Below are positions 1-43,710 of a DNA stretch of 43,710 bases, piece by piece. The stretch comes from Clostridiaceae bacterium. GTDB taxonomy: Bacteria > Bacillota > Clostridia > Oscillospirales > Acutalibacteraceae. Below the pieces are notes generated by a model. It was not told the DNA's origin and made no database searches. It saw nothing but the letters and a program-made list of their open reading frames with translations. The position numbers and the translations under genes were made by a program. The stretch lies in assembly GCA_016290665.1 (NCBI GenBank), contig JAEEUW010000008.1:1-43710 (forward strand), read 5' to 3'. Within the stretch, counting starts at the first letter, position 1. The number at the start of each line of letters is the position of its first letter.

Positions 1-1201
1 TGGTGCGCGGCGTCACCGCGCGGCGCGGGGCCGCCGTTGTTGCGGGCGCGGCCGTCGGCTTTGCGGTCGTCGGGACGGTCGTCGGAACAGTCGTCGGGAC
101 AGTCGTCGGCGCTTCGGTCGGTTCGGCGGTTGGCTCGGCAGTCGGCTCGGCAGTCGGCTCGGCAGTCGGCTCGGTCGTCGGTGCAGTCGGCTGCGGCGCT
201 TCGGGCTGCGGCTGCACGTCGGTGCAGTCGAACAGGAAGCCGCGGCCGGTTTGCAGCCGCTCATAGGCCAGCAGGGCATAACACGCCTGCTCTGTGGCCT
301 GCATGGCGGGCCGCTCGCTGTCTGCCGTGTGCACAAAGGCGCGCGCTGCGGGGCGGTAGGCGCGCAGCAGGCAGTCCACCGGCGTTACGCCGCCCTTTTG
401 CAGCGTCGGCTCCTTTGCGGGGTCGATGCCCCAGGCGCAGCAGGCAAGCACCACCTGCGCCGCGCTCTCGGTGTTCTCCGTGCCGATGGTGGAAAACCCG
501 CCGCTCTCATTCTGGGCGGCAGAAAGGAGCGCGAAGGCGCGTTCGCCCGCGGCGGCAACCGTCGGGTCGTCCCGATAGGCCGCAAGACCCTGCAGGACGA
601 TGGCGGTGATATCCACGTCGCTGCGTGCGCCCCAGATGGACCAGCCGCCGTCTTCAAACTGCGACTGCACCAGAAAGTCCACGCACTGCGTGCGGATCGT
701 CGGGTCGGCGGTCTCATAGCCGCCGCTGTTCAGCGCCAGCAGGGCATAGGCCACGGCGTTGTAGCTTTGCTTTTTGATCCAGCCGAAATCCTCATAGGGA
801 CGCAACAGATCCCAGGCCCCCACGCGGCGCGGGTCTTTGCCCAGCGCGGAGAGGGCCAGAATCGTGCGGGCGTTGTCGGTCGATTTCAGATCGTGCAGCG
901 CGCCGTCCAGGCGGGTCGTTCCGGACGCCGCTTCGTCGACCGAACGCACCAGCCGGTCGTAGTAGGCCGCAGCCTGCGGGCTGTCCGGCGTCCACAGGCC
1001 GGCGCGCGCCAGCGTGAACACCGTCCAGTCGCCGCCGATGGCGGTGTGCTCCGGCGAAGCGTTGTCCCGTGCCAGCTGTTCCAGCGCCTCGTGCAGCACG
1101 GTGAACGGGTCGGCGGGGGCCTCAGAAGCGGCAAAGGCTGCCGACGGCAGCAGCAAAAGCAAGAGTGCCGTCAGCAGCAGCGAAAAGACTTTTTGTTTCA
1201 T
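1..1201 (-). CDS. Secreted alpha/alpha-toroid (prenyltransferase/squalene-oxidase repeat) protein, C-terminus off the window
   Basis: The frame is open from an ATG at 1201 to the left edge (400 codons, no stop reached). It begins with a Sec signal peptide (MKQKVFSLLLTALLLLLL, cleavage near AFA-AS). Residues about 55-325 contain helical repeats with the QxxxGGW/F signature (QFEDGGW at 181-187, QNESGGF at 230-236), the pattern of the alpha/alpha toroid shared by squalene cyclases, prenyltransferase beta subunits and the N-terminal barrel of intrinsic factor and transcobalamin. From about residue 335 a Pro/Thr linker of PTAE and PTTV tetrapeptides follows, typical of a spacer to a cell-wall or surface anchor, which would lie outside the window. 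The ATG overlaps the stop of the upstream DUF4430 gene as ATGA (1198-1201), so the two are translationally coupled. Together with the upstream cobalamin riboswitch this suggests a corrinoid-binding surface protein; that role is inference. Confidence 0.8.
   Translation of the reverse strand, partial: MKQKVFSLLLTALLLLLLPSAAFAASEAPADPFTVLHEALEQLARDNASPEHTAIGGDWTVFTLARAGLWTPDSPQAAAYYDRLVRSVDEAASGTTRLDGALHDLKSTDNARTILALSALGKDPRRVGAWDLLRPYEDFGWIKKQSYNAVAYALLALNSGGYETADPTIRTQCVDFLVQSQFEDGGWSIWGARSDVDITAIVLQGLAAYRDDPTVAAAGERAFALLSAAQNESGGFSTIGTENTESAAQVVLACCAWGIDPAKEPTLQKGGVTPVDCLLRAYRPAARAFVHTADSERPAMQATEQACYALLAYERLQTGRGFLFDCTDVQPQPEAPQPTAPTTEPTAEPTAEPTAEPTAEPTEAPTTVPTTVPTTVPTTAKPTAAPATTAAPRRAVTPRT
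66..175. repeat. Two 12-bp minisatellites encoding the PTTV and PTAE linker
   Basis: About four units related to GTCGTCGGGACA (66-109) are followed, after a short interval, by about four units of GGCTCGGCAGTC (about 130-175). Both are in frame with the minus-strand toroid gene and encode PTTV and PTAE tetrapeptides. Length changes by slippage would preserve the frame. Confidence 0.75.
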
Positions 1202-2073
1202 CCGCGTTTAAACAGGTTTTTGAAGAAGGCCACGATGCGATCAAAGAAGTCGAGGATGCGATCCCAGACCGTGGGCGCCTTGCCCAGCGATTCGATCGTG
1301 CCGTCCACTTCGCTCTGGGTGGCGTCCAGCTTTTCAAGCACGGGCTTTGCCTTTGCCTTGGCGCGGGTGTTGCTGCTTTCGGCATAGGCGATCATGGCCT
1401 GGTCCTTGTTGGCGTGCCGGAAATAGGGATCCTTGCCGTCCCAGCCGGGATAGCCGAGGCCGCGGTTCATGTCAAAGCCTGCGTCTTCACCCTGCGCGGG
1501 GCGGGAAAGCGCGAACTGCCAGCGGATGACGTAGGTGTTGCCGTAGCGGTTGGTCAGCGAGGCGGTTTTCAGCACCAGATCGCACAGAGAAACCGCGGGG
1601 AATTCGTCGTTGACGGTGCTCATCCAGCCGGACCAGGGCTCGTAGTCGGCGGCGCCGAGATCCTTGTCGGCGTTCTTGTTGTAATTGTCGTTGGAGGGGC
1701 CGCCGTTTGCCGTGACCGCGGCGGGGAAATTGACGTTGCCGTTGTCGATGTCGGCAATCTTGTCGAGATAGCCGCCGCTTTCCCATGTGCCGTAGTTGAT
1801 CGTAACGGTCAGGCCCTTGTCGTTGAACATGGCGAGCGTGGCCATGCCGGCGGTCAGCGTGTCTTCGGTGAACGGGCCGTAGCCGTCTTTCTTGACCAGG
1901 TCGTTGATCTGGGAAACCGTATATTCCGTCGGCTCCACAAAGTAGCCTTCGCCGAGCGTGAAGCCTTCCACCGAGAGGACGACCTTCATCGGATCGTCCG
2001 CGGCAAAGACGGACAGCGGCATCGCCGTGCAGAGCAGCAGGCAGACGAGCAGAATGGATACAAAGCGTTTCAT
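1198..2073 (-). CDS. Secreted DUF4430 (transcobalamin-like C-terminal domain) protein
   Basis: 291 aa with a signal peptide (MKRFVSILLVCLLLC, cleavage near VFA-AD at 24). The core (about 30-190) matches the DUF4430/transcobalamin-like pattern: a first strand KVVLSVEGF, then SGWMSTVNDEFP (148-159) and YVIRWQFALS (181-190), i.e. the usual GSGWMY..VNG and D.I.W.Y elements. The C-terminus (about 269-291) is a Phe-rich amphipathic helix, DRILDFFDRIVAFFKNLFKR, of the type repeated on other proteins of this window. The start is supported by AAAGGAGA nine bases upstream. A cobalamin riboswitch and an attenuator precede it and the toroid gene follows with a 4-base ATGA overlap. In animal B12 carriers a toroid and this beta domain form one protein with B12 between them; here they are separate polypeptides. 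Corrinoid capture at the cell surface is the favoured role, unproven. Confidence 0.85.
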   Translation of the reverse strand: MKRFVSILLVCLLLCTAMPLSVFAADDPMKVVLSVEGFTLGEGYFVEPTEYTVSQINDLVKKDGYGPFTEDTLTAGMATLAMFNDKGLTVTINYGTWESGGYLDKIADIDNGNVNFPAAVTANGGPSNDNYNKNADKDLGAADYEPWSGWMSTVNDEFPAVSLCDLVLKTASLTNRYGNTYVIRWQFALSRPAQGEDAGFDMNRGLGYPGWDGKDPYFRHANKDQAMIAYAESSNTRAKAKAKPVLEKLDATQSEVDGTIESLGKAPTVWDRILDFFDRIVAFFKNLFKRG

Positions 2074-2105
2074 GGTTTACGTCTCCTTTGGGGAAAAATA
2101 TCAGC

Positions 2106-2155
2106 AAAAAAGCGTGTTCCGCCGCGGACAGAAGTCCGCTTCCGGTAACACGCTT
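2106..2155 (-). terminator. Intrinsic terminator in the leader of the DUF4430 gene (attenuator)
   Basis: On the minus strand AGCGTGTT (2154-2147) pairs with AACACGCT (2118-2111), followed by six T; the loop holds a second hairpin, GCGGAC-TTCT-GTCCGC. It lies between the riboswitch and the ribosome binding site at about 2082-2089, so it probably is the expression platform. Confidence 0.8.
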
Positions 2156-2178
2156 TACGCCCAAATGTGAAACCCGAA

Positions 2179-2342
2179 AGACAACGGCGGATGCCTGGCT
2201 GATGAACACAACGCCCAAAACGCCCCCGAAGGACGCTGCGGCAGTTCAAACACAGGAATGGCGGTTGCTCCGGATTCGAACCGGATCTCCTCAGCGGCCG
2301 GGGCCGCTCTTTACTCAGCGCACAACTTTTCAAACCGTGTCT
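2179..2342 (-). promoter_or_regulatory. Cobalamin (B12) riboswitch
   Basis: Read on the minus strand, the leader has the cobalamin-aptamer hallmarks in order. A closing stem P1 is formed by AGACACGG (2342-2335) and CCGTTGTCT (2187-2179). The core at about 2291-2251 reads GGAGATCCGG-TTCGAAT-CCGGAGC-AACCGCCATTCCTGTG, which parallels the E. coli btuB leader (GGGAATCCAGTGCGAATCTGG...) and the Firmicute CGCCACTGT element. AGCCAGGCATCCGCC (about 2200-2186) matches the B12 box (AGYCAGGAGACCTGCC) just before the 3' strand of P1. The T-loop-like TTCGAAT is the L4 loop, not a tRNA. It is followed by an intrinsic terminator and controls the DUF4430-toroid pair. The alignment was done by eye; a covariance search (Rfam RF00174) would settle it. 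Confidence 0.75.
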
Positions 2343-2360
2343 TCTTGATTGGTTATCTAT

Positions 2361-2389
2361 ACCTTACCATATTCCGCCGGAGAAGTCAA
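2361..2389 (-). promoter_or_regulatory. Promoter of the riboswitch transcript
   Basis: TTGACT (2389-2384), 17-base spacer, TAAGGT (2366-2361) on the minus strand, placing the start at about 2354, just upstream of the riboswitch P1. Confidence 0.5.
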
Positions 2390-2390
2390 G

Positions 2391-2425
2391 AAAAAACAAA
2401 ACAGGCAGTCCGCGGACTGCCTGTT
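2391..2425 (-). terminator. Intrinsic terminator of the LCAT-like hydrolase gene
   Basis: Minus strand: AACAGGCAGTCC-GC-GGACTGCCTGTT stem, then a T-rich tract, beginning 10 bases after the stop at 2436. Confidence 0.85.
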
Positions 2426-2435
2426 ACGGGATGGT

Positions 2436-4082
2436 TTATTTGCCGAGCTTCGATTTGATCAGGTTGATCACGCGGCGCAGGATGGGGAAGAGCGACTGAA
2501 GGAACCGGAACACCTTGCGCAGGTGCTGGTTGCCGGTCGTCGGGTCGTCCGCCGTCCAGTTCTCAACGGCTTCGTTTTCGGCGGTCATCGGCGACATGAC
2601 GCAGGTGTCGTTGTCATAGACCATGAACTGCGTATAGGGGAAGTCGTCCACCGTCAACTGGGTGTCCGCCGTGATCACGGTGCAGAGAATCTCGTTTTCC
2701 GCGTCGGTCCAGTTGGCGTGCTCCGCGCCCTTGACGAACCAGGTGTTGTCGGGGAACAGGCAGGTGGACGCGTCGACCTGCTTGTCGGGCGAGATGTATT
2801 TGCCCTTGCCTTCGGCCTCGCGCTGCGCAATGTAATCGTCGGACAGCGTGTTGTAGATCATCGAGGTCGTGGCGCCCATGGAGGCGTTCTTTACGGAAAC
2901 GAGGTTGTCGGCCACCAGCTCTCTGGATTTGCAGATGGGGATCATCTGGACGCCGTATTTTGCAACGACGCCGATCTTCATGCCGTTTGCCGTGTAGTCC
3001 GTCAGCAGTTCGTGCACACGGGAGCCGACGTTGTTGTGGTAGTCTTCGATTTTGGCGATCAGGCCGGCGTACTGCTGCCGCTTTTCGCTGCCCTCGGGGC
3101 CGAAAACGTAGAGCATCGCGTCGTCGTAATCGTCGTTGCTGACGCAGGACCAGTAGGCGGGCATGGTGAACATGGTGGACAGCGCCAGCGCGCTGGTCAC
3201 GCCCTCCACGACCTTGTCGTAAAGGTCCATTTTGACCGCAGCGGAAACCGCCGTCAGAATCTGCGCGTGCTCCAGAAAATCAACGATCTCCTTGATCAAG
3301 GGGTCGATGGAAAGGCCGTTGAGGGCTTCCATGTCCGCAATGAAACGGTTGACGGAATCGCCGTCGGTTTTGAATTTGCCGCTGATCGCTTCGCTGACCG
3401 GATCTTCGCCGTCCATCATGCCCGCGTCAAGGGCAAGGCCCGCGATGCGGCCCTTGCTGCCGTATTTGGCGAGATAGGCCAGCACAAAGTTGCTGCCGAG
3501 GCAGCGGCCGGAAAGGCCAACCTGTTCAAAACCGGTCATGGCGCAGACGCCCTCGATATAGGCGTCCAGCTCGTCGGCGACGGCCATCGGATCGCGGCGC
3601 CAGTCATACCAGAAATGATACTCCGTATAGTCATAGGCCGTTTTCCGGTTCGGCGTGGTCATGCCGCGGCGGTTGCTTTCATAGTCGGCGGCGCTGATGT
3701 CCGTGCCGTAGCGCGGGTCGCCGTTTTCATCCATGCGGATCAGGTCGGCCAGCTCGGTGATCTCCTGCTCCAGCTTGGCGTAGTATTCGTCATAGTTGCC
3801 GGAGATGACGCCGAGCACAAACGGCGTGAGCACGTTGGCGACGGATTCCTTGAGATTCTCGTTGTCCTCTTCTTCGGCGTCCGTTTCCTTAAACAGGCCG
3901 GTGATGACGTCTGTGAATTTCGGCGCTTTGGTGCCGTTTTCGTCATAGATATCGTTGCCGTCGCCGGCGAGCAGCACCACCGGCATCGGGGCGGTTCTCG
4001 TCGGGGTGAATACGGCGCCGGCGTCTGCAAAGCAGGAGCAGAGCAGCAAAGCGGTCAGAAACAGGGCGATCAGTTTTTTCAT
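2436..4082 (-). CDS. Exported LCAT-like alpha/beta hydrolase with a Cys nucleophile elbow
   Basis: 548 aa from the ATG at 4082, chosen because GAGGAG stands 8 bases upstream; an ATG at 4115 has no good site. The N-terminus is a signal peptide with a possible lipobox (LCSC, Cys17). The fold is suggested by PVVLLAGDGND (oxyanion strand), FWYDWRRDPMAVADEL at about 157-172 (the WRR segment of lecithin:cholesterol acyltransferases), the nucleophile elbow, and VKGAEHANW near the C-terminal third for the catalytic His. The elbow is GRCLG (192-196), so Cys194 stands where the family has Ser in GHSMG. The C-terminus (RFLQSLFPILRRVINLIKSK) is an amphipathic tail like those of neighbouring secreted proteins. 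A TATGAT at 4126-4121 may be its -10. Substrate is unknown; an acyl ester or lipid is plausible. Confidence 0.75.
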   Translation of the reverse strand: MKKLIALFLTALLLCSCFADAGAVFTPTRTAPMPVVLLAGDGNDIYDENGTKAPKFTDVITGLFKETDAEEEDNENLKESVANVLTPFVLGVISGNYDEYYAKLEQEITELADLIRMDENGDPRYGTDISAADYESNRRGMTTPNRKTAYDYTEYHFWYDWRRDPMAVADELDAYIEGVCAMTGFEQVGLSGRCLGSNFVLAYLAKYGSKGRIAGLALDAGMMDGEDPVSEAISGKFKTDGDSVNRFIADMEALNGLSIDPLIKEIVDFLEHAQILTAVSAAVKMDLYDKVVEGVTSALALSTMFTMPAYWSCVSNDDYDDAMLYVFGPEGSEKRQQYAGLIAKIEDYHNNVGSRVHELLTDYTANGMKIGVVAKYGVQMIPICKSRELVADNLVSVKNASMGATTSMIYNTLSDDYIAQREAEGKGKYISPDKQVDASTCLFPDNTWFVKGAEHANWTDAENEILCTVITADTQLTVDDFPYTQFMVYDNDTCVMSPMTAENEAVENWTADDPTTGNQHLRKVFRFLQSLFPILRRVINLIKSKLGK

Positions 4083-4242
4083 CGTCAAATCTCCTCTCGG
4101 TGAGTACTGATTCACTTGCTATCATACCGCCTGCATTTGCTTAATAGTTCTTAATAATATGAATAATTTGTAAAAAGAAAATGACCGGCCGCGGGGAACC
4201 GTCGAGCCGGAGAACGGACAGGGGCGCAGCCCGCCCGGCAGG

Positions 4243-4335
4243 CACGAAAAAACAGAGCGCGGCTTTCCGCTGCGCTCTGCTCTTTGGAATCCTGTCGTTT
4301 TTTGCTCTTCGCAAAATGCAACGGCCCCGTGGCCC
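4243..4335 (-). repeat. Dispersed terminator-bearing element, copy D
   Basis: On the minus strand: GCCGTTGCATTTTGCGAAGA, AGCAAAA, then CAAAGAGCAGAGCGCAGCGG and a stem CAGAGCGCAGC..GC(C)GCGCTCTG (4279-4253) followed by TTTTTT. It resembles copies at 38434, 38652 and 41726 and serves as the intrinsic terminator of the rpmH-to-jag block. The rest of 4083-4242 shows only the AT-rich upstream region of the hydrolase gene. Confidence 0.7.
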
Positions 4336-4354
4336 CGTTTCAAAGGGCTTCGGT

Positions 4355-5383
4355 TCAGTTCAGCTTGCCGTAGAGCGAAACGCCTTCGGCGCCCGCGTCG
4401 GTCTTCGGCGCGCGGGTCGGCGCCGTCACGGTCTGGCTGCCGCCGCCGCTTCTGCCGCCTCTGCGGTCGCCGGGTCTTCCGCCGCGGCCGCGGCCGGTTC
4501 CTCTGCCCGCGGGTCTGCCCGCGTTGGGATGCGTCGGCTTCACGCCTTCGGCCAGCGTAATCACCACGCGGCGCTCGTCGTCGTTGCCCACGGAGTGGGA
4601 CGTGACGCCCTCGATCTCCTGAATCGTGGTGTGGATGATGCGGCGCTCATAGGGGTTCATCGGCTCGAACGTGAAGTTGCGGCCGTATTTGAGCACCTTT
4701 TCGGCGTTCTTCTTCGCCAGCGACGCGAGCGTGCTCTTCCGCTTTTCGCGGTAGCTGCCCACGTTGATCGAGATGCGGGAATATTCGCCGTCGGTCTTTT
4801 TCTTGTTGGCCACCAGGCGGGTCAGATACTGGATGGAATCCAGCGTTTCGCCGCGCCGGCCGATCACGATGCCGTAATCGTCGCCGCAGTCCAGCTCCAG
4901 CAGCACTTCGTTGTCCGCGTGGACGAACGCCTTGACGGCCGCCTCCCGCACGCCCATCAGGCGAACGACGGAAAGCAGATAGTCCGTGCCAGCCTTGACG
5001 CCGGGCTTATCGTCGGGGTTGATTTCCACCTTGGGCGCCTCTTCGGCTTCCGCGTCGGCCGGCTGCGCTTCGGCCTTGACGGGCTTCGGCTGCGGCTTCT
5101 TTTCCGGCTTCTGGGCTTTCGGCTGCTGCGGCTTTTGCTGCTGCGGCTTCTGGGCCTTCGGCTGCGGTTTCTTTTCCTGCTGTTTTTTCACCGGCGCGTC
5201 CGGTGTTTCGTAATAGGCGCGGGCTTCGGCTTTCTTTTTGCCGAACAGGCCGAGCAGGCCCTTGACCGGCTGGGAGATCAGCTCCACATGCACGTCGGCG
5301 TCCGCCGGGGCGTTCAGCGCGTCCCTGGCGTTCTGCAGCGCCTCTTCGATCGTTGCGCCCTGCGCTTTTGCTTCATGAATCAT
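4355..5383 (-). CDS. jag: RNA-binding protein KhpB/Jag (EloR) with Jag-N, KH and R3H domains
   Basis: 342 aa from the ATG at 5383 (GGTGGTG upstream; a GTG at 5395 is the alternative). Order of parts: Jag-N domain (about 1-50, with the PVKGLLGLFGKKKAEARA motif), a long Lys/Gln/Pro-rich linker (about 60-125), a KH domain with the GxxG-type loop VIGRRGETLDSIQYL, an R3H domain (NPYERRIIHTTIQE, Arg and His spaced by three), and a Gly/Arg-rich tail ending SLYGKLN. In Firmicutes KhpB partners KhpA to bind RNA and affects cell elongation and division. It is longer than the usual 200-260 aa because of the linker and the RG-rich tail, which could add RNA contacts. It is the last gene of the rpmH block, 39 bases after yidC. 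Confidence 0.93.
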   Translation of the reverse strand: MIHEAKAQGATIEEALQNARDALNAPADADVHVELISQPVKGLLGLFGKKKAEARAYYETPDAPVKKQQEKKPQPKAQKPQQQKPQQPKAQKPEKKPQPKPVKAEAQPADAEAEEAPKVEINPDDKPGVKAGTDYLLSVVRLMGVREAAVKAFVHADNEVLLELDCGDDYGIVIGRRGETLDSIQYLTRLVANKKKTDGEYSRISINVGSYREKRKSTLASLAKKNAEKVLKYGRNFTFEPMNPYERRIIHTTIQEIEGVTSHSVGNDDERRVVITLAEGVKPTHPNAGRPAGRGTGRGRGGRPGDRRGGRSGGGSQTVTAPTRAPKTDAGAEGVSLYGKLN

Positions 5384-5422
5384 TGTTATCACCACCGTAA
5401 GTTACGTTTGTTTTCTTGTCGG

Positions 5423-6406
5423 TCAGTTCTGCGCCGCATCGGATGCGATCTGCTTTTTGGTCTGCTCATAGGACCGGCGATAGATCGTTTCGTCCACCAT
5501 CATGCGGGCAATGGTCTTTCTCGGAGCATAGAGGTGCCCGAGCAGCAAGGTCTGGAAGAACGCGAACAGGTTGGAAAGGATCCAGTACATACCCATACCG
5601 GCGGGGAACTGGAACGTGAACCAGAGCGACATGAGCGGCATGGTGAACATCATGCAGCCCATCATCTGCGCGTTTTCCATGTTGGGGTTGTTCTTTTTCT
5701 GGCGCACCTGGGTCAGAACGCTTGTCATCATGGACGTCAGGAAAGACAAAAGAGGTATGAGGAGTAAAATCTTTGCCTGCGTCGGCGCCGAGCCGAAATT
5801 CTTCAGCGTGGCGAAATCGGGGACTGCGCCAAGGTCGATCCCGAAGACGGTGAAGTCGAAATCGCGGATCTTCTGGATCTCCGCCGGATACTTCGCGGCG
5901 GTTTCGGGAATTTTGACAACGAGCTTGTCGATGTTGGAGATCAGCGCCGTTTCCACATAGGCGAGGCCGCGCTGCGAAAGATTGAGGCTGGTTTTGGCCA
6001 CGTTGGTCAGCGCCGTGAGCAGCTCAGAGGGAATCTGCAGCACGTATTTGAGCGGTTCGCGCACCACGCCGTAAAGGCCCCAGAGAATGGGCAGCTGGAA
6101 CAACAGCGGCATGCAGGAGCCCGCCATGGCGTTGTAGCCTTCGCGCTGATAGAGCTCGTTGGTCTCTTCCTGAATCTTCTGGTTGCGTTCCTGCGGCGCA
6201 TAATCCTGATATTTTTCGCGGATGCGCTTGATTTTGGGCTGCATGCGCACCTGCGTGGCGGAGCTCTTCTGCTGCTTGATGTTGGTCGGCATGATGATGA
6301 GCCGGAAGAACAGCGTGAAGATCAAAAGCGCCAGTCCGTAGTTGTTGATGAAGTTATACAGGATGCGGAACAGGAAGCCGAAGATCGAGTAAAAAAATGC
6401 GAACAT
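5423..6406 (-). CDS. yidC: Membrane protein insertase YidC/Oxa1 (SpoIIIJ type)
   Basis: 327 aa, preceded by CGGAGG. The short Gram-positive form: N-terminal transmembrane region (FLFRILYNFINNYGLALLIF), the conserved charged cytoplasmic loop (MQPKIKRIREKYQ ... LYQREGYNAMAGSCMPLLFQ, the last part being the YidC hallmark), then further membrane segments with PLMSLWFTFQFPAGMGMYWI. It inserts membrane proteins alone or with SecYEG. No lipobox is obvious at its N-terminus. It sits between yidD and jag as in most Firmicutes. Confidence 0.96.
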   Translation of the reverse strand: MFAFFYSIFGFLFRILYNFINNYGLALLIFTLFFRLIIMPTNIKQQKSSATQVRMQPKIKRIREKYQDYAPQERNQKIQEETNELYQREGYNAMAGSCMPLLFQLPILWGLYGVVREPLKYVLQIPSELLTALTNVAKTSLNLSQRGLAYVETALISNIDKLVVKIPETAAKYPAEIQKIRDFDFTVFGIDLGAVPDFATLKNFGSAPTQAKILLLIPLLSFLTSMMTSVLTQVRQKKNNPNMENAQMMGCMMFTMPLMSLWFTFQFPAGMGMYWILSNLFAFFQTLLLGHLYAPRKTIARMMVDETIYRRSYEQTKKQIASDAAQN

Positions 6407-6469
6407 GCGGTACCTCCGTAAAGAATTGGCGGTTGAAGAAGAAATGCCGTGCGCCGTCGGGCGCTTGTC

Positions 6470-6697
6470 TTATCGCTTTTCTCTCTTCGGCGGAACGGGA
6501 TCATACCCGCCCGGAGAAAGCGGATTGCACCGAAGCAGGCGCCAGAGCGCCAGAAGACCGCCGCGCAGCGCGCCGTGGGTCTCGATCGCTTCGATCGCAT
6601 AGACTGAACAGGTGGGATAATAGCGGCACATGGGCCCGAGATGCGGCGAAACGTGCCGGCGGTAAAGGCGGATGGCGCCCAGCAGCAGCCGTTTCAC
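6470..6697 (-). CDS. yidD: Membrane protein insertion efficiency factor YidD
   Basis: 75 aa. It has the family signature of an N-terminal amphipathic helix ([15 protein letters not shown]), the Cys-containing [15 protein letters not shown], and [12 protein letters not shown] near the C-terminus. Its ATG overlaps the rnpA stop by four bases (ATGA, 6694-6697), so translation is coupled. It is thought to sit at the inner face of the membrane and help YidC-dependent insertion. Confidence 0.95.
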
Positions 6698-7032
6698 GCG
6701 ATCACCCCCAGCTCCCGCAGCGCGTCCTCCATGGCCGCGCGGACGGTCGGCTCCTTGACCAGCGTGGTTCTGGTTCTGGCCACGAAGACGAAGTCCCAGC
6801 CGGCAAGGTCATGCGCGCGCAGCGTGTTTTGCAGCGCGGCGCGGATCACCCGGCGGGCGCGGTTGCGCGCCACGGCGTGGCCGATCTTTTTGCTGGTGGT
6901 GATGCCGGCGCGGCAAAGCCCCGTGCGGTTCTTCATCGCATAGACGACCAGCGCGGATCTGGCGCAGGACCTGCCCCGGTGATAGAGCCGCAGGAAATCC
7001 TTGTTCAGGTTCAGCGAAACAAAAGACGGCAT
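6694..7032 (-). CDS. rnpA: Ribonuclease P protein component
   Basis: 112 aa. It contains the RnpA core [20 protein letters not shown] with the conserved R-N-R-x-R-R motif, preceded by a Phe/Arg-rich strand and followed by DFVFVART (usual D-hydrophobic-V-x-x-AR). It binds the RNase P RNA and pre-tRNA leader. Start supported by GAGGG 8 bases upstream. It follows rpmH after 18 bases and overlaps yidD by 4. Confidence 0.96.
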
Positions 7033-7050
7033 AGCATCAACCCTCGCGGA

Positions 7051-7185
7051 TCAATAGGTCAGTCTTTTTCTGCCCTTCGCGCGTCTGCGGGCAAGAACCT
7101 TGCGGCCGTTGCTGGTTGCCATTCTTTTGCGGAAGCCGTGCTCCATCTTTCTGTGGCGTTTTTTCGGTTGATACGTTCTTTTCAT
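7051..7185 (-). CDS. rpmH: 50S ribosomal protein L34
   Basis: 44 aa, [18 protein letters not shown]... ending [12 protein letters not shown], the complete and highly conserved bL34 sequence. An AAGGAGG stands 9 bases before the ATG. It is the first gene of the rpmH-rnpA-yidD-yidC-jag transcript, which starts from the strong promoter at 7298-7327. In most bacteria dnaA lies upstream; here a transporter does. Confidence 0.97.
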
Positions 7186-7297
7186 TGCGGTATACCTCCT
7201 TTTTGGTTGGAATGCTTTGAACGAAACCGCGCCGAAGAAGGCGGTTTGTTATCATGTTTGAAGGCATAAGTTCTCAGCTTATACCTTGCATTTTGAC

Positions 7298-7327
7298 ATT
7301 ATAGCCCAAAAGGGGGCGATCTGTCAA
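7298..7327 (-). promoter_or_regulatory. Strong promoter of the rpmH operon
   Basis: Consensus TTGACA (7327-7322), 18-base spacer, consensus TATAAT (7303-7298) on the minus strand. The leader of about 105 bases has an imperfect hairpin GGTATAAG-N7-CTTATGCC (about 7285-7263). Confidence 0.9.
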
Positions 7328-7380
7328 CAACTTTGAAAGATTTATTTTCTATATTATATAGAAAGTTTCCCCGCGGTTTC

Positions 7381-7409
7381 TTGACTTCATCGCTGCAGCG
7401 TGTTAAAAT
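7381..7409 (+). promoter_or_regulatory. Promoter of the GPH transporter
   Basis: TTGACT (7381-7386), 17-base spacer, TAAAAT (7404-7409), 30 bases before the start codon. It diverges from the rpmH promoter. Confidence 0.75.
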
Positions 7410-7439
7410 GAAACCCGTAACAACCGGGGAGGCATGCGT

Positions 7440-9128
7440 ATGGGAGAACGAATCAAGAAAGCCATCGGCGTCAAGGGCGATTTCAAAACCGCCATCGTGC
7501 CGATGATCAACTACAGCTACGCCAACATGTTCATGGGCGGCGCGGGCTACATCATCAGCATGTATTTCACGATCTTTTTGACCGACGTGGTCAACCTGCC
7601 GCTGCGCTCCACGGGCGTGATCGTGATGCTTGCCACGCTCTGGGACGCGGTGACCGACCCCGCCATGGGCATCATCACCGACCGCACGCGCGACAAAACC
7701 GGCAAGCACCGCCGCTATCTGCTGTGGGGCATTCCGCTGCTGTTCGTGTCCTACACGATGCTCTGGAACGGCTTCGGCCTTTCGGGCGCGGCCAACCCCA
7801 AGGCGGCCATGGCCTATTACGTGATTGCCTATATGCTCTATAAAACGGCCTACACCATCATCGCCGTGCCGCACACCGCCATGCTGCCCGAGCTGGCGCC
7901 TGCCTATGACCTGCGCACGCAGTACAACTCCATGGGCTATCTGTTCAACTCCGCCGGCATGGTGCCGTCGTTTCTGTTCACGGTGGCCATTCTTGCGATC
8001 TTCGGCTTCAACAACGACCTCAGCAGTCAGTCGAAAACGCCGTTCCTCGTGGTCGGCCTCACGCTCTCGGTGTTCTATGCGTTTGCGGTGTTCCTGACCT
8101 GGCGCAAGACCTGGGAGCCCTCGTCGCTCGACAATCACCCCGCGCCGTTCGATCTGCACTACGTGCTGCACGAATACGCGCTGGTGTTCAAGAACAAGGC
8201 GTTCCGCCAGTACTTCTTCATGAGCCTCGCCTATATGTTCTCCACCGGCTTTTACGGCAACTCGAAGGTCTATTACATCAAGTACCTTGCCAACCAATAC
8301 AGCACTTACAGCGTGTTCAACGCCGTGGCGGGCGTGGCCGAGGCCAGCGCCTTCCCGCTGAACTACGCGCTGACGATGAAATACGGCAAAAAGAAATGCG
8401 GCGCCATCGTTACGCCGCTGATGATCGCCGGTCTTGCCGCCGGTCTTGTGATGCAGCACAGTCAGCCGGGCGGCGCCATGCGGATCGTGTGGCTCTGCGT
8501 CATGATGCTGAGCATGATCCTCTATCCGTTCGGCATGAGCGGCCTCGGCTTCGTTTCCTCCAACATCTTCCCCGATCTGACCGACGTGGACGAGCTGATC
8601 ACCGGCCGCCGCCGCGAGGGCGTGATCGCCACGTTCAGCACCCTGATCAAAAAGAGCATCAGCGGCGTCATGGCGGCGCTGGTCGGCTTCACGCTGCAGG
8701 GCTTCGGCCTGGTCACGGGCGACGCGGTCAAGGAGATGGAAAAGGCCACCGGCGAGCTCTACCGCCAGTCGGCGTCCGCCGTGTTCGGCGTGCGCATCTG
8801 CGTGGCGATCATCCCGATCGTCGCCGCGATCATTGCGCTGTGGCTGCTGCGCAGGTTCCAGATGACCAAGGACGATCACACGATGATCCGCGCCGCCATC
8901 GCCACCAAGCACAAATACGGCAGCGTGACGCTGACGGACGAAGAGATCGCCCGCGTGGAAGCGGTCAGCGGCCAGAAGCTGGCCGACACCTGGCTGGGCA
9001 AGGACAACGACGGCGGCGAGCCGCACCCGCTGACGAAGAACGAAGACGGCGACTATGAGATCCTGCTGGAAAAGGAACGCGAAAAAGAGGAGCTGCACCG
9101 GCAGCAGAAAGAGGAGAACTTGTTATGA
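7440..9128 (+). CDS. GPH-family (MFS) sugar:cation symporter
   Basis: 562 aa from the ATG at 7440, which has GGGGAGG at a good distance; an ATG at 7434 is too close to it. Around twelve membrane segments; the GPH/MelB signatures are seen as NYSYANMFMGGAGYIISMYF at the N-terminus, LWDAVTDPAMGIITDRTR (the D-P-x-x-G-x-x-x-D-R cation/sugar motif) and SNIFPDLTDVDELITGRRREG in the second half. It imports glycosides, pentosides or hexuronides with Na+ or H+; the substrate cannot be read. The cytoplasmic tail of about 90 residues is charged (LLEKEREKEELHRQQKEE). Its stop overlaps the start of the next gene. Confidence 0.88.
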   Translation: MGERIKKAIGVKGDFKTAIVPMINYSYANMFMGGAGYIISMYFTIFLTDVVNLPLRSTGVIVMLATLWDAVTDPAMGIITDRTRDKTGKHRRYLLWGIPLLFVSYTMLWNGFGLSGAANPKAAMAYYVIAYMLYKTAYTIIAVPHTAMLPELAPAYDLRTQYNSMGYLFNSAGMVPSFLFTVAILAIFGFNNDLSSQSKTPFLVVGLTLSVFYAFAVFLTWRKTWEPSSLDNHPAPFDLHYVLHEYALVFKNKAFRQYFFMSLAYMFSTGFYGNSKVYYIKYLANQYSTYSVFNAVAGVAEASAFPLNYALTMKYGKKKCGAIVTPLMIAGLAAGLVMQHSQPGGAMRIVWLCVMMLSMILYPFGMSGLGFVSSNIFPDLTDVDELITGRRREGVIATFSTLIKKSISGVMAALVGFTLQGFGLVTGDAVKEMEKATGELYRQSASAVFGVRICVAIIPIVAAIIALWLLRRFQMTKDDHTMIRAAIATKHKYGSVTLTDEEIARVEAVSGQKLADTWLGKDNDGGEPHPLTKNEDGDYEILLEKEREKEELHRQQKEENLL

Positions 9129-9619
9129 TGAACGTCGATATCAGCAAAAAAGCCCCGGACAAGCCGGAGAAGAACTTTAAAAATGATTTCAAACGCTTTT
9201 GTTTTTATCTGGTTCAGTGGACGTGGGGGCTGCCGGTCAATCTGGTCGGCGGGATCGCGTTCCTGATCTGCACGAAGCTCCTGCACCGCCGCTATCAGCG
9301 GTTCGGCTATGCGTTCATCGTCTATCTGCCGTGGAACCAGGGCGGCCTTTCGCTGGGCCTGTTCATCTTCATGCGCGATCAGCACCCGAACAAAAAGTGG
9401 ACCTACAACACCCGCATTCACGAATACGGCCACACCTGGCAGTGTCTGGTGCTCGGCCCGCTGTATTATCTCGTGGTGGCCATCCCTTCGGCCTTCTGGT
9501 GCAACGTGATGGGCGGTTGGCGCAAAAAGCACAACGTGTCCTATTACAAGCTCTATTGCGAGGCCTGGGCCAACGCCTGGGGCCAGAAGTTCACCGGCAT
9601 GCGGATGGTGCAGGAATAA
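9125..9619 (+). CDS. Small membrane protein with a HEYGH (HExxH) motif
   Basis: 164 aa (a start at 9128 is equally possible; GAGGAG lies upstream). Hydrophobic segments are at about 28-52, 60-82 and 107-125. Between the last two lies IHEYGHTWQCLVLGPLYYL with HEYGH at 99-103, and a Glu in CEAWANAW (146) could be a third zinc ligand, as in HExxH...E metalloproteases. I do not recognise a named family. The ATGATGA overlap couples it to the GPH transporter, suggesting that it assists or processes that system. Zinc binding is inferred from the motif only. Confidence 0.7.
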   Translation: MMNVDISKKAPDKPEKNFKNDFKRFCFYLVQWTWGLPVNLVGGIAFLICTKLLHRRYQRFGYAFIVYLPWNQGGLSLGLFIFMRDQHPNKKWTYNTRIHEYGHTWQCLVLGPLYYLVVAIPSAFWCNVMGGWRKKHNVSYYKLYCEAWANAWGQKFTGMRMVQE

Positions 9620-9632
9620 AAACTATAAAGGG

Positions 9633-9675
9633 CAAAAGAAAAACAGAGCACAGCTGCGCTCTGTTTTTTCTTTTG
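9633..9675. terminator. Bidirectional intrinsic terminator (dispersed element, copy E core)
   Basis: CAAAAGAAAAACAGAGC and GCTCTGTTTTTTCTTTTG are near-perfect inverse complements around ACAGCTGC. It ends the transporter unit on the plus strand and the 52-aa gene on the minus strand. The ACAGAGC core is shared with the elements at 4243, 38434, 38652 and 41726. Confidence 0.85.
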
Positions 9676-9684
9676 CGTTATGCC

Positions 9685-9843
9685 TCAGGGCTTTTTCCTC
9701 TTCCATTTGAACAACCGCAGCAGCGCGTCGATGATGCCGCCGCCCGGCGTCGGGCCGAGCGCCGTCAGGGTCGGATCAAAAACGGCGGTTTCAAACCCCG
9801 CCGAGGGCAGTGCGACGGAATCGATCTGACGATCGGTTTTCAT
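9685..9843 (-). CDS. 52-aa mini-protein with amphipathic C-terminus
   Basis: ATG at 9843, stop at 9685. It reads MKTDRQIDSVALPSAGFE through a Gly/Pro-rich middle to GGGIIDALLRLFKWKRKKP. It is supported as a gene by its own consensus promoter (9879-9907), an AGAAGG site 8 bases upstream, and a terminator right after the stop. There is no signal peptide. The hydrophobic-then-basic end resembles the Phe/Leu-rich tails of the secreted proteins in this window. Function unknown. Confidence 0.6.
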   Translation of the reverse strand: MKTDRQIDSVALPSAGFETAVFDPTLTALGPTPGGGIIDALLRLFKWKRKKP

Positions 9844-9878
9844 CTGGTCAACCTTCTTTCTTCGTTTTTTCTTTTTTC

Positions 9879-9907
9879 ATTATAGCACAGGAACCGCCGA
9901 CTGTAAA
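9879..9907 (-). promoter_or_regulatory. Promoter of the 52-aa gene
   Basis: TTTACA (9907-9902), 17-base spacer, extended -10 TGTGC-TATAAT (TATAAT at 9884-9879) on the minus strand. Confidence 0.8.
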
Positions 9908-9937
9908 TGCCGGCGGCGTCTGCGTTTTTCACAAACT

Positions 9938-10219
9938 TTACCGCTTGAATATGGCAAGAATGCTATGGAAGAATTTGATCAGCCAGCCGAACGGGCCGGG
10001 GTGGATCTGGTGGCAGTAGTTGCAGCGCTGGGACGCCTTGAGGTCGGCGCCGCAGTCGCGGCAGTAGCCGCTGCCGTTGTCGGTATGCGCTTTTTTGGCG
10101 ACGGGCAGGGTCTCCTTGTGGCTGCCGTCGCGGGTGCAGGTGCGGGCCTTCCCGCCTTTCCGTTCTCTGCGCGCCGGCTCCCGTTCCCCGTTCCCGACTT
10201 GTAAACTTTTTGTGCCCAA
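9938..10219 (-). pseudogene. C-terminal remnant of a zinc-knuckle/amphipathic-tail surface protein
   Basis: The last 60 or so codons of an open frame ending at 9938 read TCTRDGSHKETLPVAKKAH, then GYCRDCGADLKASQRCNYC and HQIHPGPFGWLIKFFHSI with a basic end. This closely parallels the C-terminus of the secreted protein at 29571-30287 (CRQCGKVHTGFFGKIVKFFH). No signal peptide or good ribosome binding site was found: the possible starts (TTG at 10219, ATG at 10273) run into the glmS promoter region. I read it as a decayed gene or the tail left after loss of the N-terminal part; a short expressed protein is the alternative. Confidence 0.5.
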
Positions 10220-10220
10220 C

Positions 10221-10249
10221 TGGACATCCTGCGGAGAAAATGGTATAAT
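10221..10249 (+). promoter_or_regulatory. Promoter of glmS
   Basis: TGGACA (10221-10226), 17-base spacer, TATAAT (10244-10249). The leader is only about 65 bases, too short for a glmS ribozyme, and no ribozyme core was seen. Confidence 0.75.
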
Positions 10250-10318
10250 CGCTTTGTCCGGCGCAATATACATAGACGGCGCCGGGCGCGCAATCTGACC
10301 CGAAAAGGAGATCGTTTT

Positions 10319-12151
10319 ATGTGTGGAATCGTCGGATATGCCGGTAAAAACCGCGCAGTCCCTTATCTTTTGGAAGGATTGGAAAAACTGGAATACCGCG
10401 GCTATGACTCCGCGGGCATCGCCGTGGCGGAAGGGGGCACGCTGCGCGTGACCAAGACGCGCGGCCGGATCAGCAACCTCGAAGCGCTGATTGCCGCCGA
10501 GCACCAAAGCCCCGCCACGGTCGGCATCGGCCACACGCGCTGGGCCACCCACGGCAAGCCCAACGACGTCAACGCCCATCCGCACCGGAGCATGAGCGGC
10601 CGCTTCTGCGTGGTGCACAACGGCATCATCGAAAACTATCTGCAGCTCAAGGCCGCCCTGCAAGCGGAGGGCTACGTCTTCGTTTCGGAGACCGACACCG
10701 AGGTGATCGCCCATCTGCTCGACAAAAGCTGGGACGGCGACTTCGTTTCCACCGTGCGCAAAACGGCTGCGCAGCTGGAGGGCGCCTATGCGATCTGCGT
10801 GCTGTGCAGCGACTGCCCCGATCAGATCGTCTGCACCCGCTGGGGCAGCCCGCTGGTGCTCGGCGTCTGCGAAAGCGGCACGTTCATCGGCTCCGACGTG
10901 ACGGCGATTCTGCGTCACACCAACGACGTCTATTACCTCGACGGCCACGAGACCGCCCTGGTGGACGCGCACGGTGCGGTGTTCTTCGGCAAAGACGGCG
11001 CCGCCGTCGACAAGCAGCCCAGGCGGATCGAATGGAACCTTTCCGCCGCGCAGAAGGGCGGCTACGAGCACTTCATGCTCAAGGAGATCATGGAGCAGCC
11101 CAAGGCGTTTTCCGACACGGTGTCTCCGCGCATCACCGCCGACGGGACGATCGCGTTTGAGGATTTCCGCCTGACGGACGACGAGATTTGCCGCCTGCGC
11201 CGCGTGGCGGTGGTGGCCTGCGGCTCGGCGTATCATGCCGGCGCGGTGGGCAAATACGTGCTGGAAAAGCTGACGCGCCTGCCGGTCGAAATCGACATCG
11301 CCTCCGAGTTCCGCTACCGCGACCCGGTGCTTGACGAAGACACGCTCGTGGTCGTGATCAGCCAGAGCGGCGAAACCGCCGACACGCTGGCGGCGCTGCG
11401 GCTGGCCAACGAACGGGGCTGCAAAACGCTCTGCATTGTCAACGTGGTCTCCTCCTCCATCGCCAATGAGGGCGGCAGCGTGATCTATACCCACGCCGGC
11501 CCCGAAATCGCCGTGGCCACCACCAAGGCCTATTCGGCGCAGGCGGCGGTGTTCTATCTGCTGGCCGGCTATCTGGCCGAAAAGAGGGGTCTGCTCACGA
11601 AAGAACAGCTGGCGGCGTACACCGAAGACCTGCGCGCGATGCCGGATCTGATTCAAAAGACGCTGGGCGACTGCGAACAGCAGATCAAGACGCTTTCGCA
11701 GATGTTCATTCCGCTGGAGCACGCCTATTTCATCGGCCGCAACCTCGACTACGCCTGCGCGATGGAGGCCTCGCTCAAGATGAAGGAGATCAGCTATATC
11801 CACTCCGAGGCCTACGCCGCGGGCGAGCTGAAGCACGGCACGATCTCGCTGATTGAAAAGGGCACGCTGGTGGTGGCGCTCGCCGCCTACAGCGACGTGT
11901 TCCAGAAGACGCTGAGCAACATCAAGGAGGTCAAGGCCCGCGGCGCAAGAGTGCTGGCCGTTTCCACCGAGCGCCACGTGGACGCGCTCGGCGAGGTGGA
12001 CTACCGCATCCTGATCCCGGACTGCAACCCGCTGTTTTCGGTTACGCTCGAGGTGCTGCCGATGCAGCTGCTTGGCTACTATACGGCCCGCGCCCGCGGC
12101 TGCGACATCGACAAGCCGCGCAACCTTGCAAAGTCGGTAACCGTGGAGTGA
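10319..12151 (+). CDS. glmS: Glutamine-fructose-6-phosphate aminotransferase (isomerizing)
   Basis: 610 aa, full length. The start MCGIVGY gives the N-terminal nucleophile Cys after Met removal; the glutaminase domain (about 1-230) has GHTRWATHG and the CVVHNGIIENY segment. Two SIS domains follow (CGSAYHAG, SQSGETADTLAAL, and LKMKEISYIHSEAYAAGELKHG), ending with the conserved DKPRNLAKSVTVE. It makes glucosamine-6-phosphate from fructose-6-phosphate and glutamine, the first step to UDP-GlcNAc for peptidoglycan. AAGGAG is placed 9 bases before the ATG. Monocistronic, with its own promoter and a terminator at 12237. Confidence 0.98.
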   Translation: MCGIVGYAGKNRAVPYLLEGLEKLEYRGYDSAGIAVAEGGTLRVTKTRGRISNLEALIAAEHQSPATVGIGHTRWATHGKPNDVNAHPHRSMSGRFCVVHNGIIENYLQLKAALQAEGYVFVSETDTEVIAHLLDKSWDGDFVSTVRKTAAQLEGAYAICVLCSDCPDQIVCTRWGSPLVLGVCESGTFIGSDVTAILRHTNDVYYLDGHETALVDAHGAVFFGKDGAAVDKQPRRIEWNLSAAQKGGYEHFMLKEIMEQPKAFSDTVSPRITADGTIAFEDFRLTDDEICRLRRVAVVACGSAYHAGAVGKYVLEKLTRLPVEIDIASEFRYRDPVLDEDTLVVVISQSGETADTLAALRLANERGCKTLCIVNVVSSSIANEGGSVIYTHAGPEIAVATTKAYSAQAAVFYLLAGYLAEKRGLLTKEQLAAYTEDLRAMPDLIQKTLGDCEQQIKTLSQMFIPLEHAYFIGRNLDYACAMEASLKMKEISYIHSEAYAAGELKHGTISLIEKGTLVVALAAYSDVFQKTLSNIKEVKARGARVLAVSTERHVDALGEVDYRILIPDCNPLFSVTLEVLPMQLLGYYTARARGCDIDKPRNLAKSVTVE

Positions 12152-12289
12152 GTCGACAGTTGACAGTCGTCAGTCGTCAGCGCGCGGGGGAGCGCCGCTT
12201 GGCAGGCCCCGTGTTTCCGCGCGAACAGAAAAAGAAAAAGCAGACCCGCCGGGGTCTGCTTTTTTGCTGTTGACTATTGACTGTCGACT
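12151..12289. repeat. Short element with inverted ends downstream of glmS
   Basis: The left end AGTCGACAGTTGACAGT (12151-12167) and the right end, TTGACTGTCGACT (12277-12289), share an inverted AGTCGACAGTYRA core; both also contain direct heptamer-like units (TTGACAGT, TCGTCAG). The glmS stop codon lies at its left edge. The interior holds the terminator at 12237-12264. It may be a tiny MITE-like or slippage-prone element. Confidence 0.5.
12237..12264. terminator. Bidirectional terminator between glmS and the EEP gene
   Basis: AAAAGCAGACCC-GCCG-GGGTCTGCTTTTTT; A-tract and T-tract on both sides serve the convergent genes. Confidence 0.9.
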
Positions 12290-12291
12290 GG

Positions 12292-13194
12292 TTATGTTCC
12301 GATCAAAAGATCTGCGCATAACCCATAATGATCCGAAAGATACATCCCGTCCGCGGTGTTGTCGATGATCTTGTAGCGCAGCACCGGCGTGCCCTTCGTG
12401 ACGAAGATGAAGTCGATCGGCTTGCGCTTGGAAAGCAGCGGGCGGCCGTAGTTGTGGAAGGTCTTGCCGCTGTCGGTTTCGGCGGCGGTGGTCTTCGTGT
12501 CGTCCAGCGCGGCGGCCACGACCCGGTAGGCGCGGGCGCCCTCCTCGGTGTTGAAGTCGCCGGTGCAGACCACGGGGCCCTTTTGTTCCAGCGTTTCGAT
12601 CTGCTTTACCAGCACCGCGGCCTGCTTTTCGCGCGTGTATTCCAGCACGTGGTCGAGGTGGGTGTTCAGGTGGGTATAGACGGCTCCGGTCGCTTTGCTT
12701 TTGAGCGTCGCCCAGGTCGCAATGCGCGGGAAAGACGACGCGAAGCTGCGGCTGCCCGGGGTTGCGGGCGTTTCGCTCAGCCAGATCGTGCCGCTGTCCA
12801 GCAGGTCCCAGACCATCTTGTCGTAATAGACGGCGCTGTATTCCGTGTTCCGCGTGCTGTCGCGCGGTTCGCCCACGCGCGCCCAGGTTTCGCCGAGGGC
12901 CGCGTCGAGCAGCCGCAGCCACTGCGCCGTGGCCTCCTGCACGCCGAACGAATCGGGCGCGTAGGCCCGCAGCGTTTCGGCCACGAAGGCGGCGCGATCC
13001 CTGACCTTGCCGTAAAGGTCGTCCTTGCAGCGCAGGTTGAACGACACGGCGCGCACGGCGTTCTCCGGCTTCGGCGGCACGTTTGCGGGTGCGGCCGGGT
13101 TCGGGGTGTGGAGAGAAAGCGCGGTCAAAACGGCCAGCGCCAGCGCGGTCAGGTGGGCGCGGCGGTCTTTGAGGAAGGCGAGGAACTGTTCCAC
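12292..13194 (-). CDS. Membrane-anchored or exported endonuclease/exonuclease/phosphatase (EEP) family protein
   Basis: 300 aa from a GTG at 13194, chosen because AAAGGAG stands 8 bases upstream; a TTG at 13212 overlaps that site. A hydrophobic N-terminal stretch (LTALALAVLTALSL) is a signal anchor or signal peptide. The EEP motifs are in order: VSFNLR (Asn), FGVQEA (Glu, metal ligand), TEYSAVYY, THLNTHLDH (His/Asn), VCTGDFNTEEG (Asp/Asn), and SDHYGLCADL (catalytic Asp-His). Family members hydrolyse phosphodiesters of nucleic acids, phosphoinositides or sphingomyelin; the substrate is open, and export suggests an extracellular one. Third gene of a minus-strand operon after the unknown 250-aa gene. 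Confidence 0.85.
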   Translation of the reverse strand: MEQFLAFLKDRRAHLTALALAVLTALSLHTPNPAAPANVPPKPENAVRAVSFNLRCKDDLYGKVRDRAAFVAETLRAYAPDSFGVQEATAQWLRLLDAALGETWARVGEPRDSTRNTEYSAVYYDKMVWDLLDSGTIWLSETPATPGSRSFASSFPRIATWATLKSKATGAVYTHLNTHLDHVLEYTREKQAAVLVKQIETLEQKGPVVCTGDFNTEEGARAYRVVAAALDDTKTTAAETDSGKTFHNYGRPLLSKRKPIDFIFVTKGTPVLRYKIIDNTADGMYLSDHYGLCADLLIGT

Positions 13195-13251
13195 GGGGCA
13201 GGCTCCTTTCAAAAGGGGTGGGTTCGGAACGGATGGACGAATCGCACCCGG

Positions 13252-14004
13252 TCAGTCTGTTGCCGACGCCATGATGATGACGAACCGGTTTGCTGTTCTG
13301 TCATAGACCGTCAGGCACAGCGCGCCCCACCATTCGTGACCGTCGTCGAAATAATCCGACCACTCCGTGCCCCATTGGAACGGCTCCAGACCGTCGGTTC
13401 CGTGCGGGAAAAGGACGGCGTTGATTTCGTCAAAATCCCTGTTTGTATAACGGTTCCCGTGCGGGGGACACAAAAAGGCGGTGCGGTAGTTTAACGCTCC
13501 GTTGCGGCCCACGGGGGCAAACAGCGCCTGGGGCGAGATGCGTTTGGCTTTGATTGTGCCGATGTTGAAACGGACCCCGCTGTCGTCCCCGATGATGTGC
13601 AGCGCGCCTCTCATCAGCGCGCGCCAGTGCGATTCACAGCCGTTGTACGGCTCGTCAAAGGCGGCAATGCAATAATCCACGACGCTGTCGGGATAACGGG
13701 CAATCAGGCTGTAAAACGGGTCCCCGGGCACGTTGTCCCTTTGCTGCAGATAGGCCTCCACCGTGCTTTCGGCCAGCGCTTTCACAAGCGCCGCGCGGCT
13801 CCGGTAGCCCTCGGGAATGGCCACGATGGGGTACCACCTGCCGGGATAATCCCAGTGCTCCTGAAAGTAGTCCTCAACGCCGTGGCGGTCAACGACCGTG
13901 TCGATTTCGGGGTATTTCAGTCTTGCGGCCGCCAGTGCTTCCCGGTGGATCTCCGCCCGGAACTGCGCCGCATACTGCAGATCCTGTTCGCTGTAGTCTG
14001 CCAT
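13252..14004 (-). CDS. Uncharacterised soluble protein
   Basis: 250 aa with GGGAG 10 bases before the ATG. No signal peptide or membrane segment. It is rich in aromatic residues (YFQEHWDYPGRWYPIVAIPEGY; EWSDYFDDGHEWWGALCLTVYD) and has an N-terminal helix with a Lys/Tyr-Pro pattern. I recognise no family. It lies 24 bases after the C39-like peptidase gene and 57 before the EEP gene, so the three probably share one transcript. Confidence 0.75.
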   Translation of the reverse strand: MADYSEQDLQYAAQFRAEIHREALAAARLKYPEIDTVVDRHGVEDYFQEHWDYPGRWYPIVAIPEGYRSRAALVKALAESTVEAYLQQRDNVPGDPFYSLIARYPDSVVDYCIAAFDEPYNGCESHWRALMRGALHIIGDDSGVRFNIGTIKAKRISPQALFAPVGRNGALNYRTAFLCPPHGNRYTNRDFDEINAVLFPHGTDGLEPFQWGTEWSDYFDDGHEWWGALCLTVYDRTANRFVIIMASATD

Positions 14005-14028
14005 CGGTCTGTGTTCTCCCGAAGGCGC

Positions 14029-15648
14029 TCAGGCCGCGGGCAGGCGGAACGCCGTCTGCAGCAGATCCTTCAGCATGACGAAGAACGCCCGGATCTTGGC
14101 CGTCAGGCTCTTCTGGAAGGCGAAGGGGTTGCCGCTGCCGTCCACCTTGAAGGATTCGAACCCGCTGAAATCGTCCGACCAGTAAAAGCTGTAGACGTAG
14201 TTGTAGCGGTCGGATTCCATATAGGTGAAGTCGGGATTGATGACGAAGGTGGTGATGATATCGCCCCCGGCGAACGCGCTGCCGTAGTTGGAATCGTAGG
14301 TCAGCAGCACGTGGTTGCCCTTCAGGTCGTCGTAAGCGCCGACGATCAGAATTTCGTGGTTGGGCGTGGGGTTCTGCAGCAGAGAGAAGCCGAACCGGGC
14401 GAGGTTGCCCGCCTTGACGGTCTCATACAGCTGCCTGAGCTGATAGGTATAGGCGGCGCTGCCGGGCTTCATCGCGGCGTTGTCGGTAATCATGCTGCGC
14501 ATGGACTGGCACTGGTAGTAGTTGATGAAGCTGACGAGCTCCGGCGTGGGCTCCAGATCCCGCACGTGCTGCGCGCCGTCCTGCATGGGCAGCATATCGA
14601 TCATGCCCAGGTGCTGCATGGCGCTGGTGACGGAGATGCCGAAGCAGGAGCCCAGAAAGCTGCGCAGCGGGTAGCTTGCCGCCAGCGCGAGATCGGCCCC
14701 GGCCAGCGGATACATCGACGGGGAGAGCGCATATACCTTGCCGAGATTCTTCAGCATGGCGGCGTAGTCCGCCCGCGTCATATAATAGGGCGTGTAGTTG
14801 AAAAGCTCTTTGTCCGCCACCTTGACGGGGTAAGCGTTGACCGTGAACGGCTCGGGATCGTTGTTGAAGGAGAACGCCTCCTCCGGCGCGAGCAGGATGT
14901 CTCCGTATACGGCGTACAGCGCCAGATCTTCGGTGATTTCGATCTCGTCGCCGGCGTCATATTTCGCCTTGCCGCCGGGCGCGTCGCTCCAGCCGATGCA
15001 GGCCCTGCCGTCGGTCACGCGGCCGATGGCGGCCACGGTCGCGGTTTCGCCCGCGTGATAGCAGACGACCGCATCCGCCGTTTTGCCGTCGTAGGAATAA
15101 GAGACGGTTTTCACGCCCTGCGGCGCGTCGGCGGAAACGCCGGTCACGGCAAAGCCGTTTTCGGTGCCGTCGCCGTCCGTGGTCAGCGTCAGATGAACGG
15201 ACGCGGCGGGAATATACAGCGTGCGGCCCGCCAGCTCGTCGCCGGAATATTTGCCGAGCTGCACGTCGCCGCAGGTCAGCGTCAGCACGTCGCCGGGCTT
15301 TTCGTCAACCTTGATGACGCCGATGCCGGCCAGCACGCTGATGGCGATATAGGAATCGCGGTCGGTTTCATACAGCTCGCGCCATTCGGGAACGGTATAG
15401 GTCTCCGTGGCGCCGTTGGTGATGTTGGTGAAGGTCAGCGCGCCCCATTCAAAGACCGTGTCCTGTGAAAAGGTGAGATAAAACCCCTTTGCGCCGGGCA
15501 CGCCGCAGTCCCATTCCGCGGTGAAGTCGTTTTCATAAGGATGCGCGCTTTCGGGCAGCGCTTCCCCGGCGGCGCCGGGAAAGGCGAGGCACCCCAGGGC
15601 CAGAACCGTACAAAGCAAAACGGACAGAACTTTCTTTGCGTTACGCAT
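14029..15648 (-). CDS. Secreted CUB-like/InlB-repeat protein with C39-like cysteine peptidase domain
   Basis: 539 aa from the ATG at 15648; AAGGAG is 9 bases upstream, so the ATGs at 15654 and 15669 are less likely. Signal peptide to about residue 28 (LLCTVLALGCLAFPGAAG). A CUB-like domain (about 33-175, with AHPYENDFTAEWDC), an InlB/Flg-new type repeat (about 182-250, GRACIGWSDAPGGKAKYDAG), and a papain/C39-like domain: Cys335 in GSCFGISV, His431 in PNHEILIVGAYD, Asp452 in YDSNYG. The C-terminal 25 residues form an amphipathic tail (LTAKIRAFFVMLKDLLQTAF). It probably cleaves or binds a peptide at the cell surface. Inference is by motifs; activity is unproven. Confidence 0.8.
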   Translation of the reverse strand: MRNAKKVLSVLLCTVLALGCLAFPGAAGEALPESAHPYENDFTAEWDCGVPGAKGFYLTFSQDTVFEWGALTFTNITNGATETYTVPEWRELYETDRDSYIAISVLAGIGVIKVDEKPGDVLTLTCGDVQLGKYSGDELAGRTLYIPAASVHLTLTTDGDGTENGFAVTGVSADAPQGVKTVSYSYDGKTADAVVCYHAGETATVAAIGRVTDGRACIGWSDAPGGKAKYDAGDEIEITEDLALYAVYGDILLAPEEAFSFNNDPEPFTVNAYPVKVADKELFNYTPYYMTRADYAAMLKNLGKVYALSPSMYPLAGADLALAASYPLRSFLGSCFGISVTSAMQHLGMIDMLPMQDGAQHVRDLEPTPELVSFINYYQCQSMRSMITDNAAMKPGSAAYTYQLRQLYETVKAGNLARFGFSLLQNPTPNHEILIVGAYDDLKGNHVLLTYDSNYGSAFAGGDIITTFVINPDFTYMESDRYNYVYSFYWSDDFSGFESFKVDGSGNPFAFQKSLTAKIRAFFVMLKDLLQTAFRLPAA

Positions 15649-15679
15649 CGTCATCGCTCCTTTTTTCATTTACAGGACT

Positions 15680-15707
15680 ATTATACATGATTTTTGCGGT
15701 TTTGCAA
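15680..15707 (-). promoter_or_regulatory. Promoter of the C39-like peptidase operon
   Basis: TTGCAA (15707-15702), 16-base spacer, TATAAT (15685-15680) on the minus strand. Confidence 0.65.
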
Positions 15708-15766
15708 CGGTTTGATTGCCCGGGCAAGCCGGAGTTTTGTCTGTCCGCCGATTGAGGGCAGCGCCC

Positions 15767-16420
15767 TCACAGGTCGATCCGCTCAAAGCGGCGCTGGGCA
15801 AGACGGCAGGCAACAAAGGTGCCGGCGGCATAGAGAACCGCCGCGGCGCCCAGCAGCGCGAACTGCAGACCCAGCCGTTCCCCGGCGGGCGCGTTCAGAA
15901 AGGCGAGCGCGGGAACAAAATGGAGCGCCTCCCCGACGCCGACGAGCAGCAGCGTTGCAAGCCCGAAGGAAAGGAAGGGCAGGCCGATCTTATAGCCGGT
16001 TTTGAAAAAGCCGCCCACAAACAGAACGTTGAAGGCCAGATCCACCAGCAGCACAAAGGCCAGAAACACGGGCGAGGCGTTCATCAGGGCGTTGGCCGCG
16101 TAGGGCGCGGCGCCGGAAAGCGCCGTCATGCGCAAAGCGGTGAGCCCCGCCGCCAAAGCGAAGCCCAGAAGCTGGATGAGGCAGGTGAAGGCGTATTTCG
16201 CCGTGACGACGTCCGTCTTTTTCACCGGCAGCAGCACGGAATAGAGCACGTCGTTGGTCTCCCGCGTGGCCTGAAAGGAATGAAAGATGCCGAAGTTCAC
16301 AAAGAAGGCGCCGATCAGAATGGGGTATCCGGGCAGCATCGTCATCAGCGCGCCCGCAAGAAAAAGATAGGAAAGGGGAGAAGCCGCCAGCTTCAGCTCC
16401 TTATTCAGCAAAGGCTTCAT
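15767..16420 (-). CDS. ABC-2 type transporter permease
   Basis: 217 aa from the ATG at 16420 with AAGGAGG upstream. Six hydrophobic segments, starting MKPLLNKELKLAASPLSYLF, the ABC2-membrane-5 pattern (LxKELKL at the cytoplasmic N-terminus). It overlaps the ATPase gene end by 20 bases and forms the membrane part of that transporter. Likely exports a lipid, peptide or antibiotic; substrate not readable. An inverted GAGGGCGCTGCCCTC-type hairpin without a T tract follows the stop. Confidence 0.85.
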   Translation of the reverse strand: MKPLLNKELKLAASPLSYLFLAGALMTMLPGYPILIGAFFVNFGIFHSFQATRETNDVLYSVLLPVKKTDVVTAKYAFTCLIQLLGFALAAGLTALRMTALSGAAPYAANALMNASPVFLAFVLLVDLAFNVLFVGGFFKTGYKIGLPFLSFGLATLLLVGVGEALHFVPALAFLNAPAGERLGLQFALLGAAAVLYAAGTFVACRLAQRRFERIDL

Positions 16421-17141
16421 ATAAATCCTCCTTTTCGTAATGCACCATGATCTCGTCCAGCGTGTTCCCCGCGCCCGTTTCGCGGCAGCGGGCAAGGAAG
16501 GACGGCAGCGGCTCGCTCGCAATCCGCTTCCCTTTGGCGATATAGGTGATATCGTCCGCGCATTTTTCCAGATCGGAGGTGATGTGGGTGGAAAAGAGCA
16601 CGGCGATCCCCTGCGACCGCAGGAACCGGAAAACGTCCAGCAGCTCCGCGCGGGAGACGGGATCGAGGCCGCTCGTGGGCTCGTCCAGCACCAGAAGCTT
16701 TGCCCCGTGGGAAAGGGCCAGCGTCAGGTTCAGCTTGACCCGCATCCCCTCCGACAGGGCGGCCGGCGTTTTCTCCGGATCCAGCGAAAAGACGTCCAGA
16801 TATTTTTTGCAAAGGGCGTCGTCCCACGCGGGATAAAAGCTTTTCGTGACCTCCAGCAGCTTTTTGACGGGCTTGCGGCGGTAATAATCCACCGCGCCGC
16901 CGGCGTAGCCGACGAGCTGCTTGATCTCGGCTTCGTGCGAGGCGAACGGCATACCGAAGTAGGTGATCTCCCCGGCGTCGGGATGCACGATGTGCAGGAT
17001 GGATTTGAGCGTGGTGGTCTTGCCCGCGCCGTTGCGCCCGATGAAGCCCATGACGCTTCCCTCGCGCACCGAAAAGCTGAGGTCGGACAGAGTGAATTTG
17101 GGGTAGATCTTCGTAAGCCCCCGCACGTCCAGTACGTTCAT
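16401..17141 (-). CDS. ABC transporter ATP-binding protein
   Basis: 246 aa with Walker A GRNGAGKTT, signature LSEGMRVKLNL, Walker B KLLVLDEPTSGLDP, and the switch His in FSTHITSD. The signature begins LSEG in place of LSGG, as in several YtrB/BcrA-like exporters. Coupled by ATGA overlap to the preceding AbrB-like regulator and by a 20-base overlap to the permease. Confidence 0.93.
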   Translation of the reverse strand: MNVLDVRGLTKIYPKFTLSDLSFSVREGSVMGFIGRNGAGKTTTLKSILHIVHPDAGEITYFGMPFASHEAEIKQLVGYAGGAVDYYRRKPVKKLLEVTKSFYPAWDDALCKKYLDVFSLDPEKTPAALSEGMRVKLNLTLALSHGAKLLVLDEPTSGLDPVSRAELLDVFRFLRSQGIAVLFSTHITSDLEKCADDITYIAKGKRIASEPLPSFLARCRETGAGNTLDEIMVHYEKEDLYEAFAE

Positions 17142-17359
17142 TCCGTCGCCTCCGTTTCCGCGTCGCCGAAGATCCGCGCGCTGAACACCGCGAAGGTCTC
17201 TTTCGGCGGGATGGCGATGCCGCGCTTCTCATCTCCCAGAAGCAGCAGCGTGTCGCCCGGGCTGATGTTGAAGAGCTCCCGCGCCTCCTTTGGAATCACG
17301 ATCTGCCCTTTCGCGCCGACCGTGACGCTCCAGGCATATTTTCCTTTTTGTTTTCGCAA
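17138..17359 (-). CDS. SpoVT/AbrB-family transcription regulator
   Basis: 73 aa starting at a TTG (17359) with AAAGGCGG about 8 bases before it; no in-frame ATG is near. The swapped-hairpin DNA-binding domain is seen as VTVGAKGQIVIPKEARELFN followed by ISPGDTLLLLGDEKRGIAI. It precedes an ABC transporter with a 4-base ATGA overlap; in similar Clostridial operons a GntR-type YtrA takes this place. The palindrome over its promoter (17384-17408) suggests autorepression. Confidence 0.88.
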   Translation of the reverse strand: MRKQKGKYAWSVTVGAKGQIVIPKEARELFNISPGDTLLLLGDEKRGIAIPPKETFAVFSARIFGDAETEATE

Positions 17360-17383
17360 AAAAATCGCCGCCTTTCAAAAAAA

Positions 17384-17408
17384 GTATGATTTGTTATACA
17401 AATCATAC
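17384..17408. promoter_or_regulatory. Palindromic operator over the -10 of the AbrB-ABC operon
   Basis: Perfect 10-base arms GTATGATTTG and CAAATCATAC separated by TTATA. The right arm contains the -10 hexamer (TATGAT on the minus strand), so a bound repressor would block transcription; the adjacent AbrB-like protein is the natural candidate. Confidence 0.75.
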
Positions 17409-17430
17409 CACAGGAAAAGCGGCTTGTCAA
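17402..17430 (-). promoter_or_regulatory. Promoter of the AbrB-ABC operon
   Basis: TTGACA (17430-17425), 17-base spacer, TATGAT (17407-17402) on the minus strand. Confidence 0.85.
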
Positions 17431-17431
17431 G

Positions 17432-17456
17432 AAAAAAAGGAGCGGCAGCCCGCTCC
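17432..17456 (-). terminator. Intrinsic terminator of the GNAT gene
   Basis: Minus strand GGAGCGG-GCTG-CCGCTCC followed by seven T, directly after the stop at 17458. Confidence 0.85.
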
Positions 17457-17457
17457 G

Positions 17458-17961
17458 TCAGAGTGTTTTTTCCGCCACGAGCGCCGTCCAGCCGCCGTCC
17501 ATCGGCACCTTGTCCCGAACGGCAAAGCCGTTCTTTTTCCAAAAATGATTGGCCTGCGGATTGTCTTCGGCAATGGCCAGGCGGACGGCCGTTTTGCCGG
17601 CCTGCTTTAAATAATCGCAGATTTCCCCGATGAGGGCGGTGCCGATGCCTTTGCCTTCGCAATCGGCGTTCACCATGAAGAAGCCGATGAAGGCCGCGTC
17701 CGCCCGCGGGTAGCCGTCGATCAGATCCAGCACGGCGACGAGCGTGTTCCCCCGAAAAAAGCCGACGTAATACTTGTCCTCCGGCCCGATCCCCGGCGGC
17801 GTGATGTGAAGATCGTTCAGCACGCGCTCTTTGGAAGGTTCGGCGTTGCAGTAATGATAGAACGCCGTGTGTTCTTTGCAAAAAGCAAACAGACCGTCCG
17901 CGTCCGCGTCGGTCATGCGGCGGACCGCATAGCGGCCGCTGAGCGCTGCAATGTCGAGCAT
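17458..17961 (-). CDS. GNAT-family N-acetyltransferase
   Basis: 167 aa with AAGGAG before the ATG. The acetyl-CoA-binding motif A is FMVNADCEGKGIGTALIGEI (Q/RxxGxG/A type as EGKGIG), followed by VRLAIAEDNPQANHFWKKNG, the usual motif B with Asn and the NxxAxxFYxxxGF element. Substrate unknown; such enzymes acetylate antibiotics, amines or protein N-termini. Confidence 0.9.
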   Translation of the reverse strand: MLDIAALSGRYAVRRMTDADADGLFAFCKEHTAFYHYCNAEPSKERVLNDLHITPPGIGPEDKYYVGFFRGNTLVAVLDLIDGYPRADAAFIGFFMVNADCEGKGIGTALIGEICDYLKQAGKTAVRLAIAEDNPQANHFWKKNGFAVRDKVPMDGGWTALVAEKTL

Positions 17962-18058
17962 GGCTGATCTCCTTTCGGTGCTTTGCCTTCCGTTTACGCA
18001 CCGGAGGCGTTCTTGTCAGACTTCCGTTTCGCGGTGACAATCCGCGTTGGGGCGTATA

Positions 18059-18442
18059 CTACCTTTTCACTTCAACTTGTTGAAACTCCAATACGATGGA
18101 TTCATTTATAAATCCGCCGCCCTTTTTCTTGCAGCTCAAAGTCAGGTCTAAGGTGTACTTTCCGTTTTTCTCCCGAAGCGTGTCACCCATCCAATATGCG
18201 CCGATAAAACGAGAATAGTCTTCGATTCTTTTACCGCGGGTTGCTGATGCTGCCGAAAAGTTGCAGAATGTGATTTCTTTCACTTCTCTGTCATATGTGG
18301 CATCGGAAGCATCAATCCAAAAAGTCAGATAGTTATAGCGGTAATTCTTCTCCTTGTAATTCGGAGACAACGCTCCGTGTTTGATTTCTGTGATGATGGC
18401 GTCATGCAATCCCAAATGCCAATACCCTTCAAAAGCTTTCAT
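18059..18442 (-). CDS. Uncharacterised small protein, lower GC than neighbours
   Basis: 127 aa with GGGGAG 8 bases before the ATG. It begins MKAFEGYWHLGLHDAIITEI and has alternating beta-type segments (NYLTFWIDASDA, EITFCNFSAASATRGKRIED), like a small beta-barrel protein measuring or binding something. No signal peptide. Base composition is visibly more AT-rich than the surroundings and an unusual hairpin string lies just upstream, which fits recent acquisition. No family recognised. Confidence 0.7.
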   Translation of the reverse strand: MKAFEGYWHLGLHDAIITEIKHGALSPNYKEKNYRYNYLTFWIDASDATYDREVKEITFCNFSAASATRGKRIEDYSRFIGAYWMGDTLREKNGKYTLDLTLSCKKKGGGFINESIVLEFQQVEVKR

Positions 18443-18504
18443 ATCAGAACTCCCCGGAATGCGATTTCAGAAAAGGCGCGTCAACGCGGACATTATCATG
18501 TGGA

Positions 18505-18655
18505 TGAATTGACGCTGCGCGTCATGCATTGGCTGCGCCATGAATTCTCGCTGCGCTCCGTGAATTGGCTTCGCCATACGATCATGCCCAAAGGGCAATT
18601 CATGCGCCGCAGGCGCAATTCATGACCGAAGGTCCATTCATGCGCAACGCGCAAA
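18505..18655. repeat. String of eight mini-hairpins with ATGAATT/AATTCAT linkers
   Basis: Short hairpins with 3-base loops follow one another: GACGC-TGC-GCGTC (18511), GGC-TGC-GCC (18531), a degenerate CTCGC-TGC-GCTCC unit (18547), GGC-TTC-GCC (18567), GCCC-AAA-GGGC (18586), GCGCC-GCA-GGCGC (18604), GACC-GAA-GGTC (18624), GCGC-AAC-GCGC (18642, overlapping repeats). The linkers are ATG(A/C)ATT in the left half and AATTCAT in the right half, so the whole is an imperfect large palindrome centred near 18581. No coding sense was found on either strand. Confidence 0.8.
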
Positions 18656-18693
18656 TCATTGCCTTTCGGTTTCAGTTTACCCGCTTTTTCTTC

Positions 18694-18714
18694 GAAAGTC
18701 AAGCATTGACTTTC
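18694..18714. promoter_or_regulatory. Palindromic operator candidate over the uxaC -35
   Basis: Perfect 9-base arms GAAAGTCAA and TTGACTTTC separated by GCA; the right arm includes the -35 TTGACT. Could bind a regulator of hexuronate genes. Confidence 0.5.
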
Positions 18715-18734
18715 CCGGCGGAATGGGCTACAAT
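18706..18734 (+). promoter_or_regulatory. Promoter of the uxaC operon
   Basis: TTGACT (18706-18711), 17-base spacer, TACAAT (18729-18734), about 30 bases before the ATG at 18765. Confidence 0.8.
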
Positions 18735-18764
18735 GGAACCAGTTTAAGAAAGCAGGTGACGCGC

Positions 18765-20162
18765 ATGCAATCCTTTATGAACAAAGACTTTCTTCTGACG
18801 ACCGAAACGGCAAAGGCGCTGTTTCACGGCGTGGCGGAGGGCCAGCCGATCTTCGACTGGCACTGCCATCTGAGCGCAAAGGAAATCTATGAGAACAAAC
18901 CCGCCGCCGACCTCTATGAGCTCTGGCTGACGGGCGACCACTACAAGTGGCGCGCCATGCGCTGCGCCGGGGTGCCCGAGCGGCTCATCACCGGCGACGC
19001 GGCGCCGTTTGAAAAGTTCTGCGCCTTCGCAAAGACGCTCTCGCTCGCCATCGGCAACCCGCTGGTCCACTGGAGCCATCTGGAGCTGCAGCGCTATTTC
19101 GGCGTCACGACCCCGCTGTCGCCCGCCACGGCGAAGGAGATCTGGGACGAAACGAAGCGCGTGATCGCGCAGGGTGACTTCCGCCCGCAGACGCTGATCC
19201 GGCAGTCGAACGTGTTTGCGCTCTGCACCACCGACGACCCCGCCGATTCGTTGGAATGGCATCAGAAAATCAAGGACAGCGGCTTCGAGATCCCGGTGCT
19301 GCCGGCCTTCCGCCCCGACAAGGCCATTGCGGCCGAAAACCCGGGCTTCGGCGCGTGGGTGCAGACGCTCGCCAGGGCGGCGCAGATGCCGGTGGCGTCG
19401 TTCGCCGATCTGAAGGCAGCGCTGCGGGCGCGGCTCGACTTCTTCCTTTCCATGGGCTGCGTCGCGTCCGATCAGTCCGTGGCGGCGGTGGTATACGCCC
19501 CCGCGGACGACGACGCGGTGGACGCGATCTTCCGAAAAGCGCTGCGCGGCGACAAGCTGACGCAGGACGAGACCGACGCCTATCACTTCGCCATGCTCGT
19601 TTTCCTCGGAAAGCTCTATGCCGAAAAGAAGCTGGCCATGGAGCTGCACCTCGGCGCCATGCGCAACAACAACGCGCGCATGTTCCGCGCCCTCGGCCCC
19701 GACACGGGCTTCGATTCCATCGACGACCCGCGGCAGGCGCAGGGGCTTTCCCGGCTGCTCGACACGCTGGACAGGGACGGCCTTTTGCCCAAAACGATTC
19801 TCTTTAACCTCAACCCGCAGGACAACGCCGTGCTCGGTTCCATGTGCGGCAACTTCCAGTCGGAAGAGGCCGCGGGCAAGATCCAGTTCGGCTCCGCCTG
19901 GTGGTTCAACGACCACATCGACGGCATGCGCGCCCAGCTGCGCGCCCTCGGCAACCTCGGCGTGCTCGGCTGCTTCGTGGGCATGGTGACCGATTCGCGC
20001 TCGTTCCTCTCCTATCCGCGGCACGAATACTTCCGCCGCATCCTCTGCGGTCTTGTCGGCGACTGGGTGGAGGCGGGCCTCTTCCCGAACGACGAAGCCG
20101 CGCTGGAAACGATTGTCAAGGGCGTCTGCTTTGAGAACGCCAGACGGTATTTTCTCGGATGA
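18765..20162 (+). CDS. uxaC: Glucuronate isomerase
   Basis: 465 aa; the ATG at 18765 follows AGCAGGTGA, and M5 (18777) is a possible internal start. Family hallmarks: DFLLTTETAKALFH near the N-terminus, the metal-binding FDWHCHLSAKEI, LWLTGDHYKWRAMR, TTDDPADSLEWHQKI, KLAMELHLGAMRNNNARMF, and the C-terminal GMVTDSRSFLSYPRHEYFRR. It converts D-glucuronate to D-fructuronate (or galacturonate to tagaturonate). The usual partners uxaB/uxuAB, kdgK are not in the window; here uxaC is followed by an MBL hydrolase with an ATGA overlap. Confidence 0.97.
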   Translation: MQSFMNKDFLLTTETAKALFHGVAEGQPIFDWHCHLSAKEIYENKPAADLYELWLTGDHYKWRAMRCAGVPERLITGDAAPFEKFCAFAKTLSLAIGNPLVHWSHLELQRYFGVTTPLSPATAKEIWDETKRVIAQGDFRPQTLIRQSNVFALCTTDDPADSLEWHQKIKDSGFEIPVLPAFRPDKAIAAENPGFGAWVQTLARAAQMPVASFADLKAALRARLDFFLSMGCVASDQSVAAVVYAPADDDAVDAIFRKALRGDKLTQDETDAYHFAMLVFLGKLYAEKKLAMELHLGAMRNNNARMFRALGPDTGFDSIDDPRQAQGLSRLLDTLDRDGLLPKTILFNLNPQDNAVLGSMCGNFQSEEAAGKIQFGSAWWFNDHIDGMRAQLRALGNLGVLGCFVGMVTDSRSFLSYPRHEYFRRILCGLVGDWVEAGLFPNDEAALETIVKGVCFENARRYFLG

Positions 20163-21004
20163 ATACGGATATCTATACAGTGGAAGAAATCGCGCCCGGC
20201 ACGTTCCGGCTGGATGAATGCGGGCGCGACAACTGCTATCTGCTTTGCGGCGAAGAGCGGGCGCTTCTGATCGACTGCTCCCTCGGCGCGGGCGACCTGC
20301 TGCGCGCGGTGCGGCGGCTGACGGATCTGCCGCTGACCGTGGCGGTGACCCACACCCACGGCGACCACGCCGGCGGCGGGTATCAATTCGGTACGATTCA
20401 TGTGCCCCGGGCGGAAACGCACGATTCCTTCCGCGGCCAGAACCTGCGCGTGTTCCGGCGCATGCTGCTTTCCAACCGCATGAAGCGGCAGGGGATCACA
20501 AAAAAGAATATCCGCGGCAGCATCCGCAAAACGGCTTGGCTGCCCATCGACGACGGCGCCGTGTTCGACCTCGGCGGCCGCACGGTGCGCGCGGTGTCGG
20601 TGCCGGCGCATACGATCGGCGGCACGGTGTTTCTGGACGAAACGAACCGGCTCGCCTTTCTCGGCGACACGGCCTGCCCCGTGCTGCCGATGCACACCTA
20701 CCGGGCGCTGCCGCTTTCCGCGTGGGAAGCGCAGGGCGACCGTCTGCTGGCGCTGACCGACGGCTATGCGCTCTGGTGCGGCCACGGCGACGGCCGGCTG
20801 GACCGCGCGCTGATTGAAAAGCAGCTCGGCTGGGTCCGCGAGATTCTGGCGGCGCACCCGGCAAACGAGGCGGAGCGGAAGGCCGTTTTTTACCCGGCGT
20901 TCGACCCCGCGGGCTGTGTGGGCTTCCGGCCCGCGAATCTTTATGAGACAGACAAGCGAAAGGGGTGGGTGAAGGAAACATGGAACTCGATCTTACATGG
21001 CTGA
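20159..21004 (+). CDS. Metallo-beta-lactamase-fold hydrolase
   Basis: 281 aa. Signature VTHTHGDHAGG (His65, His67, Asp69, His70), the third His in VPAHTIGG, Asp in FLGDTACP, and a late His in WCGHGDG. The middle part is longer than minimal (FRRMLLSNRMKRQGITKKNI helix insert). Likely a hydrolase of a small ester, lactone or phosphodiester; a lactonase step for sugar acids would fit the uxaC neighbour but is inference. Coupled to uxaC by ATGA. Confidence 0.88.
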   Translation: MNTDIYTVEEIAPGTFRLDECGRDNCYLLCGEERALLIDCSLGAGDLLRAVRRLTDLPLTVAVTHTHGDHAGGGYQFGTIHVPRAETHDSFRGQNLRVFRRMLLSNRMKRQGITKKNIRGSIRKTAWLPIDDGAVFDLGGRTVRAVSVPAHTIGGTVFLDETNRLAFLGDTACPVLPMHTYRALPLSAWEAQGDRLLALTDGYALWCGHGDGRLDRALIEKQLGWVREILAAHPANEAERKAVFYPAFDPAGCVGFRPANLYETDKRKGWVKETWNSILHG

Positions 21005-22413
21005 AAAGCAAAGAACAGGTGCTGGCCGACATGCACGCCATGAACGGCTTCGGCACCCGGCTGACCGGCTCGGAGGGTCAGAACGCATTTGTGGCGTTTT
21101 TGAAGCAGCGAGCCGAGGCGCTGGGCTATCAGACCTACAGCGATCTGTATTCCTTTGACCGCTGGGAGGCGCAGCGCAGCAGCATCACGATCCACCGCAT
21201 CCGCGGCGACGAGCCCGTGGCGGTGTCGAGCGTCTGGCCCTATTCGGGCGAGACCGGCCCGCTGGGCGTGACCGGCGAGGCGGTCGAGGTGTTCGGCAAG
21301 CATATCAACTATCTGCACGCGCGCGGCAAGATCGCGCTGGTCACGGTCAGCGATCTGGGCAGGATTCCCAGCGGCATCGCGTTCAACCAGCGCGGCGCCT
21401 ACCCCGGCGGCACGAACATCCCCGCGTTCTATAAGGGCCCCGTGGCCACGTCGTTTGTCAACGTACCGTTTCTGCAGGTGGCGAAGGCCGCGGGCGTGAA
21501 AGCGGTCATCTGCATCTGGAAGGGCATGAGCCGCGGGATGGTGCAGGGGCAGTATCTGCCGTTCATTCAGGATTATCAGGGCATTCCGGCGCTCTGGGTC
21601 TGCGAGGAGGAGGGCGAAAAGCTGCGCGCGGCGGCCCGCAACGGCGACAAGGTCACGCTTGTTCTGGAAGCCAAAAAAGAAAAGAACGCCGCCAGCGAAT
21701 CCTTCTACTGTGTCAAGCGCGGCAAAAACCCGACCGAAGCGATCATCGTCAACACCCACACCGACGGCGTCAACTGCGTGGAGGAAAACGGTCCGATCGC
21801 GCTGCTGGCCATGATGGAATACCTGAAGGACGCGGAGCTGGAGCGCAGCGTGATCTTTGTGTTCGTCACCGGCCACTTCCGGCTGCCGGCGTTCAAGCAA
21901 AACGACATTCAGGCCACCAGCAAATGGCTCAAAAACCACCGCGACCTCTGGGACGGCAGGAGCGGCCACATCAAGGCGGTCGCCGGCCTGGCGGTGGAGC
22001 ATCTGGGCTGCCGCGAATGGAAGGACGTGAACGGCGAATACCGCGAAACGAACCCGATCGACATCGAGATCGTCTATACCGGCAACCGCGTCATGGACGC
22101 GATCTATTACAAGGCGCTCGAGGGCCGCACGCTGGTGCGCACGGTGACCCTGCGCGGCCACAACATCCTGCACTTCGGCGAAGGGCAGCCGCTGATGAAC
22201 GTCGGCATTCCGCAGATTGCGCTGGTCACCGCGCCGGACTATCTGACCGCCGCGGCAGACGACCACCAGATGAGCCGCTTTTCCGTCGACCTGATGTATG
22301 AGCAGATCCAGACCTTCCTCCGGGCGCTGTTCCTGATTGACGAAACCGACGCCAAAACGCTCGGCAAGCCTGATCCGTATACGTTTGTGTTCGGCTCGGT
22401 GGGGAAGAATTAG
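20980..22413 (+). CDS. M28-family peptidase-like protein with PA-type insert
   Basis: 477 aa from the ATG at 20980 (GAAGGA just upstream; a GTG at 20965 would overlap that). N-terminal M28 helix region (MHAMNGFGTRLTGSEGQ), a PA-like insert (about 95-220), then IVNTHTDGVNCVEENGPIAL where the M28 His-x-Asp and metal-bridging region lie, AVEHLGC, and a final DDHQMSRF. The bridging Asp of active M28 enzymes is not obvious in NCVEENG, so it may be a divergent or inactive member. No signal peptide. It overlaps the end of the MBL gene by 25 bases; the stop TAG falls in a heptamer repeat. Confidence 0.7.
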   Translation: MELDLTWLKSKEQVLADMHAMNGFGTRLTGSEGQNAFVAFLKQRAEALGYQTYSDLYSFDRWEAQRSSITIHRIRGDEPVAVSSVWPYSGETGPLGVTGEAVEVFGKHINYLHARGKIALVTVSDLGRIPSGIAFNQRGAYPGGTNIPAFYKGPVATSFVNVPFLQVAKAAGVKAVICIWKGMSRGMVQGQYLPFIQDYQGIPALWVCEEEGEKLRAAARNGDKVTLVLEAKKEKNAASESFYCVKRGKNPTEAIIVNTHTDGVNCVEENGPIALLAMMEYLKDAELERSVIFVFVTGHFRLPAFKQNDIQATSKWLKNHRDLWDGRSGHIKAVAGLAVEHLGCREWKDVNGEYRETNPIDIEIVYTGNRVMDAIYYKALEGRTLVRTVTLRGHNILHFGEGQPLMNVGIPQIALVTAPDYLTAAADDHQMSRFSVDLMYEQIQTFLRALFLIDETDAKTLGKPDPYTFVFGSVGKN

Positions 22414-22452
22414 GGAACAGGGAACAGGGAACAGGGAACAGGGAACAGGGAC
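22412..22452. repeat. Heptamer tandem repeat (AGGGAAC)5
   Basis: Five exact AGGGAAC units (22412-22446) and a sixth degenerate one. The TAG stop of the M28-like gene is partly made by the first unit. Similar GGGAACG runs occur at about 10170-10190. Confidence 0.9.
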
Positions 22453-22517
22453 GCGCCGGACGTCAGCGTAACGGCCCCCCCATCCCGCGTCTGAAACAAG
22501 AAACAATATAAAAAGCG

Positions 22518-22551
22518 ACAGCCCCGTCGGAATTCCGGCGGGGCTGTTTTT
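22518..22551 (+). terminator. Intrinsic terminator of the uxaC operon
   Basis: ACAGCCCCG-TCGGAATTCCGG-CGGGGCTGT with an inner CGGAATTCCG stem, then TTTTT. Confidence 0.9.
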
Positions 22552-22583
22552 GTGGGGAAAAGAGAGGGGAAGACAAAATCGAT

Positions 22584-22877
22584 TCAGGCGGCAGCGCCGA
22601 TGATCAGCAGCACGATCACCACAAGGATGCCCAGCGACAGCACGCCGTTGAACAAGTTGACGCCGAGCAGCAGACGCTTTTGCCACCGGGCGAGGGACAG
22701 CACTTCGCGCAGCAGGAGCGTGGCCGCAAGGAAGAAAAGCGACAGAATCAGCCAGCCGCCGGCGGCCAATCCTTCGGAAAGGTCGGCCCGCAGCACAAGC
22801 AAAACCAGCAAACCCGGCAGCAGAATGTCCAGCGCACAGAAGACGATCAGCAACGGGCGAAAGAATCTTTTCTGCAT
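22584..22877 (-). CDS. Small multi-pass membrane protein
   Basis: 97 aa with AAAGGGG 8 bases before the ATG. Hydrophobic helices at about 8-28, 36-56 and 70-94 with a short basic loop (LARWQKRLLL), i.e. three transmembrane segments. No family recognised. A broken gene of similar kind may lie just upstream (see 22890-23116). Confidence 0.7.
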   Translation of the reverse strand: MQKRFFRPLLIVFCALDILLPGLLVLLVLRADLSEGLAAGGWLILSLFFLAATLLLREVLSLARWQKRLLLGVNLFNGVLSLGILVVIVLLIIGAAA

Positions 22878-22889
22878 GGAAACAACCCC

Positions 22890-23116
22890 TTTCGCTGATT
22901 ATGTCGCACAAAGCCGTCAAAGACGACAAAAGGTCCGCTTCTTTTGTTCCGGCTGTTTTGAGCAGCTTGATCGTCAGAAACAGATTGACGGCGCAAAGGC
23001 CCGGAATGACGCCGTTCCCCAGAGCCGGTGAAGCCGGGGGGCAGCAAAAACGCGTCTGTGCAGCCCGCCGTCAAAGAGATCAGAAGGGACAAAGTGAAGG
23101 TTGTTACGGCTTGCAT
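22890..23116 (-). pseudogene. Possible frameshifted small membrane protein
   Basis: From an ATG at 23116 the frame reads a membrane-type segment (TFTLSLLISLTAGCTDAFLL) and then loses hydrophobic character near 23013. In another frame the hydrophobic pattern resumes as GNGVIPGLCAVNLFLTIKLL, directly upstream of the 97-aa membrane gene. One indel would join them. The ribosome binding site is weak (GAAAGAG). The interpretation is tentative. Confidence 0.3.
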
Positions 23117-23304
23117 CTCTTTCGTTTGTTAAAACGATTTCGCGCAGTGTTTTCTTACACCGCCGTTTTCTTTTCTTATGATACAATCCGTTTTTCACGC
23201 CCGTCTTGCGCAGCGGTAAACAATCTGTAACGGTTTTATGACCGCTTGCGGCTGCCGTCCCTGCGCGGGCCGCCGAGCGCCGACAGCGAACTGCTGTTTT
23301 TCTC
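23117..23304. other. Intergenic stretch without a recognised gene
   Basis: No convincing coding sequence on either strand. A weak plus-strand promoter-like TTACAC-N16-TATGAT is present (about 23155-23182) but nothing clear follows it, apart from the promoter of the FAD gene. Confidence 0.4.
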
Positions 23305-23333
23305 TTTACATCTTTGAAAAAATATGGTAAAAT
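23305..23333 (+). promoter_or_regulatory. Promoter of the FAD oxidoreductase operon
   Basis: TTTACA (23305-23310), 17-base spacer, TAAAAT (23328-23333). The leader contains an imperfect hairpin around GCTTGCGGGCAAAGC and GGCGCAAGCGCC. Confidence 0.75.
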
Positions 23334-23406
23334 ATCAAGTTAGAAAACCCCCGTCCGTGCTTGCGGGCAAAGCGGCGCAAGCGCCACGGCAAAAGGAGAA
23401 GATACC

Positions 23407-24726
23407 ATGGGCAAAAAAATAGTGGTTGCCGGCGCGGGCCACGGCGGTCTGATTGCCGCGGCAAAGCTGGCGCAGGCCGGTTACGATGTGACGGTCTATG
23501 AACGCAGGATCAAGAGCGAGCTCGGCTACGACTGGGAGGACGCGATCAACCTGCACATCTTTGCGGAATGCGGGCTGGAAACGCCCGACACGTCAAACAT
23601 TGAGTTCAACGGCGATATGAAATACTACAACCCGAACCTCAAGGCGCCGCTGGTGGTGCCCTCCAACGGCAAGGGCTCGGCCATGTTCGAACGCAAAAAG
23701 CTCTATGAAATCCTGCTGGACAACGCCGAAAAAAGCGGCGTCAGGATCATCTATTCCACCGAGATCCTCGGCCCGGTGATGGACGGCCTGCGCGTGACGG
23801 GCATCCGCACCTCCGACGGCGTGGTGGACGCCGACCTCGTGATCGACGCGGCGGGCATCAACACGCCCTTGCGCTCGCGGCTGCCCGTGTGCTGCAACGT
23901 GGACCGCGACTACGGCTACGGCGAATGCTTCTATGCCTACCGCGCCTATTTCAACAAGGTGCCCGGCCACGACCCCGACGTGGGATACGAAATCTTTCTG
24001 ATGCATCAGGGTGAGCGCGGCATCTCGTGGGTCGTAACGAAGGACAGCTACGTCGACGTGCTGATCGGCCGCATGGCGCCCATGAGCAAAGAAAAGCTCC
24101 GCAAAACGCTCGACGAAATGCGCGCGTTCAGCCCGCAGATCGGCGAAACGCTGCTGCGCGGCGGCTCTCAGGAGCAGATTCCCGTGCGCCGGCCGCTGTC
24201 GGTCATGGTCTGCGACGGCTATGCCGCCGTGGGCGACTCCGCCTATATGACCGAGCCGATGAGCGGCTCCGGCATCTGCGCCTCCATGCGCGCCGGCCTG
24301 CTTTTGGCGGAAACCGTGATTGCGGACGAAAAAGAGGAATATTCCAAAGAAACGCTCTGGGAATACAACCGCAAATACATGCTGCACTTCGGCAAGAACT
24401 TTGCCGCCATCGACATCCTCAAGAATGTGCTGCTGTGCACCGAGGTGGAGGGCGTCAACTTCCTGTTCGACAAGGGCATCATCACCGAAAACGATATGTC
24501 GTTCGGCACCGGCAAGAGCGACAAGGGCATGGCGTTCAGCGACCTTGTGGCCCGCGCCACCCGCGGCATCGGCAACCTGCCCGTGCTGCTGCGCACCGCC
24601 GGTGCGCTCTCAAAGGGCGACAACGTGAAAAAAGTCTATGAAGCGATCCCGAAGACCTACAACGAAAAAGCGGTGCTCAAATGGAAGGCCGACGTGCGCG
24701 AGGCCACCACGCTGATGCAGCGCTGA
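23407..24726 (+). CDS. FAD-dependent oxidoreductase, geranylgeranyl-reductase-like
   Basis: 439 aa with AAAAGGAG before the ATG. N-terminal Rossmann motif VVAGAGHGGLIAAAKLAQAG and an Arg after the second strand (VYERR), the second FAD motif VDADLVIDAAGI, and the third AAVGDSAYMTEPMSGSGI (GD motif). This is the layout of geranylgeranyl reductases and flavin hydroxylases. First gene of a tight five-gene run with a sugar transferase, an SDR, a CPBP protease and tadA. A role in reducing isoprenoid or lipid carriers would fit the sugar-phosphate transferase neighbour but is inference. Confidence 0.85.
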   Translation: MGKKIVVAGAGHGGLIAAAKLAQAGYDVTVYERRIKSELGYDWEDAINLHIFAECGLETPDTSNIEFNGDMKYYNPNLKAPLVVPSNGKGSAMFERKKLYEILLDNAEKSGVRIIYSTEILGPVMDGLRVTGIRTSDGVVDADLVIDAAGINTPLRSRLPVCCNVDRDYGYGECFYAYRAYFNKVPGHDPDVGYEIFLMHQGERGISWVVTKDSYVDVLIGRMAPMSKEKLRKTLDEMRAFSPQIGETLLRGGSQEQIPVRRPLSVMVCDGYAAVGDSAYMTEPMSGSGICASMRAGLLLAETVIADEKEEYSKETLWEYNRKYMLHFGKNFAAIDILKNVLLCTEVEGVNFLFDKGIITENDMSFGTGKSDKGMAFSDLVARATRGIGNLPVLLRTAGALSKGDNVKKVYEAIPKTYNEKAVLKWKADVREATTLMQR

Positions 24727-24757
24727 CGCGCAGAGAGAGAAAGCAGAGGACTGAATC

Positions 24758-26209
24758 ATGGGTAAAAAATATGTGAAGGAACAGACGATTCTGTATCTGT
24801 TCAAGTTTGCCATTTCCCTGCTGTTTGCGGGCGCGATGTACTGGCTCTGGGTCCGGCGGTTCAATTCCTCGGCGCCCACGCCGTTCTATCGCTGGGGCAA
24901 CTATTTCCTGTTCGTGCTGATTCTGCTGACCTACACCACCTTTGTCAAGGTCTACGGCGGCTTCATGGTCGGCACGGCCACGGTGATCGATCTGATCTTT
25001 TCGCAGGTGATCGCCATCGGCTTTTTGCAGGGCGTGAGCTATCTCATCTTTTCGCTTCTGAGCTACCGGCTGGTTTCCATCTGGCCGTTCGTGCTCATGT
25101 TCCTCGCCATGAGCGTGTTCGCGGCGGGCTGGGTCGTTGTGATCGACGCAATCTATTTCAAGCTCCACGCGCCGAAAAAGACCATCGTGGTGTTCAACAA
25201 CGTGGACGCCTATCTTTCGCTCAAGGGCATCCGCAGCATGGACAAGCGCTTCCGCGTGGTGCGCACGGTCAATTCGGAAAAGACCAGCCTCGAAGAGCTG
25301 TTCTCCTACCTCAAAAAGCTGGACGCCGTCTTTCTGTGCGGCGTGCCGGCCGATTACCGCAACGAGGTGGTCAAATACTGCATCGCCCATTCCAAGGTGG
25401 CCTATATCAAGCCGAAGATCTCCGACACGATCATCCGCGGCGGCAAGACCATCCAGCTGATGGACGTGCCGGTCTACCGCTGCAAGCGCAGCAACTCGAG
25501 CCTGATCTACAAGGTGATGAAGCGCGGCATGGACATTGTTCTCTCGTCCGTCGCCATCGTGATCTCGTCGCCCGTGATGCTGCTGACGGCGCTGGCCATC
25601 AAACTCGACGACCGCGGCCCCGTGTTCTATAAGCAGCGGCGGCTGACGCTCAACGGCAGGGAGTTCAACATCATCAAGTTCCGCTCCATGCGCTGCGACG
25701 CCGAAAAAGACGGCGTGGCCCGGCTGGCGGGCGACAACGACGACCGCATCACCCGTGTGGGCGCGATCATCCGCAAATGCCGGATCGACGAGCTGCCCCA
25801 GATTTTCAACATCTTCCTCGGCCAGATGTCCATGGTCGGTCCGCGGCCCGAGCGCCCCGAGATCGCCAAGGAATATGAAGAGGTGATGCCCGAATTCGCC
25901 CTGCGCCTGCAGGTGAAGGCGGGCCTGACCGGCTACGCGCAGGTCTACGGCAAATACAACACCACGCCCTACGACAAGGTGCAGATGGACCTGATCTACG
26001 TGGCGCGGCAGTCGTTCATGGAGGATATCCGCCTGATGCTGATGACCTTCAAGATTCTCTTCGTGCCCTCCAGCACCGAGGGCGTGGACGCCGACCAGCG
26101 CACCGCCCAGCGCAGGAGCGCCGAAAAGGACGCGCCGCAGGAAACGGCGGCCGAAGCGGCCCCGCAGCAAGAGGCGGAGGACCCGCAGGCAGCATCCGAC
26201 GAAGCATAA
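24758..26209 (+). CDS. Polyprenyl-phosphate sugar-phosphate transferase (WcaJ/PglC-like, long form)
   Basis: 483 aa. Four N-terminal membrane segments (about 10-135), a nucleotide-binding-like soluble part (about 142-245, with IVVFNNVDAYLSL), then the catalytic Bac-transf domain (about 250-445): YKVMKRGMDIVLSSVAIVI (re-entrant helix), GPVFYKQRRLTLNGREFNI, IIKFRSMRCDAEKDG, RKCRIDELPQIFNI and MSMVGPRPERPE with the Asp-Glu pair, and GLTGYAQVYGKYNT. It loads a sugar phosphate onto undecaprenyl phosphate to start exopolysaccharide or glycoprotein glycan synthesis. The Ala/Glu/Gln-rich tail (about 455-483) is unusual. No other glycan genes are present. Confidence 0.92.
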   Translation: MGKKYVKEQTILYLFKFAISLLFAGAMYWLWVRRFNSSAPTPFYRWGNYFLFVLILLTYTTFVKVYGGFMVGTATVIDLIFSQVIAIGFLQGVSYLIFSLLSYRLVSIWPFVLMFLAMSVFAAGWVVVIDAIYFKLHAPKKTIVVFNNVDAYLSLKGIRSMDKRFRVVRTVNSEKTSLEELFSYLKKLDAVFLCGVPADYRNEVVKYCIAHSKVAYIKPKISDTIIRGGKTIQLMDVPVYRCKRSNSSLIYKVMKRGMDIVLSSVAIVISSPVMLLTALAIKLDDRGPVFYKQRRLTLNGREFNIIKFRSMRCDAEKDGVARLAGDNDDRITRVGAIIRKCRIDELPQIFNIFLGQMSMVGPRPERPEIAKEYEEVMPEFALRLQVKAGLTGYAQVYGKYNTTPYDKVQMDLIYVARQSFMEDIRLMLMTFKILFVPSSTEGVDADQRTAQRRSAEKDAPQETAAEAAPQQEAEDPQAASDEA

Positions 26210-26222
26210 AGAGGGGAACGGC

Positions 26223-27008
26223 ATGAAAGTTGCGGTTGTGACCGGCGCGTCAAGCGGGATCGGTCTGGAAACGGCAAAGCTGCTGAGCAAAAACGGCTGG
26301 CGCGTGTGGGGCTTCAGCCGCCGCGGCGGCGAGGACGGCGAAACGCTGCGCCACCTTGTCTGCGACGTGACGGACGAAGCGCAGGTGCGCGCGGCGTTCC
26401 AAACGGTGTTTGAACGGGAGGGCCGGCTGGACCTGCTGGTGAACAACGCCGGCTTCGGCATTTCCGGCGCCGTGGAGGACACCGCGGCGGACAGCGCGAA
26501 AAAGCAGTTTGACGTCAACTTCTTCGGCTGCTTTCTTTGCTGCCGGGCCGCGATCCCCTATCTGCGCCAAAGCGGCGGCGGACGCATCATCAACATGAGC
26601 TCGATGGCCGCGGTGCTGCCGATCCCGTTCCAAAGCTTTTATTCCGCGTCAAAGAGCGCGGTCAACGCGCTGACGCTGGCGCTCAGAAACGAACTGAAGC
26701 CCTTCGGCATCACCGTCTGCGCGCTGATGCCCGGCGACGTGAAAACGGGCTTTACCGCCGCCCGCGAAAAGAACGGCGGTTCCGAGGCGTATGCCGCCGT
26801 GGTGCAAAAGAGCGTGGCCGTGATGGAACACGACGAGCAGACCGGCATGGCGCCCCGGACGCTGGCCGAAGCCGTGCTGCGGCTGGCAACCCGAAAAAAT
26901 CCAAAACCGCTTTCCACCTGCGGCGCGCAGTACCGGCTCTTTGCCGTGCTGGCAAAGCTTTTGCCGCAGTCGGCGGTCAACGCCATTGTGGGAAAGATCT
27001 ATAGTTGA
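26223..27008 (+). CDS. Short-chain dehydrogenase/reductase
   Basis: 261 aa with GAGGGGAA before the ATG. TGASSGIG cofactor motif at 7-14, NNAG, Ser in MSSMAAV, and YSASK catalytic motif. Classical SDR; substrate unknown. The absence of an acidic residue after the second strand and the presence of SRRGG there suggest NADP(H). Confidence 0.93.
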   Translation: MKVAVVTGASSGIGLETAKLLSKNGWRVWGFSRRGGEDGETLRHLVCDVTDEAQVRAAFQTVFEREGRLDLLVNNAGFGISGAVEDTAADSAKKQFDVNFFGCFLCCRAAIPYLRQSGGGRIINMSSMAAVLPIPFQSFYSASKSAVNALTLALRNELKPFGITVCALMPGDVKTGFTAAREKNGGSEAYAAVVQKSVAVMEHDEQTGMAPRTLAEAVLRLATRKNPKPLSTCGAQYRLFAVLAKLLPQSAVNAIVGKIYS

Positions 27009-27018
27009 GGTGACGGCC

Positions 27019-27999
27019 ATGGAACCCTATGCGGCGTTCGACCGAAGCGGCGACGTCAAACGCGAAAAACACGAAATCAGGCTGCTCGGCGCGCTGTCGG
27101 GCGGCGCTGTTTTGCTTTACGTTCTGCTGCAGAACGTTCTGGTCGGCGTGCTGATGGCCGCGGGCCTTTATCAGGCCTACCGCACGACGCCGCTGATGCA
27201 GGCGGGCGTGGACATTCTGCTGGTGCTTCTGTGCCTGCTGCTGCCGTTCCTGCTGCTCGGCAGGCCGATGGCCCGCATCTCGCAAACGGCGAATCTGCTG
27301 CCGCTGGAGGCGCCGCGCAGCAAGCCCGACTTTTTCCTGGCCATACCCGCGGGCGTCGGCTTCTGCCTGATTGCCAACACGGTTTCCGGCTATCTCATTA
27401 CGTTCATTTCCGGCTTCGGGCTGGAGCTTTCGTCGCCCGACATTCCGATGCCGCAGGGCCCGCTCGGCCTCATGGCGTCGTTCTTCCGCGTGGTGGTGGT
27501 CGCCGCCATGGCGGAAGAGCTGTGCTTCCGCGGCGTGGTGATGAACTCCCTGCGCCGCTACGGCGATTTCTTTGCCGTTTCCATGGCGTCGCTGGTCTTC
27601 GCCCTGATGCACTGCAACCTGATTCAGGCGCCGTTTGCGCTGATCGTCGGCTTTGCGCTGGGCTATCTGAGCATCCTAACCGGCACGCTCTGGACCGGCA
27701 TCCTGATCCACGCGGTCAACAACACCGTTTCGCTGGTGTTCAGCTATCTGCTGGAACGCATCGACGAGCACGCGGCCTCGCTGCTGTATACCGCCGCGAC
27801 CGATCTGCTGCTCGCGGTGGGCGCGGTGTGCTTCCTCGTGCTGCTTCTGCGGCGGCGCAGACGTCCGGCGCCCCCGGCGGCGCGCACGGCGAGCACTTTC
27901 GGCCAGAAGGTCGGCGCGTTTTTGCTGAATCCGACCATGCCGCTGGCGGTCGCGCTGATGCTCTACTACACGGCGCAGTTCGTCAAAAAAGCGGGGTAG
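27019..27999 (+). CDS. CPBP-family intramembrane metalloprotease
   Basis: 326 aa from the ATG at 27019 (GAGGTGA upstream). Eight or so membrane segments. CPBP (Abi/Rce1) motifs: AEELCFRGVV (Glu166-Glu167 and Arg171), VFALMHCN (His198), LIHAVNNTVS (His231, Asn235). Bacterial members act in bacteriocin self-immunity or protein processing. A Pro/Arg-rich cytoplasmic loop (RRRRRPAPPAART) precedes the last membrane helix. Confidence 0.92.
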   Translation: MEPYAAFDRSGDVKREKHEIRLLGALSGGAVLLYVLLQNVLVGVLMAAGLYQAYRTTPLMQAGVDILLVLLCLLLPFLLLGRPMARISQTANLLPLEAPRSKPDFFLAIPAGVGFCLIANTVSGYLITFISGFGLELSSPDIPMPQGPLGLMASFFRVVVVAAMAEELCFRGVVMNSLRRYGDFFAVSMASLVFALMHCNLIQAPFALIVGFALGYLSILTGTLWTGILIHAVNNTVSLVFSYLLERIDEHAASLLYTAATDLLLAVGAVCFLVLLLRRRRRPAPPAARTASTFGQKVGAFLLNPTMPLAVALMLYYTAQFVKKAG

Positions 28000-28003
28000 C
28001 GCC

Positions 28004-28474
28004 ATGCAGCGGGAGATGGAAGAGGCGCTGCGGCTGGCGCGCGAAGCAGCCGAAGCGGGCGAGGTGCCCGTGGGCGCCGTTGTGGCAAAAGACGGCGTGA
28101 TTCTGGGCCGCGGGCGCAACCGCCGCGAAGAAAGCGGCGACGTTGCCGCCCACGCCGAAATCGAAGCGATCCGCAGCGCGGCGGACGCCGTGGGCGACTG
28201 GCGGCTGCCCGGCTGCACGCTTTACGTGACGCTGGAGCCCTGCGCCATGTGCTGCGGCGCCATTCTGCACGCGCGGCTGAGCCGCGTGGTGTTCGGCGCC
28301 TATGACGAAACGGCGGGCGCAGTTGTGAGCCGCGAACGGCTGCTTTCGGGGTCGCTCGGCCCCGCGCCGCAGGTGGCGGGCGGCTACCGCGCCGCCGAAA
28401 GCGAGCGGCTGCTGCGCGATTTCTTTGCGAAACGGCGCAAAACCGTTGACAAAGCGGCAAAGGAAAGCGTATAA
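28004..28474 (+). CDS. tadA: tRNA adenosine(34) deaminase TadA
   Basis: 156 aa. Zinc/catalytic motifs VAAHAEIEAI (His50, Glu52) and LEPCAMCCGAILHARL (Cys80, Cys83), plus VPVGAVV and RVVFGAYDETAGA. It makes inosine 34 in tRNA-Arg(ACG). The last gene of the FAD operon; the metQ promoter lies within its 3' end (28446-28475). Confidence 0.96.
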   Translation: MQREMEEALRLAREAAEAGEVPVGAVVAKDGVILGRGRNRREESGDVAAHAEIEAIRSAADAVGDWRLPGCTLYVTLEPCAMCCGAILHARLSRVVFGAYDETAGAVVSRERLLSGSLGPAPQVAGGYRAAESERLLRDFFAKRRKTVDKAAKESV

Positions 28475-28475
28475 T
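28446..28475 (+). promoter_or_regulatory. Promoter of metQ inside tadA
   Basis: Consensus TTGACA (28446-28451), 18-base spacer, consensus TATAAT (28470-28475), overlapping the tadA stop codon. The leader is about 30 bases; no SAM riboswitch or T-box fits in it. Confidence 0.9.
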
Positions 28476-28511
28476 CACTTTAATGCAATAAAACCGAAAG
28501 GGGATTTTATC

Positions 28512-29369
28512 ATGAAAAAAGCATTGTCCATTCTTCTGGTTCTGGCAGTTCTGACCGCGAGCCTGTTTGCGCTGGCGGCCTGCGGCGGCAAGGAAACGCT
28601 GACGATCGCCGTGCCCAACGACACGACCAACGAAGCGCGCGCCCTGATTCTGCTGCAGGAAAACGGCATCATCAAGCTCAAAGAGGGCGCCGGCATCACC
28701 GCCACGATCAACGACATCGTGGAAAACCCGCTGAACATTTCCTTCAAGGAAGTGGAAGCCGCGCAGATTCCGTCGATCCTGCCCGACGTGGACTACGCCA
28801 TCATCAACTCCAACTACGCCATTGCCGCGGGCATGAAGCCGGCGGAGCAGAGCCTGCTGATTGAGGGCGCCTACAGCGCGTACTCCAACATCGTGGCCGT
28901 GAAGAACGGCGACGAGACCAAGGACAGCATCAAGGCGCTGGTGGCCGCGCTGGAAAGCAAGGACGTGGCCGACTTCATCGCCGGCAAATATGACGGCGCG
29001 GTGATCTCGGTGGTCGAGAACCCGGGCGACGGCTATGCTGCCGACGTCGATTACGACGCGCTCAAGGGCACCGAGATTTCGGTGGCCGCTTCTCCCGCCC
29101 CGCATGCGGAGATTCTGGAAATCGCGAAGGACATTCTGGCCAAGAAGGACATCACGCTGAAGATCGTGGAGTTCACCGACTACGTGCAGCCGAACAAGGT
29201 GGTCGACAGCGGCGAGATGGACGCCAACTACTTCCAGCACTTCCCGTATCTGGACGACTTCAACAAGGAGCAGGGCACCGACCTTGTGAACGCGGGCGAC
29301 ATCCACGTGGAGCCGATGGGCCTTTACGGCGGCCGTCAGACCACGCTGGACGCGCTGACTGTGAAATAA
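28512..29369 (+). CDS. metQ: MetQ/NlpA lipoprotein with circularly permuted halves
   Basis: 285 aa, lipoprotein signal with lipobox LAAC (Cys24). All the MetQ/NlpA elements are present but in swapped order. Residues 29-167 match the usual second half: IAVPNDTTNEARALILLQ, IIKLKEGAG, DIVENPLNISFKEVEAAQIP, YAIINSNYAIAAG, ending KYDGAVISVV. After a linker (168-187) residues 188-285 match the usual first half: ISVAASPAPHAEILEIAKDI, FTDYVQPNKVVDSGEMDANY, FQHFPYLDDFNKEQGTDLV, HVEPMGLYGG. In E. coli MetQ and relatives the PHAEI-like segment is N-terminal and the PND segment follows. It should still bind methionine for the MetNI importer further down. A terminator follows at 29386. Confidence 0.9.
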   Translation: MKKALSILLVLAVLTASLFALAACGGKETLTIAVPNDTTNEARALILLQENGIIKLKEGAGITATINDIVENPLNISFKEVEAAQIPSILPDVDYAIINSNYAIAAGMKPAEQSLLIEGAYSAYSNIVAVKNGDETKDSIKALVAALESKDVADFIAGKYDGAVISVVENPGDGYAADVDYDALKGTEISVAASPAPHAEILEIAKDILAKKDITLKIVEFTDYVQPNKVVDSGEMDANYFQHFPYLDDFNKEQGTDLVNAGDIHVEPMGLYGGRQTTLDALTVK

Positions 29370-29385
29370 GAATCACGGCAAACAT

Positions 29386-29426
29386 ACAGCCGCAGGGAGC
29401 GATCCCTGCGGCTGTTGCTGTTTTTT
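29386..29426 (+). terminator. Intrinsic terminator after metQ
   Basis: ACAGCCGCAGGGA-GCGA-TCCCTGCGGCTGT followed, after GC, by a T tract. Confidence 0.9.
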
Positions 29427-29501
29427 GGGAGGAACCCCTTCCCGCCCGCGGTCCCGTGATATTGACCCATAAACGCCGCGAATTCTTATGAATATTTCCG
29501 A

Positions 29502-29530
29502 TTGACAAGCGAAGCGCTGACGGGTACAAT
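29502..29530 (+). promoter_or_regulatory. Promoter of the zinc-knuckle protein gene
   Basis: Consensus TTGACA (29502-29507), 17-base spacer, TACAAT (29525-29530). Confidence 0.85.
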
Positions 29531-29570
29531 GATTATGAGCCAATATCTTTTAGAAAGAAGGTTGCTTTTT

Positions 29571-30287
29571 ATGAAAAAACTGACCCGTAAATCCATCAGC
29601 GTTCTGCTTTCGCTGCTGATGATCCTGTCCGTCTGCGGCGGCATGGCGGTTTTGGCAAACGCCGAAGACACTGACCCGCCCGCGCCCGCCGCTGTCACCT
29701 ATAAGCCTGTTGCGGCCAAAGACGCCACCTGCGGAGACGACGGCAACATCGCCTACTATAAAGGCTCCGACGACTTGTGCTACGTCAAAAACGAAAACGA
29801 TGAATATGTTGTAATCGCCCTTGCCGACACCGTGATTCCCGCCACCAACGCCCACGGCGAGCTGACGGCCACCGCCGCCACGGACGCCACCTGCGAGCGC
29901 GACGGCAACATCGCGTACTGGTATTGCGACACCTGCAAGCACTATTACAGCGACGCGCAGGGCACGCAGAAGATCACGGCGAATGACACGGTCGTTCCGA
30001 AGCTGGAGCACAGCTTTTATAAGGATACGTACAATTCCTATGAGCCGAGCTGCAAGGGCAGCGGCGAGATCATCTATATCTGCGAGACCTGCGGCATGAA
30101 AAAGGTGGAGACCTACCCGATGGTGCAGCACGCCGACTATGACGGCAACGGCGAATGCGATTGGTGCGGCTTCACCATGACGCCGGGCGCCTGCCGCCAG
30201 TGCGGCAAGGTGCACACCGGCTTCTTCGGCAAGATCGTGAAATTCTTCCACGAAGCCTTCTGGTTCATCAACGAACTGCTGAAATAA
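29571..30287 (+). CDS. Secreted Cys-rich repeat protein with zinc-knuckle and amphipathic C-terminal tail
   Basis: 238 aa from the ATG at 29571 (AGAAGG upstream). Signal peptide to about 31 (VLANA-ED). Three imperfect repeats follow with the pattern ATC..DGNIAY..C..C (DATCGDDGNIAYY, DATCERDGNIAYWYCDTC, PSCKGSGEIIYICETCG), as in Clostridial surface proteins. Then ECDWCGF, a CRQCGKVHTGFFG knuckle and the tail KIVKFFHEAFWFI. CxxC pairs could bind zinc. Its own promoter separates it from metQ, although it lies between metQ and metN. Function unknown; surface attachment through the tail is inference. Confidence 0.8.
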   Translation: MKKLTRKSISVLLSLLMILSVCGGMAVLANAEDTDPPAPAAVTYKPVAAKDATCGDDGNIAYYKGSDDLCYVKNENDEYVVIALADTVIPATNAHGELTATAATDATCERDGNIAYWYCDTCKHYYSDAQGTQKITANDTVVPKLEHSFYKDTYNSYEPSCKGSGEIIYICETCGMKKVETYPMVQHADYDGNGECDWCGFTMTPGACRQCGKVHTGFFGKIVKFFHEAFWFINELLK

Positions 30288-30377
30288 GCGCACCCCCGTG
30301 ACAAAACCGGCAGCCCGGACCTTCGGAGAAGGGAACCTTTAGCCGCAGCGGCGCGCTTATTTGTGAAATCCTGCGTT

Positions 30378-30427
30378 GCAGGGGACGGATATCCGCCAGG
30401 ATGATCCGCCCCCTGCGCTTTGTTTTT
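30378..30427 (+). terminator. Terminator after the zinc-knuckle gene
   Basis: GCAGGGG-A-CGGAT pairs with ATCCG-C-CCCCTGC around a loop of about 13 bases, followed by GCTTTGTTTTT. Considered as a riboswitch and set aside. Confidence 0.65.
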
Positions 30428-30451
30428 CCGCCATCTTTTTTGCCGCAGCCC

Positions 30452-30480
30452 TTGCAAGCGCAGCGCATTTTGATTATAAT
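30452..30480 (+). promoter_or_regulatory. Promoter of metNI
   Basis: TTGCAA (30452-30457), 17-base spacer, consensus TATAAT (30475-30480). Confidence 0.85.
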
Positions 30481-30513
30481 GGTATTCTGTAACAGAAGAA
30501 GGAGGGAACGGGT

Positions 30514-31518
30514 TTGATCGAACTTGTGCATCTCGATAAAACGTTTCAGACCGCCGACGGCGCCGTGGAAGCCCTGCGCGACATCAGCCTGACGATTGAA
30601 GACGGCGACATCTTCGGCATCATCGGCATGAGCGGCGCGGGCAAAAGCACCCTTGTGCGCTGCATCAATATGCTGGAGCGGCCCACGGGCGGCACCGTGA
30701 TTGTCGGCGGCGACGACATGACGAAGCTGTCTCCCGCCGCGCTGCGCGAAAAGCGCCGCAGCATCACCATGATCTTTCAGCAGTTCAATCTGCTGATGCA
30801 GCGTACCTGTCTCAAGAACGTCTGCTTCCCGATGGAGCTGGACGGCAAAAGCAAGAAGGACGCCAAAAAGAAGGCCCGCGAGCTGCTCGATCTCGTCGGT
30901 CTGCCCGACAAGGCGCTGGCTTATCCGGCTCAGCTTTCCGGCGGCCAGCAGCAGCGCGTGGCGATCGCCCGCGCCCTGGCCACGAACCCCGAGGTGCTGC
31001 TTTGCGACGAGGCCACCAGCGCGCTGGACCCCAACACGACCCACGCGATTCTGGAGCTGATCCGCGACATCAACAAAAAGCTCGGCATCACCGTGGTGGT
31101 CATCACCCACCAGATGAGCGTGGTCGAAGAGATCTGCAGCCATGTGGCGATTCTGGACGAGGGCCGCGTGGTGGAGCAGGGCGACGTGGCGCAGGTGTTT
31201 GCCCACCCGCAGTCGGACGCGGCCAAAAAGCTGGTCTTCCCGAACGGGGAAGAAACCGTGCTGCCGCCGCAGGAAAACCAGGCGCGGCTGCGCATCGGCT
31301 TCAACGGCTCCGCCACGGCGGACAAGCCGCTGATCGCGACCATGGCGGCCGAACACGGCATTCTGGCGAACATTCTGGGCGCGTCCACCCGCGCGTTCCA
31401 CGAGCAGGCCTTCGGCGAAATGCTGATCGGCGTGCCGGCGGCGCAAAAGGAAGAAGCGCTCGCGTTTTTGCGTTCCGTGCCCGGTATTACGGTGGAGGAG
31501 GTGCCCGAAGATGCTTGA
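30514..31518 (+). CDS. metN: Methionine ABC transporter ATP-binding protein MetN
   Basis: 334 aa, TTG start (30514) with AAGGAGG 9 bases upstream. Walker A GMSGAGKST, signature [15 protein letters not shown], Walker B VLLCDEATSALDP, switch VITHQM. The C-terminal domain (about 250-334, ENQARLRIGFNGSA ... EEVPEDA) is the NIL/ACT-like domain that binds methionine and inhibits transport when the cell is replete. Its 3' end overlaps metI by 8 bases. Confidence 0.97.
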   Translation: MIELVHLDKTFQTADGAVEALRDISLTIEDGDIFGIIGMSGAGKSTLVRCINMLERPTGGTVIVGGDDMTKLSPAALREKRRSITMIFQQFNLLMQRTCLKNVCFPMELDGKSKKDAKKKARELLDLVGLPDKALAYPAQLSGGQQQRVAIARALATNPEVLLCDEATSALDPNTTHAILELIRDINKKLGITVVVITHQMSVVEEICSHVAILDEGRVVEQGDVAQVFAHPQSDAAKKLVFPNGEETVLPPQENQARLRIGFNGSATADKPLIATMAAEHGILANILGASTRAFHEQAFGEMLIGVPAAQKEEALAFLRSVPGITVEEVPEDA

Positions 31519-32212
31519 CCGTCTGTTTACCCCGGAAACGCTGCAGGAGGCGTGGATGGTGCTGAAGACGCAGATTCCGCTGGCGATCTGGGAGACCGTC
31601 TATGTCACCGTGCTTTCCACGGCGTTCGCCATCGTGTTGGGTCTGCCGCTGGGCGTTTTGCTCGTGGCAGGGGAGAAGAACGGCGTACTGCCGCTGCCCA
31701 AGGGGCTGATGCACGTGCTCAACGTGGTGATCAACCTGCTGCGCTCGGTGCCGTTTCTGATCCTCATGATCATGGTCTTTCCGCTCACAAGGCTGATCGT
31801 GGGCACCACGGTGGGCACCGTGGCGTCGATCGTGCCGCTGGTTATCGCGGCGTTCCCGTTTGTGGCGCGGCTGGTGGAAAGCAGTCTGCGCGAGGTAAAC
31901 CCCAACATCATTGAGGCGGCGCAGAGCATGGGCGCTTCGCCGATGCAGATCATCTGCAAGGTGATGATTCCCGAAAGCGTGCCCTCGCTGATCTCCAACG
32001 CGACCATCGCCATCACCACGATTCTCGGCTACAGCGCCATGAGCGGCATCATCGGCGGCGGCGGTCTGGGCAAGATCGCCATCAACTACGGCTACTACCG
32101 CTACAAGTTCCTCGTGATGCTGATCGCGGTGATTCTGCTGATCGTGCTGGTGCAGATCTTCCAGTCGGTCGGCACGCGCATCGCCGTCCGCAGCGACAAG
32201 CGGCTGAAGTAG
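31511..32212 (+). CDS. metI: Methionine ABC transporter permease MetI
   Basis: 233 aa, five or so membrane helices. Typical sequence: TLQEAWMVLKTQIPLAIWET, LPLGVLL, NLLRSVPFLILMIMVFPLTR, the coupling-helix region EAAQSMGASPMQIICKVMIPE, and AMSGIIGGGGLGKIAINYGY. Together with MetN and the permuted MetQ it forms the methionine importer. Confidence 0.97.
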   Translation: MLDRLFTPETLQEAWMVLKTQIPLAIWETVYVTVLSTAFAIVLGLPLGVLLVAGEKNGVLPLPKGLMHVLNVVINLLRSVPFLILMIMVFPLTRLIVGTTVGTVASIVPLVIAAFPFVARLVESSLREVNPNIIEAAQSMGASPMQIICKVMIPESVPSLISNATIAITTILGYSAMSGIIGGGGLGKIAINYGYYRYKFLVMLIAVILLIVLVQIFQSVGTRIAVRSDKRLK

Positions 32213-32255
32213 TGTGCAGTGCGCAGGGACGCGCCGCACGGTTACATAACAGAAA

Positions 32256-32286
32256 GAGCGTTCCCCGCGATGGGGAGCGCTTTTTT
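32256..32286 (+). terminator. Intrinsic terminator of metNI
   Basis: AAGAGCGTTCCCC-GCGA-TGGGGAGCGCTTTTTTG; near-perfect stem with six T. Confidence 0.9.
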
Positions 32287-32312
32287 GTTCAGTCTTTCGG
32301 CATCGCCGCAAA

Positions 32313-32425
32313 AGCAACGACCGAGGTTGCGGGTCCCCGGTGGGGACCTCTGCCGAAGGCAGAAGCAACGACCGAGCCGACAGGCGAGACCCGGGAGCCG
32401 AGAACGGCAGGCGAGACCCCGACCG
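32313..32425. repeat. Non-coding hairpin and direct-repeat patch between metI and marR
   Basis: AGCAACGACCGAG occurs at 32313-32325 and 32364-32376. Between them are two mini-hairpins with 3-base loops, GGTCCCC-GGT-GGGGACC (32332) and CTGCC-GAA-GGCAG (32350). A second direct repeat (CAGGCGAGACCC) follows at about 32381 and 32409. The style is like the hairpin string at 18505. Nothing coding was seen in 32287-32516. Confidence 0.65.
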
Positions 32426-32516
32426 CTGCAATCCTCCATTCTCCATTCCCTCGTCGTCCTTCACAAACCGGCGGGGATTTTTTTGTGCAAGTTTTTGCTT
32501 TTTCGGCGAAAAACGC

Positions 32517-32545
32517 TTGACTTTGCGGCGGCGGCGTGGTATAGT
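32517..32545 (+). promoter_or_regulatory. Promoter of the marR-ABC operon
   Basis: TTGACT (32517-32522), 17-base spacer, TATAGT (32540-32545). Confidence 0.8.
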
Positions 32546-32552
32546 AGGGAAT

Positions 32553-32588
32553 CGTTAACGGTGTTAAAATTTAACGAGTGTTAAAGAT
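32553..32588. promoter_or_regulatory. GTTAA-box operator candidate for the MarR regulator
   Basis: Just downstream of the start site lie GTTAAC (32554), the palindrome GTTAAA-A-TTTAAC (32563-32575) and a further GTTAAAG (about 32580). Such AT-rich inverted repeats are usual MarR binding sites, and the regulator's own gene follows. Confidence 0.6.
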
Positions 32589-32612
32589 TTGTGAACGGAG
32601 AGAAAAACAACG

Positions 32613-33053
32613 ATGGAAACCAACGAAATGCTTGAAAATATCGCCGCCATTCTGGCCGGCATTACGCGCTCGCGGCTGTTCTGGGACGTGCAGCAAAGCG
32701 TGCGCGGCGAGCGGATCCTGCTCTCGTATCTCTATGAGACCGGCGGCGCCTGCACCCCGGGCCGGCTGGCCGACCTGCTGCACGTGTCCGCGGCGCGGAT
32801 CACCAAGATTTTGTCCACGCTGGAAAGCAAGGACCTCGTGGCGCGCGAAGCCGACCCCGCCGACAAGCGCCGCGTGGCCGTGCGGCTGACCCCGGCGGGC
32901 GCAAGGGTCGTCACCGACGTGCACGCCCAGGTGCTTTCGCACGCGTCGCAGCTGTTCCGGAACCTCGGCGAACACGACACCGAGGAATTCCTGCGCATCG
33001 TCAACAAGATTCTTTCGCTGGAAGAGATGGTGGACGCCGTCCCGACCGTTTGA
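32613..33053 (+). CDS. MarR-family transcription regulator
   Basis: 146 aa. Winged-helix domain with TPGRLADLLHVSAARITKIL (recognition region) and KDLVAREADPADKRRVAVRL (the D-x-R wing motif), flanked by dimerisation helices. It heads a transcript with the exported 861-aa protein and the MacB-type ABC exporter, and probably represses it through the GTTAA boxes in its leader. GGAG is about 12 bases before the ATG. Confidence 0.92.
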   Translation: METNEMLENIAAILAGITRSRLFWDVQQSVRGERILLSYLYETGGACTPGRLADLLHVSAARITKILSTLESKDLVAREADPADKRRVAVRLTPAGARVVTDVHAQVLSHASQLFRNLGEHDTEEFLRIVNKILSLEEMVDAVPTV

Positions 33054-33077
33054 TTTCGGATTGCAGAAAAGGGTGTG

Positions 33078-35663
33078 ATGAACCTGAAACGCAACATGAC
33101 CAAGCTTTGCAGCGCGCTGCTGGCGCTGCTGATGCTGTGCCTGGCGGCGCTGCCCGCCGGCGCGGTCCGGTACCCCGAGGGTGTCACCGCGCAGACGGCC
33201 GCCCAAAGCGTCGGGAAAACCGACAACCTGATCAAAAACGCCGTGCCGGCCCTGACCGGCAAGTCGTTTTCCGCCTTCCTCTTCGGCACGCTTTACAGCG
33301 ACGAAACGCTGTCGGCCATCCTCAAGGGGATCTATACCGCCGTGGAAGAGCAGGGGGCCGCGCTCAGCGGCTTCGGGCTCGATACCTCGCCCGCCAACGC
33401 GGCCAGGGGCCTTTCGGCCTATCCGTCGGTGCAGCGGCGCGTGGCGGCGGCAAGCAGCTGGGAATCGCTCGATCTTTCGGGCGTCTATTGGAACGTGACG
33501 AACAAGAGCTCGTTTGCCGCGGCGGTCAGCGCCATGGGCATCCCGTTCAACGACCTGCTCTATACGCTGCTTTGCGGCGGCACCTATCAGGCGGGGCTCA
33601 TGACGCTGCACGGCGACAACGGCTACCGCGACGGCATGATCCCGATCCTGCAGGCGCTGGGCTGCCCGAGCATCCCCTCCGACACGGCCTTCCGCGCCGC
33701 GGCTGACAGCAACCGCACCATGATGCTTTATCAGATCGCGCTGTCGCTGCTCTCGCTGTGCGACGCGATTGCCGCCGCCCCGATGACGAAGCTGTGCGCC
33801 ACGCTGCCCGACCTGGCAATCTTTGTCCGCGACGGCGGCCTGGAGCACGCCGTGGACGTGCTGCTGAGCCCGCTTTCCTCGGGCATCGGCCCGCTGGGCG
33901 GCCTTCTGACCGGCACGCGGATGCTGAAGCTCGTGATGTTCCTGAAGAACCCCGCCTCGCTGACCAGAAGCTTTGCCGACAACGTGACCGGCTCCGTCAA
34001 CGAGATGATGGAAAAATCCGGCGTCTCGCTGGCCGAAATCGACCTCAACGCGCTCGCGTCCTGCAAGGGCAGCGGGGGCGCCTGCCTCGTGGAGGTGCTG
34101 CGCTGGGGGTTTGAAACCGTGAAGCGCAACCGCGGCAAGCTGACGGAGCTGATGCCCGGCGGCAGCGAAGCGCTGACCGCGCCGCTGCTCTCGCGCAGCG
34201 CAGACGAGCTGTGCTTCATCGTCATTCATCTGCTCAACAGCACCGAGACCATGCCGCTGCTCTATCAGTGGAGCCGCTACGGATTCAACCAGGTCAAGGT
34301 GGACTATACCAAAAAGCTCGGCAAAAAGGAATTCAAGCGCGTGCTGGCCGGCATCGACGACGTGATCGGCGAATTCACGGCGGAGTTTTCCGGCGGCGAC
34401 GTCAAAACCGCGCTGGCCGACCTGATCTATTCCTCCGCCACGGTGACCGCCGTCTGCAAGGCGCTCTACGGCGCGTTTTCGGGCGAAGGGACGGCCGCCG
34501 CGGCTGCGGCGCTGGGCCTGCCCGGGTCGCCGGCGGCGCTGGCCGGCGTGCTGCCGTCCGGCTACCGCTCGGCAAAGAACGTGCTTTGGCGCTACGCCAG
34601 CTGGGATCACCTGAAGTCCGTCCCCTGGGGCGTGACGGCGGGCGACCGCGCGTCCTTCCAGCGTGCGCTGACGGCGGCGATGCGTCCGCTGCGTCCGCTG
34701 CTGCAGGGCCTTCTGGCCAACGATACGATTCCGCTGTTCGGCGCGCTGCACCTGCCCGGCTCCAACGGCTACAACACGGGCGTGATCCCGCTGCTTGAGG
34801 CGCTCTCCTGCCCGGACGACGAGATCAAGACCTATGTGGATTACTGCAAGGGCAAGGGCACCGACGCCATCCTGACCGATCTGCTGCGTCCGCTCCTGTC
34901 GCTTCTGGACCGCTTTGTCGAACGCCCGGTCTATACGATCACGGCGATTCTGCCGAACCTCGCCTACCGCATCGTCAACGGCGAAGTGACCCAGTGCGTC
35001 CGGAACCTGCTCTATCCGCTGCTGGAAACGCTGCGCCAGTTCGGCTATGACCCCGCGCAGCTCGGGCTCGACCTTTCGGCCGAAACGGCGCCCGACCTTT
35101 CGTCGCTGCTCTCGGGCGTGCTGACGGAGCTGCCGATGGAGCTGGATCTTTCCACGCTGGATCTCGCGTCGATCGCGGGCATGGGGACGCTCGTCACCCG
35201 CGAAAGCAAGCGCGTCACCGGCGGCAAAACGGTGCATATCGATGATGTGAAGGCCGAAAAAACCGCCGTGCTGGTCACGCTCCTGCGCTGGGTGATCGAC
35301 CAGGTCCGCAACCCCGAAAACGGCGACCTGATGGGCTCCCTGATGCAGTCCGGCGACATGCCCGAAACCTTCAAACAGTTTTCGGCGGGGCTGTCGCAGC
35401 AGTTTGCCGATATGACGACGGACGAAACCATTGAATGGCTCTATCAGCTGTTTTTCCGCGAACGCGCCAAAAAGCAGCTGCCCCGGGACGACGGCTATGA
35501 GCCGCACGTCATCTATGAACCCGAAAGCCACGCGCTGCGCAATACGCTGATCGCGGTCGGCTGCGTGCTGCTTGTCGGCGGCGCGGTCGTTTTCCGGCGC
35601 CGGCGCGACCTCAGGCGGTGGCTGGAGCAGCGCAAACAAAAGAAATCGCAGAAGGAGGCGTGA
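33078..35663 (+). CDS. Exported membrane-anchored protein with a tandem-duplicated ~300-aa domain
   Basis: 861 aa (ATG 33078; GTG at 33075 also possible). Signal peptide MTKLCSALLALLMLCLAA; C-terminal membrane helix (about 824-840) followed by a basic tail RRRRDLRRW, so the bulk is extracellular. Two halves are related: DNGYRDGMIPILQALGCP (about 181-198) and SNGYNTGVIPLLEALSCP (about 563-580), each preceded by FAAAVSAMG or FQRALTAAM, and followed by LCATLPDLAIFV or ITAILPNLAYRI, and each ending near VLRWGFETVK or LLRWVIDQVR. The domain is alpha-helical and not recognised. Immediately upstream of and co-transcribed with a MacB-type exporter, so it is probably its partner or sensor. Confidence 0.8.
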   Translation: MNLKRNMTKLCSALLALLMLCLAALPAGAVRYPEGVTAQTAAQSVGKTDNLIKNAVPALTGKSFSAFLFGTLYSDETLSAILKGIYTAVEEQGAALSGFGLDTSPANAARGLSAYPSVQRRVAAASSWESLDLSGVYWNVTNKSSFAAAVSAMGIPFNDLLYTLLCGGTYQAGLMTLHGDNGYRDGMIPILQALGCPSIPSDTAFRAAADSNRTMMLYQIALSLLSLCDAIAAAPMTKLCATLPDLAIFVRDGGLEHAVDVLLSPLSSGIGPLGGLLTGTRMLKLVMFLKNPASLTRSFADNVTGSVNEMMEKSGVSLAEIDLNALASCKGSGGACLVEVLRWGFETVKRNRGKLTELMPGGSEALTAPLLSRSADELCFIVIHLLNSTETMPLLYQWSRYGFNQVKVDYTKKLGKKEFKRVLAGIDDVIGEFTAEFSGGDVKTALADLIYSSATVTAVCKALYGAFSGEGTAAAAAALGLPGSPAALAGVLPSGYRSAKNVLWRYASWDHLKSVPWGVTAGDRASFQRALTAAMRPLRPLLQGLLANDTIPLFGALHLPGSNGYNTGVIPLLEALSCPDDEIKTYVDYCKGKGTDAILTDLLRPLLSLLDRFVERPVYTITAILPNLAYRIVNGEVTQCVRNLLYPLLETLRQFGYDPAQLGLDLSAETAPDLSSLLSGVLTELPMELDLSTLDLASIAGMGTLVTRESKRVTGGKTVHIDDVKAEKTAVLVTLLRWVIDQVRNPENGDLMGSLMQSGDMPETFKQFSAGLSQQFADMTTDETIEWLYQLFFRERAKKQLPRDDGYEPHVIYEPESHALRNTLIAVGCVLLVGGAVVFRRRRDLRRWLEQRKQKKSQKEA

Positions 35664-35666
35664 CGC

Positions 35667-38426
35667 ATGCTGATTCTCAAGGATATCGTCAAAGATTACG
35701 TGGCCGGCGACACAACCGTGCGCGCCATGCGCGGCATTTCCGTCAGCTTCCGTGAAAACGAGTTCGTCGCCATCCTCGGCCCCTCGGGCTGCGGCAAAAC
35801 GACGATGCTCAACGTGATCGGCGGGCTGGACCGTTATACCAGCGGCGATCTGATCATCAACGGCAAATCGACCAAGACGTTCACGGACGAGGACTGGGAC
35901 ACCTACCGCAACCATTCGGTCGGCTTTGTGTTCCAGAACTATAACCTGATTCCGCACCAGACGGTGCTCAGCAACGTGGAGCTGGCGCTGACGCTCTCGG
36001 GCGTTTCCAAAAAAGAGCGCCGCGACCGCGCGCTGGAGGCCCTGCGCCGCGTGGGGCTGGAAGCGCAGGCCAACAAGCGCCCGACCCAGATGTCCGGCGG
36101 CCAGATGCAGCGTGTGGCGATTGCCCGCGCCCTGATCAACAACCCCGACATCATTCTGGCCGACGAGCCGACCGGCGCGCTCGACAGCGAAACGAGCGTT
36201 CAGATCATGGAGCTGCTCAAGGAGATCTCCAGCGACAAGCTGATTATCATGGTCACCCATAACCCGGAGCTCGCCTATCAGTACGCCAACCGCATCGTCG
36301 GCATGCTCGACGGCGAGATCGTGAACGACTCCAACGCCTTTGAGCCGCAGGACGAGGACTATGCCGCCGAAGAAAAACGCGCCGCCGAAGAAAAGGCCAA
36401 GGGCAAAAAGCCCTCGATGTCCATGCGCACCGCGTTTTCGCTGTCGCTCAGGAACCTGACGACCAAAAAGGGCCGCACCTTCCTGACGGCCTTTGCCGGC
36501 TCCATCGGCATCATCGGCATCGCGCTGGTGCTGGCGCTTTCCAACGGCATCCAGGTCTATATCGACAAGGTGCAGAACGACACGCTGCTGGCGTTCCCGA
36601 TGACGGTGGACAAACAGACGATGGATTTTTCTTCGCTGATGAGCGACATGACGGGCATCGGCGCGCCGGGCAAGGCCGACCACGACCTCGACAAAATCTA
36701 CGTCAACAAGATGTTTGAAACGATGGTCAACACCTTCGTGACCCAGACCAGCTCCAACAACCTCGGCGCCTTCCGCACCTATGTGGAAGACAACAAGGCC
36801 CGCTTCCGGGAGCTTTGCAACGACGTGCAGTATAAATACTCCACGCCGCTGAACATCTATAAGGCCGACACGAGCGACGGGCTCGTGCAGGTCAACCCCA
36901 ACACGCTGATGGATCAGTTCGACATGGGCTCGTTCGGCCTGACCAGCTCCATGACCAGCTCCATCACCGACATGACCAGCGCGGGTCTGACCAGCATCTG
37001 GACCGAGCTGATCGGCGACAACGACGTCATTTCCGGCCAGTACGACGTGCTCTACGGCAAGCTGCCGCAGAACTACAACGAGGTGGTGCTGATCGTCGAC
37101 AGCCTCAACGAGATCAACGAGATGGTCGTCTACGGCCTCGGCCTCAAGGATCAGAACGAGTTCATGACCAACATCATGCAGTCGTTTGAAACCGGCGAGG
37201 AGATCGAATCCGCGTCGGATCTGTCGTTCACCTATGACGACATCCTCAACATGAAGTTCAAGCTGGTGCTCAACTGCGACTACATGCGCAAGGACGAGAA
37301 GACCGGCCTTTGGACCGATATGCGCGACAATTCGCTCTACGTCAAGGACCTTGTGGACAACGGCGTGGACATCAACATCGTGGGCATCCTGCGCCCGCGC
37401 AAGGACAACGTGATCTCGATCGGTACGGGCAGCATCGGCTACAGCCGCGCCCTGATGGACTTCGCACTGGAAAAGACCGCCGAAAGCAAGGTCGTCCGCG
37501 AGCAGCTGGCCGACACCACGAAGGACGTGCTCACCGGCGAAACCTTCGTCAACATGACGGTCAACGATTTCGATCTGGCCGACATCGATCTGACGAAGAT
37601 CGATTACACGCTGCTCAACCTGCAGCCCTTCCTTTCCATGGCGAGCGAGATGGACCTTTCGCAGATCGACATCATGGACCTTTCCTCGCTGTTCGATTTC
37701 AGCAATGTGACCGACTTCCAGAAAAAGCTGATGGAGGGCTTCCTCAACGACGAGCAGGTGCTCGCGCTCAAGCAGGCCTATCTTGACACGATCAACAAGA
37801 CCGCCTCGCTTTCCAACACCTACGCCACCCTCGGCTATTCCACCGCCGACACGCCGACCTCGATCTTCATCTATCCCAAGAGCTTTGAAGCCAAGGCGAA
37901 GGTCAACGACATGATCGACTATTACAACAAGCAGGTCACGGAAGACGGGCACCCCGAATACGCCATCACCTGCACCGACTATATCGGCCTTGTGATGGAC
38001 AGCGTGACGAAGATCCTCAACATTGTGACCTACGTGCTGGTCGCCTTTGTGGGCATCTCGCTGGTCGTGTCGTCCATCATGATCGGCATCATCACCTATA
38101 TTTCCGTGCTCGAACGCACCAAGGAGATCGGCGTGCTGCGCGCCATCGGCGCTTCCAAGCGCGACGTGGCCAACGTCTTCAACGCCGAAACGGTGGCCAT
38201 CGGCCTCGGCGCGGGCGTCATCGGCATTCTGGCGACGCTGCTGCTGGAAATCCCGATCAATCTGGCGCTGCACTTTTTGACCAACACCGGCGCGGCGGCG
38301 TCGCTGCCGTTCCTCGGCGGCGTGATTCTGGTCGTTATCAGCGTGTTCCTGACGTTCATTTCGGGCCTGATTCCGTCCTCCATGGCGGCGAAGAAGGACC
38401 CCGTGGAAGCACTCAGAACCGAATAG
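35667..38426 (+). CDS. MacB/FtsX-type ABC exporter, fused ATPase and permease
   Basis: 919 aa with AAGGAGG before the ATG. The N-terminal ATPase (about 1-235) has GPSGCGKTT, the Q-loop [37 protein letters not shown] and MVTHNPE. After a charged linker come one membrane helix (about 270-295), a large extracellular domain (about 300-790, including [11 protein letters not shown] and [12 protein letters not shown]), and three FtsX-type helices ending [16 protein letters not shown]. Such proteins export peptides or move lipoproteins using mechanotransmission. The fused long form is common in Clostridia. Second partner of the upstream 861-aa protein under MarR control. Confidence 0.92.
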
Positions 38427-38433
38427 GACTGTC

Positions 38434-38585
38434 GTATTTCGCGAAGAACGAAAAGAAAAACAATCTTACAATAATGAACAGAGCATAGCGGAAACTTGTG
38501 CTCTGTTTTTTTCACGCGTTTCGGATGGGCTTCGCCCATACCCGATTGTTGTTTTTCTTTTCTCGGCGTTTTTTCTCCCTCGGCG
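38434..38585 (+). repeat. Dispersed terminator-bearing element, copy A
   Basis: Begins GTATTTCGCGAAGAACGAAA, then outer arm GAAAAACAATC (about 38455-38465), the terminator stem ACAGAGCA ... TGCTCTGT (38479-38506) with a T tract, the hairpin GATGGGC-TTC-GCCCAT, and the inverse outer arm GATTGTTGTTTTTC (about 38544-38557). It ends near TTTTTTCTCCCTCGGCG. It follows the MacB-type gene and serves as its terminator. Downstream to 38651 only a hairpin-like region with GAAGAAAACGCCGTC is seen. Confidence 0.8.
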
Positions 38586-38651
38586 TACAAACGTACAGTC
38601 TTCGGTCGAAGAAAACGCCGTCTTCCTCGAAATCCGGCAGTCCCCGCGGCC

Positions 38652-38735
38652 TTGTATTTCGCGAAGAACGAAAAGATAAACAATCGCATAACAAAAGAAC
38701 AGAGCGCAGGAATGAACCTGTGCTCTGCTTTTGTT
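38652..38735. repeat. Dispersed terminator-bearing element, partial copy B
   Basis: TTGTATTTCGCGAAGAACGA, then ATAAACAATCGCATAAC and the stem AGAGCGCAGG-AATGAA-CCTGTGCTCT. It repeats the left part of copy A (38434) 218 bases away and would act as terminator for the minus-strand flavodoxin-like gene ending at 38743. Confidence 0.7.
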
Positions 38736-38742
38736 CCTTATG

Positions 38743-39222
38743 TCAGTTGTTCAGGGAATCCGCCATTTCCTGCAGCGCTTCTTCGCTGTAGAGGTCGACG
38801 CCGTTTTCAAAGATGGAAAGAATCTTTTCGCCCTCTTTGTCGGGGCTGTCCTTGACCTTTGCCTTGATCGCCTTCACCAGCATGCCGCACATCAGTTTAT
38901 AGAGGCCCTTTTGCTTTTTCACGTCGAACGCGCCGGGAAGGAAGAAGAACGGTTCGCCCGCCGGGCAGTTCTTTTCCCGGACCTTGTCCGCCTCCTGCGC
39001 CAGAACGCCGACCGCGCCCACGGCCCGGATTGCCGCGCCGCTTTCGCGCAGCTTCTTCAGGCCCTGAATTTCGCCGCCGAGCACCCAGCCGAGGAACACG
39101 GCGTCGTCCGCCGTCCCGGCGTATTTGTCTGCCGCAAAGCACGGCCACCCGGTCTTTTCCGCCAGCGCTTCGGCATAGCGCTTTGCCGTGCCGGTATTGC
39201 TCACATAAACGATGGCTGTCAT
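38743..39222 (-). CDS. Flavodoxin-like domain protein
   Basis: 159 aa. The N-terminus IVYVSNTGTAKRYAEALAE is the flavodoxin FMN-phosphate loop (SxTGT). Further parts, DDAVFLGWVLGGEIQGL and AIRAVGAVGVL, fit the alternating strands, though the last FMN loop is not clear. The C-terminal half (KGLYKLMCGMLVKAIKAK) is a helical extension as in Flavodoxin-5 proteins. Its ATG overlaps the stop of the membrane protein gene (ATGA), so the two form a pair. Confidence 0.8.
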   Translation of the reverse strand: MTAIVYVSNTGTAKRYAEALAEKTGWPCFAADKYAGTADDAVFLGWVLGGEIQGLKKLRESGAAIRAVGAVGVLAQEADKVREKNCPAGEPFFFLPGAFDVKKQKGLYKLMCGMLVKAIKAKVKDSPDKEGEKILSIFENGVDLYSEEALQEMADSLNN

Positions 39223-39803
39223 GCTTCGTCCTCCGTCTTCTTCGGCTCCTGCACCAACGGGTCTTCCGCCGCGGCCTCCTCTGCGGGCTTAACCCGACGC
39301 GCCGAAAGCACGCCGAGCAGGGTGCAGCAAAGGAGCACCGCGCCCGGGACGGGCGTCGGCATCGGCTGAACGAAGAAGCCGCTCTTTGCCACCATGGGCG
39401 CGCTGATCGGCCAAAGGGCCAGCGGCAGCGCGATCGTCAGGCCTGCGAGCACGCACAGCGCAATGCGGCAGCGCCGGGCGCCGGGGTAGGCGGGGCCGAG
39501 CTTTTTCCGCTTGCGCAGCGCGTTAAGCAGAACGATGCACCAGACGAGGAACACGGTGACCGCGCCGAGGCCGGGCAGCCACGCAAAGCCGAACAGTGCG
39601 GAATCGATCGCGTGCTTGCCGTGCTGATTCACACGCATCAGGAGCCGCATGATGCCGGTGCCGTCCGAGATGATCTGGCCGCCGATGAAGAACGACGTGA
39701 CAAACGTGAACGCAACGATGACGAAGCAAAGGATGCTGAAGATCAGCAGCAAAACGGCAAGGATGCGCAGCGCTTTCTGCAGCCTGGGTCTGGGTTCTTC
39801 CAT
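39219..39803 (-). CDS. Four-helix membrane protein
   Basis: 194 aa from the ATG at 39803 (GGCAGGTGG upstream); upstream in-frame starts have no support. Membrane segments at about 11-40, 64-92, 107-130 and 142-165, a short basic loop (ALRKRKKLGPAY) and an acidic, Lys-ending cytoplasmic tail. Function unknown. Coupled to the flavodoxin-like gene. Confidence 0.75.
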   Translation of the reverse strand: MEEPRPRLQKALRILAVLLLIFSILCFVIVAFTFVTSFFIGGQIISDGTGIMRLLMRVNQHGKHAIDSALFGFAWLPGLGAVTVFLVWCIVLLNALRKRKKLGPAYPGARRCRIALCVLAGLTIALPLALWPISAPMVAKSGFFVQPMPTPVPGAVLLCCTLLGVLSARRVKPAEEAAAEDPLVQEPKKTEDEA

Positions 39804-39834
39804 AAAAAGCCACCTGCCTTCTTTTGATGGATTG

Positions 39835-39863
39835 ATTATAGCACAATTCCGCCCGGTTTGCAA
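39835..39863 (-). promoter_or_regulatory. Promoter of the membrane protein-flavodoxin pair
   Basis: TTGCAA (39863-39858), 17-base spacer, extended -10 TGTGC-TATAAT (39840-39835) on the minus strand. Confidence 0.8.
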
Positions 39864-39879
39864 CCGCAGGCGGCTGATT

Positions 39880-40019
39880 TCCGTGCGCAGTGCACAGGGA
39901 CGCGGGAAACGTGGGCGCAAAGGGGGAAGGCCATTCCGCGAACGCCGCGGCGGTCTGATTCCGCCTTGCCGCGCGGCGTCAATTCTCCATTCTCAATTAT
40001 TCCCTGCGTCCGTTCCCCG
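39880..40019. other. Non-coding stretch with heptamer-type simple repeats
   Basis: GTGCGCAGTGCACAGGGACGC resembles the sequence after metI (about 32213-32232), and CAATTCTCCATTCTCAATTA resembles ATCCTCCATTCTCCATTCCC near 32430. These look like remnants of a shared intergenic repeat family. No gene seen. Confidence 0.45.
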
Positions 40020-40057
40020 AAAAACACGAACCGCCCCCTTGCGGGAGCGGCCGTGTT
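40020..40057 (-). terminator. Intrinsic terminator of the UspA-like gene
   Basis: Minus strand ACACGGCCGCTCCC-GCAA-GGGGGCGGTTCGTGT followed by TTTT. Confidence 0.8.
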
Positions 40058-40092
40058 GGAGAGGAAAAGAGAATGAAAACAACGGGCAAGGA

Positions 40093-40518
40093 TTACCTTG
40101 CCGAGAGGATGTCGTGACGCAGCGGCAGCATGTTGTAGATGACGTCGTCCTGCGAAACCATGCTGACCGGAATCTCCGGCAGCAGGCTGTGGAGCAGGGA
40201 AACGAACCCGTTGCTGTTTTCGCCGGGAAAGCCCGTGACGAACAGAATCGGCTTCTGCCTTGCAACGTGGGCGGCCACGGTGAGCACCGGGTCGTCGCTG
40301 AAATAGACTGCCATTTCGCCGCCGGCTTCCTTGGCGAAGCCGAAAAGCTTTTCAAGCGTCTGGGGTTCGTGTTTGCTGAAATTGGCCGAGATCGGCAGCA
40401 CCGAGATCACTTCCAGCGCCGCGTTGTTCTTTGCGGCGAGGATGCGGCCGGCTTCCACCAGCTTCCCGGAAGTCTCCTGCGGGGTGACGCAGACAAGAAC
40501 GGTGGGTTGTGCTTTCAT
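40093..40518 (-). CDS. UspA/KdpD-sensor-like nucleotide-binding-fold protein
   Basis: 141 aa with GAAGGAGGTG before the ATG. The start TVLVCVTPQETSGKLVEAGR and NAALEVISVLPI resemble the universal-stress (USP) domain found in KdpD and stand-alone forms; the C-terminal loop GFPGENSNGFVSLLHSL replaces the usual ATP-binding GxxGxS motif. Soluble. Likely a small regulator or stress protein. A TATGAT about 25 bases upstream may be its -10. Confidence 0.7.
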   Translation of the reverse strand: MKAQPTVLVCVTPQETSGKLVEAGRILAAKNNAALEVISVLPISANFSKHEPQTLEKLFGFAKEAGGEMAVYFSDDPVLTVAAHVARQKPILFVTGFPGENSNGFVSLLHSLLPEIPVSMVSQDDVIYNMLPLRHDILSAR

Positions 40519-40637
40519 GACTGCACCTCCTTCTTACATCTGTATCATACCGCGGATACCTAAAAATACCCTAAAACAGTTGCAACAAATTTCTTAAGAA
40601 GCGTTTGAGAACAGTTTGTGAAATTTTGACTTTTTTG

Positions 40638-40666
40638 TTGACAGCGCCGCGTAAAACCGCTATGAT
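40638..40666 (+). promoter_or_regulatory. Promoter of the NAD epimerase gene
   Basis: Consensus TTGACA (40638-40643), 17-base spacer, TATGAT (40661-40666). Confidence 0.9.
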
Positions 40667-40699
40667 GGAAGCAACCAAAGGAACAGGAGGAATCCCTTT

Positions 40700-41722
40700 A
40701 TGAAAGTCTTTATGATCGGCGGCACGGGTCTGCTCGGCTGCGAAGCGGCAACCGAACTGATCAAACGCGGCCATGCCGTCACGTCCGTTGCGCTGCCCCC
40801 GCTGCCGGAAGGCGCGCCCATTCCGCCCGAGATGGAGATTCTCTTCGGCGACATCAACAAAAAGACCGACGACGAGATTGCCGCGCTGCTGGAGGGCTGC
40901 GACTGCTTCATCTTTGCCGCCGGCGTGGACGAGCGCGTGGAGTTCCCCGCGCCCGTGCTGGAATACTATCACAAATACAACATTGCGCCGCTGGAGCGCA
41001 TTCTGCCGCTTTGCAAAAGGGCGGGCGTCCGCCGCGCCGTGGTGCTCGGCTCCTACTTCGCCTATCTGACGAAGCTGCGCCCCGATATGCGCCTGACCGA
41101 CAGGAACAAGTACTTCCTTTCCCGCATGCAGCAGGAGGAGGTCTGCCAGTCGTTCGCCGACGATCACTTCGGCGTCGCCGTGCTCGAGCTGCCCTATATC
41201 TTCGGCACCCAGCCGGGCAGAAAGCCGGTCTGGACCGTGCTGATCGAACAGATCGGCGTGATGGACAAATGGCCGTTCACGATGTACCCGAAGGGCGGCA
41301 CCGCCATGCTGACCTGCCGCCAGGTGGGTCAGGCCATCGCCGGCGCGGCGGAGCGCGAAAAGGCGGGCTTCGAAGCCATCCCCATCGGCATGTACAACAT
41401 GAAGTGGACCGAGTTCCTTTCCATCGTCTATGAGGCCCGCGGCATGGGCGCCGACCGCAAGATCCTCTCCGTCCCGCCGTTCGCCATGAAGCTGGGCATG
41501 ATCAAGGTTGCCGCCGATTACAAAAAGCGCAAGATCGATTCGGGCATGGATCCGTTCAATCTGCCCGACATCATGGACCTCGATCTGTTCATCAACGACA
41601 CCTACTGCCGCGCCCTCGGCGTGCAGGACGACGACATCCGGGAAGCGATTGCCGATTCCATCCGCGTGTCCGAGGCGGCGTTCAGCGGCAAGGTGCAGCT
41701 GCTGGACATGAAGGGCGAATGA
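40700..41722 (+). CDS. NAD-dependent epimerase/dehydratase family protein
   Basis: 340 aa with ACAGGAGG before the ATG. Rossmann start MKVFMIGGTGLLGCEAATEL, FGDINKKTDDEI and FIFAAGVDERVE, which resemble the atypical extended SDR group. The catalytic YxxxK is not clear (an SYFAYLTK segment is at the right place). ELPYIFGTQPGRK and the C-terminal region fit nucleotide-sugar or lipid-related SDRs. Substrate unknown. Its terminator is in copy C of the dispersed element. Confidence 0.8.
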   Translation: MKVFMIGGTGLLGCEAATELIKRGHAVTSVALPPLPEGAPIPPEMEILFGDINKKTDDEIAALLEGCDCFIFAAGVDERVEFPAPVLEYYHKYNIAPLERILPLCKRAGVRRAVVLGSYFAYLTKLRPDMRLTDRNKYFLSRMQQEEVCQSFADDHFGVAVLELPYIFGTQPGRKPVWTVLIEQIGVMDKWPFTMYPKGGTAMLTCRQVGQAIAGAAEREKAGFEAIPIGMYNMKWTEFLSIVYEARGMGADRKILSVPPFAMKLGMIKVAADYKKRKIDSGMDPFNLPDIMDLDLFINDTYCRALGVQDDDIREAIADSIRVSEAAFSGKVQLLDMKGE

Positions 41723-41725
41723 GGA

Positions 41726-41882
41726 GCCGTTGCATTTCGTGAAGAGCAAAAGAAAAACAATCTGATAACAAAGAGCAGAGCGCAGCGGGAATCTGCGCTC
41801 TGTTTTTTCATGCGTTTTGGATGGGCTTTTCCCATCCCCGTTTATTGTTTTTCTTTTTCGGCGTTTTTTCGCCCTCGGCGTG
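41726..41882 (+). repeat. Dispersed terminator-bearing element, copy C
   Basis: CGTTGCATTTCGTGAAGAGC, outer arm AAAGAAAAACAATC, stem CAGAGCGCAGC-GGGAAT-CTGCGCTCTG with TTTTTT (41775-41807), hairpin GGATGGGC-TTTT-CCCATCC, inverse outer arm ATTGTTTTTCTTTTTCGGCG. Nearly collinear with copy A (38434) and ends at the same TTTTTTCGCCCTCGGCG. It starts 3 bases after the epimerase stop. Confidence 0.85.
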
Positions 41883-41905
41883 CAGCAGCACCTCGCCGTC
41901 TGCCA

Positions 41906-41940
41906 AGAAAAAAGCCACCCGGCTGCCGGGCGGCCTTTTT
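41906..41940. terminator. Bidirectional terminator at the HMA gene end
   Basis: AAAAAAGCCACCCGG-CTG-CCGGGCGGCCTTTTTT; serves the minus-strand HMA gene and may reinforce copy C. Confidence 0.85.
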
Positions 41941-41950
41941 TCTGTTCCGC

Positions 41951-42181
41951 TCAGGAGAACAGCCCTTTTTTCGCTTCGATTTTGCCGCAGGTGAAGCCCG
42001 CGCCCTCAACCGCCGCCTTGATCGCCTCGGCGGGGACCTCCGCCGCCGTGCTGATGACGGCACGGTTCTGTTCGTGGTCGGCCTTCGCCTTTTTGACGCC
42101 CGGCAGCGCGGCGAGCGCTTTTTCCACCGCCGCGGCGCAGTGGCCGCAGTGCATGCCCGTGACTTCAATGATCTGTTTCAT
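41951..42181 (-). CDS. Heavy-metal-associated (HMA) domain protein, CopZ-like
   Basis: 76 aa with GAAGGAGG before the ATG. One HMA domain with GMHCGHCAAAVEKAL (Cys12, Cys15) and GAGFTC near the end. Such small proteins carry Cu(I) or other soft metals to P-type ATPases; no ATPase is in the window. Confidence 0.92.
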   Translation of the reverse strand: MKQIIEVTGMHCGHCAAAVEKALAALPGVKKAKADHEQNRAVISTAAEVPAEAIKAAVEGAGFTCGKIEAKKGLFS

Positions 42182-42222
42182 TTCAGGTTCCTCCTTCGCT
42201 TTTGCGTCGTCTGTGCGGATTC

Positions 42223-42251
42223 ATTATAGCACAAACCGCGCCCGCTGCCAA
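42223..42251 (-). promoter_or_regulatory. Promoter of the HMA protein gene
   Basis: TTGGCA (42251-42246), 17-base spacer, extended -10 TGTGC-TATAAT (42228-42223) on the minus strand. No palindromic copper operator was noticed. Confidence 0.75.
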
Positions 42252-42310
42252 GGGCGGAACGAAAAATAGTTGCGGAGCGTTCCCGCCGCGTAAAAGAATT
42301 ATAAAAACGA

Positions 42311-42339
42311 TTGACTTTTGCGCCGATTTATTGTATTTT
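42311..42339 (+). promoter_or_regulatory. Promoter of the anchored 285-aa protein gene
   Basis: TTGACT (42311-42316), 17-base spacer, TATTTT (42334-42339). Confidence 0.65.
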
Positions 42340-42379
42340 TATTGGTAGAGCATTCACAGAACGGAAAGGAGATTTCTCC

Positions 42380-43237
42380 ATGAGCAAGAATATCAAGACG
42401 ACGGCGCTGGTCCTCGTGCTGCTGCTGGCGTTTTTGTGCGGCTTCGGCCTGGGCAAGAACAGAGGCTTCCACGTTAACTTCAACAACAACCCCTACGGCA
42501 CCACCGCCCCGGCGGACAAGAGCGACGCCGCGCCCGCGGACGCGACCGCCGCGACGGCCGAACCCGACGACGCGCCCGCCGCGCCGGACAAGCCGCAAAA
42601 GGCGCTGAAGGCCCCCAAGGGCACCGAGGCCGTGGTTGCCGCCTTCAACAAAGCGGTCAACCGCTCGAAGCGCGCCGAAACCGTGACGATTGAAAAAACG
42701 GCCGTGCTGGAGCTGCAGCCCGGCGAAGTGCAGCCCGGTCTGGCCAAAGGCGCCGCACAGGCCGCGCTCAAGAACAGCCTGCGTCCCGGCACGGAGACCC
42801 ACTCGATCCGCGCGGACAAGGACGCCGTGACGGCCAAGGACGTGCTTGACCCGCTGGGCAAGGCGGCCAAGCTGGACCCGGAAAAGGTGCTTGCGGCCAA
42901 GGCGAAGGCAAAGGACGGCGGCTATGTGATCGTGATCAAGCTGAAGCCCGAAACCGCCTCGTTTGACGGCGAAAAGACCCGGCAGGCCAAGGGGCACGCC
43001 GCCTGTCTGACGCTGCCCGACCCGGCGGAGCTGCGCGCCTTCGGCGTCAAAGTGAAGGCGGCCAAGCTGCAGTACACGGCGACGGCGATCCGCGCCGAGG
43101 TGAACGGCAGCGGTCTGGTGACGAAGCTGCAGTACACGGTTCCGTTCAGCGCGGGCCTCATGGGCAAATACTTCCTGTTCCATCTGGACGCCGCCGTGGA
43201 CGGCACCTATGAGCAGGTTGTGACCCTGACGTATTAA
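42380..43237 (+). CDS. Membrane-anchored extracellular protein of unknown function
   Basis: 285 aa from the ATG at 42380 (AAAGGAG upstream). An N-terminal membrane anchor or signal (TTALVLVLLLAFLCGFGLG), an Ala/Pro/Asp-rich low-complexity spacer (about 40-80), then a folded region with two related beta segments, KLQYTATAIRAEVNGSG and KLQYTVPFSAGL. Strong Ala/Lys bias; no Cys in the folded part except one. Not recognised. Own promoter and terminator. Confidence 0.75.
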   Translation: MSKNIKTTALVLVLLLAFLCGFGLGKNRGFHVNFNNNPYGTTAPADKSDAAPADATAATAEPDDAPAAPDKPQKALKAPKGTEAVVAAFNKAVNRSKRAETVTIEKTAVLELQPGEVQPGLAKGAAQAALKNSLRPGTETHSIRADKDAVTAKDVLDPLGKAAKLDPEKVLAAKAKAKDGGYVIVIKLKPETASFDGEKTRQAKGHAACLTLPDPAELRAFGVKVKAAKLQYTATAIRAEVNGSGLVTKLQYTVPFSAGLMGKYFLFHLDAAVDGTYEQVVTLTY

Positions 43238-43246
43238 ACCAAACGG

Positions 43247-43274
43247 AAAAGCCGGCCGCTGGCCGGCTTTTTTT
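43247..43274 (+). terminator. Intrinsic terminator of the anchored protein gene
   Basis: AAAAGCCGGCC-GCT-GGCCGGCTTTTTTT. Confidence 0.92.
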
Positions 43275-43285
43275 CATGCGCGGAA

Positions 43286-43382
43286 ACGGGCGGCGATTTG
43301 TGATGCACCGTGACACGGGCGGCGATTTGTGATGCGCAGTGACACGGGCGACGATTTGTACTGCGCCGGGACACGGGCGGCG
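43286..43382. repeat. 29-bp tandem repeat, about 3.3 copies
   Basis: Units start at 43286, 43315 and 43344 and read ACGGGCGGCGATTTGTGATG plus nine variable bases ending GAC; a fourth unit begins at 43373. There are no spacers, so this is not a CRISPR array. No coding sense. Confidence 0.85.
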
Positions 43383-43495
43383 TGGGGTGCCGCGGAGAAC
43401 GGTTCCCCGCGAAGGGAGCCGCCGCCCGCTTTGCCGCGGCGGCTGCGGCTGACTGCTTCCCGCGCCGCTGACGGCAGTTTCAACCAAGACCGCGG

Positions 43496-43527
43496 TTTCT
43501 CTTTCTTTCGGGCGAAAGAAAGAGAAA
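43496..43527. repeat. Perfect 15-bp inverted repeat
   Basis: TTTCTCTTTCTTTCG and its complement CGAAAGAAAGAGAAA are separated by GG. A further AGAGAAAGAAAG follows at about 43536. No T tract, so not a plain terminator. Confidence 0.85.
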
Positions 43528-43578
43528 GTCCGCAGAAAAGAGAAAGAAAGCCCCGGGCTTCGGATACGGCGAAGGAAG

Positions 43579-43619
43579 AAAACGCCGTCCGCGTCTGCGA
43601 CGCGGAAAAGCGGCGTTTT
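43579..43619 (-). terminator. Terminator of the minus-strand gene at the right edge
   Basis: AAAACGCCG (43579-43587) pairs with CGGCGTTTT (43611-43619), with an inner CCGCGTC-TGC-GACGCGG hairpin. On the minus strand it starts about 8 bases after the stop at 43627 and ends in TTTTC. Confidence 0.65.
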
Positions 43620-43626
43620 ACTTCGC

Positions 43627-43710
43627 CTAATCCCACAGCACCTTAACTTCAGATTGCCGCTGAACGGCCTTGCACCGGCTATGCCGTGTCCCCAAAGAGA
43701 ATGCTGCGGG
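43627..43710 (-). CDS. C-terminal end of a gene entering from the right edge
   Basis: 28 codons, open at 43710, ending SRCKAVQRQSEVKVLWD and TAG at 43629-43627. It is supported mainly by the terminator immediately after the stop. Too short to identify. Confidence 0.35.
   Translation of the reverse strand, partial: PAAFSLGTRHSRCKAVQRQSEVKVLWD

Follow-up and report, generated by a model that had tools for sequence, protein, structure and literature searches.

A riboswitch-led gene cluster of a Clostridiaceae bacterium predicted to encode a surface cobalamin receptor for an ECF-CbrT-type importer

The window, the whole 43,710-nucleotide stretch of Clostridiaceae DNA analysed here, very probably holds at its left edge the 5′ end of an operon for cobalamin uptake under riboswitch control, whose products would be a cobalamin receptor on the cell surface and the ECF-CbrT-type importer that it feeds. 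The elements of this region are the following.

Positions 2 to 1201, reverse strand: gene of a secreted alpha/alpha-toroid protein with a Thr/Pro-rich stalk, cut by the contig edge (SQHop_cyclase_C match and family alignment A2).
Positions 1198 to 1201, reverse strand: ATGA stop/start overlap of the DUFa and toroid genes (sequence and open reading frame list).
Positions 1198 to 2073, reverse strand: gene of DUFa, a secreted divergent DUF4430 protein (SLBB, transcobalamin-beta-like) with a signal peptide (by eye) and C-terminal helices (profiles and AF2 model).
Positions about 2105 to 2156, reverse strand: intrinsic-terminator-like hairpin with a T run, the expression platform, between the aptamer and the first start codon (fold and sibling stems).
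Positions 2163 to 2362, reverse strand: cobalamin-riboswitch aptamer (held-out covariance model R1 and alignment to sibling leaders above the RF00174 cut-off).

In relatives the operon continues into a B12-type importer; most likely, therefore, the two secreted proteins of the window, which resemble halves of the human B12 carriers, belong to a B12 trap at the cell surface that feeds such an importer. The gene order is DUFa-toroid-DUFb-EcfT-EcfAAS at loci L009 and L072 and DUFa-toroid-DUFb-EcfT-EcfAA at L071, where the contig then ends. DUFb of these sibling operons is a second DUF4430 protein, a lipoprotein, and its gene is not in the window. The siblings thus carry EcfT, the EcfA pair and a CbrT-like S component in one operon, whereas the window contig stops before that region; the transporter which the first-pass annotation had placed beyond the left edge is found there in the sibling species, and the same operon presumably continues past the edge of the window as well. 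The sibling S component is fused to EcfAA and has CbrT (6FNP) as its nearest PDB chain, with an E-value of 7e-11 for the single sequence and 1.1e-17 for a profile of 12, the next two chains following at 2e-5 and 7e-5. CbrT takes both cobalamin and cobinamide (PMC5997447, excerpts). The sibling modules resemble the ECF-CbrT of Lactobacillus delbrueckii in this S component and in having EcfT and two EcfA; in the L. delbrueckii system, however, the ECF module is common to other S components and the cbrT gene lies in an nrdJ-cbrS-cbrT-pduO cluster (PMC5997447, excerpts), while the sibling module is dedicated, its S component is often fused to the ATPases, and it is encoded together with extracellular proteins.

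The L009 copy lies in a second contig (C37) of the same assembly and might be read as a paralog, yet over 13.6 kb it shares 99.1% identity with the contig of another bin (L072), and it brings the assembly a second yidC, whereas the three other genomes G003, G120 and G121 have one each. We take it to be a co-binned sibling contig, as this sequence comparison suggests, and used it solely as an ortholog. The assembly also includes a MetH-like gene, named by eye, and gave no match for CobS; since the bin is 85% complete, the latter absence is weak evidence.

The association of riboswitch, toroid, DUF4430 and importer extends well beyond the siblings. Of 80 loci from 79 genomes, 60 have an RF00174 match within 7 kb ahead of the toroid gene in the same orientation, placed by its coordinates and accepted once a B12 box had been read in it; seven coordinate coincidences without a B12 box (L074, L082, L098, L108, L113 twice and L144) were dropped, which lowered the count from 62 to 60. 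In an overlapping family survey, where toroid relatives occur in 28 of 120 genomes, 16 of the 23 RF00174 matches in these 28 genomes stand upstream of the toroid operon as judged by eye, against approximately 0.03 expected by our own arithmetic; a toroid relative is absent from the one other genome of the same genus that was searched. With our own HMMs, a DUF4430 domain is fused to the toroid or follows within 2.5 kb in 60 of 67 loci, and EcfT, EcfAA and S are each found downstream in 48 of 58. The exceptions are 20 of the 80 loci without a mapped riboswitch, some of them at contig ends, seven of the 67 without a close DUF4430 and ten of the 58 without ECF genes.

Next, the leader itself is recognisably a cobalamin aptamer of diverged sequence. 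The covariance model R1, trained on 20 related leaders with the window excluded, scores the leader at 108.2 bits (E 3e-24, positions 2163 to 2362, reverse strand), which is its single match at E ≤ 10 in the whole 43.7 kb, and the orthologous leaders pass the RF00174 gathering score of 31.5 bits in L009 (36.4 bits) and in the genomes of L071 (34.3 bits) and L072 (36.5 bits). Together these results bear out the B12-aptamer-like leader of the first-pass annotation. The RF00174 search suggested for about 2160 to 2360 on the minus strand succeeds for these homologous leaders at 34.3-36.5 bits but fails if used alone, as the window has no Rfam match: at gathering thresholds the whole window gives none, RF00174 included, and with permissive filters the cobalamin family is not among the matches in positions 2074 to 2440. 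Window and sibling leaders share with RF00174 the T-loop core, P1, the B12 box and a terminator platform; the sibling leaders score above the cut-off, whereas the window copy lies below it and has an altered J3/4. A tRNA reading of the leader, which might be suggested by the T-arm-like GGTTCGAATCC before ACCGCCA, was rejected, as the tRNA scan was negative and this motif corresponds to the T-loop conserved among the aptamers.

Downstream of the aptamer, the predicted hairpin has a folding energy of −33.8 kcal/mol and a z-score of −6.0, with none of 200 shuffled sequences equally good, and its 3′ end is a partly paired TTTTTT. The stem is kept in three sibling hairpins while the bases differ, all of which agrees with the attenuator proposed earlier.

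The divergence of the window aptamer is concentrated in its core. The J3/4 end reads GA, compared with AA in all 20 training relatives of R1; the B12 box is GCCAGGCATCCG in the window and GTCAGGCACCTG in the siblings; and the core bases are AGGAGA and ATCCG, against AGGGAA and ACCTG in L009, L071 and L072. Altogether three positions invariant in 20/20 training relatives are altered, one of which shifts to the Rfam consensus. The peripheral blocks GCCATTGG/GAGAAGG of other relatives are missing from L009, L071 and L072, and the GCCATTGG block is not present in the window either. The core changes and the sub-threshold Rfam score suggest that this leader may respond to its ligand more weakly or in a changed way. 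At its extreme, the riboswitch could be decaying, with cobalamin sensing lost and the operon constitutive or silent, as the three changed invariant positions and the missing Rfam match even under permissive filters would allow; the exact AGGAGA core is, moreover, found by pattern search in the window alone among 398 family genomes. We consider such decay distinctly unlikely: the remainder of the leader is kept, as its R1 score shows, the terminator stem is maintained by different bases, and the AGGAGA core also occurs in L099, likewise ahead of a toroid-DUF4430-ECF operon. In addition, the P3 stem of the window is able to re-pair as GGA/UCC in our reading of the alignment, and the coding genes of the window are under purifying selection (dN/dS of about 0.28 and 0.23 against L071). 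It is somewhat unlikely, though less so, that the receptor ligand is cobinamide, pseudocobalamin or another cobamide and that the altered aptamer core, J3/4 included, fits a different corrinoid form; the acceptance of cobinamide by CbrT and the rumen and gut habitats in the record titles of many relatives are consistent with this possibility.

The two coding genes in the window are joined by the ATGA overlap, and both products appear to start with signal peptides, as judged by eye, so the coupled pair of signal-peptide reading frames described earlier is confirmed to that extent; the corrinoid regulation and surface location claimed for it are likewise supported. For DUFa, the earlier DUF4430 assignment falls short in Pfam, where PF14478 scores 14.1 bits, below the cut-off of 23.8, and holds at the profile level, where hhalign of seven DUFa proteins (A3) against 17 DUFb-type domains (A5) gives 99.2% (E 7e-20); the first row of A5, the DUFb of L009, matches PF14478 at 78.9 bits (E 4e-22). 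The AF2 model of DUFa has a pLDDT of 84 and intrinsic factor as its best PDB match, a weak one (E 0.12, prob 0.82).

The toroid assignment is in agreement with a SQHop_cyclase_C match of 26.3 bits (E 4.6e-6), barely above the cut-off of 26.1. Over 296 aa the protein shares 76% identity with the toroid of L071, and residues W35, D173, T175, E221, F265, H267 and Q281 are invariant across the 18 rows of A2. Its reading frame is still open at base 1 of the window, a true contig edge, and the cut falls near the position of the LPxTG-like anchor of L009, whose end was read by eye. The sequence profiles of the toroid match squalene-hopene and related cyclases, not transcobalamin, and the protein could accordingly be viewed as an enzyme, a terpene cyclase or lyase-like, with the DUF4430 proteins as unrelated surface proteins. 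This is very improbable in view of the signal peptide and the LPxTG-like end in L009, natural fusions to DUF4430 in both orders, the riboswitch and ECF context, and a fold comparison of one such fusion, L140, in which B12 carriers outrank cyclases; a terpene-cyclase function was rejected on these grounds.

In that comparison, the 15 best PDB matches of the L140 AF2 model are all transcobalamin, intrinsic factor or haptocorrin (E 8e-9 to 9e-7). L140 is a natural fusion from a distant relative and not the window pair, and the TM-scores of 0.30-0.40 over the whole query, with an rmsd of 10-15 Å, are low, so that the domain arrangement and the pocket are not established by them. Neither the toroid nor the DUF4430 (DUFb) profiles gave a sequence-level PDB match to transcobalamin, which places the kinship at the fold level. 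Transcobalamin and intrinsic factor clamp B12 between their two domains. The animal carriers, haptocorrin included, likewise combine an alpha/alpha toroid with a DUF4430-type beta domain; they are, however, single chains, whereas the window has separate genes for a system distributed over two or three polypeptides at a bacterial surface.

Which DUF4430 protein would close the corrinoid site with the toroid can be approached through natural fusions, with DUFa and DUFb models built separately for the fused domains. The family survey has five fusions of the toroid-then-DUF4430 order (L051, L052, L054, L063 and L066). In each of them EcfT follows directly and a separate lipoprotein is lacking; the fused DUF4430 domains reach 118-152 bits with the DUFb model and 26-48 with the DUFa model. 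A DUFb-type domain in the absence of a separate DUFb links the toroid first to DUFb. In another set of loci, fusions of this order (L120, L125, L134, L140 and L148, and L110, encoded on the opposite strand) occur as additional proteins; L120, L125, L134, L140 and L110 keep a separate DUF4430 elsewhere in the operon, L148 being the exception, and the toroid-DUFb link hence rests on the five. A joint alignment (A8) that combined toroids, fusions and lone DUF4430 proteins was left out because it misplaced the lone DUF4430 rows on the toroid.

Judging by these sequences, the transcobalamin-like beta partner of the toroid is more likely the product of the third gene, DUFb, off the contig edge, and DUFa probably does not correspond to that half of transcobalamin. 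The earlier idea that the two window proteins are the halves of a split transcobalamin therefore stands as regards the kinship of toroid and beta domain, while DUFa is probably the wrong half. We regard it as rather unlikely that DUFa and the toroid alone clamp B12 in this manner and that the lipoprotein encoded after them acts as a relay of its own. The ATGA coupling of the two genes, the weak intrinsic factor match of DUFa and the frequency of DUF4430-then-toroid fusions, with nine DUF+TOR and five DUFa+TOR among the 80 loci, would fit such an arrangement; the five fusions discussed above leave no separate DUFb, however, and 37 of the 80 loci (40 before a recheck detected one in three of them; a diverged DUF4430 could hide in long N-termini) lack, by our models, a DUF4430 within the toroid gene or immediately before it, while one follows closely in the 60 of 67 loci already noted. 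As DUFa is fused to toroids in other loci, DUFa, toroid and DUFb may also form one receptor. The split arrangement of the window occurs in 20 of the 80 loci, and the separation of toroid and DUF4430 is thus not special to it.

B12 scavenging by bacterial toroid/SLBB proteins was predicted by Burroughs et al. in 2007 (PMC1796856, excerpts), which makes the window system a variant of an already predicted kind. The proteins described there are secreted or anchored SLBB proteins with the toroid fused on either side, and their operons include a CbiO-like ATPase, a CbiQ-like membrane protein and sometimes a second SLBB gene. In contrast, toroid and SLBB are separate here, two SLBB proteins flank the toroid (the second one known from the siblings), and the operon is tied to cobalamin by its riboswitch leader and by a CbrT-like S component; the word "riboswitch" does not appear in the text of PMC1796856. 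BtuG and BtuH of Bacteroides are also gut-bacterial B12 binders that aid acquisition, BtuG being surface-exposed (PMC6143338 and PMC8941943, excerpts), but BtuG partners with BtuB in a Gram-negative setting (PMC6143338, excerpts) and is set apart by this description from a toroid and DUF4430 with an ECF importer. The literature searched, mostly outside subscription journals, yielded no experimental study of the present system.

Starting from the computed leader homology, terminator, sibling operon order, S-CbrT kinship and fold similarity of the fusion, a model can be outlined. At low intracellular cobalamin the leader would avoid the terminator, if the switch acts in the presumed direction, and the operon would be transcribed to give secreted DUFa, the wall-anchored toroid, the DUFb lipoprotein, EcfT, EcfA-EcfA and the CbrT-like S component. 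The toroid and DUFb would then clamp cobalamin at the cell surface in the manner of the transcobalamin and intrinsic factor domains, DUFa may serve as a second capture or relay subunit, and the ligand would be handed to the S component for import.

In ECF importers it is the S component, a membrane protein, that binds the substrate. Our broader interpretation, offered tentatively and with slightly less than even confidence, is that here such an importer has its own extracellular receptor of three parts, DUF4430, toroid and DUF4430 lipoprotein, which corresponds to animal transcobalamin taken apart into separate bacterial proteins and is controlled by a cobalamin riboswitch, and that the window switch, with its re-paired P3 and altered J3/4, may read a different corrinoid. 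If true, this would provide an example of an ECF transporter that works with an extracellular receptor, and would show a possible route of B12 uptake in gut Clostridia. The system also provides a concrete, cloneable test of the 2007 proposal that the animal B12 carriers derived from B12-scavenging surface proteins of Gram-positive bacteria.

At the left end of the window, where the contig itself ends at base 1, the first-pass annotation had placed two secreted proteins coupled by ATGA, one carrying DUF4430 and one an alpha/alpha toroid, behind a cobalamin-riboswitch leader.

Features at the left end of the window.
From 2400 downward, minus strand: in reading order, the leader, a terminator-like hairpin, the DUFa ORF and the toroid ORF
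2073-1198, minus strand: DUFa ORF, a divergent DUF4430 protein with signal peptide
Starting at 1201, minus strand: toroid ORF, running off the contig
About 2436-4082, minus strand: alpha/beta-hydrolase-like ORF upstream of the leader (Abhydrolase_1 below cut-off)
Upstream of the leader, minus strand: jag and yidC ORFs, named by eye

The protein pair is well borne out. The DUFa and toroid ORFs overlap in ATGA, the toroid, with 26.3 bits against SQHop_cyclase_C, just clears the cut-off of 26.1, and DUFa, which with 14.1 bits falls short of the DUF4430 cut-off of 23.8, belongs to a family that profile-profile comparison relates at 99.2% probability to the lipoprotein-type DUF4430 domains, among which the member from the related locus L009 matches PF14478 at 78.9 bits. 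Among PDB entries, the AlphaFold2 model of DUFa (pLDDT 84) matches intrinsic factor best, though weakly (E 0.12, probability 0.82), with none of the other 49 listed matches above a probability of 0.1. Judged by dN/dS against the related locus L071 (0.184/0.658 for the toroid, 0.21/0.895 for DUFa), both genes are under purifying selection. The hydrolase-like ORF is secreted and lies between jag and the riboswitch, a place it does not occupy in L009. Stretches of it recur with 66-89% DNA identity on many other contigs of the assembly, which suggests a multi-copy family.

Three sibling loci, L009, L071 and L072, extend past the point where the window is cut. The bin of the window (156 contigs, 85% complete, 4% contamination) contains two yidC regions, the second on C37, the contig of L009, and across 13.6 kb L009 shares 99.1% identity with L072, which belongs to another bin. 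Because of this identity and the second yidC, L009 is treated as a co-binned sibling contig and not as a paralog of the window locus, and the bin seems to be contaminated by a sibling species.

The transporter suspected beyond the left edge is present in the siblings. The gene order in L009 and L072 is DUFa, toroid, DUFb (a DUF4430 lipoprotein, its lipobox recognized by eye), EcfT and a fused EcfA-EcfA-S, S being the substrate-specific component, and L071 agrees with this order as far as its contig goes, which stops within the ATPases. By eye, the L009 toroid terminates in an LPxTG-like TPHTGE motif, a membrane helix and a basic tail, and AVTPRT, the last readable toroid residues of the window, aligns with ATPHTGE of L009. 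EcfT resembles CbiQ weakly (19.2 bits, cut-off 25), and a second EcfT-like gene follows the S component in operons L118, L130, L131, L138, L139, L141, L142, L143 and L146. To our knowledge, ECF importers normally work without an extracellular binding protein. For the S component of L009, CbrT (6FNP) is the top match at E 7e-11, ahead of further matches at 0.7; when 12 S components are combined into a profile, 6FNP comes first at 1.1e-17, followed by 4hzu at 2e-5 and a riboflavin uptake protein at 7e-5. CbrT has been established as an S component for cobalamin and cobinamide (PMC5997447). In the assembly, the B12-binding domain is matched once, by a protein that is MetH-like by eye, and CobS not at all, a gene content compatible with a B12 user unable to complete cobalamin, though weak evidence at 85% completeness.

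The claim that the leader is a cobalamin aptamer stands by homology and not by Rfam membership. No cobalamin riboswitch was found in the window by Rfam at gathering thresholds, nor in 2074-2440 with permissive filters, which taken alone would refute the claim; the orthologous leaders, however, do pass RF00174 (L009 36.4, L071 genome 34.3, L072 genome 36.5 bits; cut-off 31.5), that of L009 being the only match in its assembly. A covariance model of 20 aligned related leaders, with the window left out, matches the window at 2163-2362 on the minus strand with 108.2 bits (E 3e-24, the sole match up to E 10), the three siblings, all in the training set, scoring 136-143 bits. Three positions invariant in the training leaders are altered in the window: one in J3/4 (AGGAGA, against AGGGAA in the siblings) and two in the B12 box (AGCCAGGCATCCGCC, against AGTCAGGCACCTGCC in the siblings), of which one, T to C in AGTCAG, goes towards the Rfam consensus. 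Hypothetically, a three-pair P3 stem would be retained in the register GGA/UCC. AGGAGA also occurs in one other leader, that of L099, ahead of a toroid-DUF4430-ECF operon, where a run with stricter filters reported no RF00174 match (7642-7835); the two leaders may represent a variant cobalamin aptamer. Among 398 family genomes the exact core is found in the window alone, and AGGAAA in three others. The window leader is unusual enough that its ligand response is not to be taken for granted.

The proposed attenuator holds up. The hairpin ahead of the first start codon (-33.8 kcal/mol) beats 200/200 shuffles and has six T at its end, partly paired, and the siblings share its stem with largely different bases, which argues for selection on the structure. 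A simple sigma-70 scan gave no promoter match; a four-way alignment of leaders shows conserved TTGACTT and GGTAAG blocks.

The pairing of DUFa with the toroid is only partly sustained. In a family survey, all five toroid-then-DUF4430 fusions (L051, L052, L054, L063, L066) are directly followed by EcfT with no separate DUFb, and their DUF4430 domains score 118-152 bits by the DUFb model versus 26-48 by the DUFa model; DUFa of the window scores 13.7 and 155.8 bits, respectively. Because these fusions score as DUFb and leave no separate DUFb before EcfT, we take them as a Rosetta-stone indication that toroid and DUFb belong together. Against this link count the fusions of the same order among the loci of the best 80 relatives (L120, L125, L134, L140, L148, and L110 on the other strand), which occur as additional proteins next to a second toroid and, except in L148, are followed by a separate DUF4430. 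Since DUFa-toroid fusions also exist, DUFa is probably in contact with the same complex.

A model of the natural toroid-FIVAR-DUF4430 stretch in L140 (536 aa; 38 rows, 6 covering the DUF4430 part) reached pLDDT 85 and pTM 0.69. Transcobalamin, intrinsic factor and haptocorrin take up the top 15 of its 651 PDB matches (E 8e-9 to 9e-7, 486-540 alignment columns), and terpene cyclases come next at 2e-4. Since the TM-scores over the query are 0.30-0.40 and the rmsd 10-15 A, the model fixes neither the relative placement of the domains nor a pocket, and the predicted likeness to B12 carriers is one of structural ranking. At the sequence level, PDB searches with profiles of the two families, toroid and DUF4430, did not reach transcobalamin. 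Part of the model is matched by the solved stand-alone protein RUMGNA_00854 of Ruminococcus gnavus (PDB 3u7z, titled 'putative metal binding protein'; TM 0.75 normalized to its own length, 97 residues), which may be a cobalamin binder of the DUF4430 kind.

A toroid alignment run against GTDB contigs recovered 166 relatives; the best 80 of these, from 79 genomes, are mostly Clostridia and Oscillospiraceae, gut or rumen bins by record titles, with Ruminococcus bromii, Paenibacillus, Papillibacter and Clostridium aminobutyricum as named strains. With E<=0.01 as the limit, RF00174 is matched in 48/50 and 29/30 genomes of two sets sharing one genome, the 50-genome set having been searched with stricter filters. 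Within these best 80 loci, such a match lies on the same strand as the toroid and no more than 7 kb upstream of it in 62 by coordinates and in 60 after 7 coordinate coincidences were removed on reading the sequences. By our own HMMs, DUF4430 is fused or within 2.5 kb in 60/67 loci with at least 3 kb downstream, and EcfT, EcfAA and S are each found downstream in 48 of 58 with at least 6.5 kb. With L140 represented by the first of its two toroid genes, the 80 architectures include 20 split like the window, nine DUF-toroid fusions, five DUFa-toroid fusions and six others; DUF4430 is not just upstream in 37, the first count of 40 having included L120, L125 and L148, where a recheck placed it in a large protein just upstream. 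The family survey, which overlaps these loci and shares some genomes, found toroid relatives in 28/120 genomes, with 23 RF00174 matches, 16 upstream of the toroid operon by eye. Many relatives of the DUF4430 and toroid proteins have a type I dockerin at their end (by Pfam in L102 6466-7779 and L105 6948-9026; by eye in L103, L104, L108, L109, L111, L124, L127-L129, L144, L047 and L048), as would befit docking of the B12 receptor to a scaffold resembling a cellulosome or amylosome.

A literature search, with subscription journals and preprints mostly outside its scope, found no experimental work on the toroid/DUF4430/ECF system. The window agrees with the kind of system described by Burroughs et al. 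2007 (PMC1796856): bacterial proteins that fuse SLBB and toroid in either order, are secreted and in some cases anchored, and are encoded in operons together with CbiO-like and CbiQ-like proteins and sometimes a second SLBB protein. That paper proposes B12 scavenging and transfer of the SLBB/toroid pair to animals. Added to that prediction are separate toroid and SLBB genes, a cobalamin riboswitch in 60/80 relatives (best 80 of 166), a CbrT-like S component, evidence on the SLBB partner of the toroid and a structural ranking. The window locus is real and probably a functional operon head for B12 capture, as a variant of the kind predicted in 2007.
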